From Spartobacteria bacterium (GTDB taxonomy: Bacteria > Verrucomicrobiota > Verrucomicrobiia > Chthoniobacterales > UBA10450): DNA of 64,000 nt. Positions 1 through 64,000 of the stretch are shown one piece after another. The stretch lies in contig PLCM01000029.1 of the NCBI GenBank assembly GCA_003134765.1, forward strand, positions 154,891 through 218,890, in the 5' to 3' direction. The position numbers and the translations under genes are program-made. Position 1 is the first letter of the stretch; every line of letters starts with the position of its first letter. The notes beneath the pieces were generated by a model. That model worked only from the letters and a program-made list of their open reading frames with translations, ran no database searches and had not been told where the DNA came from.

Positions 1-10
1 ACGTTTTCTG

Positions 11-469
11 ATGAGATTTCGCATTCTTGCCGCCGATCACACGGGCATCACCGTATCGAATCTCGAGCGATCGCTCGCTTTCTGGCGCGATGTTCTCGGC
101 TTCGAACTTTCCCATCGCGCCCACCAAACCGGGGAGCTCGCCGCTGAAATAACGGGGATTCCCGGCGCCGAGATTCTTATCGCCGTCGTCAAGGCGCCCG
201 GGCACAAGATCGAGCTGCTCGAATATCGCGCGCCGGCGGATCGCACGATCAGAAACGATCTCAGGCCCTGTGATGTCGGTTCGATCCATGTCGCCCTCAC
301 CGTGGATAATCTCGACGCTATTTTTGAAACCATTGCTGCGTCGGGTTGGAAAGCGGCCGGCAAACCACAAACGCTCACAGTCGGCCCAAACGCGGGCAAG
401 CGCGTTGTCTACGTGCGTGATCCGGACGGCACCACGATCGAGTTCATGCAGCCGCCTCGGCTTATCTGA
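11..469 (+). CDS. VOC (glyoxalase/bleomycin-resistance) superfamily protein
   Basis: A 152-residue single-domain protein with the paired beta-alpha-beta-beta-beta layout of the vicinal oxygen chelate fold. Visible landmarks are the N-terminal HTGITVSNLERSLAFW strand and helix, with His10 in the usual metal-ligand position; a central ELLEY; HVALTVDNL opening the second half; and the closing DPDGTTIEFMQ, whose Glu is the usual last ligand. Family members are lyases, epimerases or dioxygenases, and the substrate cannot be read from the sequence. It lies 49 bases before kynureninase on the same strand, so a link to aromatic or tryptophan breakdown is possible but is inference. The ATG at base 11 is the first in frame, and the fold is complete from there. 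Confidence 0.85.
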   Translation: MRFRILAADHTGITVSNLERSLAFWRDVLGFELSHRAHQTGELAAEITGIPGAEILIAVVKAPGHKIELLEYRAPADRTIRNDLRPCDVGSIHVALTVDNLDAIFETIAASGWKAAGKPQTLTVGPNAGKRVVYVRDPDGTTIEFMQPPRLI

Positions 470-473
470 ATTC

Positions 474-508
474 GGCGTTGGACGTTGGACGTTGGGCGTT
501 GGACGTTT
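474..508. repeat. Five tandem 7-mers (GRCGTTG)
   Basis: Five head-to-tail units of GGCGTTG or GACGTTG fill most of the gap between the VOC gene and kynureninase. They end about 10 bases before the kynU ATG. Confidence 0.8.
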
Positions 509-518
509 CCCCTGAATT

Positions 519-1793
519 ATGACCATGACCTTCAGTGCCGACGAAGATTTCGCGCTCCGCCTGGATAGTGAGGATCCGCTCCGCCCGTTTCGCGACAAGT
601 TTCATCTGCCACTCGACGGGAATGGCCGCCCGTTGATTTATTTTGCCGGTAATTCGTTAGGCCTCATGCCGAAGGCGGCGCGACAACTGGTCGAACAGGA
701 ACTGGCAGATTGGGCGAGCCTGGCGGTGGACGCGCACCTCGGAGCGACGACGCCCTGGTATTCCTACCATGAAACCCTCCGCGAACCGATGGCGCGGCTC
801 GTTGGGGCGAAGCCGAACGAAGTGATCTGCATGAACAGCCTCACGGTGAATCTCCACCTGATGATGGCGACATTCTACCGGCCCGGAAAAGAGCGTTTCA
901 AAATCCTGATGGAAGACCCGGCGTTCCCTTCCGACACCTATGCAATCAAAACCCAGATTATTCATCACGGGTTGGACCCGAAAGACGCGCTCCTCCTGGC
1001 GCGCCCGCGCAAAGGTGAATTCACGGTGCGCACTGAGGACATCGTCGAGCTGATCCAGAGGAATGCCGATACCCTGGCGGTTGTTTTGATTGGCGCGGTG
1101 AATTTTTTCACCGGTGAGTTGTTCGACATTCCGGCGATCACCGCCGCGGCGCGGAAGCATGGCATTACCATGGGCGTCGATCTCGCCCATGCCGCCGGGA
1201 ATGTGCCGCTCTCGTTACACGATTGGAATGTCGATTTCGCCGTCTGGTGTTCCTATAAGTATCTGAACTCGGGGCCCGGCGCGGTGGCGGGCGCCTTCGT
1301 CCACGAGCGCCATGCGACAAACACGCAGCTGCCGCGGTTGGCCGGCTGGTTTGGCAACGATCCGAACACGCGGTTCCGATTGCATCTCGAGCCGGAGTTC
1401 ATTCCGGTGGCGTCCGCGGACGGCTGGCAGATCAGCAATCCCCCGATTTTCTCGATGGCGCCGTTGCGCGCCTCGCTCGCAGTGTTCGACGAAGCCGGCG
1501 GGATGGAACCGCTCCGCGCGAAATCGGAGAGGTTGACCGGCTACCTTCAGTTTCTGCTGGAGGAAGCCGGATCGAATCGCTTCACTGTCATCACTCCGCG
1601 CGAACCCGGCGGGCGTGGTTGCCAGTTGTCCATCCTGTCCCACGAACATCCGAAGGAACTTCACAAGAAACTCGAAGCCGCCGGGGTCAAAGCCGATTTC
1701 CGCGAACCGAACGTCATCCGCGCCGCGCCGACTCCGCTCTACAACAGTTTTCACGACGTCTGGCGCTTCGCCCGAATCCTGACCGAGCATTAA
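519..1793 (+). CDS. kynU: Kynureninase
   Basis: A PLP enzyme of 424 residues, the usual length. Kynureninase cleaves kynurenine or 3-hydroxykynurenine to (3-hydroxy)anthranilate plus alanine. The family signatures are clear: YFAGNSLGLMPK near residue 45, ICMNSLTVNLHLMMATFYRP around 107-126, GVDLAHAAGN before the cofactor site, and CSYKYLNSGPG, where Lys247 is the expected Schiff-base lysine. It shares a TAATG stop/start overlap with the downstream CPBP gene, so the two are probably co-transcribed. Kynurenine 3-monooxygenase, the preceding enzyme, lies about 2.8 kb downstream, separated by unrelated genes. The pathway therefore probably runs to 3-hydroxyanthranilate; upstream and downstream enzymes are not in this window. 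Confidence 0.96.
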   Translation: MTMTFSADEDFALRLDSEDPLRPFRDKFHLPLDGNGRPLIYFAGNSLGLMPKAARQLVEQELADWASLAVDAHLGATTPWYSYHETLREPMARLVGAKPNEVICMNSLTVNLHLMMATFYRPGKERFKILMEDPAFPSDTYAIKTQIIHHGLDPKDALLLARPRKGEFTVRTEDIVELIQRNADTLAVVLIGAVNFFTGELFDIPAITAAARKHGITMGVDLAHAAGNVPLSLHDWNVDFAVWCSYKYLNSGPGAVAGAFVHERHATNTQLPRLAGWFGNDPNTRFRLHLEPEFIPVASADGWQISNPPIFSMAPLRASLAVFDEAGGMEPLRAKSERLTGYLQFLLEEAGSNRFTVITPREPGGRGCQLSILSHEHPKELHKKLEAAGVKADFREPNVIRAAPTPLYNSFHDVWRFARILTEH

Positions 1794-2470
1794 TGACGGA
1801 CCATTTGTCGCGTGGTGATGATTTCGCCCGCCGGCTGCGCGGGTTCGGACCGCTCGGCATTCTTGCGATTCTCATCATCCTCGCGGGCAATTTCCTGATC
1901 GCCCCGGCCGGCGCCATTCTTGTCCTGGTGTGGACATCTCTCTCCGTCACCCCGTGGCGTGAGATCGGTTACGTGCGCCCGAAGAGCTGGACTCGCACAG
2001 TCGTGATTGGTGTCATCTTCGGGGTCGCCTTCAAGTTTTTCATGAAGGCGATCGTGATGCCGCTGCTCGGCGCACCTCCAATCAATCAGGCCTACCATTG
2101 GGTAGCTGGGAACACGGCTGCGTTGCCTGCGATACTTTATCTCCTGATCATCGTTGCGGGGTTCGGAGAGGAAACGGTCTATCGTGGATGGATGTTCGAG
2201 CGGCTCGGCAAGCTTCTTGGCACCAGCGGGTGGGCCAAAGCGGCAACCGTCCTGCTCACTACGCTCGTATTTGCTCTCGCCCACTATCCCGACCAGCGAA
2301 TTCCGGGCGTTGAGCAGGCTATAATCACCGGCCTTGTTTTCGGCACGATCTTTGCCGTCACCGGCCGCATCTTCATGTTGATGGTCGTGCATGCCGCCTT
2401 CGATCTGGCCGCGCTCGCGATGATCTATTGGGACTTCGAAACCAAAGTAGCGCACTTCTTTTTCAAATGA
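1793..2470 (+). CDS. CPBP family intramembrane metalloprotease
   Basis: A membrane protein of about 225 residues with the three CPBP/Abi hallmarks: EETVYRG (Glu-Glu-x3-Arg), FALAHY (second metal-binding histidine) and the C-terminal HAAFD. Several hydrophobic segments lie before and between the motifs. The family includes type II CAAX prenyl endopeptidases and bacteriocin-immunity proteins; the substrate is unknown here. The frame stays open further upstream into kynU, but the ATG at 1793 overlaps the kynU stop as TAATG and begins a normal-length protein, so that start is chosen. Confidence 0.88.
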   Translation: MTDHLSRGDDFARRLRGFGPLGILAILIILAGNFLIAPAGAILVLVWTSLSVTPWREIGYVRPKSWTRTVVIGVIFGVAFKFFMKAIVMPLLGAPPINQAYHWVAGNTAALPAILYLLIIVAGFGEETVYRGWMFERLGKLLGTSGWAKAATVLLTTLVFALAHYPDQRIPGVEQAIITGLVFGTIFAVTGRIFMLMVVHAAFDLAALAMIYWDFETKVAHFFFK

Positions 2471-2526
2471 GCGAGGCAGACGTTTCTCTGTCCGCCGGCT
2501 GAACCGGTGCGTTCGAATCGCGGAAG

Positions 2527-2952
2527 TCAGCGCTTTCCCGCGAGTAACTCCTTCACGCAGACGATCAGTTCATTGATCTGGAACGGTTTGATCAGGTATT
2601 TCATACGACGCGCGTTGAGAAATTCCCTGATGTCCGCATCGGCCGCAAAGCCGGTGATAAAGATGAAGCGCTCAGCCAGGTCCGGACGCAGCTTCCTGGC
2701 TTGAACGTAAAACTCGTCACCGCGCAAGCGCGGCATCATGACGTCGCAAATCACCGCGTCATATTCATGAACCTTTACCTTGAGGAGCGCCTCCTCACCG
2801 TCGAACGCCACGTCGACCAGATAGTTTTCGTCCTTCAGGATCCATTGCAGGGCCGAGGCCAGTTGCTTGTCATCGTCCACCACCAGGACCGCCTTGAGAG
2901 GCAGGGGGTGAACGGAATCCCCCGCCAGTTGGTTTTGCGTTTCTTCTGCCAT
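2527..2952 (-). CDS. Single-domain response regulator (receiver only)
   Basis: A 141-residue protein consisting of a short leader and one CheY-like receiver domain. The leader ends at LKAVLVVDDDKQ, which holds the acidic pocket. The phospho-acceptor aspartate is in VICDVMMPR, the switch threonine in FIFITGF and the conserved lysine in YLIKPF. There is no DNA-binding or enzymatic output domain, so it probably works in a phosphorelay or by protein contact. No histidine kinase is adjacent. It stands alone on the minus strand between two plus-strand genes. Confidence 0.92.
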   Translation of the reverse strand: MAEETQNQLAGDSVHPLPLKAVLVVDDDKQLASALQWILKDENYLVDVAFDGEEALLKVKVHEYDAVICDVMMPRLRGDEFYVQARKLRPDLAERFIFITGFAADADIREFLNARRMKYLIKPFQINELIVCVKELLAGKR

Positions 2953-3078
2953 ATTCGAGGTGCCTGTCGTCTAGCACCCGTAATGCCGTCGAGATGGATT
3001 TGCGAGCGGGAGGTTCGTCGGAGGCGCAGTTAGGAATTCCATTTTCGGCGGGATTGCCGTAATCATCCGGTCATTCTT

Positions 3079-3453
3079 ATGAAATACGTCATCGTCATCG
3101 TCCGGGTGCTGCTGGGGCTCCAATTCGTGGTCTTCGGCTCGAACGCTTTCCTGAAATTCATTCCGATGCCCGAAATGCACGGTCAGGCCGGCGCTTTTAT
3201 TACCGCGCTTGTGAGCAGTGGCTACATGTATGTCATTGTCGCTCTGCAGATGCTCGGCGGTCTTTGCCTGCTGCTCGGCGCCCGCTTCGTTCCCCTCGGT
3301 CTTACGCTGCTTGGGCCGGTCATCGTAAACATCGTACTCTATCACCTGTTCCTCGATACCCAGGGATTGCCGATGGCGATTATTGTGGCCGCACTCGCGC
3401 TCTTCCTTCTCTGGATCTACCGGTTCAAGTTTCCGGCCATCTTCCAACCGTGA
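3079..3453 (+). CDS. DoxX-like small integral membrane protein
   Basis: A 124-residue protein with four hydrophobic segments: VIVIVRVLLGLQFVVFG, a segment around VIVALQMLGGLCLLLGA, one around LTLLGPVIVNIVLY, and a final AIIVAALALFLLWIY. The pattern, with an early FG and the LGGLCLLLGARFVPLG turn, fits DoxX/DoxD-type proteins. Members often accompany redox or thiosulfate metabolism, but many have no known role. No partner gene is nearby. The assignment is at family level only. Confidence 0.75.
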   Translation: MKYVIVIVRVLLGLQFVVFGSNAFLKFIPMPEMHGQAGAFITALVSSGYMYVIVALQMLGGLCLLLGARFVPLGLTLLGPVIVNIVLYHLFLDTQGLPMAIIVAALALFLLWIYRFKFPAIFQP

Positions 3454-3533
3454 CGTCGTGAATCGAATGTCACGAGTGATCAGTCATTAGCATTAATTGG
3501 TGGGCGGCAGGAGCGGCCACGCGGTGTCCGCGG

Positions 3534-3570
3534 ACCCTCGTCCTAACCTTCTCTCTCAGGGAGAAGGAAC
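3534..3570. repeat. Dispersed repeat, CCTAACCTTCTC type
   Basis: A stretch reading roughly CCCTCGTCCTAACCTTCTC followed by AGGGAGAAGGAAC. The two halves form a short imperfect palindrome. Near copies lie at 10000-10035 (reverse orientation) and 12590-12625. It sits in the 300-base gap between the DoxX-like and TPR genes, where no gene was recognised. Confidence 0.75.
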
Positions 3571-3596
3571 TGGCTTGAAGCCCAACAAGGCTGACT

Positions 3597-3670
3597 TGGT
3601 AGGGCGAGACTCTGTCGAGCCGCATATTTCGTGATCGCGCCGTCCGGCTCGACGGAGTCTCGCCCTACCA
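3597..3670. repeat. Palindromic element, GGTAGGGCGAGACTC family
   Basis: Inverted arms of 26 bases (3597-3622 and 3645-3670) match with one mismatch and flank a 22-base loop. Close copies lie at 9898-9976 and, inside purL, at 18493-18558. Confidence 0.9.
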
Positions 3671-3756
3671 CCGAGCAAAAACTCCCTCTCCATGAGGGTG
3701 AGGGCCGATCTAGTTGGTTCGCGAACCGGGCTGATACAATGATTCGATAACTGGCG

Positions 3757-4485
3757 TCATCGTTTCGCTTGGAGTCGCCGCACATATTCCAGCTCCGCCG
3801 CGGCTTTCGTGTCGTTGGGATCATCTTTCAGACATTGCTGATATTTCTTTTCGGCCTCTGCGAGGTGACCTAACTCGACGAGAACGTAGCCCAAGCCGCG
3901 CCGGGCGAGGCCCAGCTCGCCGGCCTTAAGATCACCCGGCGACAACGCCGCCTGCTCCTCCGCCATCTCGAAAGTTTTTTTCGCTTCTCGCCAATTCTTC
4001 TCAAGCTTGTAAACGCTTCCCAGCTCCGAGAGATACAACGAACTCCAGGGCGAAAGTTCGAGCGCCAGCTTGAGCGCTGCTTTCGCCTCGGCAATTCGAC
4101 TGAGGTCCTGCAGCGCGTACCCCTTCAGGAAATATGCACTCGCCCACGTGCTCGAGAGGACGATGGCGTTTTTCTTTCCTTTCTCGAACTTGCCTTTGTC
4201 CATGTCGGCAGAGGCTTGAAGCAAATAGCCGAGGGTCTCGGCGGAGCTCCGAGCGCAATAGACCTTTTCCTTGCTGTTCCCGTAATAGCTCTTGAAGAGC
4301 GCGATGACTTTGTCGCAGTTCGCGATCGCTTCCTGCGGCTGTTTTTTTGTTACCAGAGTACGCCCCTCCTCGATCAGCTTTGGTAGCTGAGGGTCTTTAT
4401 CAGGGTCTGCCGCCGCTGCTTTCGAATCGTCGAAAATGCCAATCAGAAAAACGAAACCGAGGAGGAATCGAAATCTGGGAGTCAT
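3757..4485 (-). CDS. Exported TPR-repeat protein
   Basis: A 242-residue protein with an N-terminal signal peptide (hydrophobic FRFLLGFVFLIGIF, then an alanine-rich cleavage region) followed by helical tetratricopeptide-like repeats. Repeat signatures are visible around AYFLKGYALQDLSRIAEAKA, SLYLSELGSVYKLEKNWREA and GLGYVLVELGHLAEAEKKYQ, the last ending in LKDDPNDTKA. Such proteins act as scaffolds in the periplasm or envelope. No enzymatic domain is present and no partner is evident. It is divergent from the following kmo gene, with 65 bases between the starts. Confidence 0.85.
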   Translation of the reverse strand: MTPRFRFLLGFVFLIGIFDDSKAAAADPDKDPQLPKLIEEGRTLVTKKQPQEAIANCDKVIALFKSYYGNSKEKVYCARSSAETLGYLLQASADMDKGKFEKGKKNAIVLSSTWASAYFLKGYALQDLSRIAEAKAALKLALELSPWSSLYLSELGSVYKLEKNWREAKKTFEMAEEQAALSPGDLKAGELGLARRGLGYVLVELGHLAEAEKKYQQCLKDDPNDTKAAAELEYVRRLQAKR

Positions 4486-4550
4486 GGGTTATCGGATTTG
4501 ATTTAGGTAAACCGAGAGAATCCTGTTAATCCTGTCAGCTCTTTCTTTGC

Positions 4551-5930
4551 ATGACTACAAAGTTTGTTTTGGTTGGGAGCGGTCTCGCGGGCGGATTGCT
4601 TGCGGCCTATTTGGGGCGGCGGGGCTACGGAGTCGATCTTTACGAGCGGCGGGCGGACCCGCGGGAGGGAAACCTCGTCGGAGGCCGCTCGATTAATCTC
4701 GCGCTTTCGACTCGTGGAATTCACGCCCTCGAGCAGCTCGGCATCGCGGAGGAAGTCCTCAAGCACGCGATCCCCATGCCCGGCCGCATGATCCATGACA
4801 GGTCAGGCGAATTGCATTTCTCCCCGTACGATCGCGACCCGAAGAAGCACATCAACTCGATCGGCCGGGCGGCGCTGAATACGACCGTGATCGAAGCGGC
4901 TTTGCGTTATCCGAACGTCCGCGTCCAGTTCAATCACCGCTGTACCGAAGTCGATCTCGATTCCGCGACCGCGCGTTTCATGGACTCTTCTGTCGTGGCA
5001 GGCGTGCCTGCTACACCGAAGCCCGGCGAAGGAGAGCCGCCTGCAGCTGGCGGAGCGCGCGTAATCGAGGCACGCGGCGATGCCGTCATTGGCGTCGACG
5101 GGGCCTTCTCCGCCGTTCGCCAATCAATGCGTCAAATCGCGAACTTCGAATATGACGAGAGCTATCTCGCCCATGGTTACAAGGAACTGACCATACCGCC
5201 CGCCCCCGACGGTTCCTGGCGGATGGAAAAAAACGCGCTCCACATCTGGCCGCGCAAGAGTTTCATGATGATCGCGCTGCCGAACCCAGACGGCTCGTTC
5301 ACCTGCACGCTCTTTTGGGAATTCAAAGGTCCGCGCAGTTTTGAGACGACCACGATCGACGATGACGTTCGCCGTTTCTTCGATGAAGAATTTGCCGACG
5401 CCGTCCCGCTTATGCCGATGTTGCTCAAAGAATTCCGCGAGAACCCAACCGGTTCGCTGGTTACGATCCGGTGCGCGCCCTGGTTCTACCAGGACAAGGT
5501 TGCACTGGTCGGCGACGCTGCTCATGCCGTGGTGCCGTTCTACGGTCAGGGGATGAATGCCGCTTTCGAAGACTGTGTCGTGCTCGACGAATGCCTGGCC
5601 GAATTTCCCCAGAACCGGGAGCAGGCGTTTCGTGAATATTTTTTCCGGCGAAAGGAGAACGCCGATGCCCTGGCCGACCTGGCGGTTCAAAACTTTGTCG
5701 AGATGCGGGACAAGACCACGTCGAAAACGTTTCGAGCGAAGAAGAAGCTCGACCATTTCCTCGAAGCCGCCTTGCCGGGTATTTACCTGCCGCTTTACAC
5801 CATGGTCACTTTCACTCGCATGCCGTACGCGAAGGCAGCCAGGCGGGCTCGGGTCCAGGACGGAATCATCTACGGCCTCCTTGGCTTTGTGTTGCTCTTG
5901 GCAGTGTTATTTCTGGCGCGGTTCTTTTAG
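4551..5930 (+). CDS. kmo: Kynurenine 3-monooxygenase
   Basis: An FAD-dependent hydroxylase of 459 residues that converts kynurenine to 3-hydroxykynurenine with NADPH and oxygen. The N-terminal dinucleotide fold is VLVGSGLAGGLLAAYLGRRG, followed by GGRSINLALSTRG, which is typical of KMO. The second FAD motif, VGDAAHAVVPFYGQG, begins at about residue 320. C-terminal features include LPLYTMVTFTRMPYA, with a hydrophobic helix at about 438-457, matching the membrane anchor of KMO. Residues about 146-172 are a Pro/Gly/Ala-rich stretch beginning SSVVAGVPATP that I would not expect in the family; it resembles a translated palindromic element. The gene works with kynU at 519. Confidence 0.93.
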   Translation: MTTKFVLVGSGLAGGLLAAYLGRRGYGVDLYERRADPREGNLVGGRSINLALSTRGIHALEQLGIAEEVLKHAIPMPGRMIHDRSGELHFSPYDRDPKKHINSIGRAALNTTVIEAALRYPNVRVQFNHRCTEVDLDSATARFMDSSVVAGVPATPKPGEGEPPAAGGARVIEARGDAVIGVDGAFSAVRQSMRQIANFEYDESYLAHGYKELTIPPAPDGSWRMEKNALHIWPRKSFMMIALPNPDGSFTCTLFWEFKGPRSFETTTIDDDVRRFFDEEFADAVPLMPMLLKEFRENPTGSLVTIRCAPWFYQDKVALVGDAAHAVVPFYGQGMNAAFEDCVVLDECLAEFPQNREQAFREYFFRRKENADALADLAVQNFVEMRDKTTSKTFRAKKKLDHFLEAALPGIYLPLYTMVTFTRMPYAKAARRARVQDGIIYGLLGFVLLLAVLFLARFF

Positions 5931-5933
5931 AGG

Positions 5934-6015
5934 CGGAGGGACGTGCTTCCGCACGTCCCATTCATTGCGCTCGCGCCAATCGGAGAAAGTCGGACGTGCA
6001 GAAGCACGTCCTCCG
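5934..6015. repeat. Palindromic element, GGGACGTGCTTCCGC family
   Basis: An inverted pair (CGGAGGGACGTGCTTCCGC at one end, GTGCAGAAGCACGTC at the other). It lies between the convergent kmo and ABC permease genes, ending one base before the permease stop. Copies are at 8506-8591 and 25959-26037. Confidence 0.9.
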
Positions 6016-7272
6016 TCAGGTTCGCGCCAGGCGAGCGCGGTAGAAGAACTGCGCAAACAGGATCGCCGCTACGCTAATGGCGCCGTAAAGAAACATAGTC
6101 GTCGTTGTGGCGTGGCCGTAGAACCCGGCGAAGTCCAGTCGCGAATTCAGGCCGTGATCATTCACGACCACGTACCAAAAGGTCAGGAATCCCACGATGA
6201 ACGTCTTCGGGTTGGATGTGATGACGCCGAGCGCTGTAGACGTCGCAGCAACGAAGACGATTCCGCAAACCAGGGCGGTCCATGCCATCAAGCCCAGGGG
6301 GATCGTCTTGAGGACAGGCGCTGCGCACAGCACCAGACTCAGCAGACAGGTGGAACTGAGCTTCCACCAAACATAATTCTCCCGTAGACGCGGGATCGAC
6401 CGCAGACTCGCTGTCGTTCCAGCCCGCGCATCGCGAGTCGCAGTGTCGGAAACGATGATGGCGAGCGCCGCGAACACCATCGGAAGAATTCCAGCGAGCG
6501 GAGCAAAACAAGTCGCGATCGTGATAGCAACGAAGGCGACGAACACCAACGGATAGAGAGTCAAGGTGAGCGCCGCATCGGTCCAGATTGCGCCGGGGAA
6601 GGAACCGCTTCGGCCGGGAACCATCAGGATCGCGACCGCGCGCCGGCTCAGGGGTTTGAAAAGGTTTTGAATTTTGCCGATCCAATTGCGGCGGCCTTTC
6701 CCGGAGACGCGACCCGTCCGCACCGGATCGAAGCGGTGGAAAAACAGGGCCGCGACAGGCAGAAGCGACAACGGAACCAGCAGCGAGATCAGCCGCGGCA
6801 GAACCCATTCGCGCGTCATCGTGAGCCCGGAAAACAGGATCGTCGGTTTCGTTGGGTCGAAGCTCGAGGCGCCGATCGAGACCGATTCGGTGTGCAACGT
6901 CCGTTGCATCTGGTCGATCATGAATCCGAAGCCGGTGAAATCGAAGCAGCGCGCCCAGTTTATTCTGCCGTGACTCGTTTCATTGGCCACCACCAGGCCG
7001 ATCACCGTGCTCCAGAGAAAAAAATAGACGACGTCGCCGAACTTTCCCGAGAGCGACGGAATCGATTCGAAGAGGACCGCGACGGCCGAGACGAAGACGA
7101 TCGCCGCGGGAGTGAGGAGCAGATATTGCCCGATAAAGACGAAGGGTTCGAGGCGCGCTTCTCCGCGCACGGCGAGCATCACCATCGAGCTGAGCATGAA
7201 GCCGCAGACGAAGGTTGCGAGAAACACCAGATTGCCGAGGAACTTGCCGAGAAGATATTCACCGGAGCGCAT
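6016..7272 (-). CDS. ABC-2 type permease, C-terminal part (frameshifted gene)
   Basis: The larger piece of an ABC exporter permease, 418 residues with many hydrophobic segments (for example LVFLATFVCGFMLSSMVML, LLTPAAIVFVSAVAVLF and the final MFLYGAISVAAILFAQFF). It opens with MRSGEYLLGKFLGN, a conserved mid-protein phrase of these permeases rather than a natural N-terminus. The N-terminal part lies in another frame at 7179-7583. Adding one base in the four-G run at 7273-7276 (plus strand) would fuse them into a protein of about 520 residues. This is either a real mutation or a sequencing error at a homopolymer. Its partner ATPase is at 7580-8452. Confidence 0.8.
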   Translation of the reverse strand: MRSGEYLLGKFLGNLVFLATFVCGFMLSSMVMLAVRGEARLEPFVFIGQYLLLTPAAIVFVSAVAVLFESIPSLSGKFGDVVYFFLWSTVIGLVVANETSHGRINWARCFDFTGFGFMIDQMQRTLHTESVSIGASSFDPTKPTILFSGLTMTREWVLPRLISLLVPLSLLPVAALFFHRFDPVRTGRVSGKGRRNWIGKIQNLFKPLSRRAVAILMVPGRSGSFPGAIWTDAALTLTLYPLVFVAFVAITIATCFAPLAGILPMVFAALAIIVSDTATRDARAGTTASLRSIPRLRENYVWWKLSSTCLLSLVLCAAPVLKTIPLGLMAWTALVCGIVFVAATSTALGVITSNPKTFIVGFLTFWYVVVNDHGLNSRLDFAGFYGHATTTTMFLYGAISVAAILFAQFFYRARLART

Positions 7273-7583
7273 GGGGTGGAAGCAGCGACCACTCCGCAGC
7301 GGGTGACCACATCGCGCCGGATGGCGTTCGAGATCACGTAGTATCCGAAAAGACCGACGAAGATCATGCCCAGCGACGCCGTCCCGAGACCAATGGCGCC
7401 TGAATTATAGACAGCGCGCTGACCATTGATCTGGATAAGCGTTCGACCGGTCGAGGGCGCCGGAATCCAGACATAAGCAAACGCGCTCAGCAACAGAAAG
7501 ACGATCACGGTCGAGACGCGACGGAACCGGATCCGAAAATCCGTGCTGACGATGGCGCCGATCCGCGAGAGGGAAGCAGTCAT
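7179..7583 (-). CDS. ABC-2 type permease, N-terminal part (frameshifted gene)
   Basis: The first segment of the split permease. It starts MTASLSRIGAIVSTDFRIRF, has a first membrane helix around TVIVFLLLSAFAYVWI and a second around GMIFVGLFGYYVI, then NAIRRDVVTRCG. Up to about base 7275 the protein is sensible. After that the 134-residue reading (PVNIFSASSSAIW and on) is a shifted translation of the conserved sequence that continues in the 6016-7272 frame. The start overlaps the upstream ATPase stop by four bases (ATGA), which marks it as the true gene start and shows translational coupling. Confidence 0.8.
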   Translation of the reverse strand: MTASLSRIGAIVSTDFRIRFRRVSTVIVFLLLSAFAYVWIPAPSTGRTLIQINGQRAVYNSGAIGLGTASLGMIFVGLFGYYVISNAIRRDVVTRCGVVAASTPCAPVNIFSASSSAIWCFSQPSSAASCSARW

Positions 7584-8452
7584 GCCGTCGACGGACCTGG
7601 GTTGTGGAAGTTCATCAAATAAAGAAACGCGTCTTCCAGCTCCGGTTCGACAGCGGCGGCGTTTATCACCGGCGATGGTCCGACGAATCGAATATGCACG
7701 CCGTCCGGTTTCCGGACTGCGCTCGAGATTTTCAGCGTCGTTCGCAGTTGGTCGAATTGCTCGGAGGAGACCACGCTTTGCCAGACGTGGCCTTCGCAGA
7801 TGCGCAACATCGTTTCCGGCGCAGCCATCGCCAGGAGCGCGCCTTCTTTCATAACCGCGATCCCGGTGGCGATCGATTCCACGTCTGAGACAATATGGGT
7901 GGAGAGAATTACCAGTTTCCCAAAGCCGATCTCCGAGAGAACATTTCGAAAGCGCACCCGCTCTTCCGGGTCGAGGCCGGCCGTCGGCTCGTCCACGATG
8001 ACGAGCTCCGGATCGTTGATCAGCGCCTGCGCGATTCCGAGCCGCTGCTTCATTCCGCCTGAAAACCCGCCCACCGTCCGGTTGGCCACGCTGTGCAGAT
8101 TCACGCTCTCGAGCATTTCCATGACGCGCTTTTTCGACCGGACGCCTTTCAGGGCCGCGAAATAGGCCAGGAACTCGGTCGCGGTCAGATTATCGTAAAC
8201 ACCGAAGTCCTGCGGCAGATAACCGAGCTTTCGGCGAAGAGCGTTCGGTCGCTTCGCCACATCTTCGCCGTGAAACAGAATGCGACCGCTGGTTGGCCTG
8301 GTGATGGTCGCAATCATTTGCATCAGCGTTGTTTTCCCGGCGCCGTTCGGTCCGAGAAGTCCCACCACGCCAGACTTGACCTCGAGGGAAAGATCCCGGA
8401 CGCCGTAGTTGCCGGCCCGAAATCGCTTCGAAACTTTCTCGATCGTCAGCAC
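7580..8452 (-). CDS. ABC transporter ATP-binding protein
   Basis: A 290-residue ABC-2 exporter ATPase. Walker A is GPNGAGKTTL at about residue 34, the Q-loop follows in GYLPQDFGVYDNLTA, the signature is FSGGMKQRLG, Walker B is LVIVDEPTAGLDP and the switch histidine is in LSTHIVSD. The C-terminal 70 residues form the accessory region common in this family. It couples by a four-base overlap to the split permease downstream. The likely job is export of an unknown substrate driven by ATP; if the permease frameshift is real, the transporter may be non-functional. Confidence 0.93.
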   Translation of the reverse strand: MLTIEKVSKRFRAGNYGVRDLSLEVKSGVVGLLGPNGAGKTTLMQMIATITRPTSGRILFHGEDVAKRPNALRRKLGYLPQDFGVYDNLTATEFLAYFAALKGVRSKKRVMEMLESVNLHSVANRTVGGFSGGMKQRLGIAQALINDPELVIVDEPTAGLDPEERVRFRNVLSEIGFGKLVILSTHIVSDVESIATGIAVMKEGALLAMAAPETMLRICEGHVWQSVVSSEQFDQLRTTLKISSAVRKPDGVHIRFVGPSPVINAAAVEPELEDAFLYLMNFHNPGPSTA

Positions 8453-8505
8453 ACCCGACTATGTCAGGCCCTTTGCCGCGAGGTCACGAGCATACTTCGG
8501 ATCCC

Positions 8506-8591
8506 CGGAGGGACGTGCTTCCGCACGTCCGATTCTTCGCGTTTCACGCACCGATTCACACGAATGGGACGTGCAGAAGCACGTCCGTCCG
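8506..8591. repeat. Palindromic element, GGGACGTGCTTCCGC family
   Basis: A second copy of the element at 5934-6015. Arms at 8506-8530 and 8567-8591 surround a non-conserved loop. It lies in the divergent gap between the ABC ATPase and the SnoaL-like gene and ends 15 bases before the SnoaL-like start codon. Confidence 0.9.
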
Positions 8592-8605
8592 GTAAGGTGC
8601 AGCCC

Positions 8606-9124
8606 ATGAGCACCGACCTCGCGCAACTGGCCGCCGACCGTTACGAAATCGCCGACGCCCTCCATCGTTACGCCTTCGGACTCGACCACGGTGACGCGGA
8701 TTCGCTCGCATCCGCGTTGGCCGAGGATTGCGTATTCGATTTCACACCAGCCGGCCGGAAGCTGCATCTCGATTTTCCCAGGCTCACGGGCCGGCAGGCC
8801 ATCCTGAACGCAGTTCTACCGCTTCTCGGACCGCTTGATACCAGCCACACTGCGAGCAATCTTCAGATCGAGATCAGCGACGATTCCGCCACGCTTTCCG
8901 CTTATGTCATGTCGCAACATTTCATGCCGCGCGAAGGTTCCCGCCGCGGCTCGGAGAACGCGCTCTTAATGAACCGCTACGACTGTGAGCTGGTCCGCGA
9001 CGGCCAGAGATGGCACTTCAAACGCGTTACCATCGATAACGCCTGGGCGCAGGGCGATCCCGAAATCCTGAACGCATTGGCTACCCACCGGGTTTTGACA
9101 ACGAAACCGAAGCCGCCCAAGTAG
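8606..9124 (+). CDS. SnoaL-like / NTF2-fold protein
   Basis: A 172-residue protein with the cone-shaped NTF2/SnoaL_4 pattern: an N-terminal helix (DRYEIADALHRYAFGLDHGD), then EDCVFDFTP, a TGRQAILNAVLP helix, DTSHTASNLQIEI and a final sheet ending RWHFKRVTIDNAW. Such domains bind small molecules and include dehydratases, isomerases and ring hydroxylase subunits; function cannot be fixed here. The reading frame is open much further upstream, but the ATG at 8606 is the first that gives a normal N-terminus and it follows the palindromic element. Confidence 0.8.
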   Translation: MSTDLAQLAADRYEIADALHRYAFGLDHGDADSLASALAEDCVFDFTPAGRKLHLDFPRLTGRQAILNAVLPLLGPLDTSHTASNLQIEISDDSATLSAYVMSQHFMPREGSRRGSENALLMNRYDCELVRDGQRWHFKRVTIDNAWAQGDPEILNALATHRVLTTKPKPPK

Positions 9125-9163
9125 CGCGACAGGCGGCGCAGCCGCGAGACGATTGCCACCTGA

Positions 9164-9547
9164 CTAGTGTCGAAACCGGTAATCGGCGCCCGACAGGTTG
9201 CCGACATGAGTCAGCCCGCCCGGCATGACGACGTACCCGCGTAATTTTCGCTGGTTGTGTTTCGAAACAAAGATCCCGCCGTCGCAGGGCAAACGCCCCG
9301 AGAACGAGCGCTGATAAACCTTCCCCGGCGCTCGATAATAGTAGCCGTGGTGATCTTCGCTCTCGAGTGAGTAGAGACCGCGCGGGAAATGAATCGTCCC
9401 AGCCGCGGTGTCGGAATGCAGCTCGAGAAATGGAGGGGTTGCTGCCGTTCCCGCTGGATTCACGGCACGACGGCGATCCGTTCCGCCACAGCCGCCGAGG
9501 AACAAGGCCGCGGTTAAGATAAAGACTGCCAAGTCTGCACGTTTCAT
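9164..9547 (-). CDS. Small predicted lipoprotein
   Basis: A 127-residue protein with a lipoprotein signal: MKRADLAVFILTAALFLGGC, where LGGC is the lipobox. The mature part is short and includes IHFPRGLYSLESEDHHGYYY and a C-terminal GGLTHVGNLSGADYRF. I do not recognise the family. Its ATG at 9547 overlaps the stop of the upstream membrane-protein gene as TAATG, so the pair forms an operon. Longer in-frame starts upstream lie inside that gene and are rejected. Confidence 0.7.
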   Translation of the reverse strand: MKRADLAVFILTAALFLGGCGGTDRRRAVNPAGTAATPPFLELHSDTAAGTIHFPRGLYSLESEDHHGYYYRAPGKVYQRSFSGRLPCDGGIFVSKHNQRKLRGYVVMPGGLTHVGNLSGADYRFRH

Positions 9548-9852
9548 TATTTCCAACCGTGAAGGATCCCGCCAATGATCGCACCACCGATCGTGCCAAT
9601 GATCAGAATGGGAGCATAAGCCCTGGTGATCAGGGCGTCGGGGATGCTCAAGAGTAAACCGAAAACAACACCGATGAGCCAGCCCGGCCACGGTAGTTGA
9701 ACACAGCCGATGACTAGGCCGATCCCAAATCGGCTGAGGAACGCCGCCAGCAGCGCAGTCGTCTTGTCCGGAAACTGCATCGGTAACATCGTCACCACGA
9801 CAAACGCTCCAAAAACAAGGCCGCTAATTAGACCGCCAGTTAGATTTCCCAC
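9547..9852 (-). CDS. Small integral membrane protein
   Basis: A 101-residue, glycine-rich, very hydrophobic protein with about four membrane segments (LISGLVFGAFVVVTMLPM, FGIGLVIGCVQL, WLIGVVFGLLLSI, ILIIGTIGGAIIGGILHG). No catalytic motif is seen and I do not recognise the family. It is coupled by one base to the downstream lipoprotein gene. Confidence 0.7.
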   Translation of the reverse strand: MGNLTGGLISGLVFGAFVVVTMLPMQFPDKTTALLAAFLSRFGIGLVIGCVQLPWPGWLIGVVFGLLLSIPDALITRAYAPILIIGTIGGAIIGGILHGWK

Positions 9853-9897
9853 GAGTCCGATTCCAGCGCGCTTGGGGCGAGCGAGTCAAACATAAAC

Positions 9898-9976
9898 CTT
9901 GGTAGGGCGAGACTCTGTCGAGCCGCAGGGGCTTTTTCGTGATGCGCTCGGCTCGACGGAGTTTCGCCCTACCAAG
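9898..9976. repeat. Palindromic element, GGTAGGGCGAGACTC family
   Basis: 28-base arms (9898-9925 and 9949-9976) with few mismatches and a loop that ends TTTTTCGTGATGCG. Same family as 3597-3670 and the copy inside purL. Confidence 0.9.
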
Positions 9977-9999
9977 ACTGAAGTGACGTTTGTTCCGGA

Positions 10000-10035
10000 G
10001 TTCCTTTTCCCTCAGGGAGAAGGTTAGGATGAGGC
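10000..10035. repeat. Dispersed repeat, CCTAACCTTCTC type (reverse)
   Basis: Reverse-complement copy of the sequence at 3534-3570, reading GTTCCTTTTCCCTCAGGGAG and then AAGGTTAGGATGAGG. As at 3534, it sits next to a GGTAGGGCGAGACTC element, but in the other order. Confidence 0.7.
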
Positions 10036-10093
10036 TCATGTCGCTCTGGTTGACGGTTGCGCTCCGGAAGAAGGCCGAGCATGCTTCTCTCGC

Positions 10094-11227
10094 ATGAGAT
10101 CGACAACGCGAAGGACTTTCATCAAGGTCTCAGCCGCGGCCGGGGGGGCCCTGACACTTGGAGTTCGATCGAACACGGGAGCGGAAAAACCGAAGCCACT
10201 CAGCATCCTGATTCTCGGCGGCACCGGTTTTACCGGACCGTTTCAAATTCGTTACGCGCTCGAGCGCGGCCATAAGATTACTGTCTTCAACCGGGGCAAG
10301 ACCCATCCCGGTGAGTTACCGAAGGAAGTTGAGCAACTCGTCGGCGATCGCAACGGTCAGCTCGACGCGCTCAAGAACCGGAAATGGGATGTCGCGATCG
10401 ATAACCCGACCTCGGTCCCGGTCTGGGTCCGCGACGCCGGCCAGATCCTGAAGGGTAACGTCGACCGCTATGTTTTCATTTCGACTATCTCCGTCTACGG
10501 CAATGCCAGCAAAGCCAACCTCGATGAGACCGCGCCGCTGGCGAAGTACACGGGCGAAGACGCGATGAAGGAATCCCGCGAGACCCTTATCGCCTCGAAG
10601 TTTCAGCTTTACGGCCCGCTCAAGGCTCTTTCCGAGCAAGAAGCGGAGAAGTGGTTTCCCAAGCAAACGCTGATTGTGCGTCCCGGATTGATCGTCGGAC
10701 CGCGCGATGAGAGTGATCGGTTCACCTACTGGCCGGTCCGGATTGATCGTGGCGGCGAAGTCCTTGCCCCCGGCAATCCCAGCGATCCCGTTCAGTTCAT
10801 TGACGGTCGCGATCTGGCGGAATGGGTGATCCGCATGGTCGAACAACGCGAGACGGGGATCTACAATGCCACGGGCCCGGCCAAAACCCTTGGGGTGGGC
10901 GCAATGCTTGAAGGCATCAAGGACGCAAACAATTCAAAGGCGACTTTTACCTGGGTCGATGCCGATTTTCTCGAGGCTCGGAAAGTAGCGCCATGGTCGG
11001 ATATGCCAGTGTGGGTGCCGCCGCGTGGCGAAGACGGCGGCATGGGCCGCATCAACATCCAAAAGGCTCTGGCCAAAGGATTGACGTTTCGGCCGCTCGC
11101 GGTGACCGCGCGCGATGCGCTGGCGTGGTTCAAGTCACAGCCGGCGGAGCGGCAAAAGCTAAACGCTGGCATTAAGCCCGAACGCGAAGCGGAAGTTCTA
11201 ACCGAGTGGCATAAACAAAAAGGCTAG
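10094..11227 (+). CDS. Tat-exported NAD-dependent epimerase/reductase-like protein
   Basis: A 377-residue extended-SDR protein. The N-terminus TTRRTFIKVSAAAGGALTLG is a twin-arginine signal, so it is predicted to be exported folded with its cofactor. The Rossmann motif ILILGGTGFTGPF begins near residue 37, followed by an atypical-SDR core (VDRYVFISTISVYG, then FQLYGPLKALSEQEAEKWF in place of a plain YxxxK, and TLIVRPGLIVGPRD). The C-terminal part resembles sugar-epimerase-like oxidoreductases. A Tat leader on an SDR protein is seen mainly in Planctomycetes and Verrucomicrobia relatives. The substrate is unknown. Confidence 0.85.
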   Translation: MRSTTRRTFIKVSAAAGGALTLGVRSNTGAEKPKPLSILILGGTGFTGPFQIRYALERGHKITVFNRGKTHPGELPKEVEQLVGDRNGQLDALKNRKWDVAIDNPTSVPVWVRDAGQILKGNVDRYVFISTISVYGNASKANLDETAPLAKYTGEDAMKESRETLIASKFQLYGPLKALSEQEAEKWFPKQTLIVRPGLIVGPRDESDRFTYWPVRIDRGGEVLAPGNPSDPVQFIDGRDLAEWVIRMVEQRETGIYNATGPAKTLGVGAMLEGIKDANNSKATFTWVDADFLEARKVAPWSDMPVWVPPRGEDGGMGRINIQKALAKGLTFRPLAVTARDALAWFKSQPAERQKLNAGIKPEREAEVLTEWHKQKG

Positions 11228-11348
11228 GCAGAAAAAAGGGGGGTAAGTCTCCCTCGCAGTGCTTTTGGTTGTCACCAACATTCTGCTCGCGAGGAGATGG
11301 CATCAAATATTTCTTCTACATGGAGGTCGATCTCGCTTAAGTTTTTGG

Positions 11349-11741
11349 ATGAAATACGTCCTGGGTATTGGTGGTGTCTTTTTCAGGGCGCAAGATCCGC
11401 AGAAACTCGCGGCCTGGTATCGTGACCGCCTCGGCCTCGAGGTAGAAGAATATGGCGGCGTCACTTTCCGGGAAGACCCCAAGGGGACCGAGACGTTGCC
11501 GGCGCGGCAGGCTTACACGATTTGGTCGCCGTTTCCATCAGACACGGACTACTTTGGCCCAGGCACCAAGTCATTCATGATCAACTTTCGCGTTGCCGAT
11601 CTTGATGCCCTGCTCGCCAAACTCCGCGCCGAAGGAGTGACTGTGGATGCGCGCACGGATAAATCTGAATTTGGTTATTTCGGATGGGCGATGGATCCGG
11701 AGGGGAACCGGATTGAGCTTTGGGAACCGTCCCTGGCGTGA
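11349..11741 (+). CDS. VOC family protein
   Basis: A 130-residue vicinal oxygen chelate protein. It opens MKYVLGIGGVFFRAQDPQKL, has the AAWYRDRLGLEV helix, MINFRVADLDALLAKL starting the second half, and DPEGNRIELWEP carrying the terminal glutamate ligand. Family roles range from glyoxalase to antibiotic binding; nothing points to a specific one. The frame is open from 11259, but the ATG at 11349 matches the natural start of the domain. Confidence 0.85.
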   Translation: MKYVLGIGGVFFRAQDPQKLAAWYRDRLGLEVEEYGGVTFREDPKGTETLPARQAYTIWSPFPSDTDYFGPGTKSFMINFRVADLDALLAKLRAEGVTVDARTDKSEFGYFGWAMDPEGNRIELWEPSLA

Positions 11742-11769
11742 AGCCTTCGCTCGGTTAATCGGACAGGTG

Positions 11770-11841
11770 TGGGCGGTGAGGGTTTCGAACCCCCGACCTA
11801 CTGGGTGTAAACCAGCCGCTCTACCACTGAGCTAACCGCCC
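11770..11841 (-). tRNA. tRNA-Val (anticodon TAC)
   Basis: Read on the minus strand the cloverleaf is complete: a 7-bp acceptor stem GGGCGGT/ACCGCCC, D arm GCTCAGTGGTAGAGC, anticodon stem GCTGG/CCAGT with loop TTTACAC (anticodon TAC, valine), and T arm with TTCGAAA. The CCA end is not encoded. Confidence 0.95.
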
Positions 11842-11985
11842 GAAGATCGCGAACTATAAGCAGCGCATTGATGGTGTCGCTACTTAATTTTCTTCTACGC
11901 TGATTCAGTAACTAGAATTGAGTCTGCTTCACTTATTGCAGTATTTCGCTTGCAGTTCCGGCAAGGGAAGCTATCTACTGGAGCC

Positions 11986-12459
11986 ATGGACCTATCTCTT
12001 CAAAAACTAACGCAAGCACTTTCACTGAGACAGCAGATCGGCGCACTCGAACAGCGTCTATCTACTCTCTTTGGTGGCTCAACCAGCTCTTCGTCGGGCG
12101 CCCCTAAACGCTCCGGCGGTCGTCGCAGTCGCAGCCGCCGCCCAATGTCTCCTGCAACCCGCGCTAAGTTAGCTGCGGCTGCGCGCGCCCGGTGGGCCCG
12201 TCGCAAAGGTACGACAGCTAGCGCCCCGGCCGCCGCCAAAGGACCGCGCAAGCGCAAAGGATTAACCGCTGCCGGCCGCAGAAAACTTTCCGAGGCAATG
12301 AAAGCCCGTTGGGCCGCGAGACGGAAAGCAGGCGGAGGCGCACCGAAAGCCAAGGCAGCCGGAAAGAAACGCGGCCTCACCGCCGCGGGCCGGAAAAAAC
12401 TTTCAGACGCGATGAAGGCCCGTTGGGCCGCCCGCCGGAAAGCCGCCGGTAAGAAATAG
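11986..12459 (+). CDS. Basic protein with three NUMOD3-like repeats
   Basis: A 157-residue, very Lys/Arg/Ala-rich protein. A short N-terminal helix (LTQALSLRQQIGALEQRLS) may form a coiled coil. Then come three copies of a motif of the form LTAAGRKKLSDAMKARWAAR: SPATRAKLAAAARARWARR, LTAAGRRKLSEAMKARWAAR and LTAAGRKKLSDAMKARWAAR, separated by basic linkers such as PRKRKG. The repeat resembles the NUMOD3 helix found in DNA-binding regions of homing endonucleases. I infer a nucleoid-associated or histone-H1-like role. The start at 11986 follows GGAGCC, and a strong terminator follows the stop. Confidence 0.75.
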   Translation: MDLSLQKLTQALSLRQQIGALEQRLSTLFGGSTSSSSGAPKRSGGRRSRSRRPMSPATRAKLAAAARARWARRKGTTASAPAAAKGPRKRKGLTAAGRRKLSEAMKARWAARRKAGGGAPKAKAAGKKRGLTAAGRKKLSDAMKARWAARRKAAGKK

Positions 12460-12482
12460 TAATTCAGAACCCGCTTTGCATC

Positions 12483-12523
12483 AACGCGAGCTGCCGTAAG
12501 GCAACTCGCGTTGCTTGCTTTTT
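12483..12523 (+). terminator. Rho-independent terminator
   Basis: A two-step hairpin (outer stem AACGCGAG/CTCGCGTT, inner stem TGCC-GTAA-GGCA) followed by GCTTGCTTTTT, 23 bases after the stop of the basic repeat protein. Confidence 0.85.
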
Positions 12524-12913
12524 AGGAATCCCGCCGATCCATTGGCCGCGGAAAATTCACCATTTGGCTGTCATTTCCAAGCGAGAGAACCCTCGTCCTA
12601 ACCTTCTCCCTCAAGGCCAAGGAACTCCTTCGTCATTTTTGTTCCTCGGGCAGAGAAGGAAGCGAAGCGTGAAGTAAAGGCAAAGTAGTGGGAGAGGGAA
12701 ATATTTTGACGATTTGTGGGTGTGGGAAAAATCAGGCACGTGGCTGCCGCCGGCCGGAATGGGAAAGACCAGACTCCCTTAACTTTTGGGATAAGGAGCT
12801 CGCTCGCCATTTCTCTCCCCTCGGGAGAGGAGGACGCGCCGCCAAGTGAGGGAAGGGGGAGGTGGTGAATTGCTGTCCCAGTCCTGGATCCGACTGAGCG
12901 ACCCAATCGCATC
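12524..12913. other. Intergenic region with degenerate repeats
   Basis: About 390 bases without a credible gene. Positions 12590-12625 carry a copy of the CCTAACCTTCTC repeat; further on are CT-rich and GA-rich tracts (12770-12860, including TTTCTCTCCCCTCGGGAGAG) that look like decayed members of similar elements. Nothing else was recognised. Confidence 0.6.
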
Positions 12914-13813
12914 CTAAGTCTGCCCGATCCAGCTCGGTGGAGCTATTTCTTCCCACCGTTCCCGGATCGCGGCGAACTCAGCCTCGGGTAGCAATCCTTC
13001 GTCAACCAACTTCGCGTTCTCCTGCCAGCGCTCCGGCTTTGTCGTCCCGACGATCGCCGTGTGGAGACCTGGGACACTGAGAGTAAAACGCAAAGCATGC
13101 GCGATTGATTCCTCCAGCGGCAGGTGCCGGATGAAGTCATAACGGAGCTTGTTGAGGCGCTCCCAGTAAGCATGGTGGTAGGAATCGATGGGCTTGTGGC
13201 TCTCTTTCCAAGCCACGTTGGCGATGGGTCGTTTTGCGATTACACCCATTCCTTTCTCGCGGGCGAGAGGTATGGTCAGATCGATCGCTTCCTGGTCGGC
13301 AATGTTGATCGAGGTTTGGAGAGTATCGAACGCGCCGCATTCGACCGCATACCGCGCAGCCTGACTGTCGCCACTGTATCCAAGGTAACGGGCGTAGCCT
13401 TTCTCGCGGGCCGTTTCCAACGCCCCAATCGCATCACCTTTCCGCAGCACTGCCTCGGAGCAACTGTGAAGCTGAATCAAATCGAGCCGATCGGTCCGCA
13501 ACCGCCGCAAGCTGCGCTCGATGCTTTCCAGAAGCGAACCGGGGGACCAATCTTCGCTCCCAACGCCGCGCGGGTGCCCGCATTTCGTGAAGAGGTAGTA
13601 TTCGGCCCGACGATCCGCCACCGTCTTTCCGATGAGTTCTTCGCTGCCTTCGTAACACTCGCCGGTGTCGATCACGTTCAGCCCGGCGTCGAGCGCCCCC
13701 TTCAGGAGACGCGCGACGATGTCTTCGGTGGCTCCCTGGAATCCGATCTCGGCGCCGCCGAACCCCAGGACGGAGACCTGCATATCGGTTTTACCGAACC
13801 GCCTCTTTTCCAT
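12914..13813 (-). CDS. Aldo/keto reductase
   Basis: A 299-residue TIM-barrel NAD(P)H-dependent oxidoreductase. The catalytic tetrad is visible: Asp49 and Tyr54 in NVIDTGECYEG, the lysine in LFTKCGHPRG and the histidine in IQLHSCS. The C-terminal phrase VPGLHTAIVGTTKPE is typical of the bacterial AKR branch that includes YghZ-like enzymes and putative oxidoreductases. The carbonyl substrate is unknown. It is transcribed toward 12.9 kb, with no operon partner. Confidence 0.92.
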   Translation of the reverse strand: MEKRRFGKTDMQVSVLGFGGAEIGFQGATEDIVARLLKGALDAGLNVIDTGECYEGSEELIGKTVADRRAEYYLFTKCGHPRGVGSEDWSPGSLLESIERSLRRLRTDRLDLIQLHSCSEAVLRKGDAIGALETAREKGYARYLGYSGDSQAARYAVECGAFDTLQTSINIADQEAIDLTIPLAREKGMGVIAKRPIANVAWKESHKPIDSYHHAYWERLNKLRYDFIRHLPLEESIAHALRFTLSVPGLHTAIVGTTKPERWQENAKLVDEGLLPEAEFAAIRERWEEIAPPSWIGQT

Positions 13814-13858
13814 GATCCCAATTGTAAGACGTTTCTGTGAAACGCCAATTACGCGGAG

Positions 13859-14875
13859 TTACCAGACCAGCCTGGTCTTTCCTCTTCCTTGGACGATTAG
13901 GCCAATGCGGCGCCCTTTCAACAGTCGTGCGGCCATGGCGGAATCCTTCTCGCTGACAATCGCCACCATCCCGATTCCCATGTTGAAGACCTGGTGCATC
14001 TCCACGCGATCTACTTTGCCCTGCCGTTCGAGGAACTCGAAGATCGGCGGCACCCGCCAGCTCTTTGTCTCAATCAGAGCATCACAGTTGGCCGGCAAAA
14101 CGCGCGGGAGATTGTCGATTAATCCGCCGCCGGTGATATGGGCCAGCCCGTGGATGATTTCGGGCTGCAGTTTTGCAAGCAGCGGCTGGTAGTTCCGATG
14201 CACCCTGAGAAGTTCCTGGCCTAACGAATGCCTGATCCTCGGAATGGTTGAGCCCGGCTTCAGGCCGAGCTTCTCGAAGAGAATTTTGCGCGCGAGCGAG
14301 TAACCGTTCGTGTGCAGCCCATTGGAAGGAAGTCCCAGAACAACGTCGCCGGGTCTGATCCTGCTGCCATCGATCATTTTCATCCGATCCACCGCGCCGA
14401 CGATACAGCCCGCCAGGTCGTACTCACCCTTCCGATACATTCCCGGCATCTGTGCCGTTTCGCCGCCGATCAAAGCACATCCCGCCGCCCGGCATGCTTT
14501 CGTGAAACCCGAGAGCAACCGATCGAACACGCGTGGCTCCAATTTCCCCGCCCCAATGTAGTCCAGAAAGAAAAGTGGCCGCGCACCCAGGACCGCGATG
14601 TCGTTCACGCTATGGTTCACGAGATCCGCGCCCACCGTGTCATGCCGGTTCATCGCGAAGGCCACCTTCAATTTGGTCCCAACCCCATCGACGCTGGCGA
14701 CGAGGACGGGCTCGCGCAGGCCGGAGAAGTCCGGCGCGAAGAGCCCGCCGAATCCACCGATCTTGCCGAGCACTTCTGGACCATGCGTGCTCTTCACCCG
14801 TGACTGAATCCGGCGTTTGACCAGGTTACCGAGGTCAACATCTACTCCAGCCTGAGCGTAAGCTTTCTTTGTCAT
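13859..14875 (-). CDS. purM: Phosphoribosylformylglycinamidine cyclo-ligase (AIR synthetase)
   Basis: PurM makes aminoimidazole ribotide from FGAM with ATP, step 5 of purine synthesis. The 338-residue protein starts MTKKAYAQAGVDVDLGN, carries PVLVASVDGVGTKLKVAF, the DLVNHSVNDIAVLGA motif, GGETAQMPGMY and the HITGGGLIDNLPRV segment. The frame continues 13 codons further upstream (RDSSTSLGMTK), but that is the translation of a palindromic repeat. The ATG at 14875 is itself the end of that repeat and has no Shine-Dalgarno sequence. It follows purL and purF on the same strand. Confidence 0.95.
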   Translation of the reverse strand: MTKKAYAQAGVDVDLGNLVKRRIQSRVKSTHGPEVLGKIGGFGGLFAPDFSGLREPVLVASVDGVGTKLKVAFAMNRHDTVGADLVNHSVNDIAVLGARPLFFLDYIGAGKLEPRVFDRLLSGFTKACRAAGCALIGGETAQMPGMYRKGEYDLAGCIVGAVDRMKMIDGSRIRPGDVVLGLPSNGLHTNGYSLARKILFEKLGLKPGSTIPRIRHSLGQELLRVHRNYQPLLAKLQPEIIHGLAHITGGGLIDNLPRVLPANCDALIETKSWRVPPIFEFLERQGKVDRVEMHQVFNMGIGMVAIVSEKDSAMAARLLKGRRIGLIVQGRGKTRLVW

Positions 14876-14965
14876 TCCGAGCGAAGTCGAGGAATCCCGT
14901 GGCTGATTGAGCAACCGTCGTCCTGAAGACCAACAGGATGTCTCGACTTCGCTCGGAATGACAAG
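14870..14965. repeat. Palindromic element, TCATTCCGAGCGAAGTCGAG family
   Basis: Arms 14870-14895 and 14941-14965 are near-perfect inverted copies. The left arm overlaps the first codons of purM and supplies its ATG. Related elements with the same TCATCC...TCGAGGGA theme lie at 23607-23692 and 39031-39191. Confidence 0.85.
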
Positions 14966-14966
14966 A

Positions 14967-15046
14967 GGTAGGGACGGCGCGCTGCGCCGTCCGAACCGAG
15001 TGTCATCGCGCAGACCGTTTGGACGCCGCAGCGGTGCATCCCGACC
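14967..15046. repeat. Palindromic element, GGTAGGGACGSCGCGCTGC family
   Basis: An imperfect inverted pair (14967-14992 and 15021-15046) between purF and the previous element. A perfect copy of the family is at 54031-54116. Together with 14870-14965 it fills the whole purF-purM gap. Confidence 0.8.
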
Positions 15047-15053
15047 ATAAGTT

Positions 15054-16547
15054 TCATTTCAAGTTCGCGAACAGATCCGGATGCGCTTCCTCCGCCGCCA
15101 GCGCTTTCGAGCGGCCTTCGCGCTTCTCCATAATGTATTTGTCCAGCTCCGGGTCGACGGGCAGCGGATAGTTCCCGGTAAAACATGCCAGACAAAACTG
15201 GTTCACCGGTTTCCCAGTGGCGCGGACCATTCCTTCCACATCCAAATAACCCAGGCTGTCGACCCCGAGATACTTGCAGATCTCATCCATTGGCATCTGG
15301 TTCGCGATCAATTTTTCCGGATCGGGAAAATCAATTCCGTAATGGCAGGCGAACCGGTGGGGCGGACAACTCACCCGCATGTGCACCTCCTTCGCCCCGG
15401 CCTCGCGCAGATTCACTACCCGCGCGCGCGCGGTCGTTCCCCGCACGATCGAATCATCCACCACCACGACGCGTTTCCCCTCCACCGCCTCCTTGATCAG
15501 GTTCAATTTCACCCGGACATCGAAATCGCGAATGAGCTGGCTCGGTTGCAGAAAGGTGCGCCCGATATAGTGGTTTCGGACGAAGGCGTGTTCATAGGGC
15601 AGGTTCAGTTCGTGCGCGAAACCGAGCGCGGCGTAGTTCCCGGAGTCGGGCACCGGCACGACGATGTCGGCTTCGACTGGAAACCTTCTTGCCAGCTCGC
15701 GTCCCATCTCCGTGCGGACCTTGGCCACGTTCACGCCGCCCATGATGCTGTCCGGCCGCGCGAAGTAGACGTATTCGAACATGCAAAACGCTTCCTGTTC
15801 GTGCGGGAATGGCCATTCCGAACGAATTCCCTCGTCGCTGATGATCACCACCTCGCCGGGCTTGATCTCACGGATGTATTCTGCGTGGACGAGATCGAAC
15901 GCGCAGGTCTCGGAAGCAAGAATGTAGGCGCCGTCCAGTTTGCCGAGGACAAGGGGACGGAAGCCGAATGGATCGCGCACGCCGATGATCTCGCGCTCGC
16001 TCATGATGATAAGGCTGAAAGCGCCTTCGAGCCGCCGCAGCACACTCAATGGGCTCCCGCCGTTTTTCGATGGCTGGGCGAGAAGATGGGGAATGATTTC
16101 GCTGTCGGCGGTGGTTTGGAAAATGGAGCCTTTGCGCTCCAGTTCGTCCCGGAGGACGGCGGCGTTGATCAGGTTGCCGTTGTGCGCCACCGCGATTTGG
16201 CCGCGGAAACAATCGACCACAAACGGCTGCGCGTTCTTCAACGTGCTCGAGCCTGTGGTCGAATAGCGCGCGTGCCCAACCGCGCGCTTTCCCTTCAACC
16301 GCTCCAATTCTTCCGCGCCGAAAACCTGCGAAACCAGGCCCATGTCGCGATGCAATTGAAAGGTCGAGCCCGGCCCGTTGTTCGTGACAATGCCGGCGCT
16401 CTCCTGGCCGCGATGCTGGAGGGCAAAAAGCCCGTAATACGTGAGCACGGCCGCGTTCGGATGACCGAAGACGGCAAAGATCCCGCACTCGTGCTGCGGA
16501 TATGCCAGCGCGGGATGTTCCGAGTTCATCGTCGATTCAAGCGGCAT
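15054..16547 (-). CDS. purF: Amidophosphoribosyltransferase
   Basis: PurF commits PRPP to purine synthesis by transferring the glutamine amide. It is 497 residues long. The N-terminal PQHECGIFAVFGH holds the catalytic cysteine (Cys21 here), which implies removal of a propeptide as in the Bacillus-type enzyme. Glutaminase signatures FALQHRGQESAGIV and VAHNGNLINA follow, and the PRTase loop is VVVVDDSIVRGTT. The C-terminal CLACFTGNYP and additional cysteines at the matching places suggest the [4Fe-4S]-containing class. The in-frame ATG at MNSEHPAL is an alternative start. It lies 49 bases after purL and before purM. Confidence 0.96.
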   Translation of the reverse strand: MPLESTMNSEHPALAYPQHECGIFAVFGHPNAAVLTYYGLFALQHRGQESAGIVTNNGPGSTFQLHRDMGLVSQVFGAEELERLKGKRAVGHARYSTTGSSTLKNAQPFVVDCFRGQIAVAHNGNLINAAVLRDELERKGSIFQTTADSEIIPHLLAQPSKNGGSPLSVLRRLEGAFSLIIMSEREIIGVRDPFGFRPLVLGKLDGAYILASETCAFDLVHAEYIREIKPGEVVIISDEGIRSEWPFPHEQEAFCMFEYVYFARPDSIMGGVNVAKVRTEMGRELARRFPVEADIVVPVPDSGNYAALGFAHELNLPYEHAFVRNHYIGRTFLQPSQLIRDFDVRVKLNLIKEAVEGKRVVVVDDSIVRGTTARARVVNLREAGAKEVHMRVSCPPHRFACHYGIDFPDPEKLIANQMPMDEICKYLGVDSLGYLDVEGMVRATGKPVNQFCLACFTGNYPLPVDPELDKYIMEKREGRSKALAAEEAHPDLFANLK

Positions 16548-16596
16548 CGTATCGCAAGCATCCGCTAATCGAAACGCGAATCAATCACGAGGATGT

Positions 16597-18978
16597 TCAC
16601 AAACTTCGCACCGGTTCGGCGTCGCTCTCCACGGCCCGGCGGATCGCATGGAACCAGTCGTCGTAAAGTGTTTCGATTGGCCAGGATAGCTCCGTCTCCG
16701 GCATCCTGATCGAGAGCGTCCGTGCCGCGACCTGGCCGAGCTTTTGGTGCGGAATATTTTTCGAAACGAGCATCGCAAAAATGTTTTCCGCGTCCTCCGG
16801 CGCGCACGAAATCACGATCCGCGATTGCGACTCGTTAAAGAGGAAGACTTCTGTAGTGGCGGGCGTGCCGCCCCCTGGAGTCGGGTTGCGGCCGGCACGG
16901 CCGCCACTACAGAGATCGATTTCCGCCCCAAGCAACCCGCTCGGATTGAAACAGGATTCCGCCAGCGTGACGGCCAGTCCTCCCTCGGAACAATCATGCG
17001 CGCTCCGCACCAGCCCAGCGCGAATCAAATCACGGACAGAATTCTGGACGGCTAACTCTCGCTCGACATCCAGTCGGGGAGGCAGCCCCTCCTTGCGTCC
17101 GAAACAGACCTTCAGGAAACGGCTTGCCCCCAATTCGTGGCCGATTTCACCCACGAGAATGATCACGTCGCCGGCCGCCTTAAAAAATTGTGTGGTGATG
17201 TGCGCTTCTTTCTCAATCAAGCCGACCATCGCGACCGTCGGCGTCGGATCGACTACGCCAGCTGGGCTCTCATTATATAGAGAGACATTTCCGCCGACGA
17301 CCGGAGTGCCGAACGAGCGGCAGGTCTCAGCGATTCCCTCGACCGCCTCGCGCAATTGCCAGAAATTTTCCGGCTTGTACGGATTGCCGAAGTTCAGATT
17401 GTCGGTGACCGCGAGGGGTGTGGCGCCCGAGCAGGTGAGATTGCGGGCTGCTTCGGCCACGGCGATGCGCCCGCCTTCGCGCGGATCGAGCCGGCAATAG
17501 AGCGAATTGCAATCGGTGGTGGCCGCCAGGATCTTGTCGGCTTCCCGAACCCGGAAGACGGCGGCGTCCGACCCCGGCCGGACGACGGTGCCGGTGCGCA
17601 CCATATGGTCGTATTGCCGGTAGACCCAATTCTTGGAAGCGATTGTCGGATCGCGCAGAAGGAGGCGAAGGGAATCGACTGCGGATTCCGCGGATGACTC
17701 GGATAAATCTTTTTCCCAGGCTTCATCCGTGTGATCCGAGAAATCCGCGGTTGGCTTCCTCGCTTCGCGCGAATAGAGCGGCGCTTCGTCCGCCAGGGGC
17801 TTCGCCGGAATTTCGGCTGCGAGCGATCCATTGTTTCGCACGCGCATCATGCCGTCATCTGTCACTCGCCCGATCTCAGCGCAGGGCACATCCCATTTCT
17901 CGAAAATCTCGCGCACAACATTTTCGTGGCCCCGTTTCGCTATAATCAGCATTCGTTCCTGCGACTCGCTCAGCAAAATTTCATACGGTGTCATCCCCGG
18001 CTCGCGCTTAGGCACTTTCGCCAGATCGATCTCCACGCCAGTGCCGCCGCGGCTCGCGGTCTCGCAGGTGGAGCAGGTCAGGCCCGCTGCGCCCATGTCC
18101 TGAATTCCGGCGACGGCATCGGTCGCGAGCAGTTCCAGGCATGCTTCGAGGAGAAGTTTCTCTTTGAACGGATCGCCGACCTGGACGGCCGGCCGGTCCT
18201 GTCGCGATTCCTCGGTCAGCTCCCGCGACGCGAACGCGGCGCCCGCGAGACCATCACGCCCCGTTTCCGCGCCGACATAGAAAACCGGATTGCCCACGCC
18301 GCTGGCCGCGCCGCGCGCGAGTTGTTCGTGCCGCAATACGCCAAGGCAAAAAACGTTAACCAGCGGATTCCCCTCGAAGCTTTCGTCGAAATAAATTTCG
18401 CCGCCAATGGTCGGAACGCCGATGCAATTCCCGTAATGCGCGATCCCGGCGACAACCCCGGTAAAGAGGCGGCGATTGGCGGCGATTGCCTTTTGGTAGG
18501 GCGAGACTCCGTCGAGCCGCGGACCGTCTTTCGGCTCGATAGAGTCTCGCCCTACCAAATCTGTAATCGGCCCGAAGCGCAACGAGTTCAGCAAGAACTC
18601 CGGCCGTGCGCCCATCGTGAAGATATCGCGAATGATTCCGCCGACGCCGGTGGCAGCGCCCTGAAAGGGTTCGATCGCGCTCGGGTGATTATGGCTCTCG
18701 ATCTTGAACGCGACCGCCCAGCCGTCCCCGATGTCGATCACGCCCGCATTTTCTTCGCCGGCTTTGACCAAAATGTTCGGACCGGTTGTCGGAAATTTCT
18801 TCAGTTCGCGCCGCGAATTCTTGTACGAGCAATGCTCGCTCCACATCACCGAGAAGATTCCCAGCTCGGTGAAATTCGGCTCGCGTCCGAGAATTTTTTT
18901 GATGCGCTCGAATTCATCGGGCTGGAGGCCGTGTTGGGCCACAAGCTCGGCTGTGACGATTGATTCGGCCGCGGGCAT
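16597..18978 (-). CDS. purL: Phosphoribosylformylglycinamidine synthase II, with two repeat insertions
   Basis: PurL converts FGAR to FGAM with glutamine-derived ammonia and ATP. At 793 residues it is longer than a usual small PurL (about 740). Family motifs include [64 protein letters not shown] and [18 protein letters not shown]. Two stretches are foreign. Residues about 141-162 ([12 protein letters not shown] and onward) translate a 66-base palindromic element. Residues about 689-708 ([20 protein letters not shown]) translate a second, unrelated palindrome. Both keep the frame. It heads the purL-purF-purM group; purS and purQ are not adjacent. Confidence 0.96.
16851..16912. repeat. Palindrome inside purL (CTGTAGTGGCGGGCG family)
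   Basis: Arms 16851-16870 and 16893-16912 are inverted copies of 20 bases with a single-base mismatch, and the loop is GC-rich. The reading frame of purL passes straight through it. The arm resembles part of a stretch in kmo (near 4990). Confidence 0.88.
18493..18558. repeat. GGTAGGGCGAGACTC palindrome inside purL
   Basis: 27-base arms (18493-18519 and 18532-18558) around a 12-base loop give 66 bases, exactly 22 codons. Same family as the intergenic copies at 3597-3670 and 9898-9976. Confidence 0.93.
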
Positions 18979-19063
18979 TATGATCGGACGTTAGCCGACA
19001 GATTGGATTGCACAATTCCGAGCCCCGCAGATCGCCGCGGCGTTTGGGTCGGGCAGCTAATTT

Positions 19064-20212
19064 TCAGCGGCGTCGCATGACCACGAGGTCCTGGTATCCA
19101 GCGAACGCGGCGTCAATCACATCGACGATTTCGAAATACCGATTCCATCGCTCGTAGACGTACCGACGACTGTGGAAAATATTTTTGTAATATCCGCTAT
19201 TCTTCATCTCGGGCAGAACGTCATCCAGATCGGGAGACCTCCCGTAAACGTGCAATCCTTTTTTCTCCAGGAGGAGGAATCGTTCAAAATCGCCATCCGC
19301 CCGAAGGAATGCGATCTCGCCTTGGATCGACATCAAGACCGCTCCTCCCGGTTTGGTGATGCGCTGGATTTCCATCAGCCACCGGTCCTGATCGGCTTCG
19401 GAAAGATGACTGAATACCGAAAGCCCGTAGACCAAGTCGAAACTCCCGTCATTGAACCGGGTCGGCGGATCGAGGCCGATGCGATCGAACTCAGCCTGTG
19501 TGATATTTTTTTTGCACCACTCGATATTGTCCGGATCGATATCGATGCCGGTCAATTTTCGCGGCGCAAATTCCGCGACGAAGCGCGCCACCCGCGCACA
19601 ACCGCAACCCCAGTCCATAATCGACTCGTAATCCGCATAATCCCGGCCGAAATATTCAAGTAACGCGCGGCGCATTGCCAGGCAATCAGAAACTCCCAGC
19701 CGCTCGAACATGTCGGGGTCGGCTGTGCCAGCCACGCGAAGGCGGCGTCCAGTGTCCGGTTGTGGTCCGGGCTTCAATCGCAAATACCAGTCCTGATAAG
19801 GCGACAGCTCGCGACCTGAACCCGGCCGAAACTCGACCCGAAGATTTTGCGTATCGCCAATTTGCTCCATCGGGACCGCGCAGCGAAACGCATATCGGGA
19901 GGAGTTGCCACTCAGGCCATAGCGTTTCACGACGGTGTCGACCGCTGGGTCTACCGGGTGTCCTACCACAGTGCATTCAATTCCATTTACAAAAAACCGG
20001 AGCCGCATCGGCAAGTCTTGCGGCGGAATTGCCCAGCCATCGAAAATAAGTTCGCCGTTTTCCTCCCGCACAAGCCACAAAATCCAAAGCCCGCGCGAGA
20101 GCAACGCGCGACGCGCGATCTGATAGGTTTTCTCGAGCTTCGTGGGACAATCTTCCCTGCCAGGTTTCGCCTCGAGATCGGGCGTAAGGGTCGGATCGAA
20201 GTTATCGGGCAT
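19064..20212 (-). CDS. Class I SAM-dependent methyltransferase with N-terminal extra domain
   Basis: A 382-residue protein. The C-terminal half is a Rossmann methyltransferase: motif I is MDWGCGCARVARFVAEF, motif II LTGIDIDPDNIEWC, then FDLVYGLSVFSHLSEADQD and GGAVLMSIQGE. The first 150 residues are a beta-rich region (LIFDGWAIPPQDLPMRLRFF, NLRVEFRPGSGREL) that resembles the accessory domain of methyltransferases acting on glycans or lipids, but I cannot name it. The target is unknown. It lies alone between purL and a plus-strand gene. Confidence 0.82.
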   Translation of the reverse strand: MPDNFDPTLTPDLEAKPGREDCPTKLEKTYQIARRALLSRGLWILWLVREENGELIFDGWAIPPQDLPMRLRFFVNGIECTVVGHPVDPAVDTVVKRYGLSGNSSRYAFRCAVPMEQIGDTQNLRVEFRPGSGRELSPYQDWYLRLKPGPQPDTGRRLRVAGTADPDMFERLGVSDCLAMRRALLEYFGRDYADYESIMDWGCGCARVARFVAEFAPRKLTGIDIDPDNIEWCKKNITQAEFDRIGLDPPTRFNDGSFDLVYGLSVFSHLSEADQDRWLMEIQRITKPGGAVLMSIQGEIAFLRADGDFERFLLLEKKGLHVYGRSPDLDDVLPEMKNSGYYKNIFHSRRYVYERWNRYFEIVDVIDAAFAGYQDLVVMRRR

Positions 20213-20416
20213 TTGTCGCGGACATTAGCTGATGCGGGGAGCCCCTCAACTCGCGAAAGATTTTCCGCATCTTCGCGAGATAGGAAATTTTGTTGAATAC
20301 CGCTCCCCTGGAGCTGTCTAACCTTGACCGGCACCGCCCTTTTTTCGGGCCGTCCGGTTGGCGGTTTAGAGAGGAATCTAAACCTAATCGAAACCACAAC
20401 ACTGGAGGTAAATACC

Positions 20417-20782
20417 ATGAAAAAGAGCATGCTTATTCTCGCTTGCGCGGCGATCGCGCCTTTTGCTTTCGCGCAAACAAGCACAACCACCACGGAGTCG
20501 ACGACGACCAAGAATCCGGTCGCGAGTGAGACTGAAACCACAACCACCACGACCTCGACGGATGGCACGGTGACGACATTCGAACCGGGCAAGACCATCG
20601 TTGTCCGCCGCGTTGGCGTGACGGATCCGATCAGCTATGTGCTGGGCAAGACCGTCCATTACGTGAACAAGGCCGGCCGGGAAATCGAGGCATCGATGAT
20701 CAAGCCGGGCGCACGGGTTCACGTCTATTATGACGGCACCGGTGAGACCCGCGTGGTCAATCGCGTCGTGGTCGACGAATAA
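20417..20782 (+). CDS. Small exported threonine-rich protein
   Basis: A 121-residue protein with a clear signal peptide (MKKSMLILACAAIAPFAFAQ), then about 30 residues rich in Thr and Ser, then a compact beta-rich C-terminal part (GKTIVVRRVGVTDPISYVLG and MIKPGARVHVYYDGTG). I do not recognise a named family. The start is fixed by a strong GGAGGT at 20404-20409, eight bases before the ATG at 20417; frames further upstream are ignored. A terminator follows directly, so it is a single-gene unit. Confidence 0.82.
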   Translation: MKKSMLILACAAIAPFAFAQTSTTTTESTTTKNPVASETETTTTTTSTDGTVTTFEPGKTIVVRRVGVTDPISYVLGKTVHYVNKAGREIEASMIKPGARVHVYYDGTGETRVVNRVVVDE

Positions 20783-20808
20783 ACGTTCGCAACAACCCTA
20801 AACGAAAG

Positions 20809-20839
20809 GCCGCAGATTCCGTGTGAATCTGCGGCTTTT
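20809..20839 (+). terminator. Rho-independent terminator
   Basis: A perfect 11-bp stem (GCCGCAGATTC/GAATCTGCGGC) with loop CGTGT, then TTTT, 26 bases after the stop of the threonine-rich protein. Confidence 0.88.
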
Positions 20840-20941
20840 CATTTTCAGCCGGATCCGCGAAAACACCGGGATGGACATCAGCAGGATCGCGCCCGACGCG
20901 GGAAGCCGTAGAGTTGCGTTCCTGGCCCAAATCGGAGACCA

Positions 20942-22366
20942 TTGGACGTGGCTTTTGACCTGAAGGAAATCATCGCGGCGCGGCTGGGAGAAAATTACCA
21001 GCTCCACGAACGCCACCTCAACCGGACGCTCGTTGCCGCGCAACGCGTGATCGGTTTCGACAAAGTCTATGCGCGAGCGGAAGGGGCGTATCTCTATGAC
21101 ATGGACAACGCCGCCTACCTCGATTTCCTGAGCGGCTACAGCGTTTTTAACATCGGCCGCAATCATCCGGCGGTGAAAAAGGCCATCCGCGATGTGCTCG
21201 AACTCGATCTGCCGAACATGGTGCAGATGGATTGCTCGCTCTTGAGCGGGCTCCTGGCCGAAGCGATCACGAAGCGCACGCCGCCACATCTCGACGCGGT
21301 CTTTTTTTGCAACTCCGGCACGGAAGCGATGGAGGGCGCGCTGAAATTTGCGCGGGCGGCGACGCAACGAACGCGAGTGATTTCGCTCGAAAGCGCTTTT
21401 CACGGGCTCAGCCTCGGTTCGCTCTCCTTAATGGGATGCGAAAGTTTCACGGAAGGTTTCGGACCGCTCATGGAGGGCTTCGAAACACGGGTGGCGATCG
21501 ACGATATCGAAGGCCTCGAGCGCGAACTGGCAAAGCGCAACGTGGCCGCGTTTGTGATCGAACCTGTCCAGGGCAAGGGCTGCAAGTCTCCCAAAACCGA
21601 TTTTTTCCAACGCGCCCAGGAGCTTTGCCGGAAACATGGGACGCTCTTGCTCTGTGATGAGATCCAGACCGGTCTCGGACGGACCGGAAGAATGTTCGGA
21701 TTCGAGCATTGGAATCTTGAGCCCGACATCATCACCCTGGCGAAGAGCCTGAGCGGCGGTTACGTGCCATGCGGCGCGATTGTGACCCGGCGCGAGATTT
21801 ATCAAAAAACTTTCAGCCGGATGGACCGGTGTGTTGTTCATTCGACAACCTTCGGCCGGAACAATCTCGCCATGGCGTGCGGTCTCGCGTCCCTCGACGT
21901 GATCGATGAGGAAAAGCTCGTCGAAAACTCCGCGCGAATGGGGACGTTACTGATGGAGCGGATCGACGCGTTGCGCGCGAAACATTCCTTTATCAAGGAA
22001 GTACGCGGGAAGGGCCTTATCATCGCGATCGAGTTCCACGAGCCGACCGAGTTCAAATTAAAGATGGCGTGGAAACTTCTCCACAAGGTCGACAAGGTCC
22101 TCTTCGCCCAAATGGTCGTGACCCAGATGCTGAGCAAACATCGCATCCTCACCCAGGTAGCCGGCCACGCCATGGACGTGGTGAAAATTCTTCCGCCCCT
22201 GATCATCGGCGAAAAGGAAATCGACCTCTTCGTGGCCGCGCTCGATGATGTCCTGACCGACTGCCGGAAATTCCCAGGCCCCATGTGGGAAATCGGCCAG
22301 AACTTCGTCCGGCACGCACTCGGCTCGAAGAGGCCTGCGGCCGCACGCGATCCGATTTCAGCGTAG
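20942..22366 (+). CDS. Class III PLP-dependent aminotransferase
   Basis: A 474-residue fold-type I aminotransferase. Landmarks are LDFLSGYSVFNIGRNHPAV, FFCNSGTEAMEGALKFARAA, the LLCDEIQTGLGRTG aspartate motif and TLAKSLSGGYVPCG, with Lys268 as the PLP lysine. The pattern fits the putrescine/acetylornithine/HpnO-like group; the amine donor is not determinable. No ATG is available at the N-terminus. GGAG at 20934-20937 points to TTG at 20942 or GTG at 20948. The C-terminus extends past the normal domain by about 20 residues. It is not in an operon with transaldolase, being separated by 245 bases and a gene remnant. Confidence 0.9.
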   Translation: MDVAFDLKEIIAARLGENYQLHERHLNRTLVAAQRVIGFDKVYARAEGAYLYDMDNAAYLDFLSGYSVFNIGRNHPAVKKAIRDVLELDLPNMVQMDCSLLSGLLAEAITKRTPPHLDAVFFCNSGTEAMEGALKFARAATQRTRVISLESAFHGLSLGSLSLMGCESFTEGFGPLMEGFETRVAIDDIEGLERELAKRNVAAFVIEPVQGKGCKSPKTDFFQRAQELCRKHGTLLLCDEIQTGLGRTGRMFGFEHWNLEPDIITLAKSLSGGYVPCGAIVTRREIYQKTFSRMDRCVVHSTTFGRNNLAMACGLASLDVIDEEKLVENSARMGTLLMERIDALRAKHSFIKEVRGKGLIIAIEFHEPTEFKLKMAWKLLHKVDKVLFAQMVVTQMLSKHRILTQVAGHAMDVVKILPPLIIGEKEIDLFVAALDDVLTDCRKFPGPMWEIGQNFVRHALGSKRPAAARDPISA

Positions 22367-22391
22367 AGCTACAACGCCGGGGGGAATAAGC

Positions 22392-22490
22392 GCCGGGAGA
22401 GCCACCGGTATTCTGCTGCCAAACTTTCGCGGCAAGAACGAAGGCACGGATATCGGCCTCGTGGAGGTTTATAACCTTGACGCACAATAG
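22392..22490 (+). pseudogene. Remnant of the C-terminal module of a secreted repeat protein
   Basis: The reading that ends at TAG 22488-22490 gives FRGKNEGTDIGLVEVYNLDA. This closely matches the ends of the two C-terminal modules of the 39203-42595 protein (LAGKNQTTGIGVVEVYDLNQ and LRGVNNGTGIGLIEVYNLQ). Only about 30 codons remain recognisable, with no start, so it is a decayed fragment between the aminotransferase and transaldolase genes. Confidence 0.7.
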
Positions 22491-22611
22491 ACGGCGCCGC
22501 ATTCCGTCCTGAGCGCGCGGTTGAGTTTAGTATTGTCGAGCTTTCGGCCCCGGCCTACGCTGGAATAGGACTGCAGCCATTTTGGATCGGTCCATTCGAG
22601 GAACCAACGCC

Positions 22612-23607
22612 ATGACTACCGCCACCGCAGACCAGGAAAAAACGGGTACGAAACTCAGCCAGCTCGAGCAACTCAGGAAGTTTACCGTCGTCGTTGCCGA
22701 CACCGGTGATTTCCAGAGCATCAAGGAATTCAAGCCGCGGGATGCAACCACGAATCCGAGCCTGATTTATGCGGCGACGCAAAAGGAGCAGTATTTCCAT
22801 CTGCTCGACGAAGTCTTAGCCGAACGAAAGAATTCAGGTCTCTCCGGCGCCGCGCAGGTCGAGGATGTTATCGATCATCTCCTGGTGAAATTCGGCTGCG
22901 AGATCCTTGAGATCGTCCCGGGGCGGGTTTCAACCGAAACGGATGCGCGGCTCTCGTTCGACACCGAAGGTTCGATCAACAAAGGCCGGCAGCTGATCAA
23001 GCTTTACGAGGAGAAGGGGATCGATCGGCAGCGGGTGCTGATCAAGATTGCGTCGACGTATGAAGGGATCAAAGCCGGGGAGGTGCTGGAGAAGGAAGGG
23101 ATCAATTGCAATCTCACCCTGATGTTCTCCCTGCCGCAGGCGGTGTTGTGCGCGGAGGCGGGCATTGAGCTCATCTCGCCCTTCGTCGGCCGGATTTACG
23201 ACTGGTACAAGGCGACGAACAAACGCGAATACACCGGGGCCGAAGATCCCGGCGTGCAGTCGGTCCAGGAAATCTACACCTATTACAAGAAGTTCGGGCA
23301 CAAGACCGAAGTCATGGGCGCGAGTTTCCGCAACGTTGGGCAAATTCTCGAACTTGCGGGCTGCGATCTTTTGACCATCAGTCCCGATCTCCTCGAGAAA
23401 CTGAGCGAATCCGATGGCGCCGTGGAGCGAAAGCTCGATCCGGAAAAGGCGAAGAACACCAATGTCGAACGGCTCGAAATGGATGAGAAGAAGTTCCGGT
23501 ATCTGTTCAACGACAATGCGATGGCGACTGAGAAAACGTCGGAAGGCATTCGGAAATTTGCCGCGGACATCGTGAAGCTGGAGAAATTCGTCGCGGGAAA
23601 ATTGTAG
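22612..23607 (+). CDS. tal: Transaldolase
   Basis: A 331-residue enzyme of the non-oxidative pentose phosphate pathway that moves a dihydroxyacetone unit from sedoheptulose 7-phosphate to glyceraldehyde 3-phosphate. Signatures are DATTNPSLI near residue 45, [13 protein letters not shown], and [12 protein letters not shown] with Lys145 as the Schiff-base lysine; [20 protein letters not shown] follows. Length and motifs fit the TalA/TalB-like class. GAGGA about eight bases before ATG 22612 makes that the start; an upstream in-frame ATG at 22582 gives a non-family extension. Confidence 0.96.
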
Positions 23608-23692
23608 TCATCCGAAGCGAAGCGGAGTCGAGGGACCGCGTGACGACCTGTTCGACTTGACACGGGATCCCTCGACTGCGCTCGGGATGACG
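23607..23692. repeat. Palindromic element, TCATCC...TCGAGGGA family
   Basis: An imperfect inverted pair (GTCATCCGAAGCGAAGCGGA at one end, CTCGGGATGACGG at the other) begins within the tal stop codon and ends ten bases before trmL. Relatives are at 14870-14965 and 39031-39191. Confidence 0.82.
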
Positions 23693-23701
23693 GTGTGATC
23701 C

Positions 23702-24175
23702 ATGTTTAACGTGGTCCTGGTCGAGCCGGAGATTCCGCCGAATACCGGCAACATCGGGCGGTTGTGTCTCGCCACGGGTTCGACCCTCCATCTCGTCAAG
23801 CCTCTCGGATTCTCGATCGATGATCGCACGCTGAAGAGGGCCGGTCTCGATTATTGGAAGGAAGTCGATGTCCGGCTCTGGGATTCATTCGAGGCCTTGC
23901 GGCGGGCGCGCGAAACGACGACGCGATTCTTCTTTCTCACGACGAAATCGCAGCGCGCGTATTATGAGGTCAATTTTCTCGGCGGCGATTTCCTGGTTTT
24001 CGGAAGGGAGACCAAAGGCCTGCCGGAAAGTTTGCTGGCGGCGCATTCCAACAATTTGCTCACGATTCCGATGCGCGGAACGCGCAGTCTCAATCTTTCC
24101 ACTGCGGTTGGGATTGTTTTATTCGAGGCGATGCGCCAGGTGGGGGCGTCTGGCACAGACGCCCTACAATTGTAG
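23702..24175 (+). CDS. trmL: tRNA (cytidine(34)-2'-O)-methyltransferase
   Basis: A 157-residue SPOUT-fold enzyme that methylates the ribose of the wobble base in tRNA-Leu isoacceptors using SAM. Motifs are NVVLVEPEIPPNTGNIGRLC at the start, LHLVKPLGFSIDDRTLKRAG, FLVFGRETKGLPESLL (motif 2) and IPMRGTRSLNLSTAVGIVLF (motif 3 with the knot). The last ten residues (GASGTDALQL) are encoded by a small palindromic element that runs through the stop codon, so the native C-terminus has been replaced or extended. Confidence 0.93.
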   Translation: MFNVVLVEPEIPPNTGNIGRLCLATGSTLHLVKPLGFSIDDRTLKRAGLDYWKEVDVRLWDSFEALRRARETTTRFFFLTTKSQRAYYEVNFLGGDFLVFGRETKGLPESLLAAHSNNLLTIPMRGTRSLNLSTAVGIVLFEAMRQVGASGTDALQL

Positions 24176-24196
24176 GCCGTCTCTGCGAGACGGCGG
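24146..24196. repeat. Palindromic element over the trmL 3' end
   Basis: Nested short hairpins: GCGTCTGGCACAGACGC, then CCTACAATTGTAGG, then CCGTCTCTGCGAGACGG. The trmL stop codon lies in the middle hairpin. Confidence 0.8.
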
Positions 24197-24270
24197 TTGC
24201 ATTCGGCTGTTACCTGACGGGTTGAATAAACGGACCACCGGCCGGTCTAATCTCTTCGAGGGACAATTAT

Positions 24271-25182
24271 ATGAAGACATTCTTACTTTCCATTTTCGCT
24301 TTGGCGGTGGTCGCCGCGCCCGTGCTGGGCGAGGACGACAAGGACCACCCGAAGCAGCCGAAAAACAACCGCAGCCAAAATCCTCCACAGCGCCAGGTGA
24401 GCACCGCGCCGCGGACCTTTACGCCGCGCACGGTGACGCCGCGCGTAAACAACAACTTCTCGGCGAATCAGTTTCAGCAACACAATAGGCCCACGACGAC
24501 CGCGCGGACCTACACGCCGAAGAGCTATACCCCCGACGTCCAGGCGCGTCTGCGCAATTCGCAGAGATTCACTCCGCCGAACCAGGACATGCCCCGCACG
24601 AACAGTTCGACGATGAAATCGAACGCATCGGTGGCCAACAATAATTGGCAGACCAGGACACGTAACCGGTCCAATTGGAATACGACTCAGAATCCCAATA
24701 CGAACGTGCAAGCGAACACAAACGTTCTGAATCGCAATTGGCAAAACCGGACCAATACCAATCGGAACTGGCAGAATAATAATACGGCAGGCGCCTTCAC
24801 CTACGAGCAGGCGCGCAGCCGGTTTAGTCGCCAGCGCCATGATCGGAGCTGGTGGAGAAGCCGCTACGACCGGATCGTGCTCTTCGGCGGTGGATATTAT
24901 TATTGGGACAACAACTATTGGTATCCGGCTTACGGCTACGACCCGTATTACAGCACGTATGCCTATGACGAGCCGATCTACGGGTATAACGATCTGGCCC
25001 CGGGCCAGGTGATCGCCAACGTCCAGACCGCTCTCCAGGAGCAGGGTTATTATGATGATGCGGTCGACGGTCTCATCGGTCCGCGCACCCGGGCCGCGCT
25101 TTCGAATTTCCAGCGCGACCGCGGTCTTCCGATCACGGCGGCCATCGATGGCCCGACTTTGCAGGCGCTCGGACTTTACTAA
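24271..25182 (+). CDS. Secreted Asn/Arg-rich protein with peptidoglycan-binding domain
   Basis: A 303-residue exported protein. The signal peptide is KTFLLSIFALAVVAAPVLG. Residues about 25-165 are low-complexity, rich in Asn, Thr, Arg and Gln (NWQNRTNTNRNWQNNNT). A tyrosine-rich stretch follows (FGGGYYYWDNNYWYPAYGY). The last 65 residues are a PG_binding_1 domain (NVQTALQEQGYYDDAVDGLI and GPRTRAALSNFQRDRGLP). It is likely to attach to the cell wall, the disordered region acting as a stalk or matrix, by inference. No SD sequence is obvious. A terminator follows the stop. Confidence 0.85.
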   Translation: MKTFLLSIFALAVVAAPVLGEDDKDHPKQPKNNRSQNPPQRQVSTAPRTFTPRTVTPRVNNNFSANQFQQHNRPTTTARTYTPKSYTPDVQARLRNSQRFTPPNQDMPRTNSSTMKSNASVANNNWQTRTRNRSNWNTTQNPNTNVQANTNVLNRNWQNRTNTNRNWQNNNTAGAFTYEQARSRFSRQRHDRSWWRSRYDRIVLFGGGYYYWDNNYWYPAYGYDPYYSTYAYDEPIYGYNDLAPGQVIANVQTALQEQGYYDDAVDGLIGPRTRAALSNFQRDRGLPITAAIDGPTLQALGLY

Positions 25183-25201
25183 ACGCCAGTCATAGACAGA
25201 G

Positions 25202-25230
25202 GCCGTCCGGCAGCCGCCGGACGGCTTTTT
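25202..25230 (+). terminator. Rho-independent terminator
   Basis: A perfect 10-bp stem GCCGTCCGGC/GCCGGACGGC with a 4-base loop and a five-T run, 19 bases after the peptidoglycan-binding protein gene. Confidence 0.9.
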
Positions 25231-25280
25231 CTTTCACATCGCATTGCGCGCGGCGACGAATCGGCGAATGCTTTCGCGCC

Positions 25281-25946
25281 ATGACCGAACCGCAGCTCGT
25301 CGCCCGGGATCTCCGGCGCTCCTTTCGAATCGGCCCCCGCCGGATCGAGGTGCTCCGCGGCATTTCCCTGGATGTAGCCCACGGCGAAGCGGTCTTTCTT
25401 TGCGGCGCATCAGGGGCCGGAAAAACTACGCTGCTTTACACGCTGGCGGGACTCGAACGGCCGGAAGCCGGGACGGTGGAATTTGAAGGACGCCGGCTCT
25501 ACACCGGGAGCTCCTCATCGCAGGCGGAAATGCGGAACCGAAAAATGGGTTTTGTTTTTCAGGGATATTTTTTGCTCCCGGAATTGACGGCGCTGGAGAA
25601 CGTCATGCTCCCCGGGATGATTGGCGGAAAACGAAATCGCGTGGCGGGTGAAGCGACCCTGAAAGACGTCGGGCTCTCGGACCGCCTCCATCATCTTCCG
25701 GCCGAGCTTTCGGGCGGAGAACAGCAGCGCGTTGCCATTGCCCGCGCCCTGACCAACGATCCCGATATTATTTTCGCGGATGAACCGACCGGTAACCTGG
25801 ACTCGAGGACCGGCGATTCAATCATCGAACTGTTGCTCGAGCTGGCGCGCAGCCGGAAAAAAACGTTGCTCGTGGTGACCCACGACGCGCGCCTGGCTGC
25901 TCTGGGCGACCGCCAGCTGCGCATCGTCGATGGTGTCCTCGCGTAG
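25281..25946 (+). CDS. LolD/MacB-type ABC transporter ATP-binding protein
   Basis: A 221-residue ATPase. Walker A is [11 protein letters not shown], the Q-loop [20 protein letters not shown] is typical of the LolD/MacB/FtsE group, the signature is [15 protein letters not shown], Walker B is [16 protein letters not shown] and the switch is VVTHDARLA. Such ATPases power lipoprotein release or peptide export together with an FtsX-type permease. No permease is adjacent, so it is an orphan here; the MacB-like permeases at 47.5-50 kb have their own ATPase. Confidence 0.9.
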
Positions 25947-25958
25947 TTATGTGTCTCC

Positions 25959-26037
25959 CGGAGGGACGTGCTTCCGCACGTCCATTTTACAGTGTCGGCT
26001 GGCCCAAAGGTCGGACGTGCAGAAGCACGTCCCTCCG
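25959..26037. repeat. Palindromic element, GGGACGTGCTTCCGC family
   Basis: Third copy of the family found at 5934-6015 and 8506-8591. The arms are conserved while the loop differs. Confidence 0.9.
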
Positions 26038-26091
26038 AAGGTTAGAAGCTTTCCCACTTGAATTGCCCGCCGAACCGCCGGACATTTTTTC

Positions 26092-27096
26092 GTGCTAACA
26101 AAAACTTCGACAGCTGGTGGAGCGGTAATCGACGAACCGGTACGCAGTGAGGCGGCGGCAAAAGCTCCGGCAAAGCCTGCGTTGGACACGCAATCGAAAA
26201 CGGCGCCCGGGCAAGCCCGCGAGCTGACCATTTATCTCGACGGAAAATTCGTGCCGGAGGCGGAGGCGAAAGTTTCCGTGTTCGATCACGGGCTTCTCTA
26301 TGGCGATGGAATTTTTGAGGGCATTCGGTTCTACAACGGCCGCGTCTTCCGGCTCGAGGAACATCTCGAGCGGCTCTGGGACTCGGCGCGTTCCATTTGT
26401 CTCGAGATCCCGATCGGTCGCGGCGAAATGACCGAAGCCCTGCTCGAGACGATCCGCAGGAACGATCTGCGCGAGGGTTACATCCGGCTCATTGTCACGC
26501 GCGGCGTTGGCAATCTCGGTTTGAATCCGACGCAATGTAAGCGGCCAAGCATCATCATCATCGCGACGACCATCGCGCTCTATTCGAAGGAAGTTTGCGA
26601 GAAGGGCCTGACGGTGGTGACGTGCGCGACCCGACGGACCGGCGCGGCGGCGCTTAATCCGGCAGTGAAATCGCTCAATTATCTCAACAATGTGATGGCG
26701 CGGATCGAAGCGAACCTCGCCGGCGCCGATGAAGCGCTGATGTTGAATGATGCGGGCAACGTGGCCGAATGCACGGCCGACAATGTTTTCATCATCAAAC
26801 GAGGGCAAATCTTCACGCCGCCGATCTCGGCGGGCGCGCTCCGAGGCATCACGCGGTCCGTTGCGTTCGACATCGCCGCGGAGCTCGGAATCAAAATCAC
26901 CGAGACCGACCTGACGCGTCACGATGTTTTCGTGGCGGACGAATGTTTCCTCACCGGCACGGCGGCCGAAGTCATCCCGGTGGTGAAGGCGGACGGTCGC
27001 ACGATCGGGACAGGCCAGCCGGGTTCGATCACCCTGCGCATGATTAGCCGGTTCCGGGAAATGACGCGCGAAACTGGTACGCCGATCTTTGCCTAA
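26092..27096 (+). CDS. ilvE: Branched-chain amino acid aminotransferase
   Basis: A fold-type IV PLP enzyme that transfers the amino group between glutamate and branched-chain keto acids. The core begins TIYLDGKFVPEAEAKVSVFD, continues HGLLYGDGIFEGIRFYNG, carries NPAVKSLNYLNNVMAR with Lys193 as the PLP lysine, EALMLNDAGNVAECTADNVF and FLTGTAAEVIPV. It is 334 residues with the start at GTG 26092. The first 43 residues are Ala/Lys-rich and outside the domain, and no ATG exists between them and the core, so the start is uncertain. D-amino-acid aminotransferases share the fold but the motifs favour IlvE. Confidence 0.9.
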   Translation: MLTKTSTAGGAVIDEPVRSEAAAKAPAKPALDTQSKTAPGQARELTIYLDGKFVPEAEAKVSVFDHGLLYGDGIFEGIRFYNGRVFRLEEHLERLWDSARSICLEIPIGRGEMTEALLETIRRNDLREGYIRLIVTRGVGNLGLNPTQCKRPSIIIIATTIALYSKEVCEKGLTVVTCATRRTGAAALNPAVKSLNYLNNVMARIEANLAGADEALMLNDAGNVAECTADNVFIIKRGQIFTPPISAGALRGITRSVAFDIAAELGIKITETDLTRHDVFVADECFLTGTAAEVIPVVKADGRTIGTGQPGSITLRMISRFREMTRETGTPIFA

Positions 27097-27180
27097 CCGG
27101 ACCGAAAGCGCTGTCGGCGCAAAAGGTGCTCAGGAGTTGAGCGTTGAATGTTTCGAGCGTTTCGAGGTCTAATCACAGAG

Positions 27181-27672
27181 ATGTTGTGTGACGTTTGCAA
27201 ATGCAATGATGCGACAGTCTTCCTGACGCAAATCCTCGAAGGCAAGATGCAGAAGGTAAACCTCTGCGATGCCTGTTCGAAGGAGAAAGGCGTCCAGGAT
27301 CCGACCGGTTTTGCCCTGGCCGACCTGCTGCTCGGGATCGGCGCGGCCGAGGAGATCGAAAAAGGGACGCCGTCGCAGAAATGTCCGATGTGCGGGTTTA
27401 CGCAGGCCGATTTTAAAAAGACCGGCCGGCTCGGCTGCAGCGTCTGTTACCTGACCTTTGCCGAGGGGCTGACCAGTTTGTTGAAAGCAATGCATAAAGG
27501 CACCGAGCATGTGGGCAAACTTCCGCAGCGGGCTCATCGCGAGGTGGAGCGGGACGATCGGATGCGGGCGCTCAACGAAGATTTGCAGAAGGCGGTCGCA
27601 GCCGAGAATTACGAAAGCGCCGCGGCCTTGCGCGACCAGATCAAGCAACTCGAGCACGAGAAAGCGGTCTAG
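27181..27672 (+). CDS. mcsA: McsA-like zinc-finger, UVR-motif activator protein
   Basis: A 163-residue protein that in the family activates the arginine kinase McsB. Four CxxC pairs are visible (MLCDVCKC, LCDACSKEKG, KCPMCGFTQ, GCSVCY), suggesting two zinc sites. The C-terminus is a UVR helical motif (LNEDLQKAVAAENYESAAAL, then RDQIKQLEHE). An earlier in-frame ATG at 27148 would add 11 residues; 27181 places the first CxxC at the N-terminus as usual. It is followed by mcsB two bases after the stop and by clpC, so this is an operon for arginine-phosphorylation-directed proteolysis. Confidence 0.92.
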   Translation: MLCDVCKCNDATVFLTQILEGKMQKVNLCDACSKEKGVQDPTGFALADLLLGIGAAEEIEKGTPSQKCPMCGFTQADFKKTGRLGCSVCYLTFAEGLTSLLKAMHKGTEHVGKLPQRAHREVERDDRMRALNEDLQKAVAAENYESAAALRDQIKQLEHEKAV

Positions 27673-27674
27673 CC

Positions 27675-28796
27675 ATGAAGTTCGCGAATCTTATGTCGAC
27701 CGGCGGCGAATGGCTGCGCGGCGAGGGGCCACATCATCAAATCGTCATCAGCAGCCGCGTCCGACTTGCGCGCAACCTGAAACAGCGCGCTTTTCCCGGC
27801 TGGGCAAAGAAGGCGGAGCGCAGCGCGATTCTCGAGCTGATCAAGCCGCGCGTCGAAGAACTGCCCGAGATGCAGGATTCGTTTTCGGAATTGTTGCAGG
27901 ATCTGTCCGCGCTGGAAAAACAGGTCCTGGTGGAGCGGCATCTCATCAGCCGTGAACACGCCATGAAAAATGTGGGGAGCGCGGTCATTATGAACCGCCG
28001 CCAGACTTTGAGCATCATGATCAACGAGGAAGATCACCTGCGGATGCAATCGATCCGGTCCGGCCTCCAGTTGAAAAGTGCGTTCAAGCTCGTCGATAAG
28101 GTGGACAGCACGCTGGAGTCGAAGCTCGATTTCGCCTACGATTCGCGCCTCGGTTATCTGACGGCCTGTCCGACGAATGTCGGCACCGGCATGCGTGCCT
28201 CCGCGATGCTCCATCTGCCTGGCCTGGTCTTGAGTGATATGATCAACCAGGTCATTCAGGCCGTGAACAAGATCGGGCTCGCCGTTCGTGGCCTTTATGG
28301 GGAAGGCACCGAAGCGATGGGCAATCTTTTCCAGATTTCGAACCAGACGACGCTCGGCGAAAAGGAGGACGACATCGTGGTTCGCCTCAGCAAGGTGATC
28401 GAAACGATCATCGAGAAGGAACACGACGCGCGCCAGATGCTGATTCAGAAAAAATCGAACACGCTCTGGGACCAGATCGGCCGGGCTTATGGAGTCCTGA
28501 CCTTCGCGCACGCCATGACCTCGAAGGAAGCGCTCAATCTTTTGTCGATCATGAAACTGGGGATCGATCTCGGCGCGTTTCCGGAGGATCGGCGTCTGCC
28601 AATCGACGAACTGTTCATCGACACCCAGCCGGCCCATCTCCAAAAGAGCTCGCAGCAGAAGTTGAACGCGGAAGAGCGCGACCATCTCCGGGCGCAAATC
28701 ATCCGCGAGCGTTTGCGAGTGTTCCCTAAACCTGATATTACTAAAGTGGCGAAGGAATCGGAAAACGGAACGGCTCCCGAGCCGCCGAACCAATGA
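27675..28796 (+). CDS. mcsB: Protein arginine kinase McsB
   Basis: A 373-residue phosphagen-kinase-fold enzyme that phosphorylates arginine side chains and marks proteins for ClpC. The N-terminus contains IVISSRVRLARNLKQRAFPG (nucleotide-binding arginines), then NRRQTLSIMINEEDHLRMQ, and TACPTNVGTGMRASAMLHLP with the conserved cysteine. The C-terminal ERDHLRAQ matches the RDxxRA phosphoarginine-docking motif that drives allosteric activation. The last 20 residues are a disordered tail. It overlaps clpC by four bases (ATGA), so production is coupled. Confidence 0.95.
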   Translation: MKFANLMSTGGEWLRGEGPHHQIVISSRVRLARNLKQRAFPGWAKKAERSAILELIKPRVEELPEMQDSFSELLQDLSALEKQVLVERHLISREHAMKNVGSAVIMNRRQTLSIMINEEDHLRMQSIRSGLQLKSAFKLVDKVDSTLESKLDFAYDSRLGYLTACPTNVGTGMRASAMLHLPGLVLSDMINQVIQAVNKIGLAVRGLYGEGTEAMGNLFQISNQTTLGEKEDDIVVRLSKVIETIIEKEHDARQMLIQKKSNTLWDQIGRAYGVLTFAHAMTSKEALNLLSIMKLGIDLGAFPEDRRLPIDELFIDTQPAHLQKSSQQKLNAEERDHLRAQIIRERLRVFPKPDITKVAKESENGTAPEPPNQ

Positions 28797-31270
28797 ATAA
28801 TTTTACCCCGCGAGCCCAGCAAGTCCTGGCTCTCGCCCGCAAAGAAGCCGATCGCTTCAATCACAATTACGTCGGGACCGAGCACTTGTTGCTCGGCCTG
28901 ATCAAGCTGGGGCAGGGCGTGGCCGTCAACGTCCTCCAGAAAATGGGGCTCGATCTCGAAACCGTGCGGATGGAAGTCGAGAAGCAGGTCGGTTCCGGGC
29001 CGGAAACCAAAATGGTCGGCAACATTCCCTACACGCCCCGGGTGAAGAAGGTGCTCGCGCTCGCGGGCAAGGAAGCCAAGGCGTTAAACCATTCCTATGT
29101 CGGCACCGAACACATTTTGCTCGGCCTTTTGCGCGAAGGCGAAGGTGTCGCGGCCCGGGTGCTGAAAAGTCTCGAGGTCGATATCGAACGCACCCGGAAC
29201 GAGATTCTCAAGGAACTCGATCCGAATTTCACCCCGCCCGAGTCGGAGCAGGAGGGTGGGGGCGAGCCCTCGTCCGGGAAGAAGGATGTCAAGACGCCGG
29301 CGCTCCGGGCGTTCGGCCGCGATCTGACTGAATTGGCGAAAAAGGGCGAACTCGACCCGGTCATCGGGCGGCACAACGAAATTGAGCGGGTTATTCAAGT
29401 GCTCTGCCGGCGGACGAAAAACAACCCGGTGCTGCTCGGCGAGGCCGGTGTGGGCAAGACCGCGATCGCGGAAGGGCTCGCGCAGGAAATTGCCAACGGC
29501 AATGTGCCCGAGTTACTGCGCGACAAAAAGGTCGTGACGCTCGACCTCGCCCTCATGGTCGCGGGGACAAAATACCGGGGCCAGTTCGAGGAACGGATCA
29601 AAGCCGTGATGGACGAGATTCGCCGATCGAAGAACGTCATTCTGTTCATCGACGAATTGCACACCATCGTCGGCGCCGGATCGGCGGAAGGCGCCATGGA
29701 CGCGTCGAACATCATCAAGCCGGCCTTGAGCCGTGGTGAATTGCAATGCGTGGGCGCGACGACGCTGAACGAGTATCGCAAGTACATCGAGAAGGACGCG
29801 GCCCTGGAACGCCGTTTCCAGACAGTGAAAGTGGATGCCCCCACGATCGACGAAACGATCCTGATTCTGAAAGGGCTGCGTCCGAAGTACGAGCAGCACC
29901 ACAAGGCGAAATTAACCGACGAAGCTCTCGAGACCGCGGTGAAACTTTCCGAGCGCTACATCACGGGGCGTTTCCTGCCGGACAAGGCAATCGATGTCAT
30001 GGACGAAGCCGGCGCGCGGGCGCGGATCAACGCGATGACGCGGCCGCCCGACGTCAAGGAGATCGAACGCGAGATCGAAGAGATCCGCGTCGAAAAAGAG
30101 GCGGCGATCAAAGCGCAGGATTTCGAGAAGGCGGCCTCGCTTCGCGACAAGGAAAAGCAAACCAAGGAAAAGCTCGACAGCATTTTGACGAAGTGGCGGG
30201 AGGAGCGCGAGGAAAAGGAAGTCCTCGTGACCGCGGACGACATGATGCACATCATTTCGAAGGTGACCGGTGTTCCGCTCCAGCGGATGGAGCAGAAGGA
30301 AACGCAGAAGCTGCTCGCCATGGAAGGCGACTTGAGGCAGCGCGTTATCGGCCAGGACGAGGCGGTTACCGCCATCAGCAAGGCGTTGCGACGTTCCCGC
30401 GCGGATCTGAAGGATCCAAAGCGGCCCATCGGATCTTTTGTCTTCCTCGGGCCGACCGGAGTGGGCAAGACCTTCCTGGCGCGGACCCTGGCCGAATTCA
30501 TGTTCGGCGACTCCGACGCGCTCATCCAGATCGACATGTCGGAGTACATGGAGAAGTTCACCGCCTCGCGGTTGATCGGTTCGCCGCCGGGGTATGTCGG
30601 TTATGAGGAAGGCGGCCAGCTTTCCGAAGCCGTCCGGCGCCGTCCCTATTCGGTGGTGCTTTTTGACGAGATCGAGAAAGCCCATCCCGACGTCATGCAT
30701 TTGCTGCTCCAAATCCTGGAGGATGGAAAGGTCACGGATTCGTTAGGCCGGAAGATCGATTTCCGGAACACGATCATCATCATGACGTCGAACGTCGGCG
30801 CGGACCTGATTCGCCGCCAGACCACCATGGGATTCGGCGCACCGAAGGACACGCACGATTACGAAACGATGCGCGAGAAGATTCTGGAGGAAACGAAGCG
30901 CGTGTTTAAGCCGGAGTTCCTGAATCGGCTCGATGAGATCATCGTCTTCCATACTCTGAGCAAGCCGGACCTGTTGAAGATCGTCGACCTCGAAGTCGAC
31001 AAGGTGAAGCGGCGCCTGAAGCTGAAAGAGATCGAGATCGTGCTGGACGAACCGGCGCACGAATTCGTGATCAACAAGGGATACGACCCCACCTACGGCG
31101 CCCGGCCAATGCGAAGGGCGGTCGAGCGTTATCTCGAGGATCCGCTCGCGGAAGAGCTGCTCAAGGGCGGCGTCAAAGCGGGCGACATCGTCGAAGTGAC
31201 CGTTGCCGGCGACAAGCTCGCGTTCCATGTCGCCGAGCCGCACGGCAGCCCGGCGGCGAGCGCAAGCTAA
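28793..31270 (+). CDS. clpC: ClpC AAA+ unfoldase
   Basis: An 825-residue class I Hsp100 protein. Two N-terminal Clp_N repeats (residues about 5-145; the first includes [13 protein letters not shown], the second [13 protein letters not shown]) are the phosphoarginine-binding domain. Walker A of D1 is GEAGVGKT near residue 216, the middle domain carries a UVR-like helix ([20 protein letters not shown]), and D2 Walker A is GPTGVGKT near 553. TTMGFGAPK supplies the ClpP-docking loop. It unfolds McsB-tagged proteins for ClpP. The clpP gene and a CtsR repressor gene are not in the operon. Confidence 0.97.
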
Positions 31271-31274
31271 GAAG

Positions 31275-31339
31275 AAGTGACGAGTTGGGGAAAACGTCGC
31301 TTCAGAAACTTGTCACTGGTCACATGTCACTCGTCACTT
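31275..31339. terminator. Inverted repeat between convergent clpC and xerC
   Basis: Arms AAGTGACGAG (31275-31284) and CTCGTCACTT (31330-31339) are exact inverted copies with an internal AC-rich repeat of GTCACT. It lies between two stop codons and may act as a two-way terminator; there is only a weak T-run. Confidence 0.55.
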
Positions 31340-31342
31340 TCT

Positions 31343-32242
31343 TTACGCCCTGGGATGCGCCTCGGCATAAGCTTTCTTCAGCCGTTCCACGGTGACATGC
31401 GTGTAAATTTGTGTGGTCGACAAGCTGGCGTGTCCGAGCAACGCCTGGACGCTGCGTAAATCCGCCCCGCCATCGAGAAGATGGGTGGCGAAACTGTGCC
31501 GCAGTTTGTGCGGGCTCACGGCGATCGGAATCGACGTGTGCCGCAGATAACGCCTTAACGTCAGCCAAATCGAGCGCGGTGAAATCCGGCGGCGGGATTT
31601 GTTGAGGAAGAGCGGTCCGCCGGGAACTTTCGCGGCGGCGCGATATCGTGACACCGACTCGAGGGCCGGCAGCCCGACCGGGCAAACGCGCTCCTTGCGT
31701 CCCTTGCCGAGAATGCGGACCGACTCGGTATAGATGTCGAGGTCGGCGACGTTGAGCGAGGCCAGCTCGGCCAGGCGCAAACCGCTGCTGTAAAACAGCT
31801 CGAGGATGGCGGCATCGCGCAATGGCATCCAGGAAGGAGCTGCTTTCTCCTTCGGAACCCGCAACGGAGCCGTGAGCAGCTCGTCGATCTGTTTCGGCGT
31901 GAGCACCAGGGGCAATTTTTTTTCTGCTTTCGGCAACTGCAGCTGCCGGACCGGATCGAGTGGCAGATTTTTTCGCTCGACCAAAAACCGGTAGAAGGTG
32001 CGGAAAGCGGAAAATTGCAGGCGAATGTAAGAGCGGGCCTGGCCGCTCTTCATCAGCTCAAACAGGTACTCGCGGAAATCGTCCGCGCTGCATTTCTGCC
32101 AGGAACGAACATTTTTTTGGGTGCGGAAGGCGGCCAGCGCCTGCCGATAAACGGCGAGGGTGCGCGCCGAAACGTTTCGCTCGACTTCGAGGAAGCGAAG
32201 GAACTCCTCGGCGAGTTTGTCGCGGGAGTTTCGGGCGGCCAC
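31343..32242 (-). CDS. xerC: Tyrosine recombinase XerC/XerD
   Basis: A 299-residue site-specific recombinase of the Xer group, which resolves chromosome dimers at dif. The SAM-like N-terminal domain (LAEEFLRFLEVERNVSARTL) precedes the catalytic domain. The active residues are visible: Arg in YSSGLRLAELASL, Lys in GKGRKERVCP, HKLRHSFATHLL (H-x-x-R), LGHASLSTTQIYTHV with the final histidine and the nucleophile tyrosine. Length and the lack of phage genes nearby favour a housekeeping Xer rather than a phage integrase. XerC and XerD cannot be told apart from sequence alone. Confidence 0.93.
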   Translation of the reverse strand: MAARNSRDKLAEEFLRFLEVERNVSARTLAVYRQALAAFRTQKNVRSWQKCSADDFREYLFELMKSGQARSYIRLQFSAFRTFYRFLVERKNLPLDPVRQLQLPKAEKKLPLVLTPKQIDELLTAPLRVPKEKAAPSWMPLRDAAILELFYSSGLRLAELASLNVADLDIYTESVRILGKGRKERVCPVGLPALESVSRYRAAAKVPGGPLFLNKSRRRISPRSIWLTLRRYLRHTSIPIAVSPHKLRHSFATHLLDGGADLRSVQALLGHASLSTTQIYTHVTVERLKKAYAEAHPRA

Positions 32243-32246
32243 GATT

Positions 32247-32750
32247 CTACTCGGGCTTTTCTACCTGGAGACGTCCGATGGCGGCCCGGTCGCGATCGCT
32301 GTACTGGCTGCGAAAAATCGGGACCGGGTTTGTCGAGATCAACTCGTATCGTTTCAGCACGAACTCGGGGTAAAAACCATTGCTGGCCGGCTCGTAGACG
32401 GTCTGACCGCTGAACGAGCCATAGAGTTTGTATTCGTAGTTATTATCGCTGCCGAAACTCAGTTTTTCGCGGTCCGGCGCGAGTTTTTCCTTTTCGTTGA
32501 ACACAACCAGCTGGGCCGTGCTCCAGGGCTGCCCCGGTTTCCGAACGTAACCCCAGAATTTGAAAACCGAGCCCTTGAAATATCTATGCCCGATAAAGTA
32601 ATCCCCGGGCGGTTCCGCTGCGATCTTTTGGGCGGCATCGATCCGGGCTTGCTGAATTCCCTGCGGCATCGTCGTCCCGCAGCCAGAGAAGAGAAACAGG
32701 CTTAAAACAACTTCGAAGGCGAAAACGATTCGAAACGTACGATTGCTCAT
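32247..32750 (-). CDS. Predicted lipoprotein
   Basis: A 167-residue protein with an N-terminal lipoprotein signal, MSNRTFRIVFAFEVVLSLFL followed by FSGC. The mature region is beta-rich (GDYFIGHRYFKGSVFKFWGY) and not recognised. The SD GGGAGA sits directly before an earlier ATG (32756), too close to use, and about seven bases before the ATG at 32750, which decides the start. It lies 4 bases upstream of xerC on the same strand, so the two may share a transcript. Confidence 0.75.
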   Translation of the reverse strand: MSNRTFRIVFAFEVVLSLFLFSGCGTTMPQGIQQARIDAAQKIAAEPPGDYFIGHRYFKGSVFKFWGYVRKPGQPWSTAQLVVFNEKEKLAPDREKLSFGSDNNYEYKLYGSFSGQTVYEPASNGFYPEFVLKRYELISTNPVPIFRSQYSDRDRAAIGRLQVEKPE

Positions 32751-32960
32751 GGACATTCTCCCTTTATCGCAGAGAACGTCCCCGCGCAATCCCTGGAGCC
32801 GCTTCGCTGTGCGAAGCGTTTGGTTGACCCGCGTCAAGGCGCGGCCCACCCGCCTTCGCCGGGCTCCGGCGTGGCAGGCGGGGCGGCGGCTCCAGGAAGG
32901 GGCAGCCACGCCCGCGATTCAGATTTTGCATCGTCGGCGGCTTCCTTCTACGATGCTCCC

Positions 32961-33224
32961 ATGCTGGAACTGGAAGTCTATGCGGCTGGGGTGCGCGACC
33001 TGAACAAGATCCTCGAGCTGGACATCGAACTCGGGCCGATTGCGGGTCTCCATTATAAGGTCGATCGCAACCATGACATTGTTTACACGGAACTCGAAAC
33101 CCCCACCGTGACCTTTCGCGAGATCCGTTCGATTTTTCGCAAGCTCGGGCTTGACCCGAAATTCGTCGGGGCGATTCCGGCGGAGCTGCGGCCCAAGACC
33201 AAGACGCAGTTGCTGGACGCCTAG
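32961..33224 (+). CDS. Small conserved hypothetical protein
   Basis: An 87-residue soluble protein starting MLELEVYAAGVRDLNKILEL. The layout suggests alternating strands and helices (LHYKVDRNHDIVYTELETP, then TFREIRSIFRKLGLDPKFVG). The last half resembles a ferredoxin-like alpha-beta arrangement, but I do not recognise the family. The ORF frame is open earlier, but the upstream part is GC-rich repeat-like sequence (32825-32915) and not credible coding. Confidence 0.6.
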   Translation: MLELEVYAAGVRDLNKILELDIELGPIAGLHYKVDRNHDIVYTELETPTVTFREIRSIFRKLGLDPKFVGAIPAELRPKTKTQLLDA

Positions 33225-33326
33225 GTGAAAAGCGGCGTGAATGATGACTGGTGATCGGCAAATGGTAAAGATAGGTGGCGGTGAGAAGCTACGACTCAGA
33301 GTCACTGATCACCATTCACCATCCCG

Positions 33327-34118
33327 ATGATCACAGGTTTTATCAGCGCCATTGGCCACCGGGTCATTTCGTGGGTCGTCTATACCGGTGACGTCGTGGT
33401 CTTGGCTGGCGAGACGATCAGCTCCGCCTTTGCGCACAAGATCCGGTGGCGCCTGTTCATGCAGCAGATCGTAGAGATCGGATTGCAGTCGCAGCTCGTC
33501 GTCATGATCACCGGCGCTTTTACCGGTGCCGTGTTTGCGGCCCAGACCTATTTTCAATTCAGCAAGCTCGGGATGGGTTCGGCAGTTGGAGCGGTAGTTT
33601 CGGTTTCGGTCTGTCGCGAGCTCGGTCCGGTCCTGACCGCCCTGATGGTGACCGGGCGGGTGGGGGCCTCCATGTCGGCGGAAATCGGCACCATGAAGGT
33701 GACCGAACAGATTGACGCCCTCCGCGCACTGGCCGTGCATCCGATCGATTACCTGGTCGTGCCGCGCACGCTGGCCATGATGGTTTCCATGCCGTTACTG
33801 GTCGCGGAGTGCGTCGGTATCGGGATCGTCGCAGGGTATTTTGTCGCCATCCACCTGCTGGAACTGAACGGCACCTACTACGTCGCGAACATGGTGCGCT
33901 GGACGCAGATGCGCGACATCATCATGGCGCTGACCAAGGCGTTTTGCTTCGCGCTGCTGATCGTCTTCATCAGTTGCCACAAAGGCCTGACGAGCCGCGA
34001 AGGCGCCGTCGGTGTCGGCCGGGCCACCACCGAGGCGGTCGTGAACGCCTCCCTGGCGGTTCTCATATTTAATTTCTTTCTGACCATGGGGCTCAACATC
34101 ATTTTCCCGGCCGGGTAA
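33327..34118 (+). CDS. mlaE: MlaE-family ABC permease
   Basis: A 263-residue membrane protein of the MlaE/YrbE family, the permease of a phospholipid/lipid transporter that works between the two membranes. Typical phrases include FTGAVFAAQTYFQFSKLGMG, VCRELGPVLTALMVTGRVGA, AEIGTMKVTEQIDALRALAV and, near the end, SCHKGLTSREGAVGVGRATT. Five to six hydrophobic helices are present. mlaF and mlaD follow on the same strand. Confidence 0.95.
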   Translation: MITGFISAIGHRVISWVVYTGDVVVLAGETISSAFAHKIRWRLFMQQIVEIGLQSQLVVMITGAFTGAVFAAQTYFQFSKLGMGSAVGAVVSVSVCRELGPVLTALMVTGRVGASMSAEIGTMKVTEQIDALRALAVHPIDYLVVPRTLAMMVSMPLLVAECVGIGIVAGYFVAIHLLELNGTYYVANMVRWTQMRDIIMALTKAFCFALLIVFISCHKGLTSREGAVGVGRATTEAVVNASLAVLIFNFFLTMGLNIIFPAG

Positions 34119-34128
34119 CAGTAAGGGA

Positions 34129-34226
34129 AGTTGAGAGTTGTTAGTTGAGAGATGCCTTTCGAAATGAGCGACGCGCCCTCAGTTCGAGAACCGGCTCTCA
34201 ACCCTCAACTACAGACTCTCAACTCC
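34129..34226. repeat. Inverted repeat of TTGAGAG units between mlaE and mlaF
   Basis: Imperfect arms AGTTGAGAGTTGTTAGTTGA and CTCTCAACCCTCAACT with CTCTCAACTC. Together they can fold into a hairpin covering nearly the whole mlaE-mlaF gap. Confidence 0.7.
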
Positions 34227-34232
34227 TCTTCC

Positions 34233-34964
34233 ATGATCGAGGTCCGGGGCCTGGTCAAAGGGATCGGACGCCAGGAAATCCTGCGCGGGATCGATCTTGC
34301 GGTCGCGAAAGGCGAGACCCTCGTCATTATCGGCCGCAGCGGCGGAGGGAAAAGCGTGCTGCTGAAAAACCTGATTGGATTGATGCAGCCAGACGCGGGC
34401 GAGATTTGGATCGATGGGGAAAACATAATCGGGCTGACCGAACGAAAGCTGGCCGCGATCCGGCTCAAGGTTGGCATTCTTTTTCAGGGCGGCGCGCTCT
34501 TCGATTCTATGACGGTCGAGGAAAACATCGCGTTCCCCCTGCATGAAGGCGGCGAACGCGATCCGAAAAAGATCGGGGAGAAAGTTCGCGAAATGCTCGA
34601 AGTCATCGAGCTGAAGGGAGAGGAAAAAAAAATGCCGGTGAACCTGAGCGGCGGAATGAAAAAGCGCGTCGGGCTGGCGCGCTCGATCATCCGCCGCCCT
34701 TCCTGTGTGCTTTATGATGAACCGACGGCCGGTCTTGATCCGGTCGTTTCGGACAGCATTAATCAATTGATTCGCCGCCTCCAGAAGCGTTTCGGCGTCA
34801 CGAGCATTGTCGTTACGCACGATATGAAAAGCGCCTTTCATGTTGCGGATCACATCGCCTACCTGCACGAGGGCCGGATTTATTTTTACGGCACACCACA
34901 GGAATTGGAGATCTCTCAGGACCCGTTAATTCAGGATTTCCTGCTGGGACGGTCGGAGCGGTAA
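34233..34964 (+). CDS. mlaF: MlaF-type ABC ATPase
   Basis: A 243-residue ATPase that powers the MlaE permease. Walker A is GRSGGGKSVLLKNLIGLM, the Q-loop is LFQGGALFDSMTVEENI (typical of MlaF), the signature is LSGGMKKRVGLARSI, and Walker B is CVLYDEPTAGLDPV. In-frame ATGs at 34152 and 34164 would add a tail encoded by the upstream inverted repeat; the domain begins right after the ATG at 34233, which is preferred, although no SD sequence is visible. Confidence 0.93.
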   Translation: MIEVRGLVKGIGRQEILRGIDLAVAKGETLVIIGRSGGGKSVLLKNLIGLMQPDAGEIWIDGENIIGLTERKLAAIRLKVGILFQGGALFDSMTVEENIAFPLHEGGERDPKKIGEKVREMLEVIELKGEEKKMPVNLSGGMKKRVGLARSIIRRPSCVLYDEPTAGLDPVVSDSINQLIRRLQKRFGVTSIVVTHDMKSAFHVADHIAYLHEGRIYFYGTPQELEISQDPLIQDFLLGRSER

Positions 34965-35033
34965 CGCGTCGAAATCTGGCTGACGCGGCGAGAACACGTG
35001 ATAAATTCGTTGAGCTAGATCCCCTGGAAAAAA

Positions 35034-35957
35034 ATGGCGACCCGTTATAGCGACAAAACTTTGGAGTTGAAAGTGGGCGGTTTTGTCCTCGTCGGGCTCG
35101 CGGTCCTGGCCGTGTTGCTTGTCCAGTTCGGTCGGATCGGGGAGGGATTTCAACAGTACTATCAATTGCTGGTGAAGTTTCCCGACGCGAGTGGCCTGCT
35201 TAAAGGCTCCGATGTCCTGCTCGCGGGCGCGAAAATCGGGCACGTCGCCGGCGGTCCCCGCCTCGCTGAATCGGGGCAGGGGGTAGAGGTTCCCGTCCGG
35301 ATATTCGATTTCGTCAAGATTCCGGCCGGCAGCCGGTTTACGGTGGGCTCTTCCGGTCTCCTCGGTGATCGATTCGTCGCGGTCACTGCGCCGACTCGGA
35401 TCGCCCAGGAATTCATCCCAAAGAACAGCGTGATCGAAGGAACGCGCGAAACGGGAATCGACGACCTGACGAAGGAAGGCGGTTTGCTGGTCGACGATCT
35501 CCGCACCGCCGTGCAGAACGCAAACACGGCGATCTCGCGCCTGAACAACGAAGCTCTTTCTCAGGCGAACCTGGACAACATCAAATCGGCGGTGGAAAAC
35601 TTGAATACGGCGACGACGGCGCTCGCCGCCTCCACCCAGAAGGTCGATGGCGTTCTCGACAAGGCGAGTGAAACGATGGACTCCGCCAAAAAAGCCGCGG
35701 ACGATCTGCCAGCGGCGATCGCCGATGCCCGGAAAACCATTCAGGCCGCCACCGAAGTGATCCAGAAGGCTTCGACCGGCAAAGGCGCGCTCGCCACTCT
35801 TTTGAGCAACCAGGAATTCGCCAACGATCTGCGCGCTTTGGTCAGCAACCTCCGCGCCCATGGTGTTCTCTTCTACAGAGACAGCGCGGCGAAGGAGGAG
35901 GCGCGCTCTCCGACCGACCGCCAACAGAATCCACCCCGCCGGAACCCGAGACCCTGA
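35034..35957 (+). CDS. mlaD: MCE-domain protein (MlaD-like)
   Basis: A 307-residue lipid-binding partner of MlaEF. The single N-terminal membrane helix (GFVLVGLAVLAVLLVQFG) anchors it and the MCE domain (about residues 40-140, with ASGLLKGSDVLLAGAKIGHV) forms the lipid-binding barrel. The C-terminal half is predicted alpha-helical coiled coil (NANTAISRLNNEALSQANLD, KAADDLPAAIADARKTIQAA), longer than in E. coli MlaD. Its stop overlaps the next gene's ATG as TGATG. MlaB and MlaC-type genes are not present. Confidence 0.9.
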   Translation: MATRYSDKTLELKVGGFVLVGLAVLAVLLVQFGRIGEGFQQYYQLLVKFPDASGLLKGSDVLLAGAKIGHVAGGPRLAESGQGVEVPVRIFDFVKIPAGSRFTVGSSGLLGDRFVAVTAPTRIAQEFIPKNSVIEGTRETGIDDLTKEGGLLVDDLRTAVQNANTAISRLNNEALSQANLDNIKSAVENLNTATTALAASTQKVDGVLDKASETMDSAKKAADDLPAAIADARKTIQAATEVIQKASTGKGALATLLSNQEFANDLRALVSNLRAHGVLFYRDSAAKEEARSPTDRQQNPPRRNPRP

Positions 35958-36994
35958 TGACACCCCTCCTGACTGTAAACCTTTTGCGTGTTCTGTTCGT
36001 CACGTTCTGCGCGGCGATCGGCGGCATCGTGACCACGGAAACGCGGGGAAACCCGGTGCCCGGGATCCTGATCGCGGTGGTCTTCGCCTTGATCATTGTC
36101 CTGGTGGATCGCCTCCTCAAAGGCTTTTCGCTGCGCGCATTTTCTTCTGCCACCTTCGGCGTCCTTCTCGGATTGCTCTTTGCGAGTCTATTGATGGCGT
36201 CCGACATTCTGCGTTACCAAAGCGACACCGTGCAATGGGCGGCGCGCCTGGTGGTTTACTGCACGTTCGGCTACCTCGGCATGATGCTCGCCATGCGGAG
36301 CAATCGCGACGAGTTTTCGCTCATCATCCCCTACGTGCGTTTCGCCCGGGAGACGACCCAGCGCGAGCCACTTGTCGTGGACACCAACGTCATCATTGAC
36401 GGCCGGATTGCCGATCTTTGCGCGACAGGTTTTCTCAGTCGCGCCCTCATCGTCCCGCGTTTTGTCCTGGGCGAATTGCAAGCCCTGGCCGATTCACGCG
36501 ACGCGATCAAACGCGAGCGCGGCCGGCGCGGCCTCGACATTTTGAACCAGCTCCAAAAATCGCGTGAGCTGGATCTGACCATTCACGAGACGAGCGGCGA
36601 CGCGGATCTCTCCATTGACGCGCGGCTGGTGAGGACTGCGAAACTTTTGCAGGCGCGGCTCCTGACCAACGATCAGGCGCTCTGCCAGGTCGCCCGGTTG
36701 CAGCAGGTGCCGGCGCTGAACCTGGCCGATCTTGCCCGCGCTTTGCGCCCGAGCGCGGCCGCCGGCGATGAGTTGGAACTGAATCTGGTCAAGGAGGGCC
36801 GGGAGTCGCATCAAGCGGTTGGTTATTTGCCGGACGGGACCATGATCGTCGTCAACCACGCGCGCGCATCTCTGGGGAAGGTGGCCACGGTTGTCGTTTC
36901 CAGTGCGCTGCAAACGGGCGCGGGACGTTTGATCTTCGCGGAAATAAAGCAGAGCAGTTCGTCTGTGGTGACGGATACGACGGCGGCGAGGTAA
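35957..36994 (+). CDS. Membrane-anchored PIN-TRAM domain protein
   Basis: A 345-residue protein resembling Bacillus YacL. Four N-terminal hydrophobic segments (for example ILIAVVFALIIVLVDRLL) are followed by a PIN nuclease domain with acidic residues in VVDTNVIIDGRIADL and LLTNDQALCQVA. A C-terminal TRAM-like part has ELELNLVKEGRESHQAVGYL and GTMIVVNHA. It probably cleaves or binds RNA at the membrane. It shares TGATG with mlaD, so it is translationally coupled to the lipid transporter; a functional link is not known to me. Confidence 0.88.
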   Translation: MTPLLTVNLLRVLFVTFCAAIGGIVTTETRGNPVPGILIAVVFALIIVLVDRLLKGFSLRAFSSATFGVLLGLLFASLLMASDILRYQSDTVQWAARLVVYCTFGYLGMMLAMRSNRDEFSLIIPYVRFARETTQREPLVVDTNVIIDGRIADLCATGFLSRALIVPRFVLGELQALADSRDAIKRERGRRGLDILNQLQKSRELDLTIHETSGDADLSIDARLVRTAKLLQARLLTNDQALCQVARLQQVPALNLADLARALRPSAAAGDELELNLVKEGRESHQAVGYLPDGTMIVVNHARASLGKVATVVVSSALQTGAGRLIFAEIKQSSSSVVTDTTAAR

Positions 36995-37036
36995 GGGCGC
37001 ACCCCATCGGTGGCGGGAAATATCGCGTCGCAACGC

Positions 37037-37855
37037 ATGAAGACTTTCCGCAAACTGGTGAAGTACCTGTTGCCTTTTGGCGCCGTCAAAATCATGCAGA
37101 ATCGGCGTCGTTTGCGCGAGCTGGGTCGGGACGTTAGGCCGGGCGATCTTTGGCGAAGCGAATGGATGCTGCACCTGGCGGAAGTGACCGGGATGGACTT
37201 GTTCCCGCCCGGACAATGGAAGTCACTTCAATGGGTTGTCGATGTAGGCGCCAATGTCGGTCAATGGTCGAGCGCCTTGCTCGACCTGGCTGCGCCCGCG
37301 AAGCTCATCATGATTGAGCCGGGACCGGTGGCCTTCGCGGAGCTTCAAAAAAAATTTGGCAGCCGGGCCGGGATCGAACTGCATAACGTCGCGGTCGGCA
37401 AAGAAAATGGCGTGACCACGCTCCGCATGACACGTGATTCAACCGGTGCTTCGGTTTTGCCGCCGCGGGAGGAGATGCGGGACCTGATCGGCCGAAATTG
37501 GACGGTGGAAACCGAAGTCGAATGTCCGCTCCGCACTCTCGACAATCTGCTCGCCGACCTTCCGGAAATATCCCTGCTCAAGATCGACGTCCAGGGTTAC
37601 GAGAAGGAAACACTCGAGGGCGCGACCCGGACGTTAGCGAAAACGAAATTCCTCCTTATCGAATTGAACTACATGCCGCAATACGAAGGCGGCTCCTGGT
37701 TTGGCGAAATCCACGAGCTGCTGACGCGGACCTACGGTTTCATCCTGGTGGACGCGACCAAACCGCTTCGTTTGAACGGCCGCGCTTCGATGTCGGATGG
37801 GCTCTATGTGAACGCGACGTTTGTCCCTGATTTCGGACAACGAGATTTCGTGTAG
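37037..37855 (+). CDS. FkbM-family methyltransferase
   Basis: A 272-residue SAM-dependent methyltransferase. Motif I is WVVDVGANVGQWSSALLD, the FkbM signature continues in MIEPGPVAFAELQKKFG and VTTLRMTRDSTGASVLPPRE, and SLLKIDVQGYEKETLEGATR is the typical core. Members O-methylate sugars or polyketides; the substrate is unknown. The start at ATG 37037 replaces a longer GTG-started reading from 37010. Confidence 0.88.
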   Translation: MKTFRKLVKYLLPFGAVKIMQNRRRLRELGRDVRPGDLWRSEWMLHLAEVTGMDLFPPGQWKSLQWVVDVGANVGQWSSALLDLAAPAKLIMIEPGPVAFAELQKKFGSRAGIELHNVAVGKENGVTTLRMTRDSTGASVLPPREEMRDLIGRNWTVETEVECPLRTLDNLLADLPEISLLKIDVQGYEKETLEGATRTLAKTKFLLIELNYMPQYEGGSWFGEIHELLTRTYGFILVDATKPLRLNGRASMSDGLYVNATFVPDFGQRDFV

Positions 37856-37874
37856 GCGTGTTTCGTTTGATTCC

Positions 37875-37979
37875 GGGGAGCGCAGGCTGCCAGCCTGCAG
37901 TAGCCGGCAGCTTGCCGGCTACAACTAACGGTGTCTCGGCAAGCTGCCGAGACGAGCAGGCTGGCAGCCTGCGCTCCCC
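37875..37979. repeat. Palindrome with nested hairpins between convergent genes
   Basis: Perfect 24-base arms (37875-37898 and 37956-37979; GGGGAGCGCAGGCTGCCAGC...) enclose two more hairpins, TAGCCGGCAGCTTGCCGGCTA-like and GTCTCGGCAAGCTGCCGAGAC-like. It lies between the FkbM and trpS stops and could terminate both. Its outer GGGGAGCGCA start is shared with the element at 57205-57362. Confidence 0.88.
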
Positions 37980-37991
37980 AAAGAGAAAAAA

Positions 37992-38951
37992 CTACAATCC
38001 CACGGCTGCGCGGACGCGCTTCATTACCTTGCCAGCTTCCTTATTGGCGCGGACGGCGCCCTTTTTCAGCACGGCGTCGATGTAATCCGGATCTTTCAAG
38101 ATTTCTTCGCGGCGTTTGCGCATCGGTTCGAAGTATTCCCAAAGCTTTGCAAACAGCTGTTTCTTGAAATCGCCGTAGCCCGTCCCTCCCTGCTGAAATC
38201 GCTCTCGCATTTCCTCCAGCTCGTTCCTGCCGGCGACGAGAGAGTAAAGCTGGAAGATCGTTGAACTCGCGGGATCCTTTGCCGCGTCGACCGGCTTCGA
38301 ATCCGTCACGATGCTCATCACGCGTTTCCGCGTCTCCTTTTCCTCGCCGAAAATATCGATGGTGTTGCCGTAACTCTTGCTCATTTTCTGGCCGTCAATC
38401 CCGGGCACCGTTTCGGTCGTCTCGCGAATCCGGGGTTCAGGCAGCTTAAAGATGGGGCCGTATTGTTCATTCATCTTCACGGCAACATCCCGCGTAATCT
38501 CGATATGCTGCTTTTGATCTTTCCCGACCGGCACAATGTCGCTGTCGTAGATCAGGATGTCGGCCGCCATCAGCACCGGGTAGGTGAAAAGTCCGGCGGA
38601 GGCCGGCATTCCGCGTGCGACCTTGTCTTTGTAGGAATGCGCGCGCTCGAGCAGGCCCATTGGCGTGACTGTCGAAAGAATCCACGTGAGCTCGGTCACG
38701 GCCGGGACATCCGTCTGAAGGAAAAGCGCGGCGCGCTCGGGATCGAGGCCACACGCCAGAAAATCAATCGCGACGCTGCGGCTATTTTGTCGGAGCGTTT
38801 CCGGGTCGCGCACGCTCGTAAGCGCATGGTAGTTCGCGATAAAATAGAAAGCTTCGCCTTCGGCCTGCAACGCGACCGCCGGCTGGATCATCCCAAAGTA
38901 ATTTCCAATGTGCAGAATGCCGCTCGATTGGATGCCGGAAAGAATGCGCAT
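37992..38951 (-). CDS. trpS: Tryptophanyl-tRNA synthetase
   Basis: A 319-residue class I synthetase that charges tRNA-Trp. The HIGH motif is LHIGNYFGMI, the KMSKS loop is GQKMSKSYGN, and VPVGKDQKQHIEITRDVA and GYGDFKKQLFAKLWEYF are typical. The length is slightly below the usual 325-340. It ends 13 bases from the large palindrome at 37875-37979. Confidence 0.97.
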   Translation of the reverse strand: MRILSGIQSSGILHIGNYFGMIQPAVALQAEGEAFYFIANYHALTSVRDPETLRQNSRSVAIDFLACGLDPERAALFLQTDVPAVTELTWILSTVTPMGLLERAHSYKDKVARGMPASAGLFTYPVLMAADILIYDSDIVPVGKDQKQHIEITRDVAVKMNEQYGPIFKLPEPRIRETTETVPGIDGQKMSKSYGNTIDIFGEEKETRKRVMSIVTDSKPVDAAKDPASSTIFQLYSLVAGRNELEEMRERFQQGGTGYGDFKKQLFAKLWEYFEPMRKRREEILKDPDYIDAVLKKGAVRANKEAGKVMKRVRAAVGL

Positions 38952-39030
38952 GTTGGGGAGGAAGGTTCAACAGCCTGTCCCGAGCGCAAGTCGAATGGAC
39001 GAAGTGCTTCACAGACCTCAGAGCAAGTGC

Positions 39031-39191
39031 GTGTCATCCCGAGCCGCAGAGACGGCGAGGGACCCCTCAAGCGCTCAATCGCTTCCGCGGAACAGGCCGC
39101 TCAAATCGTCATCGAATGCTGGATGTTAGGCGGTAGCAAAAATTGCAACTGCGAGGTCCCTCGGCGCGCTGCGCCAGCCTCGGGATGACAC
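39031..39191. repeat. Palindromic element, TCATCC...CGAGGGA family
   Basis: Imperfect arms GTGTCATCCCGAGCCGC and CAGCCTCGGGATGACACC, with GGCGAGGGACC and GCGAGGTCCCTCGGCG inside. It spans the gap upstream of trpS and reaches the end of the next gene. Related to 14870-14965 and 23607-23692. Confidence 0.8.
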
Positions 39192-39202
39192 CTATTTCCC
39201 GC

Positions 39203-42200
39203 CTACTGCAAATTGTAAACCTCGATCAAACCGATGCCGGTGCCGTTGTTCACGCCCCGAAGAACCGCGGTGTAATTTCCCGGAACGAGCGTGCGCACGA
39301 TCGCCGATTCCAAATCGTTGTTCGGTGGGATCGTGCTCGCTTGAATGTCGTCCTGCTGGACATCTTTCCAATTGTCGTCTGTCGCGATTGTCGTTCCGTT
39401 GCCATCGTGCAATTCCAGGATCGGGTCCTGGAGCGTTCCGCTCACCGGCACCGATGGGCCGAGGCCGCGCACAATCACCTTCGCGGCGCCGCCGCCCGTT
39501 CCTCCGACGATGAATCCGCCGATCATGGCGTTATCGCCCGTGTCTACAAATCCACGGGTGCTGATGTTCGCCAGCTTCGAGTTCGCGGCCTGGTTCAGGT
39601 CGTAAACTTCCACCACCCCAATGCCGGTCGTTTGATTCTTGCCCGCGAGAATCGCCGTGTATGCGCCGGGATTCAAAGTGGCCACCAGCGCGGATTCCAA
39701 GTCGTTGTTCGGCGGAATCGTTGTGGCGCGGATCGTGGCTTCCTGAGATTGCCCGGTTTGATCGTCGGTCTTCCAATTGTCGTTCGTGGCGAGCGTGGAA
39801 CTTCCCTGATGCAATTCCAGAGTCGTGTCCCCCAGCGCACCAGGAACGCCGACGCTGGTGAGCGAAGGACCGAGCCCGCGAATAATGACCTTCTTCGGAT
39901 CGGTGCCGGTGATGATAAAACCGGCGATGAGAACGTTGTTGCCCGTTAACACGCGCATCCGCGTCGAGATATTCAGAAGCTGATCGGGTGGCTTCGTTTG
40001 GAAATTGGAAAGCACGAGATGATTATCGCTGTAGGTCGCGATGAAAGAGCCGGCGCCGTCGGTTGTCGGGAACCGGCTTCCATTGGGCGCGTTGATAAAT
40101 GCGCCCGTGATCGGCGGGCCGGCGGTGAGAACGGTGAAGCTGTCGCCGGGCCCCGGCACGAACCCGTTGATCAAACTCACGTCGAGCGTTCCGCCGAAAG
40201 TAGCCGAGCCGCTTACGTTCATCGTGTCGAATTCTCCCGCCGTATTATTGCGAATGACCATCGAGTAGTGCGCGTCGGCGCCGAGCGCGAGATTGCCGTT
40301 GATGGTCATGTTGTCCGGCCCGGGAATCAAATAACTGCCCGGAACGACGATGATTCCGGCTCCGCTAAGATTGACAGTGCCGCCGCCGCCGGTGCCGGTC
40401 GGAGCTATCGTACCCCGCTGCACGTTGACGTTGCCATTGATCGTGCCGCCCCGGTGAATGATGCCGCCCTGGATCAGGACGCTGTCCGCCGTCATGACGC
40501 TGTCTCCGAGAGATGTCTCACCGCCGGTTTGGATATAACTGTGGCCGCCGGCCACGCTGAAAACTTGCGAAGGATCGAAGTTCGAGATAAATATCGCGCC
40601 CGCGTTGGTGAAATCCGTGGGCGCGGCAAAAGACTCGCCGATCAGTGAGAAGGAGCCCGACTTCGTGTTGTCGACGAAATTCCGCAACCCATCGTTGCTC
40701 GCTTGATCAACGATCTTTGCCCCGGCGCCGAGCGTAAGGTCGGCGGCGTTGTGGACGATATCGGCGCCGTTGAACCGGAGCGTTCCGGTCGCGGACGCAT
40801 TGGAAAAACTCCCGAACACACGAAACACCCCGCCTGTTAATGTCCTGGTCGCGGGATCGAGATTCGTGAGCGGGCCGTTTATGGTGAAAGCAGTCGGGAG
40901 ACTTTGCCCATTGACACTCAGACTGCCGTCGTTGGTGAAGGCGCCGGTGGAGCTGAAATTGTGGTCGGTGAAACTCACGACGCCGGCCGCGAGGTTATGG
41001 GCGAAGTTGCGGAACGCATCGAGACCATTCTGATCGACGATCTTGGCGGTGGGAGAGGTGAGACTAATCGAGCTGGCGTTGTTGACTATGTCAGCGCCGT
41101 TGAACCGGAAGATGACATTCGCGGTGGCGGATTGAAAGGGTTGCAGGCCGATGTTCCCCCCGCTTAACGTTCGTGTCGCGGGGTCGAAGTTCGTGAGCGC
41201 GCCGGTGACCGTGAAGCTGGTATCGAGTCCGTAGTCGGAGAGACCGACGCTGCCGTTGATGGTCAGGTCTCCCCCAGTCACGAAATCCAGGGCCCCCACG
41301 CTCAGGCTCGCGCCGGGCCCGATGGCGGCGAGATGGCGCAACCCATCATTTCCAACTTCGTCGATGATACGACAATTTGAGCCGATGAGACTAATGCTGG
41401 TGTTGGTGCCTCCCAGGGTGACGATATCAGCGCCGTTGAATTGCACTGTGGCCGCTGGTCCCTGCGAAAAGAGAGTCAATCGCGTCATACTCAAGGTGTT
41501 TCCCGAGAAATTGGTGAAATGGCCTAACGAAAGGATCGCATCGGCGCCGCCCGCCCGGGTTTGGACGGTAAACCCGGGAGTCTCGGTGGAATTGTCCCCG
41601 GTCTGATTCTGCAAAGAATTGTCGGTGGTGGTGCCTGTTACCGTCAGGAGGTTTGCACCACCCAATGTTGAGAAATCATTGTCGGTCAGGCCGGCATCGA
41701 TCAGCGTCAGGTTAGAGACGGTCGCGGAAATATCGAGCGTCGCGGCTCCGACGCGCCGGGTGATGATCCGGTCCTCGAAGGTCAGTTTACCGCTTACAGT
41801 CAACCCCATGATCGTCACGTCGAAGAAGTTGTTCCCGGCGTTGTTTGGCACTACGTGCGCAGACACCCAGTGATTAGAGTCGCTCCATGGGCCGGTCGCG
41901 TCCGTCCCCGTCCCGTTGCCCGCGAAGGTCTCGGCAGTGGTTGTCGATCCCGCCTTGAGGTTACAGATGAACTGAAGGCTGTCGGCATAGCCATCGTTGG
42001 AATTGCCGGAGATGCGCGTCATCGTCAGCGTGATCACGACCCGGTTTGTATTCACCGGCACAATTCCGCTGCCGTGTCGCAGGAGCAGACCCGTGGCGTT
42101 GCCGCGGTCTTTCGCCGTGACGTGACCCACAGTGGCGATGCCGAGGCTCGACGTGCCATTGAAAAACGTCGCGCTGAGCCGGGCGTTGTCGTTGTCCGTT

Positions 42201-42595
42201 TGGTATCCTCCGAAGTAACCAAAAAGATCAAAAATTACATTACCCTGGTTGATGTCTGCCGCATTCGCGGAGAGGTCGATGTTTTGGGTCGCCGTGCTGA
42301 CCGCGGCGCCGTTGCCGCCGGCGAAGAAATTATTGCCGCGATCCGACGGTCCGGGATCACCGGGCCCTGGATACCCATTCCCAGCGCTATAGGGAATCAC
42401 CGTGAACGCACTGCTGGTCGTCCAATTTGATACTGAAACATGCGCGCCGGTTGGCGAACCAGCGTCGGCGTCGCCATTTCCGTTCACGATCAAGTTGACG
42501 CCGTACGAGACGGCACCCGCGCGCTGCTGGGTAAGAACCAGGAGTGCAAGCACCGCTACGATCGCAGTCAGCAATCGATGACGGGCGACATGCAT
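39203..42595 (-). CDS. Very large secreted beta-rich surface protein with tandem C-terminal modules
   Basis: A 1130-residue exported protein with a signal peptide near residues 1-28 (RLLTAIVAVLALLVLTQQRAGA). The passenger region has at least three repeats of about 113 residues, each starting FNGADIV and containing a KIVDQ...DGLRNF-like phrase, and a later beta-helix-like segment. The C-terminus carries two copies of a module of about 125 residues (LLNISTRMRV/LANISTRGFV ... IRGLGPSL/VRGLGPSV ... GIGVVEVYDL/GIGLIEVYNL). No anchor motif is evident. Start: TAGGAG ten bases upstream of ATG 42595. Role inferred: surface or matrix structure. Confidence 0.85.
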   Translation of the reverse strand: MHVARHRLLTAIVAVLALLVLTQQRAGAVSYGVNLIVNGNGDADAGSPTGAHVSVSNWTTSSAFTVIPYSAGNGYPGPGDPGPSDRGNNFFAGGNGAAVSTATQNIDLSANAADINQGNVIFDLFGYFGGYQTDNDNARLSATFFNGTSSLGIATVGHVTAKDRGNATGLLLRHGSGIVPVNTNRVVITLTMTRISGNSNDGYADSLQFICNLKAGSTTTAETFAGNGTGTDATGPWSDSNHWVSAHVVPNNAGNNFFDVTIMGLTVSGKLTFEDRIITRRVGAATLDISATVSNLTLIDAGLTDNDFSTLGGANLLTVTGTTTDNSLQNQTGDNSTETPGFTVQTRAGGADAILSLGHFTNFSGNTLSMTRLTLFSQGPAATVQFNGADIVTLGGTNTSISLIGSNCRIIDEVGNDGLRHLAAIGPGASLSVGALDFVTGGDLTINGSVGLSDYGLDTSFTVTGALTNFDPATRTLSGGNIGLQPFQSATANVIFRFNGADIVNNASSISLTSPTAKIVDQNGLDAFRNFAHNLAAGVVSFTDHNFSSTGAFTNDGSLSVNGQSLPTAFTINGPLTNLDPATRTLTGGVFRVFGSFSNASATGTLRFNGADIVHNAADLTLGAGAKIVDQASNDGLRNFVDNTKSGSFSLIGESFAAPTDFTNAGAIFISNFDPSQVFSVAGGHSYIQTGGETSLGDSVMTADSVLIQGGIIHRGGTINGNVNVQRGTIAPTGTGGGGTVNLSGAGIIVVPGSYLIPGPDNMTINGNLALGADAHYSMVIRNNTAGEFDTMNVSGSATFGGTLDVSLINGFVPGPGDSFTVLTAGPPITGAFINAPNGSRFPTTDGAGSFIATYSDNHLVLSNFQTKPPDQLLNISTRMRVLTGNNVLIAGFIITGTDPKKVIIRGLGPSLTSVGVPGALGDTTLELHQGSSTLATNDNWKTDDQTGQSQEATIRATTIPPNNDLESALVATLNPGAYTAILAGKNQTTGIGVVEVYDLNQAANSKLANISTRGFVDTGDNAMIGGFIVGGTGGGAAKVIVRGLGPSVPVSGTLQDPILELHDGNGTTIATDDNWKDVQQDDIQASTIPPNNDLESAIVRTLVPGNYTAVLRGVNNGTGIGLIEVYNLQ

Positions 42596-42851
42596 CAGAT
42601 AATTTCTCCTAGTCTCGGGACGCGGTGGAATACTATCACTCAATTTGCCTGCTGGAAGACAAACCGATGGTGCGTGCCAAGGTTGCGTAATTTGCAATGG
42701 GCAGAATGCAGCTGGGCTGGGGTCCATAATCCTCCGTCTTCTATGCAATGCGGAAAAGTGTGCCTGGAGGGGACATTTTTTTCCGCCTTTCCGCAATGGC
42801 GTTCCCCAAACGCGCTTGCTAGCCCTCGAGCCCGCGGTCAGAGTCGGCCGC

Positions 42852-44855
42852 GTGAGAATTCTTTTTCGTCGTTTCACGCTGGCGAGCGTGATTGTCTTCA
42901 CTTGCTTACTGAGTTCGCAGGCATCGGCCCAAGGTCCGGCCCCGACGCCCTTGTTTTCGCCCGCGCCGGTCTTGAGGCCCGCGCCACCCCTGCCGGATCT
43001 TGCGCTTCCCCACGATCTAACCAAGCCCGATCTCGAGGCGCTGCTTGACGGGCTTATTCCGGCGCAGCTGCAAAGCCGCGACATCGCCGGCGCGGTGGTC
43101 GCCGTCGTCAAAGATGGACAAGTCTTGCTCGCAAAAGGTTATGGCTTTGCCGATTTCGCCGCGAAGAAGCCGGTCGTGGCGGACAAAACCCTGTTTCGCC
43201 CGGGCTCGATTTCAAAGGTGTTTACCGCCACGGCCGTGATGCAGTTGGTAGAGCAGGGGAAACTCGATCTCGACCGGGACATAACCGATTACCTCGACTT
43301 CCCGATTCCTAAAACCTACGCCGAACCAATCACGCTCCGGCGCCTTCTTACTCACACGGCCGGATTCGAAGAGACGCTGAAAAACCTGTTCGTCCCGAGT
43401 GCGCGCGAGATGCGGTCGATCCGCGATTACCTGGTCGCGGCGATGCCGGCCCGGATCTTCCCGCCGGGGCAGGTCCCGTCGTATTCCAACTACGGAATGA
43501 CCCTCGCGGGTTACATCGTCGAACGAATCTCCGGCGAGCCGTTTGAGAAATACATCGCCGCCCACATTCTCGATCCGCTCCGGATGGAGCATTCGAGTTT
43601 TGCCCAGCCACTCCCGGACGCGCTGGCTCCGAACATGTCGCAAGGCTACATCGCGGCGGAACAAGGGCCGCGGACCTTCGAGTTCGTGCCCGCTTCTCCG
43701 GCCGGCGCGCTTTCGGCCACCGCCACGGACATGACCCGCCTGATGCTTGCCCTGCTCGGCGACGGCACCCTCGAGGGTGGGACGATCCTCAAGCCCGACA
43801 GTGTTCGTGTGATGGAAGCCCGGCAATTCGAGCTGCATCCCGATCTTCACGCCATCGGACTGGTCCTGATGGATTACTCGATGAACGGACAGCGCATCGC
43901 GGGACATGGCGGCGACACCATTTATTTCCACAGTGACATGATCCTGATGCCCGAGACGCACGTCGGTCTTTTCATTTCCTATAACAGCGCGGGCGCTCGT
44001 CCGGGAGGCGGGCGCACGGAAGTCATCCGCACGTTCTTAAATCGTTATTTTCCCGAGCCGGTGACGGCGGCGCCGTCGATCGATGTGAAGACCGCGCAAG
44101 CCGATGGGCGGGCGGTGAGTGGCGTTTACAATGGCAGCCGGAGAGGAGAATCGACGCTTTTGAAAGTCGCCGCCGTCCTTGGCCAGGTTTCGGTAAGCGC
44201 GGATCCGGACGGGGTTTTGATCATCGAAGGACTGCAAAATCCGCGGGGTGGATTGAAACGGTGGCGCGAGATCGGGCCGCTTCTTTATCGCGAAGTCGAC
44301 GGGCCGGATCTCATTGCCTTTCGCCGCGACGCGAACGGCGTTGTGACCGATCTGCTGCCATCGGCCCCGATTCAAATGGCGCAACGGGTCACCGGTTTTG
44401 CGAGCAAGAAAGTGTTGGTCCCCGTGTTGGTCGTGAGCCTGGGTCTGCTCGCCACCACGCTAATTCTCTGGCCAATTGCGGCGATCGTTCGCAAGCGCTA
44501 TGGCCGGCCGCTTCTCTCCACGCGGATCGATCGCACGTTTTATTTGCTCTCCCGTCTCGTCTGCCTGCTGGAGATCGGCTTCGTGCTCCTGATTTTGCTG
44601 CCGCTCAGTTTGACGGACAAAAATATCGCGTTCATCGGGGACGGAATAAATCCGTGGTTGAGCACGGCCCATTTGCTTGGCTGGCTCGCGGCCTTGGGCC
44701 TGGGGTTGCTCGCTGTGTCGGCGGTGAGATTCTGGCGAGCGCCGGGTCTGGGCTGGTGGACGCGCGTTCATGCGACCCTGCTCCTGGTCGCCAGCGCGAT
44801 CTTCCTAACGTTCGCATGGTGGACGCACCTGCTCGCGCCATCGCTGAAGTTTTAA
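42852..44855 (+). CDS. Beta-lactamase-family serine hydrolase with C-terminal membrane helices
   Basis: A 667-residue protein. After a signal-like start (FTLASVIVFTCLLSSQASA) comes a class C beta-lactamase/penicillin-binding fold: FRPGSISKVFTATA holds Ser119 and Lys122, SYSNYGMT the Tyr211, and AGHGGDTIYF replaces the KTG box. The C-terminus from about residue 515 has at least three to four hydrophobic helices (PVLVVSLGLLATTLILWPI, LICL-like LVCLLEIGFVLLILLPLSL and on), an unusual anchor for this family. Probably a peptidase or esterase acting in the periplasm. The start is a GTG because no earlier ATG gives a proper signal peptide. Confidence 0.85.
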   Translation: MRILFRRFTLASVIVFTCLLSSQASAQGPAPTPLFSPAPVLRPAPPLPDLALPHDLTKPDLEALLDGLIPAQLQSRDIAGAVVAVVKDGQVLLAKGYGFADFAAKKPVVADKTLFRPGSISKVFTATAVMQLVEQGKLDLDRDITDYLDFPIPKTYAEPITLRRLLTHTAGFEETLKNLFVPSAREMRSIRDYLVAAMPARIFPPGQVPSYSNYGMTLAGYIVERISGEPFEKYIAAHILDPLRMEHSSFAQPLPDALAPNMSQGYIAAEQGPRTFEFVPASPAGALSATATDMTRLMLALLGDGTLEGGTILKPDSVRVMEARQFELHPDLHAIGLVLMDYSMNGQRIAGHGGDTIYFHSDMILMPETHVGLFISYNSAGARPGGGRTEVIRTFLNRYFPEPVTAAPSIDVKTAQADGRAVSGVYNGSRRGESTLLKVAAVLGQVSVSADPDGVLIIEGLQNPRGGLKRWREIGPLLYREVDGPDLIAFRRDANGVVTDLLPSAPIQMAQRVTGFASKKVLVPVLVVSLGLLATTLILWPIAAIVRKRYGRPLLSTRIDRTFYLLSRLVCLLEIGFVLLILLPLSLTDKNIAFIGDGINPWLSTAHLLGWLAALGLGLLAVSAVRFWRAPGLGWWTRVHATLLLVASAIFLTFAWWTHLLAPSLKF

Positions 44856-45057
44856 GCCGCCAGTCAGGCGTCGAACTTCTTCCATAAAGTTACGATAAAT
44901 GGCTCGCTATTTGCATACAGACGGCTACACACGGCTGCAGTAATGAGCGAGCCGATCTTCAAAAAACCCCGCTGAGAAAATAACCGTCATTTTTGAAGAT
45001 TTGCTCACGCCCACGATCCACGCAGCTGTCTTAAAACCCAACAAAAAGAAAAAGATC

Positions 45058-46266
45058 ATGAAACTCCTGAATTGGAAATTCCCACTTCTTGTCTCCGCAA
45101 GTCTCGCGGCAACCGCCATTAACGCCTCCGCGGCAACGTGCTCCGTCCCCTCTGCCGGTTATCCCACCATTCAAGCCGCCGTCGACGATCCGACGTGCAG
45201 CATCATCAACGTTGCTCCGGGAGCCTACGTGGAAAATGTCACAATCACGAGGTCCCTGACCCTCAACGGTGCTCAGGCTGGCCTGTCAACCGCCGGTCGC
45301 ACTTCGGCCGGCCCGGCCGAATCCACCGTTATCGGCGGAAATCCTACCGGTCCCAGCGCGGTTTTCGTGATCGATGGGCCGACCGTAACTCTCGACGGAT
45401 TTTCGATCGAAAATTCGGTGACAACGGGAGCCGCCACAGGCGTCGACATCCAGTCCAATGGCAACGATGCGGTGATCCTGAACAACTTCATTGACGGAAT
45501 AGCCACCGCGAATGGCGTGGCGCAGGGGGTTCTTGTGGAAAATGGACCTGACAACGTAAACATTTCGAGCAACACGATCAGCAATGTCACCAGCCCTGGT
45601 TCAGCCAAAGCGATCGTGGTTGATAGTTCCACGGCCGATCTCAGCGACATCCTGTTTATCAAGGACAACACGATTACCGGCATCACCAGCACGGGCCAGG
45701 GGGCTTACGCACTTTTGGTTGCCAATGCCTCGCTGACCTCAGCCAGCCTTCAGTTTCTCACCAACCACATCAGTAATCTCACCGGCGCCGCCTTCGTGCA
45801 TGCGGTCAGCCTTGAATGCGAGCTGATGGTTCCGCTCGTGCAGAATAATGATTTTACGAACTTCAACAGCGCCTCGGGCAACGTCGCCGCGGTCTGGATC
45901 AACAACGATCCGCGAGCCGACACGACGTCGGTCAGCGGGAACAACTTTAACCTGACCGCGGCGGCTTATGGAATAAAGCTGCCCGATAACGCCACGTTTC
46001 CTTCTTTGCTCGGCGCCGCTTGCAACTGGTGGGGAAGCGCGGACGGCCCGGGACCAGTCGGCCCCGGCCACGGCGCCCGAATCAGCCCGGGCATTCTTTA
46101 CGCTCCATGGCGAATCGCGCCGACGCCCGATTCCTGCATCGGTAGCAATGTGCCAACGACCGAAGCTCAATGTAAAAACGGGGGTTGGACGACGGCCGTT
46201 CGTCCCGATGGAAGTGTTTTTAAGAGCCAGGGCGATTGCATGCAGTTCGTGAACACCGGCAAATAA
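45058..46266 (+). CDS. Exported right-handed beta-helix protein
   Basis: A 402-residue exported protein. The signal peptide is MKLLNWKFPLLVSASLAATA followed by INASA. Pectate-lyase-like beta-helix rungs repeat along the body (TVTLDGFSIENS, DAVILNNFIDGI, NVNISSNTISNV, LFIKDNTITGI), then CNWWGSADGPGPVG. The C-terminus has the cysteine-containing tail QCKNGGWTTAV ... FKSQGDCMQFVNTGK, a motif also found in the remnant at 62236-62399. Function unknown; family members often bind or cleave polysaccharides. A strong terminator follows. Confidence 0.85.
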   Translation: MKLLNWKFPLLVSASLAATAINASAATCSVPSAGYPTIQAAVDDPTCSIINVAPGAYVENVTITRSLTLNGAQAGLSTAGRTSAGPAESTVIGGNPTGPSAVFVIDGPTVTLDGFSIENSVTTGAATGVDIQSNGNDAVILNNFIDGIATANGVAQGVLVENGPDNVNISSNTISNVTSPGSAKAIVVDSSTADLSDILFIKDNTITGITSTGQGAYALLVANASLTSASLQFLTNHISNLTGAAFVHAVSLECELMVPLVQNNDFTNFNSASGNVAAVWINNDPRADTTSVSGNNFNLTAAAYGIKLPDNATFPSLLGAACNWWGSADGPGPVGPGHGARISPGILYAPWRIAPTPDSCIGSNVPTTEAQCKNGGWTTAVRPDGSVFKSQGDCMQFVNTGK

Positions 46267-46287
46267 TCGCGAATCCATTCAAATGAG

Positions 46288-46320
46288 AGAGGCGGCCGGT
46301 TTCGGTCGCCTCTTTCTTTT
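46288..46320 (+). terminator. Rho-independent terminator
   Basis: A stem AGAGGCGGCC/GGTCGCCTCT with loop GGTTTC and a T-rich tail (TTCTTTTT), 21 bases after the beta-helix gene. The open frame of the following methyltransferase runs back into it, which argues for a later start for that gene. Confidence 0.82.
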
Positions 46321-46339
46321 TCCTGAGGCGAGCAAACAT

Positions 46340-47359
46340 TTGTTTGTCCGCCGAGCGCGGCGAAGATTAAGCAACTTGAGACTTACGGTTTCGCATTACT
46401 TCAACCTTTGGCGCCACGCGCCCCCTGGCCGTCGCTTCGACGTTGTCCGGAAAGTGCGAAGTGCGGTCCGGCGCAGTCCGGCGCCCCTGCGCTATCTCGA
46501 CATCGGCGAGTTCAAATCTTTCGAGCAGTTTGAGATCAAATATCGGCAGCTGGCCGAGGAACTGGGTGTCCCCGGGAAAATCCCCGCGCCCGGCGAGGTG
46601 GATTTCCTTCACGCCATGGTTGATCTCGATGAGGTCCGCTATCCCGGCGGCATCGGCTCGCGCGACTATTTTTTTCTCACCGCGCTCGTGGGCATCCTCG
46701 CACCACGGCGCGTCATCGAGATCGGCACATTGACCGGCTTTTCGACCGCGATTATCGCCGCCGCCATCCATCGCCAGCATGGTTCTTTCTTTGGAGCCGG
46801 CCTGCCCTCAGGCCGGACAGGCATCGCCGTCGATACCATCGACTCGCACACCCATTGCAGCATCGACACAACACGCCCCATTGGTTTCGAGATTCCGGAA
46901 TTGATTCCGGACCTCGTCTCCACGGTCCGTGTCCATACCGGCCACGACTCAAATTTCGTCCGCGAGATCGCAACCCGTGGGGAATTTGGCCTCGGCTTCA
47001 TCGATGCGGATCACCGCCATCCCTGGCCGCTCCTCGATGTCCTTCGCCTCGCGCCCTACCTTCAAAGCGGCGCCTGGATTGTGTTGCACGACATTCAGCT
47101 CGGCACCTACGGAAAGGCTGAGCTGGATGCCGGGAAAGGAATTGAAGGCGGCACGCCCTACGGCGCCGAATGGCTCTTTGACCGCTGGCCCTTCCGGAAG
47201 ATCCGATCGTTCCACATAGGAGCGATCGAACTGCCGGCGCGCCACGATTCACTCGTTCCTTTCGCGCTGGATTTGATGGAGGAGCCCTTTGAACTAACGA
47301 GCAAAGCAGCCAAGCGAATCCGCCGCGCCCTCTACCAAAGCTTCGGCGACCTGCTTTAG
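46340..47359 (+). CDS. SAM-dependent methyltransferase (Methyltransf_24 type)
   Basis: About 340 residues. Rossmann motif I is RVIEIGTLTGFSTAIIAAA, later GLGFIDADHRHPWPLLDVLR and WIVLHDIQLGTYGK (an acidic and metal-site pattern of the O-methyltransferase-like MTase_24 family). The frame is open from 46283, but the first 15 codons coincide with the preceding terminator hairpin. No ATG follows before the domain, so I use TTG 46340 provisionally; TTG 46376 is another option. The substrate is unknown. Confidence 0.75.
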   Translation: MFVRRARRRLSNLRLTVSHYFNLWRHAPPGRRFDVVRKVRSAVRRSPAPLRYLDIGEFKSFEQFEIKYRQLAEELGVPGKIPAPGEVDFLHAMVDLDEVRYPGGIGSRDYFFLTALVGILAPRRVIEIGTLTGFSTAIIAAAIHRQHGSFFGAGLPSGRTGIAVDTIDSHTHCSIDTTRPIGFEIPELIPDLVSTVRVHTGHDSNFVREIATRGEFGLGFIDADHRHPWPLLDVLRLAPYLQSGAWIVLHDIQLGTYGKAELDAGKGIEGGTPYGAEWLFDRWPFRKIRSFHIGAIELPARHDSLVPFALDLMEEPFELTSKAAKRIRRALYQSFGDLL

Positions 47360-47509
47360 AGGAAGGCAATGCGCAGAGCGGAATCAAAAGCTGACGCGGC
47401 GCTTCACTCTTTCCAACGCCTAAGCGAGCCAGGATACCGATAAGGGTAAACGCTGTGCTCGGGGAATCTCTTCACCAAATCGGCGATAATCGCCGCCGCC
47501 TTGCGCGAG

Positions 47510-48727
47510 CTACTCGAAACGCAGGCCTTCGATCGGGTTCAACTGCGACGCTTTCCGCGCGGGATAATAGCCAAAGAAAACCCCAACCCCGGCGGAGAAG
47601 AGCGCTGCGATGAGCATGATGTTGAAGGATAGCTGCATTTCCCAATGGAGCGTAGTTCGCAACAGGAACGAACTCGCGATCCCTGCGGCGACTCCCAGGA
47701 TTCCTCCGATCAGACTCATCACGATCGCTTCACTCAGGAACTGCATTTGAATATCTCGCTCGGTTGCACCGATGGCGAGTCGAACCCCGATCTCGCGGGT
47801 GCGCTCTGTAACTGAAACCATCATGATGTTCATAATCCCGATCCCGCCCACCAGGAGTGACAAGGATGCTGCGCTCCCAAGCAGGAGAGTGAACACGTTC
47901 GCGGCCGCCAATTGCGCGCGAATGATTTCTTCCGGCGTGCGAATATTGAAATCATCTTCTTCCCCGGGCCTGAGGTGATGCCGCTCCCGCACGAGCGCGA
48001 CGATGCGTTTGGCCGCTTCAGGAATGTCTTCTCGGCGCGCCGCGGAAAAATAAATGTCATCCAGCCATTCCTGCCCGGTAATTCTTTTCTGCGCGGTGGT
48101 GATCGGCATAACGAGAAAGTCGTCCTGATCCTGGCCTGTCGTCGAAAACCCCCTGGCTTGAAGCACGCCCAGGACCTTGAAGGGAACGCCCTGGACACGG
48201 ATCACTTCGCCGATTGGATTTGCGGTCCCAAAAAGGTTGGAGGCGATGGTTTCTCCGATAACGCAAACGGTCGAAGCCTGTTCCACATCGTCTTCAATGA
48301 AAGGGGAGCCAAGCGCGATTCTCCATTTTCTAATTTCGAAATAGTCCGGGCTCACTCCCCGAAACTGCGTTCCCCAGTTCGAGCTGCCGTAAATAACCTG
48401 AATGTGCCCGTCCACATTGGGCGAAGCGCTCTTGATTCCTGGCACCTGGTCAAGGACTGCGCGGCAGTCACCGAGCGTAAGGGTCTTGCTTCCCCGACTT
48501 CCGACGCGCACGCCATTTCGGGCGCGGCTGCCCGCCTCGAGCCAGACAAGATTATCGCCGACATTGTGGAGCTGGTCTTCCACGCGGCTCGATCCCGCCT
48601 CGCCGACGCCGACGACACAGATGAAGGAACCGACTCCCGCAATAATGCCGAGCATGGTCAGGACGCTCCGAACTTTGTTCCGCAACAACGCCTTGAAGGC
48701 CTCCCGCATAATCGTGTCAAAAAACAT
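47510..48727 (-). CDS. MacB-type ABC permease, second copy
   Basis: A 405-residue FtsX-like permease. The start MFFDTIMREAFKALLRNKVR matches the pattern of this family (FKALLRNKVRSVLTMLGIIA). It contains a periplasmic MacB-PCD region and the C-terminal helix set with GIGIMNIMMVSVTERTREIG and a final FGYYPARKASQLNPIEGLRF. It lies 26 bases downstream of the first permease. The two permeases probably form a heterodimer. A longer in-frame start overlaps the upstream gene and is rejected. Confidence 0.92.
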   Translation of the reverse strand: MFFDTIMREAFKALLRNKVRSVLTMLGIIAGVGSFICVVGVGEAGSSRVEDQLHNVGDNLVWLEAGSRARNGVRVGSRGSKTLTLGDCRAVLDQVPGIKSASPNVDGHIQVIYGSSNWGTQFRGVSPDYFEIRKWRIALGSPFIEDDVEQASTVCVIGETIASNLFGTANPIGEVIRVQGVPFKVLGVLQARGFSTTGQDQDDFLVMPITTAQKRITGQEWLDDIYFSAARREDIPEAAKRIVALVRERHHLRPGEEDDFNIRTPEEIIRAQLAAANVFTLLLGSAASLSLLVGGIGIMNIMMVSVTERTREIGVRLAIGATERDIQMQFLSEAIVMSLIGGILGVAAGIASSFLLRTTLHWEMQLSFNIMLIAALFSAGVGVFFGYYPARKASQLNPIEGLRFE

Positions 48728-48753
48728 TTCGAATCTCGTTAGGCCGAATTTTC

Positions 48754-49974
48754 CTATTCGTAGCGAAGCGCCTCGATGGGATCCAGCCGCGCTGCTTTCT
48801 GCGCCGGATAATAACCGAAAAAGACTCCTATCGCGACGGAGACCAGGGCAGCGATCAGGATGGCGGTGGCGGAGACAGCGACAGGCCATCCCGCCGTCGA
48901 CGAAATGATAAACGAGGTGCCGACACCGACGAAAATGCCAATCACACCGCCTAGCAGGCTAATGGCAATGGCCTCGAGGAGGAACTGCCGCTGCACGTCG
49001 CCTTCAGTGGCGCCGATTGCGATCCGAATGCCGATCTCTCTCGTTCGCTCCGTGACCGAGACCAGCATGATGTTCATGATGCCAAGCCCGCCGACGAAGA
49101 GGGAGACTCCTCCGATCGAACCCAGAAGAACAGTCATGACCTTGCTCGCTTCCGAAGCGACGTCCGCGATGTCGGCCAGATTTCGCACGGCGAAATCATC
49201 GGCCTGGCCAGAGCGAATCCGGTGTCGATCGCGCAAAAGAGCCTGGATCTGTTGTTGCGCGACATAGCTGGATGAACGCGAGTTGGCCGAGACCATCGCG
49301 AAGCGCAACCACGGCTGCCCCGTCATCTTTTTTTGCACCGTCGTCAGTGGGGCGATGATGGTGTCGTCCTGGTCTTCACTGAGCGCGGCCGATTGTCCTT
49401 TCGCGACCAAAACGCCAACCACCAGAAATGGCAGGGTCCCGATGCGGATCTTTTTGCCGACGGCTTCGGTGGACGGAAAAAGGTTTTTGCGAACGGTCTC
49501 TCCGATCACGGCGACGTTCGCGGCATTTGTGACATCGTCCCGGGTGAAACTGGTCCCACTCGTGAAAGGCCAGGTCCGGATGTCGAAGTAATCCGGCGTC
49601 GTTCCAACCACGCGAGTCCCCCAATTGTCACCTTCATAGACGATCTGGGCCGAGGTTTGCGTTCCGGGCGCCGCTGCGACGACGGCCGGGCATTCCCGCA
49701 GGATCGCCGTCACATCCGATTCCAACAGTGTTTTCGTGCTTCCATTACCTATTCGCAGTCCGCCGCCGGTGGCAGAACCGGAGCTGATAAAAAGCATGTT
49801 GGCTCCCAGGGTCGCGATTTGTTTCTGCACCGTCTGATCCGCGCCCTGGCCAATCCCGATCATCGCTATCACCGCGCCGACTCCGATAATGATGCCGAGC
49901 ATCGTGAGGATCGATCGCATCTTGTTTCGGAGCAGCGCTCGGAGCGCGATTTGGAGCGTGGAAAGAAAGTCCAT
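48754..49974 (-). CDS. MacB-type ABC permease, first copy
   Basis: A 406-residue permease with the FtsX/MacB architecture. It starts with QIALRALLRNKMRSILTMLG, has a large extracytoplasmic domain and the C-terminal motifs GLGIMNIMLVSVTERTREIG and FFGYYPAQKAARLDPIEALR. It is homologous to the second copy along its length. It follows the ATPase by 6 bases, in an operon with the MacA-type adaptor. Confidence 0.93.
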   Translation of the reverse strand: MDFLSTLQIALRALLRNKMRSILTMLGIIIGVGAVIAMIGIGQGADQTVQKQIATLGANMLFISSGSATGGGLRIGNGSTKTLLESDVTAILRECPAVVAAAPGTQTSAQIVYEGDNWGTRVVGTTPDYFDIRTWPFTSGTSFTRDDVTNAANVAVIGETVRKNLFPSTEAVGKKIRIGTLPFLVVGVLVAKGQSAALSEDQDDTIIAPLTTVQKKMTGQPWLRFAMVSANSRSSSYVAQQQIQALLRDRHRIRSGQADDFAVRNLADIADVASEASKVMTVLLGSIGGVSLFVGGLGIMNIMLVSVTERTREIGIRIAIGATEGDVQRQFLLEAIAISLLGGVIGIFVGVGTSFIISSTAGWPVAVSATAILIAALVSVAIGVFFGYYPAQKAARLDPIEALRYE

Positions 49975-49980
49975 CGTTCC

Positions 49981-50787
49981 CTAGTCCTCCAGCGTCGGCA
50001 TCGTCTTGATCAATTCCGCCGCGACCGATCGCCGGGAAATAATTTCATCGCGGCGAATGGTTCCGTCGCGGAAAACGATGCTGCGCCTGGCGAAATTCGC
50101 GATGTCGGTTTCGTGAGTCACCAGAATAATCGTGAGGCCCTTGTCGTTGAGTTTCTGGAAAATCTCCATGACTTCCACGGAAGTCCTACTATCCAGGTTT
50201 CCCGTTGGTTCGTCGGCCAGGAGGATGGAGGGACGATTGACGAGCGCCCGGGCGATCGCCACCCGCTGTTGCTGACCGCCGGAAAGTTGCGAAGGGAAAT
50301 GGTCAGTTCGGTCCGCCAGTCCAACTATCCGGAGTGATTCCAAGGCGCGCGCGCGCCGTTCTTCTCTATCGAGGCGCGCATAAAGGGTGGGTAGCTCCGT
50401 GTTCTCGAGTGCGGTGGTGCGAGAGAGAAGGTTGAAGCCCTGAAAGACGAAACCGATCTTCCGGTTCCGGATCGCGGCCAATTGCGTTTTGTCCAGCCCG
50501 GCGACATCGATGCCTTCGAGCAGATAACGGCCGGCACTAGGTTTGTCGAGGCACCCCAGAATATTCATGAAGGTCGACTTCCCGCTCCCGCTCGCGCCCA
50601 TGATCGCGACAAATTCTCCGCGACGGATTTCCAGGTTCACGCCGCGCAACGCATGAACCTTGTTGTCGCCCATCTGGTAATATTTGTGGAGCTCTTCCAC
50701 CTGGAGAACGCTCTCGGCTGAATTGTGGTCCGCGACCGAAGAATCGGGAGTTTCCACGGTTGCTTCTCTCACTTGCGCAATGGCCAA
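49981..50787 (-). CDS. MacB-type ABC ATPase
   Basis: A 268-residue ATPase separated from the permease, unlike E. coli MacB where the two are fused. Walker A is [18 protein letters not shown], the Q-loop [20 protein letters not shown] is typical of the MacB/LolD group, the signature is [15 protein letters not shown], and Walker B is [15 protein letters not shown]. The N-terminal 25 residues are a short tail and the C-terminal 25 are an acidic extension. It is three bases downstream of the adaptor gene. Confidence 0.94.
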
Positions 50788-50790
50788 ACC

Positions 50791-52107
50791 TTACGGCCGC
50801 CGCGGGCCGCCGGGGCCAGGAGATTTGTCGGAACGACCCTGCGCTACCCCGGTAACGAGCGCGTCGCCCGGCTTTACGCTGCCATTCAAAGTCTGAAGCA
50901 ATTCCGTGTTCGTATGATCGGTGATGCCCGTCTTGATGCGGACCGGTTCGAGCGTTTTTCGGGAGACCAGCTTCCAAACGATCTTAGCTTCGTTTTTCGG
51001 GCCGGAAGCAGGCTTCGCCGACGCCTTGGAGCCATCTGCTGTTTTCTCCCCGTCGCCCTCTTCGGGAATGCCGAATTTCTGGTAGAGCGCCCGGAGTTCG
51101 CTGGCCGGCAGATCGGGTTTGAAACGCAGAGCCGCGTTAGGCACTTTGACCACCTTCGTCACCGTCGCCACGGGAATGCTGACATACGCCGTCATCCCCG
51201 GAAAGAGTTTCAGCTCCGGGTTATCGAATTCAATGATGGTATCGTACGTCACCACGTTCTGAACGACCGTGGAATTCATCCGCACCTGCGACACCGTGCC
51301 GGTGAAAGATTCTCGCGGATAGGCATCGACTTTGAACGTGACCTTCTGATCGCGTTTCATTCCGCCCACGTCGGACTCATCGGTCTTTGCATACACCTGC
51401 ATCTTGGTCAGGTCCTGGGCGATGGTGAATAAGGTCGGCGCCTGCAAAGATGCCGCGACCGTCTGGCCGACATCTACCGTCCGCGCCACTACCGTCCCAT
51501 CGATCGGAGCGCGGATCGTCGTGTAATCAAGATTCGTTTGCGCCACCTGGACGGCGGCGCGCTTTTGCTCCACCTGCGCGCGCGCCTGCTGCTCCTGCGC
51601 CTGAGCGGCGGCTACTTGGGCATCGGCGCTTTCGGCATTGGCCTTGGCCAGCTCGAACGCCTGCTGGCTCACCGCGCCGCTTTTCGTCAGGCCAATATTG
51701 CGTTCGTAATCGGCTTTCATTTGCGCCTGAGCGGCTTTTGCCTTGGCCGTATTCGCGGCCGAGACGGCCACGTTCGCCTCGGCGTTCTCGAGGTCTGCCT
51801 TGGCTTGCGCGTAAGCCCCTTGGAAAAGTGCCGGCTCGATCTGGGCGATCACCTGGCCCTTGGTGACGTGGGAATTAAAATCGGCGTGCAACTCCGAAAT
51901 AACCCCCGACACCTGCGATCCCACCTGGACGGTGGTGACCGCGTTGATCGTTCCAGTGGCATCGACCACCTGAAAAATGTCGCCCTGTTCCACCGGGGAA
52001 GTCGAATAAGAGACGCTATCGCTGCCGCCCGCTCTGAAGAACAGGAAGAGCGCGGCTCCGATGAAAAGGGCTGCGACGATTAAGAGATTTCGTTTCGTTA
52101 TTTTCAA
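50791..52107 (-). CDS. MacA-like periplasmic adaptor (HlyD family)
   Basis: A 438-residue membrane-fusion protein. It starts with an N-terminal membrane segment (LLIVAALFIGAALFLFFRA), then has a barrel-hybrid lipoyl region (VEQGDIFQVVDATGTINAV), a long alpha-helical hairpin (EQQARAQVEQKRAAVQVAQT), and YTTIRAPIDGTVVARTVDVG. The C-terminus is proline/glycine-rich (RSDKSPGPGGPRRP). It would join the ATPase and two permeases to an outer-membrane channel that is not in the window. The operon order is adaptor, ATPase, permease, permease. Confidence 0.93.
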   Translation of the reverse strand: MKITKRNLLIVAALFIGAALFLFFRAGGSDSVSYSTSPVEQGDIFQVVDATGTINAVTTVQVGSQVSGVISELHADFNSHVTKGQVIAQIEPALFQGAYAQAKADLENAEANVAVSAANTAKAKAAQAQMKADYERNIGLTKSGAVSQQAFELAKANAESADAQVAAAQAQEQQARAQVEQKRAAVQVAQTNLDYTTIRAPIDGTVVARTVDVGQTVAASLQAPTLFTIAQDLTKMQVYAKTDESDVGGMKRDQKVTFKVDAYPRESFTGTVSQVRMNSTVVQNVVTYDTIIEFDNPELKLFPGMTAYVSIPVATVTKVVKVPNAALRFKPDLPASELRALYQKFGIPEEGDGEKTADGSKASAKPASGPKNEAKIVWKLVSRKTLEPVRIKTGITDHTNTELLQTLNGSVKPGDALVTGVAQGRSDKSPGPGGPRRP

Positions 52108-52599
52108 TCGGACATCGATTCCCGCCAGCGACGGAAGCTTCTATCCCACGGGAAGCCATCGCCTGCAATTTTTCAGCCCTTTGGGCAAAAGGATATCGTC
52201 CATCGACCGACGGCACCTCCCGCTCGGAACCAGGCGAATAGGCGCTGCGGTGAACCGCGGTGTTCAGGTTCACGGTGAAGTTTCCATTTCCGCTCGGGAA
52301 GAAATCTTGTGCTGTCGGAAAGATATTGATCTTTACCGGGGTGACGGTGTCGCCGGCCGGAAAAGCCACCGTCGTGTCGGTGCAGGCATATTCCAGATTG
52401 GGCGCGCCCCAAATGAGGGAAGGGGTCGGCATTTCGTCAAGATTTGCGTATAATGTCAACGATTTCTTCACATATTTCTTCATCCAGAGGCAAGAGCCTG
52501 CGGGTCAGGGGAGAACGACTGAACGAAGGGGAAGTTCGTTCTCGCCAGAAATTCGATGCGACCTTGACAGCTGTCTATGCCGCGGGAAACACTCGCGCC
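52108..52599. other. Intergenic region, no recognised gene
   Basis: About 490 bases between the divergent adaptor and the small exported protein. A minus-strand frame of 156 codons (52016-52483, starting MKKYVKKSLTLYANLDEMPT) is open but overlaps the adaptor start and matches nothing I recognise; I do not call it. A promoter for the adaptor operon is expected here but I could not assign one. Confidence 0.5.
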
Positions 52600-52830
52600 A
52601 TGAAAACAATCAAGACGGCGTCTGTTTCAATTCTCGTTTTAATGGCGATGTCATTTACATCAGCCTTTGCCAACCAGCCCCATATGCAGGCGGCTCTCGC
52701 GCATTTGCGCGAAGCCCGTGCCTCCCTGCAAAGAGCGATTCCGAACAAGGGCGGTCATCGGGAGCGTGCGATCGACTTGGTAAACCGCGCGATTGCGGAG
52801 GTCGAAGCGGGCGAAAGATACGCACGATAG
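52600..52830 (+). CDS. Small exported helical protein
   Basis: A 76-residue protein with a signal peptide (VSILVLMAMSFTSAFA) and a mature part of about 50 residues that is a helical repeat (MQAALAHLREARASLQRAIP, RAIDLVNRAIAEVEAGERYA). The second part looks like a short helical hairpin. No family recognised. Upstream in-frame starts would lack a signal peptide, so ATG 52600 is chosen. Confidence 0.75.
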   Translation: MKTIKTASVSILVLMAMSFTSAFANQPHMQAALAHLREARASLQRAIPNKGGHRERAIDLVNRAIAEVEAGERYAR

Positions 52831-53050
52831 GCGCTTCGAACGGCGCCCGATCCAGCCGGTCCGGAGACTATTGGGCGCTGGCCGATAGTCATCAAATAAT
52901 AGCGCGGTAGGGAACTACCTCTGGGCCTTCTGTCGTCCAGCGCGGTGCCCGCATTGCGGGTCGGTCCGTGAGTTTTTGGGAGAGCCTTTCAACCCGAGCC
53001 TCCATAAATCGCTCGCTAACGTTTCCGACCCGAATTAGAAACGGCGGAAC

Positions 53051-54022
53051 ATGGCGGTGCAAAAGGTTTCAGTCGTCACGGGCGGGGCGGGTTTTTTGGG
53101 ATCGCATCTCACGGATCGGCTGCTGGCGGAAGGGCATCGCGTCATCGCCATCGACAATCTGATCACGGGAAACCCGAAGAACATTGCGCACCTGGGCGGC
53201 AACGAGAATTACCGGTTCATCAAGCACAACGTCTCGAGCTATATTCTCGTCGAGGAAGCGGTCGATTATGTTTTTCATTTCGCGTCGCCGGCCAGCCCCA
53301 TCGATTACCTCGAACTTCCGATCCCGACGCTGAAGGTCGGCGCCCTCGGCACCCATAACACGCTCGGGCTCGCGAAGGCGAAGAAGGCCACGTTCGTCCT
53401 CGCCTCCACCTCGGAATGCTACGGCGATCCGCTCGTTCATCCGCAGACGGAAGATTACTGGGGAAATGTGAACCCGATCGGCCCGCGCGGCGTGTACGAC
53501 GAAGCGAAACGATTCGCCGAGGCAATGACGATGGCCTATCACCGCTATCACGGGATCGACACCAAGATCGTCCGCATCTTCAACACCTACGGGCCGCGGA
53601 TGCGATTGCGCGACGGGCGGGTGGTGCCCGCGTTCATTGGCCAGGCGTTGAGTGGCACGCCGTTGACCATTTTCGGCGATGGCTCGCAGACGCGCTCGTT
53701 CTGTTATGTGTCGGACCTGATCGACGGAATTTTCCGGCTTGCGATGAGCGATTTTCACGAGCCGGTGAACATCGGTAATCCGCGGGAGATGACGATCAAA
53801 CAATTCGCCGAAGAGATTATCCGGATCACCGGAACGAAATTGCAGATCGAACATAAACCGTTGCCGGTGGACGACCCGAAAGTGCGGCAGCCGGATATCA
53901 CCCGGGCGCGGAAAGTTCTGGGCTGGGAGCCGCGGGTTGAGTTCGATGAGGGAATCGCGAAAACGATCGAGTATTTCAAAGGCTGCCTGGAACGCGGGGA
54001 ATTAGGCGAACGAATCCAGTAA
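53051..54022 (+). CDS. UDP-glucuronate decarboxylase-like NAD-dependent epimerase
   Basis: A 323-residue extended SDR. The NAD site is [18 protein letters not shown], followed by [20 protein letters not shown], a signature of UDP-xylose synthases, and the SDR triad residues in [11 protein letters not shown] and [33 protein letters not shown] and [18 protein letters not shown] are typical. It probably makes UDP-xylose from UDP-glucuronate for surface glycans. It precedes the pilus cluster but has a palindrome and low-complexity gap between. Confidence 0.92.
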
Positions 54023-54030
54023 GAATTCCA

Positions 54031-54116
54031 GGTAGGGACGCCGCGCTGCGGCGTCCGCTGAATTGGGGTTGACGTATTAAACAACACCTCGGACGCCGCA
54101 GCGCGGCGTCCCTACC
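54031..54116. repeat. Palindromic element, GGTAGGGACGCCGCGCTGC family
   Basis: Perfect 26-base arms (54031-54056 and 54091-54116) and a 34-base loop that is AT-richer than its surroundings. A degenerate copy is at 14967-15046. Confidence 0.92.
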
Positions 54117-54179
54117 ATGGTTTCCTCCTCCCGATGGCTTCAGACCTTCGTCACTCCAAACTCACAGCTTGATTTGGTC

Positions 54180-54350
54180 GTTGGGATTTGAAATTTCGCT
54201 GGGATTTGGATCCTGGGATTTGGACCTTCCTTTACTTGAGGTTTGGGATTTGGAGCATCCGTCCAATGGCCGCTGAGCCGCCGAAGCGGAAATCCCAAAA
54301 CCGAAGCTCCAAATCCCAATGACAAAAAGATGGGGTTTTGCGCCGCGAAC
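54180..54350. repeat. Degenerate GGGATTTGG repeat tract
   Basis: The motif GGGATTTGG and close forms recur (about 54183, 54199, 54215, 54246) and the complementary CCAAATCCC at about 54308, all in an AT-rich region unlike the neighbouring genes. Together with 54350-54420 (AATTTTGGTTTTGGTTTTTT) it fills the gap before the PilM gene; no coding was seen. Confidence 0.7.
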
Positions 54351-54420
54351 TTTTAGATTTGGAGTTTGAAGTTTACTTAGAATTTTGGTTTTGGTTTTTT
54401 GGATTTTGAATAACTGAGTC

Positions 54421-56172
54421 ATGCCTGTCGCCACCCGCATTCTCAGCCTCAATCTCGGCTCGCACGCCGTCGGCCTGGCTGAATTCCAGACCCAATCGAA
54501 CGGCGGACTCGTCCTGAACGGTTACTGCCTGCGCGAAATTCCGGCTGATCCGTCGAATGAGGGTGCGCGCAATGCGAAAATCGCCGCGGCCTTGCGCGAG
54601 ATGCTGGCCGAATTGGGAATCAAAGGCGGCGCCGTCAATTACGCGATCGCCGCGCAGTCGGTTTTCGCGCGGTTTGTGAAACTGCCTGCGGTGGAGGAGG
54701 AAAAAATCGAGCGCATCATTGCATTCGAGGCGCAGCAGAATGTGCCGTTCCCGATCGATGAAGTCGTGTGGGACTACCAACTCGTCGGCGGCGGCGCGGA
54801 CGAACAAATTCAGGTCGTGCTGGTCGCGATCAAGGAGGACCTGCTCGAGAGCGTGAACGCCTCGGTCGAAAGCGCCGGATTGCGGACCTCGATCGTCTGC
54901 GTCGCGACGATGGCGCTCTACAACGCCTTTCGTTACAACTACAGCGATCTCGGCGGCTGTTCGCTCCTGGTTGATATCGGCGCGCGCACCACCAACCTCC
55001 TTTTCATCGAGCCGGGCAAAATTTTTTCTCGGAGCGTCGCGATTGGCGGCGCCTCCGTTTCGTCCGCGATCGCGAAAGAATTTGGCGAACCAATGGCGTC
55101 GGCGGAGTTCCGGAAAAAGCGCGACGGTTTCGTCAGCCTGGGCGGCGCCTACGCAGAACCGGCTGATCCGGAAGTTGCGCGGGTTTCAAAAATTGTCCGC
55201 GGCACGATGACACGGCTCCACGCCGAGATGATGCGCTCGATCAGCCATTATCGCGCGCAGCAGCAGGGCAATGCACCCGACCGTCTGTATTTGTGCGGCG
55301 GAAGCACGAGCACGCCCTACATGCGGGAATTCTTCCAGGAAAAACTCCAGGTGCCGGTCGAATTCTTTAATCCGCTGCGAAACGTCGCCGTCTCGGAAGC
55401 AGTCGATGCCACCGAGGTCGCGCGCGCCGCCCATCTTCTGGGCGAATTGACCGGCCTCGCGCTGCGTGGCGCGACCACCTGCCCGATGGAGTTGAATCTG
55501 CGGCCACAAAGCGTGGTGCGCCGGCAGGAGATGGAACGGCGCCGTCCGTATTTTGTGCTCGCGGCTGCTTGCTTCGTGGTCGGGCTGCTGGCCTGGGGCG
55601 CTTATTTTTGGCGGGCCGCGCAGGTGCAAGATCGCGCGACGGAGCGTCTCCAGGACAAGGTCGGTAAGATGCAAGGGATCGAAAAGGAAATGAGCCAGGT
55701 CCGGAAAGAGACGACCGCGTTGGATAATCAATCAGTTCCGCTCGTTGCGGCGATCGGTGAGCGCAGTTTTTGGCCGCTCCTCCTCGAAGATCTCAACACC
55801 CGTTTGCCGAAGGAAGACATCTGGATCACGGAACTGGTCCCGACCTCGGGCGGGAAACCGCTCGGCGCGCCGGATTCGCGCACCGTTCTTGCCGGGACAA
55901 CGCCAACTCCCGTCCCGTCCCTTCCGCGTCCCGGCGCCACGCCGGCCGTGCCGGCGATCGACGGTCTGCTCGTGCGCGGGCTGTATCTTTTTAATCCGAA
56001 ACAACAGGAAGTGGTCGTTGATTATTTTCGGAACCTAGTTGGGTCGCCCTGGCTCGCGATCGATCCGAACAATCAGGCGAAAGTGATAAAGCCCACCACG
56101 CCGAACAACACGGATTGGGCTTTCCCCTACGAGCTGCGCCTTGATCTGAAAAAGCCAATCCCGCTTCCATGA
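54421..56172 (+). CDS. pilM: PilM-PilN fusion, type IV pilus assembly (Amuc_1101-like)
   Basis: A 583-residue protein. The first 370 residues are an actin-fold PilM: RILSLNLGSHAVGLAEFQT opens, VKLPAVEEEKIERIIAFEAQ matches PilM, and SLLVDIGARTTNLLFIEPGK is the ATP-site region; YLCGGSTSTPYMREFFQEKL is the later motif. A linker (MELNLRPQSVV) and a membrane helix (PYFVLAAACFVVGLLAWGAYF) lead into a PilN-like coiled-coil and periplasmic part. The arrangement matches Akkermansia Amuc_1101. It heads the operon of five genes; no SD sequence is obvious before ATG 54421. Confidence 0.88.
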   Translation: MPVATRILSLNLGSHAVGLAEFQTQSNGGLVLNGYCLREIPADPSNEGARNAKIAAALREMLAELGIKGGAVNYAIAAQSVFARFVKLPAVEEEKIERIIAFEAQQNVPFPIDEVVWDYQLVGGGADEQIQVVLVAIKEDLLESVNASVESAGLRTSIVCVATMALYNAFRYNYSDLGGCSLLVDIGARTTNLLFIEPGKIFSRSVAIGGASVSSAIAKEFGEPMASAEFRKKRDGFVSLGGAYAEPADPEVARVSKIVRGTMTRLHAEMMRSISHYRAQQQGNAPDRLYLCGGSTSTPYMREFFQEKLQVPVEFFNPLRNVAVSEAVDATEVARAAHLLGELTGLALRGATTCPMELNLRPQSVVRRQEMERRRPYFVLAAACFVVGLLAWGAYFWRAAQVQDRATERLQDKVGKMQGIEKEMSQVRKETTALDNQSVPLVAAIGERSFWPLLLEDLNTRLPKEDIWITELVPTSGGKPLGAPDSRTVLAGTTPTPVPSLPRPGATPAVPAIDGLLVRGLYLFNPKQQEVVVDYFRNLVGSPWLAIDPNNQAKVIKPTTPNNTDWAFPYELRLDLKKPIPLP

Positions 56173-56200
56173 ATTGGTCTGCCAAATCTAGCGACCGCCG

Positions 56201-56260
56201 CGGAGGGACGCCCTCCGTGGCGTTCCATTATTTTAGGGACGGGACAGAGCCCGTCCCTCC
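56201..56260. repeat. Two adjacent hairpins between the PilM and Amuc_1100-like genes
   Basis: CGGAGGGACGCCCTCCG-type hairpin followed by AGGGACGGGACAGAGCCCGTCCCT. Together they fill most of the 97-base gap; the downstream start codon follows 10 bases later. Confidence 0.8.
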
Positions 56261-56269
56261 AAGTTTCGT

Positions 56270-57196
56270 ATGAACTGGTTTCGGGAGAATCGGTTCCTCG
56301 GCACGTTCCTGATTGCGTTCGGTGTCTGCCTGCTCGGCGCCGGCTGGTTCCTCTTCAGCGCCAAGGCGGATTCGGACGAGGCGTCCGCGCGCTTCCTCAA
56401 CGCTTCGACGGAACTGAACCGACTCGACCGGCTCGCGCCGTATCCGAGCGCGGAGAACCTGCGCAAAATGAAGGCGCACGCCGAAGATTATTCGAGCGCG
56501 CTCGCAAAGCTGAAAGAGGAATTGAAGGTCCGGGTGACGCCGGCCGCGCCGATGGCGCCGAACGAATTCCAGTCGCACCTGCGCGTGGCAATGAATGCGG
56601 TGGCCGACAAGGCGCGGGCGAACAAGGTAAAGTTGCCGGACAAGTTTTATCTCGGTTTCGACGAGTTTGCCTCGGCCCTGCCTAACGAGTCGGCCGCGCC
56701 GCTACTCGGTCAGGAGCTGGTCCAGATCGAATGGCTGGTGAACAGTTTGCTGGAGGCGCATGTAAACGCACTGAGTGCTTTCCATCGAACGCCCTTGCCG
56801 GAGGAGCATGGAGCGACGGCGCTCCCCACCGTTACCCCGGCGCCCGGGACAAATCCGGCCGGGGCGATTCCGGCGGCTGCGAAATTGTTCGAACGAAACG
56901 TGGTGGAATTTACGTTTTTTTCCACGCCCGGGGCGGCTCGCAAAGTCATCAACCAAATCGCTGGAGCGAACCAGCACTTTTGCATTATCCGGCTGCTGCA
57001 TGTGCGGAATGAGAAAGAGAAGGGACCTCCGCGCGAGAGTGCGGAATCAGCAACGCCCGCGCCCGCGGTTCCTTCGCCGGTCCCGGCAGTGTCTCCCGGC
57101 GCCAAACCTGCGCCCGGGGCCGCGCTGAATTTTATTGTCGGCAACGAGAAGATCGATACCACGGCCAAGATCGAGATCGTGAGGTTCACGTTTTGA
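56270..57196 (+). CDS. Amuc_1100-like pilus-cluster membrane protein
   Basis: A 308-residue protein. One N-terminal membrane helix (FLGTFLIAFGVCLLGAGWFLF) is followed by a coiled-coil region (ASTELNRLDRLAPYPSAENL) and a globular domain. The segments MAPNEFQSHLRVAMNAVADK, YLGFDEFASALPN and GQELVQIEWLVNSLLEAHVN align in order and spacing with A. muciniphila Amuc_1100 (from memory: PTAFQNELKTF, LGFQVYSTQAPS, FELKAINSLVNKLAECGL). The C-terminal part is Pro/Ala-rich and ends KIEIVRFTF. It lies in the same gene order as Amuc_1100. Role: PilO-like pilus assembly element, inferred. Confidence 0.8.
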   Translation: MNWFRENRFLGTFLIAFGVCLLGAGWFLFSAKADSDEASARFLNASTELNRLDRLAPYPSAENLRKMKAHAEDYSSALAKLKEELKVRVTPAAPMAPNEFQSHLRVAMNAVADKARANKVKLPDKFYLGFDEFASALPNESAAPLLGQELVQIEWLVNSLLEAHVNALSAFHRTPLPEEHGATALPTVTPAPGTNPAGAIPAAAKLFERNVVEFTFFSTPGAARKVINQIAGANQHFCIIRLLHVRNEKEKGPPRESAESATPAPAVPSPVPAVSPGAKPAPGAALNFIVGNEKIDTTAKIEIVRFTF

Positions 57197-57204
57197 AAGC
57201 GATT

Positions 57205-57362
57205 CTGGGGAGCGCACGCGCCCTCGCGTGCTGGTTGCGGCGCCTCGCCGCAACGAATTTGTTTTTGACAATTGGAACTTTCCAGACGCACGAAACGTCA
57301 GCGAAAAAGTTCGCGAAGGCGACGCGCCTTCGCCAACACGCGAGGGCGCGTGCGCTCCCCAG
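57205..57362. repeat. Long palindrome between Amuc_1100-like and Amuc_1099-like genes
   Basis: Perfect 26-base arms (57205-57230 and 57337-57362) with inner short inverted repeats (TTGCGGCGCCTCGCCGCAA; GCGAAGGCGACGCGCCTTCGC). The outer sequence GGGGAGCGCA... is shared with the element at 37875-37979. The loop of about 106 bases is unusually long. Confidence 0.9.
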
Positions 57363-57374
57363 ACTGATACCCAC

Positions 57375-58313
57375 ATGACCTGGCTCCGTGCTCATTACGA
57401 TCGCGTCGCGGTTTTCACCGCGGCGTTCTTCCTTTTCGCCTCCGCTTTGCTCATCACGCGAAACGCCTGGCAATTCGGCGACAACCTCGGACTCCAAAAC
57501 GCGCCGCCGCCAAAACCGGCCCCGCCGCCGCCGAAGGCCGTCGAGATGGAACAGGCGATGGAAAGACTGAAGCAGCCGGCGCAATGGACATTCAGCAGCC
57601 GCTCGGGCCTGTTCGTTCCCGAAAAACATTTCATCGGCGCGAACGGCCAGCCCGCCACCTTGCAGACGACCGAGGTCCATCCGCCCGTGCCCAACGATTG
57701 GCTCGAACAGTTTTCCCTCCCCATCGCCGATGCCGATGTCCTTACCCAAGACCCCGATGGCGACGGCTTCAACAATCTCGAGGAATGGCAGAATCACACC
57801 AACCCGACGGACAAGAATTCGCATCCGCCCTTCATCGCAAAGCTGAAAATGAAATCGTTCGCGCAGGAGCCGTTTAAGCTCGTCTTTGCCTCCTGGGTCG
57901 GCGACACCTTCGCTCTGAATACGAGCGACCTGAAAGAGCCGACGCAATTCCTCAAGATCGGCGACTCGATTTGGGGAACGAAATTCAAGATCGTGAAGTT
58001 CACCGAGAAATACGAGACGAACAAATACGGCACGAGAGTCGACGTCTCCGAGTTGACTCTGGAAAATCGCGAGACGCACCAGCAGCTCAGCCTGGTGAAA
58101 GAGAAGATCATGATCTCACCTGAGTCGGTGGCCAATTTTGTTTACGAGTGGGGGGAGCGCCGAGAATTCGCCGTGAAAAAAAACCAGGAATTTTCATTGA
58201 AACCGGAGGAACAGATTAAATATAAGTTGATCGATGTTTTCCCCAGCAGCGCGATCGTCGTCGATACGCAGAAGCCGGACGCCCCGATCGAGGTCCCTCC
58301 GCTCACGCCATAA
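57375..58313 (+). CDS. Amuc_1099-like protein with Ca-binding-type loop
   Basis: A 312-residue protein with one N-terminal membrane helix (VAVFTAAFFLFASALLITR), a proline-rich linker (APPPKPAPPPPKAVE), and a globular region. The segment VLTQDPDGDGFNNLEEWQNH then TNPTDKN is a clear aspartate-rich loop of the thrombospondin type 3/EF-hand-like kind. Later parts (KFTEKYETNKYGTRVDVSEL) are beta-rich. An earlier in-frame reading passes through the palindrome upstream and is rejected; ATG 57375 starts at the membrane helix. By position it corresponds to Amuc_1099. Confidence 0.75.
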   Translation: MTWLRAHYDRVAVFTAAFFLFASALLITRNAWQFGDNLGLQNAPPPKPAPPPPKAVEMEQAMERLKQPAQWTFSSRSGLFVPEKHFIGANGQPATLQTTEVHPPVPNDWLEQFSLPIADADVLTQDPDGDGFNNLEEWQNHTNPTDKNSHPPFIAKLKMKSFAQEPFKLVFASWVGDTFALNTSDLKEPTQFLKIGDSIWGTKFKIVKFTEKYETNKYGTRVDVSELTLENRETHQQLSLVKEKIMISPESVANFVYEWGERREFAVKKNQEFSLKPEEQIKYKLIDVFPSSAIVVDTQKPDAPIEVPPLTP

Positions 58314-58337
58314 GGCCGAGCGTCGACCGACGTCGAC

Positions 58338-58448
58338 GAGCGGCGGATTTCCAACCCCCGAGCTGCAACGCGGCGAAGCGGCCACTTTAGTTGTCTTGGG
58401 CGTCGCGCCCAAAAAGTCTAGCGCACGCGATTTGGAAATCGCCGCTCC
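58338..58448. repeat. Palindromic element between Amuc_1099-like and secretin genes
   Basis: Arms GAGCGGCGGATTTCCA (58338-) and TGGAAATCGCCGCTCC (58433-58448) are inverted with one mismatch, and TTGGGCGTCGCGCCCAA lies inside. It nearly fills the 153-base gap and ends 18 bases before the secretin start. Confidence 0.85.
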
Positions 58449-58466
58449 TGGTTAGGAACGGAACCT

Positions 58467-61112
58467 ATGAAAAACTCAGCGTCGAAAATCTTGTTGATGG
58501 CGGCATTCGCAACAGCGGTTTGCTTCACAGCGCTCGCCCAGAACACAAACACGGTCGCGGAGCGCGAAGCGGCGCGACGGCAGGCGGCGTTGCCGCGCGG
58601 GCAGGAAGCGCTCGGGCGCGCCAAGGCGGCGATGAGGGAGGGGAATTACACCGCAGCGCACGAAGAATTTCGCCTGGCGCTCACCTTTCTGCCGGACGCG
58701 GTGATCAGCGAGAAATCGCACGATGAAGCGTTGAACGGTTTTTGCGCGAGCGGAATGAAGCTGGCCGAGCAAAAGGTGGCTCAGGGAAAATACGGCGAAG
58801 CGGAAGCGATTTGCCGCGAGATCCTGAGCAACCGTCACGATCCGAATTACCGGCCCGCGGCCGAGATGCTGGCGCGGTTACAAGCGCCGGGAAAGTTGAA
58901 CCGCACGATGGGCCCGAAGTTTCTCTCGAAAGTCGAGGAAGTGAAGAGGCTGCTCACCGATGCGGAAGGTTATTACAACAGCGGCCGCTACGATCTCGCG
59001 TTCAAGAAATATGAGCAGATCCTCGCGATCGATCCCTACAATGTCGCGGCGCGCCGCGGCGAAGAGCGACTCAATCTGACGAAAACGCACTACGGCGAGG
59101 AAGCTTATAATGAAACGCGGTCGCGCCAGCTCTGGCAGGTGCAAAAAGGGTGGGAAGAGCCGGTTAAAAAATATGGCGACACCGTCGGCCCGATCACCGA
59201 CGCGTTCACGAAAGACGCGACCGGCACCGCCCGCATCACCACCAAGCTCAACACGATCATCATTCCGAAGATCGAATTTCGCGATGCGAGCATTCGCGAA
59301 GCGATTGAGTTTATCCGACAACAAGCGGCGGAGAACGATCCCGGGGCGGATGGCCGCAAAGGGGTGGATATTGTCCTGCGCGTAAATACGCTGGGCACGC
59401 GCGCGGAAACGACATCGACGACAACCGTCGTTTCCTCGACCGCGCCCGGAGTCTCGCCGGAACCGACCGCGATTGCACCGCCACCGGTTCCCACAACCAT
59501 CGCGGCACCATCGATTAATCCGGCAGACGCGCGGATCACAATCACGCTGAATCAAATTCCGCTCGGCGAAGCTCTCCGTTACATCGCCAGCCAGGCAGGC
59601 CTGAAGGTAAAGGTGGAGCCTTACGCCGTGTCGATCATTCCGATCAGCGAGTTGAGCAACGACCTTCTGACGAAACAATATCGGGTGCCGCCGGGGTTCA
59701 TCACCACTTCGGTCAACGTCGGGCCTTCCTTGCTGGGTCCTTCCTCAACCGGGACAACGAAGACCTCCACATCGACGACCGGAACGGCGCCGGGAACCAT
59801 TGAATCCACCGGCGGGCATCAATTGGTCCAGCGCGAAGGCGCGAAGGAATTTCTCGAGAGCCAGGGCGTGAGCTTTCCGCCCGGAGCCAGTGCGAACTTC
59901 CTGCCGCAAAGCAGTCGTCTCATCGTGCGGAATACGGCGGATAATTTGGACTTGGTTGATGCAATCGTGGAGCAAGCGAATGCCTCAGGACCAAAGCAGG
60001 TCGAGATCGAAGCCAAATTCCTGGAGATCACCCAGACGAATCTGAAGGAGCTTGGATTCGACTGGTTGCTCGGACAATTCAACATTCCTAGTTCACACCG
60101 CATCTTTGGCAGCGGCGGAACGTCGGGGACGGGTCCTGCTGTTTCGCAAAACAACTTTCCGTTCGTGCCCCCGGGCGGAGACCCGGTGGGACAGTTTCCG
60201 ATCACTTCGGGAAACCGGAGCGGCAATTTTGCGATCTCCGGGAATGCAATTGATTCTCTCCTTGGTGGCGGCACGGCTGCTTCCGCGCTCGCTCCCGGAA
60301 TATTCGGTCTCAGCGGAGTTTTCACCGATCCGCAGTTTCAGCTCGTGATTCGGGCTTTGAATCAAAAGAAAGGCGTTGACCTGCTTTCCTCACCCCGCGT
60401 CACAACCAAGAGCGGCCAACGCGCCCAAATTCAGATTGTGAGAGAATTCCGGTTTCCAACCACCTTCGCCGAACCTCATATCCCCGACATCCGGGGCGGC
60501 ACCTCCGGAGGAGTGACCACCAACAGCATCAGCCTGCCGGTGGTTGGTCCAAGCACACCGGGAGGTTTCGAGACCAAGAACACCGGCGTGGAACTGGAAG
60601 TGGAACCGGTCGTCGGGCCGGACGGAGTTACCATCGATCTCAACCTTGTTCCCTCGGTCGTAGAGTTCGAAGGCTTTATCAATTACGGAAGTCCCATCAA
60701 GACGGTCAATCCAGCCTTGCTTGGTTTTATCGGAGGGGTGACGAACGTCCTGGGACTCAATGACAGCATCGTCCTGACGGATAATGTCATCAACCAACCG
60801 ATCTTCAGCGTCCGCAAGGTAACCACGAACGTCAGTGTTTACGACGGCCAGACCGTCGTTCTCGGAGGTCTGATGCGAGAGGATGTCCAGAAAACTGAAG
60901 ATCGCACTCCGATCCTCGGCGACATCCCGATCGTGGGCCGGCTCTTTCGGACGAATGCCGAGCAGCACATCAAGCGCAACCTGGTGATCTTTGTCACGGC
61001 GCGGCTCGTCACCCCCGGTGGTCAACCGGTGAATTCGACGGAAGAGATGGAGGAATCAGAAGACGTTATCGAACCGCCAATTTTGCCGGAAGTCCCATTC
61101 TACAAGAAGTAA
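58467..61112 (+). CDS. Type IV pilus/type II secretion-like secretin (Amuc_1098-like)
   Basis: An 881-residue outer-membrane secretin. A signal peptide (LLMAAFATAVCFTALAQ) is followed by TPR-like helices (GRAKAAMREGNYTAAHEEF, YYNSGRYDLAFKKYEQILAI), short-domain N repeats (IPKIEFRDASIREAIEFIRQ, ITLNQIPLGEALRYIASQAG) and the secretin core (VIRALNQKKGVDLLSSPRVT, VYDGQTVVLGGLMREDV, PILGDIPIVGRLFRTNAEQH). The last 30 residues are acidic. It would form the outer-membrane pore of the machine. The start ATG at 58467 follows GGAACGGAACCT. Confidence 0.92.
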   Translation: MKNSASKILLMAAFATAVCFTALAQNTNTVAEREAARRQAALPRGQEALGRAKAAMREGNYTAAHEEFRLALTFLPDAVISEKSHDEALNGFCASGMKLAEQKVAQGKYGEAEAICREILSNRHDPNYRPAAEMLARLQAPGKLNRTMGPKFLSKVEEVKRLLTDAEGYYNSGRYDLAFKKYEQILAIDPYNVAARRGEERLNLTKTHYGEEAYNETRSRQLWQVQKGWEEPVKKYGDTVGPITDAFTKDATGTARITTKLNTIIIPKIEFRDASIREAIEFIRQQAAENDPGADGRKGVDIVLRVNTLGTRAETTSTTTVVSSTAPGVSPEPTAIAPPPVPTTIAAPSINPADARITITLNQIPLGEALRYIASQAGLKVKVEPYAVSIIPISELSNDLLTKQYRVPPGFITTSVNVGPSLLGPSSTGTTKTSTSTTGTAPGTIESTGGHQLVQREGAKEFLESQGVSFPPGASANFLPQSSRLIVRNTADNLDLVDAIVEQANASGPKQVEIEAKFLEITQTNLKELGFDWLLGQFNIPSSHRIFGSGGTSGTGPAVSQNNFPFVPPGGDPVGQFPITSGNRSGNFAISGNAIDSLLGGGTAASALAPGIFGLSGVFTDPQFQLVIRALNQKKGVDLLSSPRVTTKSGQRAQIQIVREFRFPTTFAEPHIPDIRGGTSGGVTTNSISLPVVGPSTPGGFETKNTGVELEVEPVVGPDGVTIDLNLVPSVVEFEGFINYGSPIKTVNPALLGFIGGVTNVLGLNDSIVLTDNVINQPIFSVRKVTTNVSVYDGQTVVLGGLMREDVQKTEDRTPILGDIPIVGRLFRTNAEQHIKRNLVIFVTARLVTPGGQPVNSTEEMEESEDVIEPPILPEVPFYKK

Positions 61113-61116
61113 TCCT

Positions 61117-61431
61117 ATGAAGCAGTATCGCTCTGTTGTTCTTGCCCTCTTGCTCGGAATGCTCTTATCGAGCGTGGCCCTCGGAGGTGCCAAGAAGAAG
61201 CCAGCGCCGCCGCCGCAAAATCCGGCTTCCACCATTGCCAGTGTTACGGCGAACAGCATCACCGTGACGGAAGGAAAGAATGCCAAAGCGCTCATGATCA
61301 CTCAGTTCACCGAGATAAACGTGAATGGACTGAGAGCGACTGTCGCCGATTTGAAGCCGGGCATGGCGGTGACGTTTGTCATCAGTACCGACGCGACCAA
61401 GGCCAGTCGCATCAACGCGACTGGGAAGTGA
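61117..61431 (+). CDS. Small exported protein of the pilus cluster
   Basis: A 104-residue protein starting MKQYRSVVLALLLGMLLSSV with a signal peptide, a Lys/Pro-rich linker (AKKKPAPPPQNP), and a short beta-rich domain (TIASVTANSITVTEGKNAKA, then LKPGMAVTFVISTD), resembling an OB/DUF5666-like fold. It begins 4 bases after the secretin stop, so it is in the same transcript. Function is unknown. Confidence 0.8.
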   Translation: MKQYRSVVLALLLGMLLSSVALGGAKKKPAPPPQNPASTIASVTANSITVTEGKNAKALMITQFTEINVNGLRATVADLKPGMAVTFVISTDATKASRINATGK

Positions 61432-61690
61432 CGCTGATCGAACTTTTTGATCGCGCCCGAAGTCGAAAACTTTAAGACACGAAAGAGAAGTGGAAGAAAA
61501 GCGACCCATGGGCGTAGTCGTGTTTGGGATCTGGTCCTTTATTGCTGGGGCTCCGGTGGTGTTAAGAGGGCTGGATATTTTTTCTCGTGGCAAAAAAAGG
61601 ATTAGACGACGCGTGGGGCACTCCGCCCCGGCTTTGCCGAGTGGCTTGAAATCCAGCTAGGAGAGGCTCCGCGTTACCAGGAGCGTGGGA

Positions 61691-62208
61691 CTACTTTGGC
61701 TTGTCCGGATAATCGACGTTCATCGCGCGGAGTGACTTGACGGTTTGTTCGAGCGCGCCCTGGTGTTTCTGGTGGGCGGCGTTCTTGTCCGCCGTGAATA
61801 CAATATAGGCCACGGCCTTGGTCAACTGCACATACGCGACTCGCTCGGAGCGCTTATAAGTTTCCGACGGCGGATATTCATTGATGAAATAAGGCTGGCG
61901 CCCGCGGTCTTACCCGACGCAATCAGTTTAAGCGTAAAGCCGGGGCGCTTCTTTTTCATGTCGCCGATCGCGTCCCTGGCGAACGCCTGGTAATCCTCAT
62001 AGGTCGTGCTCGCGATCTTGGCGTACATAACTGGATCGGCAGTCTCCCACGTGGTGCCCTCCGGATAAAGGACGCACGGCAGACCCTGGCCCGCGCCTGC
62101 GGTGGGATCGAGCTGCCAGCCCTTGGGTGCCTTGATATTGAACGCGCCTTTTGGGCCGTAAACAATTCCGCCCGCTGACGGTTGCGCGATCGCCCTGGCA
62201 GCTACCAC
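61691..62208 (-). pseudogene. Frameshifted exported protein gene, truncated at the 5' end
   Basis: Two frames together encode one coherent protein. The first (62208 down to about 61905) reads MVAARAIAQPSAGGIVYGPK, KAPKGWQLDPTAGAGQG, KIASTTYEDYQAFARDAIG and FTLKLIASGKTAG; the second continues PYFINEYPPSETYKRSERVA, YVQLTKAVAYIVFTADKNAA and ends at TAG 61691-61693. A one-base gain at the CCC run at 61901-61903 would join them. No natural start exists: the signal peptide (FFLVVAARAIAQ) begins inside the flank of another gene remnant. Family not recognised. Confidence 0.78.
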
Positions 62209-62235
62209 CAGAAAAAAGGGGACGAACTGCCGGTA

Positions 62236-62399
62236 ACCATGACATCGCGCCAGCGCCGGATGGTGCTTGCATCGGCGGCAACGTTCCGACTGACAAGAAC
62301 CAGTGCAAAGACGGAGGCTGGATGACGAGCGTCCGCGCGGACGGCAGCACCTTCAAGAACCAAGGCGACTGCATCCAGTACGTGAACACTGGCAAGTAA
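62236..62399 (+). pseudogene. C-terminal remnant of a beta-helix protein
   Basis: The plus-strand frame ends DIAPAPDGACIGGNVPTDKN, QCKDGGWMTSVRADG and STFKNQGDCIQYVNTGK, matching the C-terminus of the protein at 45058-46266 almost residue for residue (IAPTPDSCIGSNVP ... FKSQGDCMQFVNTGK). No more of the beta-helix body is present upstream. It lies head to head with the broken minus-strand gene; a terminator follows. Confidence 0.82.
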
Positions 62400-62434
62400 C
62401 TGATAGCGGCAGCAGTTCAGTAATCAATTGAGAG

Positions 62435-62470
62435 AGCGGCCCGCGTTAAGTCACGGGCCGCTTTTCTTTT
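62435..62470 (+). terminator. Rho-independent terminator
   Basis: A 9-bp stem AGCGGCCCG/CGGGCCGCT with loop CGTTAAGTCA and TTTTCTTTT, 36 bases after the beta-helix remnant. Confidence 0.85.
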
Positions 62471-62627
62471 GGGTAATGATCTGTCTCCATCAAGACGACA
62501 GGGGAGTGAGAGTAGGAACGTGTGATCGATGACAGGAAAATGAGTCGTCAAATTATGATGGGGTGAGGAGAAGATCGGGTCAAGACATCCGAAGAGCGAT
62601 CTTCGAAGCAATGAGGATTCGGTGCCC

Positions 62628-62981
62628 TCAGATGGAAGGCTGACGGCTTTTCTCGAACTCGAAATAACTCTGACGCCCCTGTGTCCTTTGAGACGGGCAA
62701 CCTGATGAATTTGGGCCTTTTCGGGGGATCGCCAATTTCAGTGCAATGAGGACGGTCACAACGCCCGCGATGGAGGGACTGACTTCCAGAAGATGGAGCA
62801 AGCGGTCAATTGCACTTCCTGGCACTTCTTTCGCGGGCTGGCGATAAAACCGCATGGTTTCCGGAGGATAATAGGCGGCATCCGAAGAGTCCGCATGGGC
62901 GATGCCCGTCCCGAAGATCTGCAAAATGCAGGCGATCATAGCGCCGCCTAGCCATTTGAGCCCGGACCGCAGAGAGGTCAT
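62628..62981 (-). CDS. Small membrane or exported protein
   Basis: A 117-residue protein: signal-like N-terminus MTSLRSGLKWLGGAMIACIL followed by QIFGTGIAHA, then a soluble stretch (AAYYPPETMRFYRQPAKEVP), a membrane helix (SIAGVVTVLIALKLAIP) and a polar tail. No family is recognised. GGAGGT, located inside the end of the preceding PEP-CTERM gene, lies 12 bases before ATG 62981 and only 3 before a TTG at 62990, so ATG 62981 is preferred. It may be translated together with the upstream gene. Confidence 0.65.
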   Translation of the reverse strand: MTSLRSGLKWLGGAMIACILQIFGTGIAHADSSDAAYYPPETMRFYRQPAKEVPGSAIDRLLHLLEVSPSIAGVVTVLIALKLAIPRKGPNSSGCPSQRTQGRQSYFEFEKSRQPSI

Positions 62982-62986
62982 TAGCG

Positions 62987-63796
62987 TCAACGTACCTCCA
63001 ATTGAATGTCACGCGTCGCGGGAGCCATCCGTCCCCTCATTTGACCGATTCCGCGAGCGGCGAGAATTGTAACCAGAAGCCCGATCGCGGCATAAGCGGG
63101 GTTGATTTCGGGCACGACAGTGAAGTTGATGTCGCCAAGGCCGATTGCCTGCTGTCCTAATCCGGGATCCGTGTTGCTCCATTCAAAAGAAAACTGCGTG
63201 ATGGGCCCGGTGAAAGAAATATCGATTGTTCCCTGGTTCGTGGCGTTATCTGCAGGTGCGGTACCGGTAACTACGATTCCCAGCCCAGACCCAGTGATAC
63301 TGTTGTAGCCCGCGACGGCACTTGTCACCGAAGACGCTGCCAAGGTTGTGCCGGTCGAGCTAACCGCCTGGATTAGCGATATGGTATCTACAAACTGTCC
63401 GCCGGACTTGTCCACGTCCCAAATCTGGAATGACACGTTCGTCACGGCGGAAGCGAACGATACCGTTGTGAGAACGAATCCATTCGTCGAAGAGGTCGAG
63501 CTTGCAAACAACTGCAATCCGTTTTGCCCTGCAAAGCCACCGGTTGTTTCCGTGCTGTTTATGGCCGGGTAACCGCCGCTCCATGTCGCACCCTGAGCGG
63601 CCGCGCCGTTATTGTTGATGCTGATCGTGATGTTCGGACTGACGCTGGCGAAAGTCTGCGAAACTGTCTGCCCGGGTGCAGGTGCTCCGGCCGTCCAGCC
63701 ATTTGCCGGCAACACCACCAGCGTCGCCTGCGTTTTAGGCGTGGAGAGTGCGAAAAGGAACAGGCAAACCGTGGTGAAACTGTAATAGCATCTCAT
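62987..63796 (-). CDS. PEP-CTERM-type exported protein
   Basis: A 269-residue protein. The N-terminus MRCYYSFTTVCLFLFALSTP is a signal peptide. The body is Ser/Thr/Gly/Asn-rich and beta-structured (TISINNNGAAAQGATWSGGY, NVSFQIWDVDKSGGQFVDTI). The C-terminus VVPEINPAYAAIGLLVTILA followed by ARGIGQMRGR is a PEP-CTERM-like sorting signal (Pro-Glu motif, hydrophobic helix, basic end) recognised by exosortase. The tail continues about 18 residues past the basic cluster, which is longer than usual. No exosortase gene is in the window. Confidence 0.8.
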   Translation of the reverse strand: MRCYYSFTTVCLFLFALSTPKTQATLVVLPANGWTAGAPAPGQTVSQTFASVSPNITISINNNGAAAQGATWSGGYPAINSTETTGGFAGQNGLQLFASSTSSTNGFVLTTVSFASAVTNVSFQIWDVDKSGGQFVDTISLIQAVSSTGTTLAASSVTSAVAGYNSITGSGLGIVVTGTAPADNATNQGTIDISFTGPITQFSFEWSNTDPGLGQQAIGLGDINFTVVPEINPAYAAIGLLVTILAARGIGQMRGRMAPATRDIQLEVR

Positions 63797-63926
63797 GCGC
63801 CCCGCATTCGTTAGCAGCCGCTGTGCCGTCCAGACGCAAGACCATCTCGTTCATGGATCGGACGGTGGCGTGACAATCACTTGGTCACTGGAGCGCCCCA
63901 GCGATTCGGTAATAAATAGAGAGAGC

Positions 63927-63960
63927 GGCCCGCCCGCGTTAACTCACGGGCCGTTTTTTT
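63927..63960 (+). terminator. Rho-independent terminator without an adjacent gene
   Basis: A 7-bp stem CGGCCCG/CGGGCCG with a run of seven or more T, preceded by AGAGAGCGGCCCG as at 62431. No plus-strand coding sequence lies directly upstream. The last 40 bases of the window begin a GGAGGGACGGGC repeat. Confidence 0.75.
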
Positions 63961-64000
63961 GGGGCAATTGCACGAATACCAAAGCTTTGGAGGGACGGGC

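What the first reader, a model, noticed from the sequence alone, without database searches (positions are those of the whole stretch)
54421..61431. Amuc_1098-1101-type pilus cluster in a non-Akkermansia verrucomicrobium
Five same-strand genes (PilM-PilN fusion, Amuc_1100-like, Amuc_1099-like, secretin, small exported protein) follow the order of Amuc_1101, 1100, 1099 and 1098 of Akkermansia muciniphila. The Amuc_1100-like protein keeps the family's layout: one membrane helix, coiled coil, then segments matching EFQxxL, YLGF and ELxxIxxLV in order. Amuc_1100 is known for effects on the host, but its native role is unclear. Occurrence in what looks like a soil lineage suggests a general envelope or pilus-assembly function, not a gut adaptation. 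No pilin or PilB/T ATPase gene is in the window.
Basis: partly seen in the sequence, partly recalled or inferred. Interest (0 to 1): 0.82.

Follow-up and report, generated by a model that had tools for sequence, protein, structure and literature searches.

The report
Akkermansia's Amuc_1100 pilus module in soil
A probably soil-dwelling bacterium carries the same four-gene pilus module as the gut microbe Akkermansia, including a relative of the host-active protein Amuc_1100; the gene order and a PilO-like predicted fold suggest that this protein is likely an inner-membrane part of a type IV pilus assembly machine, not a gut invention.

The parts
54421..56172 (+). Amuc_1101 family: PilM-type actin-like domain (residues 11-350), membrane helix near residue 378, then a PilN-like periplasmic part (PilN by place and layout only)
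   Evidence: NF045709 653.2 bits of 650; PF11104 PilM 1.2e-38; PilM chain 3jc8_Ma 1.4e-35; helix at 378
56270..57196 (+). Amuc_1100 family, 308 aa: one N-terminal membrane helix, helical stalk, PilO-like alpha-beta-beta-alpha-beta-beta domain
57375..58313 (+). Amuc_1099 family, 312 aa, in the PilP position: membrane helix, TSP3-type repeat, two small beta domains
   Evidence: NF042425 196.6 bits of 50; TSP3_bac 21 bits, below cut-off 25, in the window protein but matched at E <= 1 in 16 of 28 relatives; model pLDDT 89.2; no clear fold match
58467..61112 (+). Amuc_1098 family outer-membrane secretin (PilQ position) with N-terminal TPR repeats
   Evidence: NF042912 846.4 bits of 750; PF00263 2.3e-34 and TPR_14 2e-07
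54124..54420 (.). Place where Amuc_1102 (MUL2A) lies in the closest relative; gene absent here
   Evidence: Window 53003-54123 aligns to L099 7100-8217 and window 54421-56172 to L099 9001-10749, with the Amuc_1102 ORF of L099 between them; no match in the genome
61117..61431 (+). 104-aa predicted exported protein, lineage-specific neighbour, not part of the conserved module
   Evidence: No family over cut-off; relatives in L099, L102, L145; dN/dS 0.20 against L099

Best explanation
The four genes at 54421-61112 encode members of the Amuc_1101, 1100, 1099 and 1098 families, which likely form the trans-envelope alignment complex of a type IV pilus, equivalent in place and role to PilM-PilN, PilO, PilP and PilQ. 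The PilM half of 1101 would sit on the cytoplasmic face and couple to the PilB/PilC/PilT motor; the second half of 1101 and 1100 (PilO-like) would each be tied to the inner membrane by one helix and pair through helices and alpha-beta domains in the periplasm; 1099 would bridge to the secretin ring 1098 in the outer membrane, through which the pilus passes. Amuc_1102, which usually precedes these genes, is missing here and in other lineages, so it would be an accessory. Shown: families, order, phylum-wide synteny, PilO-like fold of the 1100 model, predicted single N-terminal helix, presence of motor, pilin-like and peptidase genes elsewhere in the genome, absence of 1102 from the assembly, purifying selection. 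Inferred: membrane placement, contacts between the parts, which motor it serves, and that it builds a pilus.
For: Order 1101-1100-1099-1098 complete in 39 of 42 loci chosen by 1100 hits and in 63 of 80 named loci found with 1101 alone (the two sets overlap in a few genomes). It equals the pilM-N-O-P-Q order read in an Aeromonas record. Fold: after Amuc_1100 itself, PilO is the best match (Foldseek E 0.012, probability 0.99). One Amuc_1100-family member inside a complete cluster also matches Pfam PilO over cut-off, and two database proteins, one of them this same protein, carry both domains. 111 of 113 relatives have one early hydrophobic helix and 1 of 113 a lipobox. In L060 1100 and 1099 parts are one 533-aa ORF. 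The 7 of 194 genomes without a strong PilB-type match (best E weaker than 1e-100) also have no 1100 match and no strong 1101 match; they fall in two family groups. dN/dS 0.09-0.20.
Against: Profile comparison gives no secure kinship of 1100 to PilO (25%) or GspM (2-4%), while GspM to PilO gives 89%; the PDB profile search finds no PilO. PilN is matched weakly in 1 of 15 relatives and PilP not at all in the window. Several genomes have strong ATPase matches but no 1100 match. L116, L134 and L153 break the order although there is room. Published labelling puts Amuc_1100 on the cell surface (PMC5332112, passages) and a review places it on pili (PMC10688800, passages). No promoter-like site was found and the genes are 97, 178 and 153 bases apart, so one transcript is not shown.
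Confidence: 0.8

Rival explanations
1. The cluster makes surface structures: Amuc_1100 sits in or on the pilus or outer membrane, and the locus serves chiefly attachment to glycans or particles.
For: Surface immunofluorescence and enrichment in a cell-envelope fraction (PMC5332112, passages); a review reports a pilus location (PMC10688800, passages); PMC13174399 (whole text) proposes attachment to glycans and particles by a type IV-like pilus.
Against: One early hydrophobic helix in 111 of 113 relatives, a lipobox in 1 of 113, a PilO fold and a fixed place between PilM-type and secretin genes fit an inner-membrane machine part. An attachment role for the finished pilus is compatible with the favoured reading.
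Confidence: 0.12
2. The cluster is the platform of a type II secretion system or a hybrid secretion device, not of a pilus.
Against: The same models are far below cut-off while PilM is over it (158.5 of 133 bits). The genome has two other secretins, one beside a PilB-type ATPase on C13, and type II-like genes on C38 (T2SSF over cut-off; T2SSM below cut-off; the rest named by eye).
Confidence: 0.08
3. The absence of Amuc_1102 from the window is an assembly collapse at repeats, not a real loss (this touches only the accessory-gene claim).
For: The assembly has 41 contigs and 94% estimated completeness; the gap holds a repeated word at 54242 (+) and 54306 (-), and similar words stand near the gene in L099.
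Against: No match anywhere in the genome, and eight other genomes lack it both beside 1101 and genome-wide, in four further lineages.
Confidence: 0.15

Closest known systems
Amuc_1098-Amuc_1102 cluster (MUL2 locus) of Akkermansia muciniphila and Akkermansiaceae
   Same: Same four families in the same order; same fold of 1100.
   Different: Amuc_1102 is missing here; a lineage-specific 104-aa gene follows the secretin; organism outside Akkermansiaceae by the search tool's kinship groups (Akkermansia-like genomes listed only as 'same class', an inference from best scores).
Type IVa pilus alignment complex PilMNOPQ (Pseudomonas, Myxococcus, Aeromonas)
   Same: PilM domain, secretin, PilO fold, gene order, single-helix inner-membrane layout.
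   Different: PilM and the PilN-like part are one chain; 1099 has a membrane helix, a TSP3-type repeat and two small beta domains, with no PilP match; the secretin carries TPR repeats.
Type II secretion platform (GspC, GspL, GspM, GspD)
   Same: Actin-like and alpha-beta subunits under a secretin.
   Different: Models far below cut-off; separate type II-like genes in the genome.

Membership tests
Amuc_1098-1101 type cluster | All four NCBIfam equivalog cut-offs reached | tested here: met
   the 1101 margin is small (653.2 of 650)
Amuc_1098-1101 type cluster | Gene order 1101-1100-1099-1098 on one strand | tested here: met
Amuc_1098-1101 type cluster | Amuc_1100 fold | tested here: met
Complete MUL2 locus (amuc_1099-1102) | Amuc_1102 (MUL2A) next to 1101 | tested here: not met
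   Absent beside 1101 and genome-wide, so not filed as a complete MUL2 locus
Type IVa pilus alignment complex (PilMNOPQ) | PilM domain | tested here: met
   PF11104 133.3 of 27 bits; TIGR01175 158.5 of 133
Type IVa pilus alignment complex (PilMNOPQ) | PilN domain | tested here: inconclusive
   No Pfam match in the window protein; 1 of 15 relatives at 0.047; membrane helix and periplasmic part present
Type IVa pilus alignment complex (PilMNOPQ) | PilO fold | tested here: met
Type IVa pilus alignment complex (PilMNOPQ) | PilP domain | tested here: inconclusive
   No Pfam PilP match; PilP and GspC not listed in the fold searches
Type IVa pilus alignment complex (PilMNOPQ) | PilQ-type secretin | tested here: met
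   PF00263 118.9 of 27.5 bits; the PilQ model TIGR02515 itself is below cut-off (121.6 of 284)
Type IVa pilus alignment complex (PilMNOPQ) | Motor ATPases, PilC, prepilin peptidase and pilins in the genome | tested here: met
Type IVa pilus alignment complex (PilMNOPQ) | Complex assembles and pili are made | not testable with these tools
   Needs the bench
Type II secretion platform | GspL and GspD models over cut-off | tested here: not met
   24.4 of 65 and 139.1 of 351 bits

The most novel reading that the evidence does not exclude
Verrucomicrobiota rebuilt the type IV pilus alignment complex: PilM and PilN in one chain, Amuc_1100 as a diverged PilO, and PilP replaced by an unrelated TSP3-plus-twin-barrel protein (Amuc_1099), with Amuc_1102 as a detachable add-on lost again and again. 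The famous host-active 'surface' protein Amuc_1100 would then be a buried machine part that hosts meet only when cells break or shed.
Probability: 0.45. Interest if true: 0.72.

Novelty: new member of a known kind. Interest (0 to 1): 0.48.

Why it matters
Amuc_1100 is studied for its effects on the host, while its native job is unsettled; a 2026 paper calls amuc_1099 and amuc_1100 'uncharacterized' (PMC13174399). A phylum-wide module with a PilO fold gives a testable native role and predicts an inner-membrane place that clashes with the published surface location. The repeated natural absence of Amuc_1102 separates core from accessory parts without a mutant, and points to lineages in which the machine would work without it.

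Tried and rejected

Considered and rejected: an FtsA-like role of 1101 (older annotation quoted in PMC5332112): PilM scores far higher. A canonical PilO elsewhere in the window's genome: no match. PF04350 matches in 23 of 194 genomes; I read four of those neighbourhoods by eye (L049, L207, L208, L209): in L049, L207 and L209 the gene stands between a GspL-like and a secretin-like gene, L208 I could not judge; one more match (G046) is the Amuc_1100 gene itself; the rest were not read. L164 first looked like a loss of Amuc_1102, but the gene is on another contig of that genome; the parsimony count of 6 still includes it.

Rows dropped: ORFs longer than twice the query were left out, which is why L073 shows no 1100; L077 shows no 1101 and has transposase-like ORFs in the cluster (by eye), L088 ends early. 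In one search sequences outside a length range, and L060 and L077, were left out (113 kept for 1100). One search uses the genomes listed in both outputs: 124 of 147 typed 1100 places (of 148 matches; the 1101 listing was cut short). In one search 3 of 80 named loci were too short upstream to judge. Some named and unnamed loci are the same genomes (judged by equal contig lengths, e.g. L119 and G013, L126 and G166, L164 and G115).

Full report
What is there. The window is G000:C23:154891-218890 of a 4.05-Mb, 41-contig assembly. Five same-strand ORFs lie at 54421-61431. Four belong to the NCBIfam families Amuc_1101, 1100, 1099 and 1098, each above its curated cut-off. The start of the 1099 gene is best put at ATG 57375. 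The 104-aa ORF belongs to no family over cut-off and has relatives in L099, L102 and L145 among 80 named loci. All five are under purifying selection against the closest relative, dN/dS 0.09-0.20.

Where it lives. The closest named locus is L099 (87% identity of 1101), a Verrucomicrobia MAG contig whose title includes '20cm'; other near loci are titled Chthoniobacterales or Spartobacteria. That the organism is a soil member of Chthoniobacterales is my inference from these titles. Two of the 120 listed database relatives of the 1100 protein (P0042, P0072; 73% identity) are already named 'Amuc_1100 family pilus-like protein [Chthoniobacterales bacterium]'.

Spread and synteny. NF038287 (Amuc_1100) matches 148 of 194 genomes of the phylum sample at E 1e-3, 16 over the strict cut-off. 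Weak matches are made credible by place: in 122 of 124 genomes with both genes listed, 1100 lies directly downstream of 1101 on the same strand; in the two misses the genes are on different contigs. In 42 loci (the window and 41 chosen by 1100 hits) 39 show the complete order 1101-1100-1099-1098. In 80 named loci found with 1101 alone, 63 show it; 14 of the other 17 have under 500 bases left on the contig after the last gene found, and 3 (L116, L134, L153) are exceptions with room. In L060 the 1100 and 1099 parts are one ORF of 533 aa (NF038287 matches its first part).

The other parts. 1101 begins with a PilM domain (best solved relative: PilM of 3jc8, E 1.4e-35), then a membrane helix and a periplasmic part; PilN is matched weakly in 1 of 15 relatives. 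1099 has one membrane helix, a TSP3-type repeat and two small beta domains (model pLDDT 89.2) without a clear fold match. 1098 is a secretin with TPR repeats. An Aeromonas record read for comparison has pilM, N, O, P and Q in this order (PilO confirmed, PilM, the others named by place, length and eye).

Machine elsewhere in the genome. PF00437 gives four long PilB-type and eight shorter PilT-type matches. Two of the long ones stand beside a PilC-type and a pilin-like gene on C21; two PilT-type genes and a pilin-like gene lie on C23 about 100 kb before the window's start. There are 15 N-methyl signatures, a prepilin peptidase on C27 and two further secretins, one beside a PilB-type ATPase on C13. 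Type II-like genes lie on C38 (T2SSF over cut-off; T2SSM below cut-off; others by eye). Of 194 genomes, 7 have no PF00437 match stronger than 1e-100 (G008, G036, G042, G054, G057, G072, G152; counted by eye); all 7 have no 1100 match and no 1101 match stronger than 1e-8. They fall in two family groups, so this is about two events. Prepilin peptidase was sought in 9 genomes: the two of these seven included (G036, G042) have none, the other 7 have it. The reverse does not hold: several genomes with strong ATPase matches have no 1100 match (for example G010, G080, G088).

The missing gene. NF042424 (Amuc_1102; MUL2A in the literature) matches 74 of 194 genomes, directly before 1101 in 68 of 70 where both are listed. 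With a profile built here it precedes 1101 in 68 of 77 named loci with room. It is missing from the window and its genome. The closest relative L099 keeps it, and both flanks align: window 53003-54123 to L099 7100-8217, and window 54421-56172 to L099 9001-10749. On a quick 1101 tree the absences need six changes, one of which (L164) is a move, not a loss. So five lineages lack it genome-wide as far as the assemblies go (the window's; L119 with L145; L120; L109, L118, L121 and L166; L154), while near relatives (L099, L126, L108, L157) have it. Of these nine genomes the four-gene order is complete in seven; L109 runs off its contig in a partial 1099 and L120 after 1100. Assembly collapse cannot be ruled out for a single case.

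Literature. [quoted passage not shown] PMC5332112 and PMC4960237 (passages) report abundance, surface labelling of Amuc_1100 and the PilQ nature of Amuc_1098; PMC10688800 (passages) places Amuc_1100 on pili. PMC11573778 (one passage) already labels the Amuc_1100 product 'pili assembly protein (PilO)'. So neither the cluster nor the PilO label is new. In the listings I saw no paper that joins fold, phylum-wide synteny and loss of Amuc_1102; most subscription papers are not held, and of the two Amuc_1100 crystal-structure papers I saw only reference-list entries.

Verdict. The sound claim is a known module in a further lineage, with a likely native role as the pilus alignment complex, plus a natural experiment (absence of Amuc_1102) that separates core from accessory parts.

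Noticed in passing
L151:12699-17843 (similar gaps in L140, L142, L146): A second secretin-sized ORF (850 aa) lies between 1099 and the 1098 match in L151, which looks like a tandem duplication of the secretin gene; its family was not tested.
   Followed up: partly
window 56270-57196: The window's 1100 protein is 72% identical to that of L099 although 1101 and 1099 are 87-88% identical; it is nearer to L145 (75%), which also lacks Amuc_1102. Recombination or faster change of 1100 was not tested.
   Followed up: no
L134:10749-19749: Here 1100 is not followed by 1099 or 1098 within 8 kb, a real break of the synteny.
   Followed up: no
L077:6500-10500: Transposase-like ORFs (by eye) lie inside the cluster and the 1100 and 1099 ORFs are short, as if the cluster is decaying.
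   Followed up: no
alignment A3, relatives of 57375-58313: Many distant 1099 relatives have a zinc-ribbon-like C..C...C..C stretch before the TSP3 repeat that the window protein lacks.
   Followed up: no
window 54242-54320: A word TTTGGGATTTGGAGC occurs once on each strand in the gap where Amuc_1102 is missing; similar words stand near the gene in L099, so repeats may have helped the deletion.
   Followed up: partly
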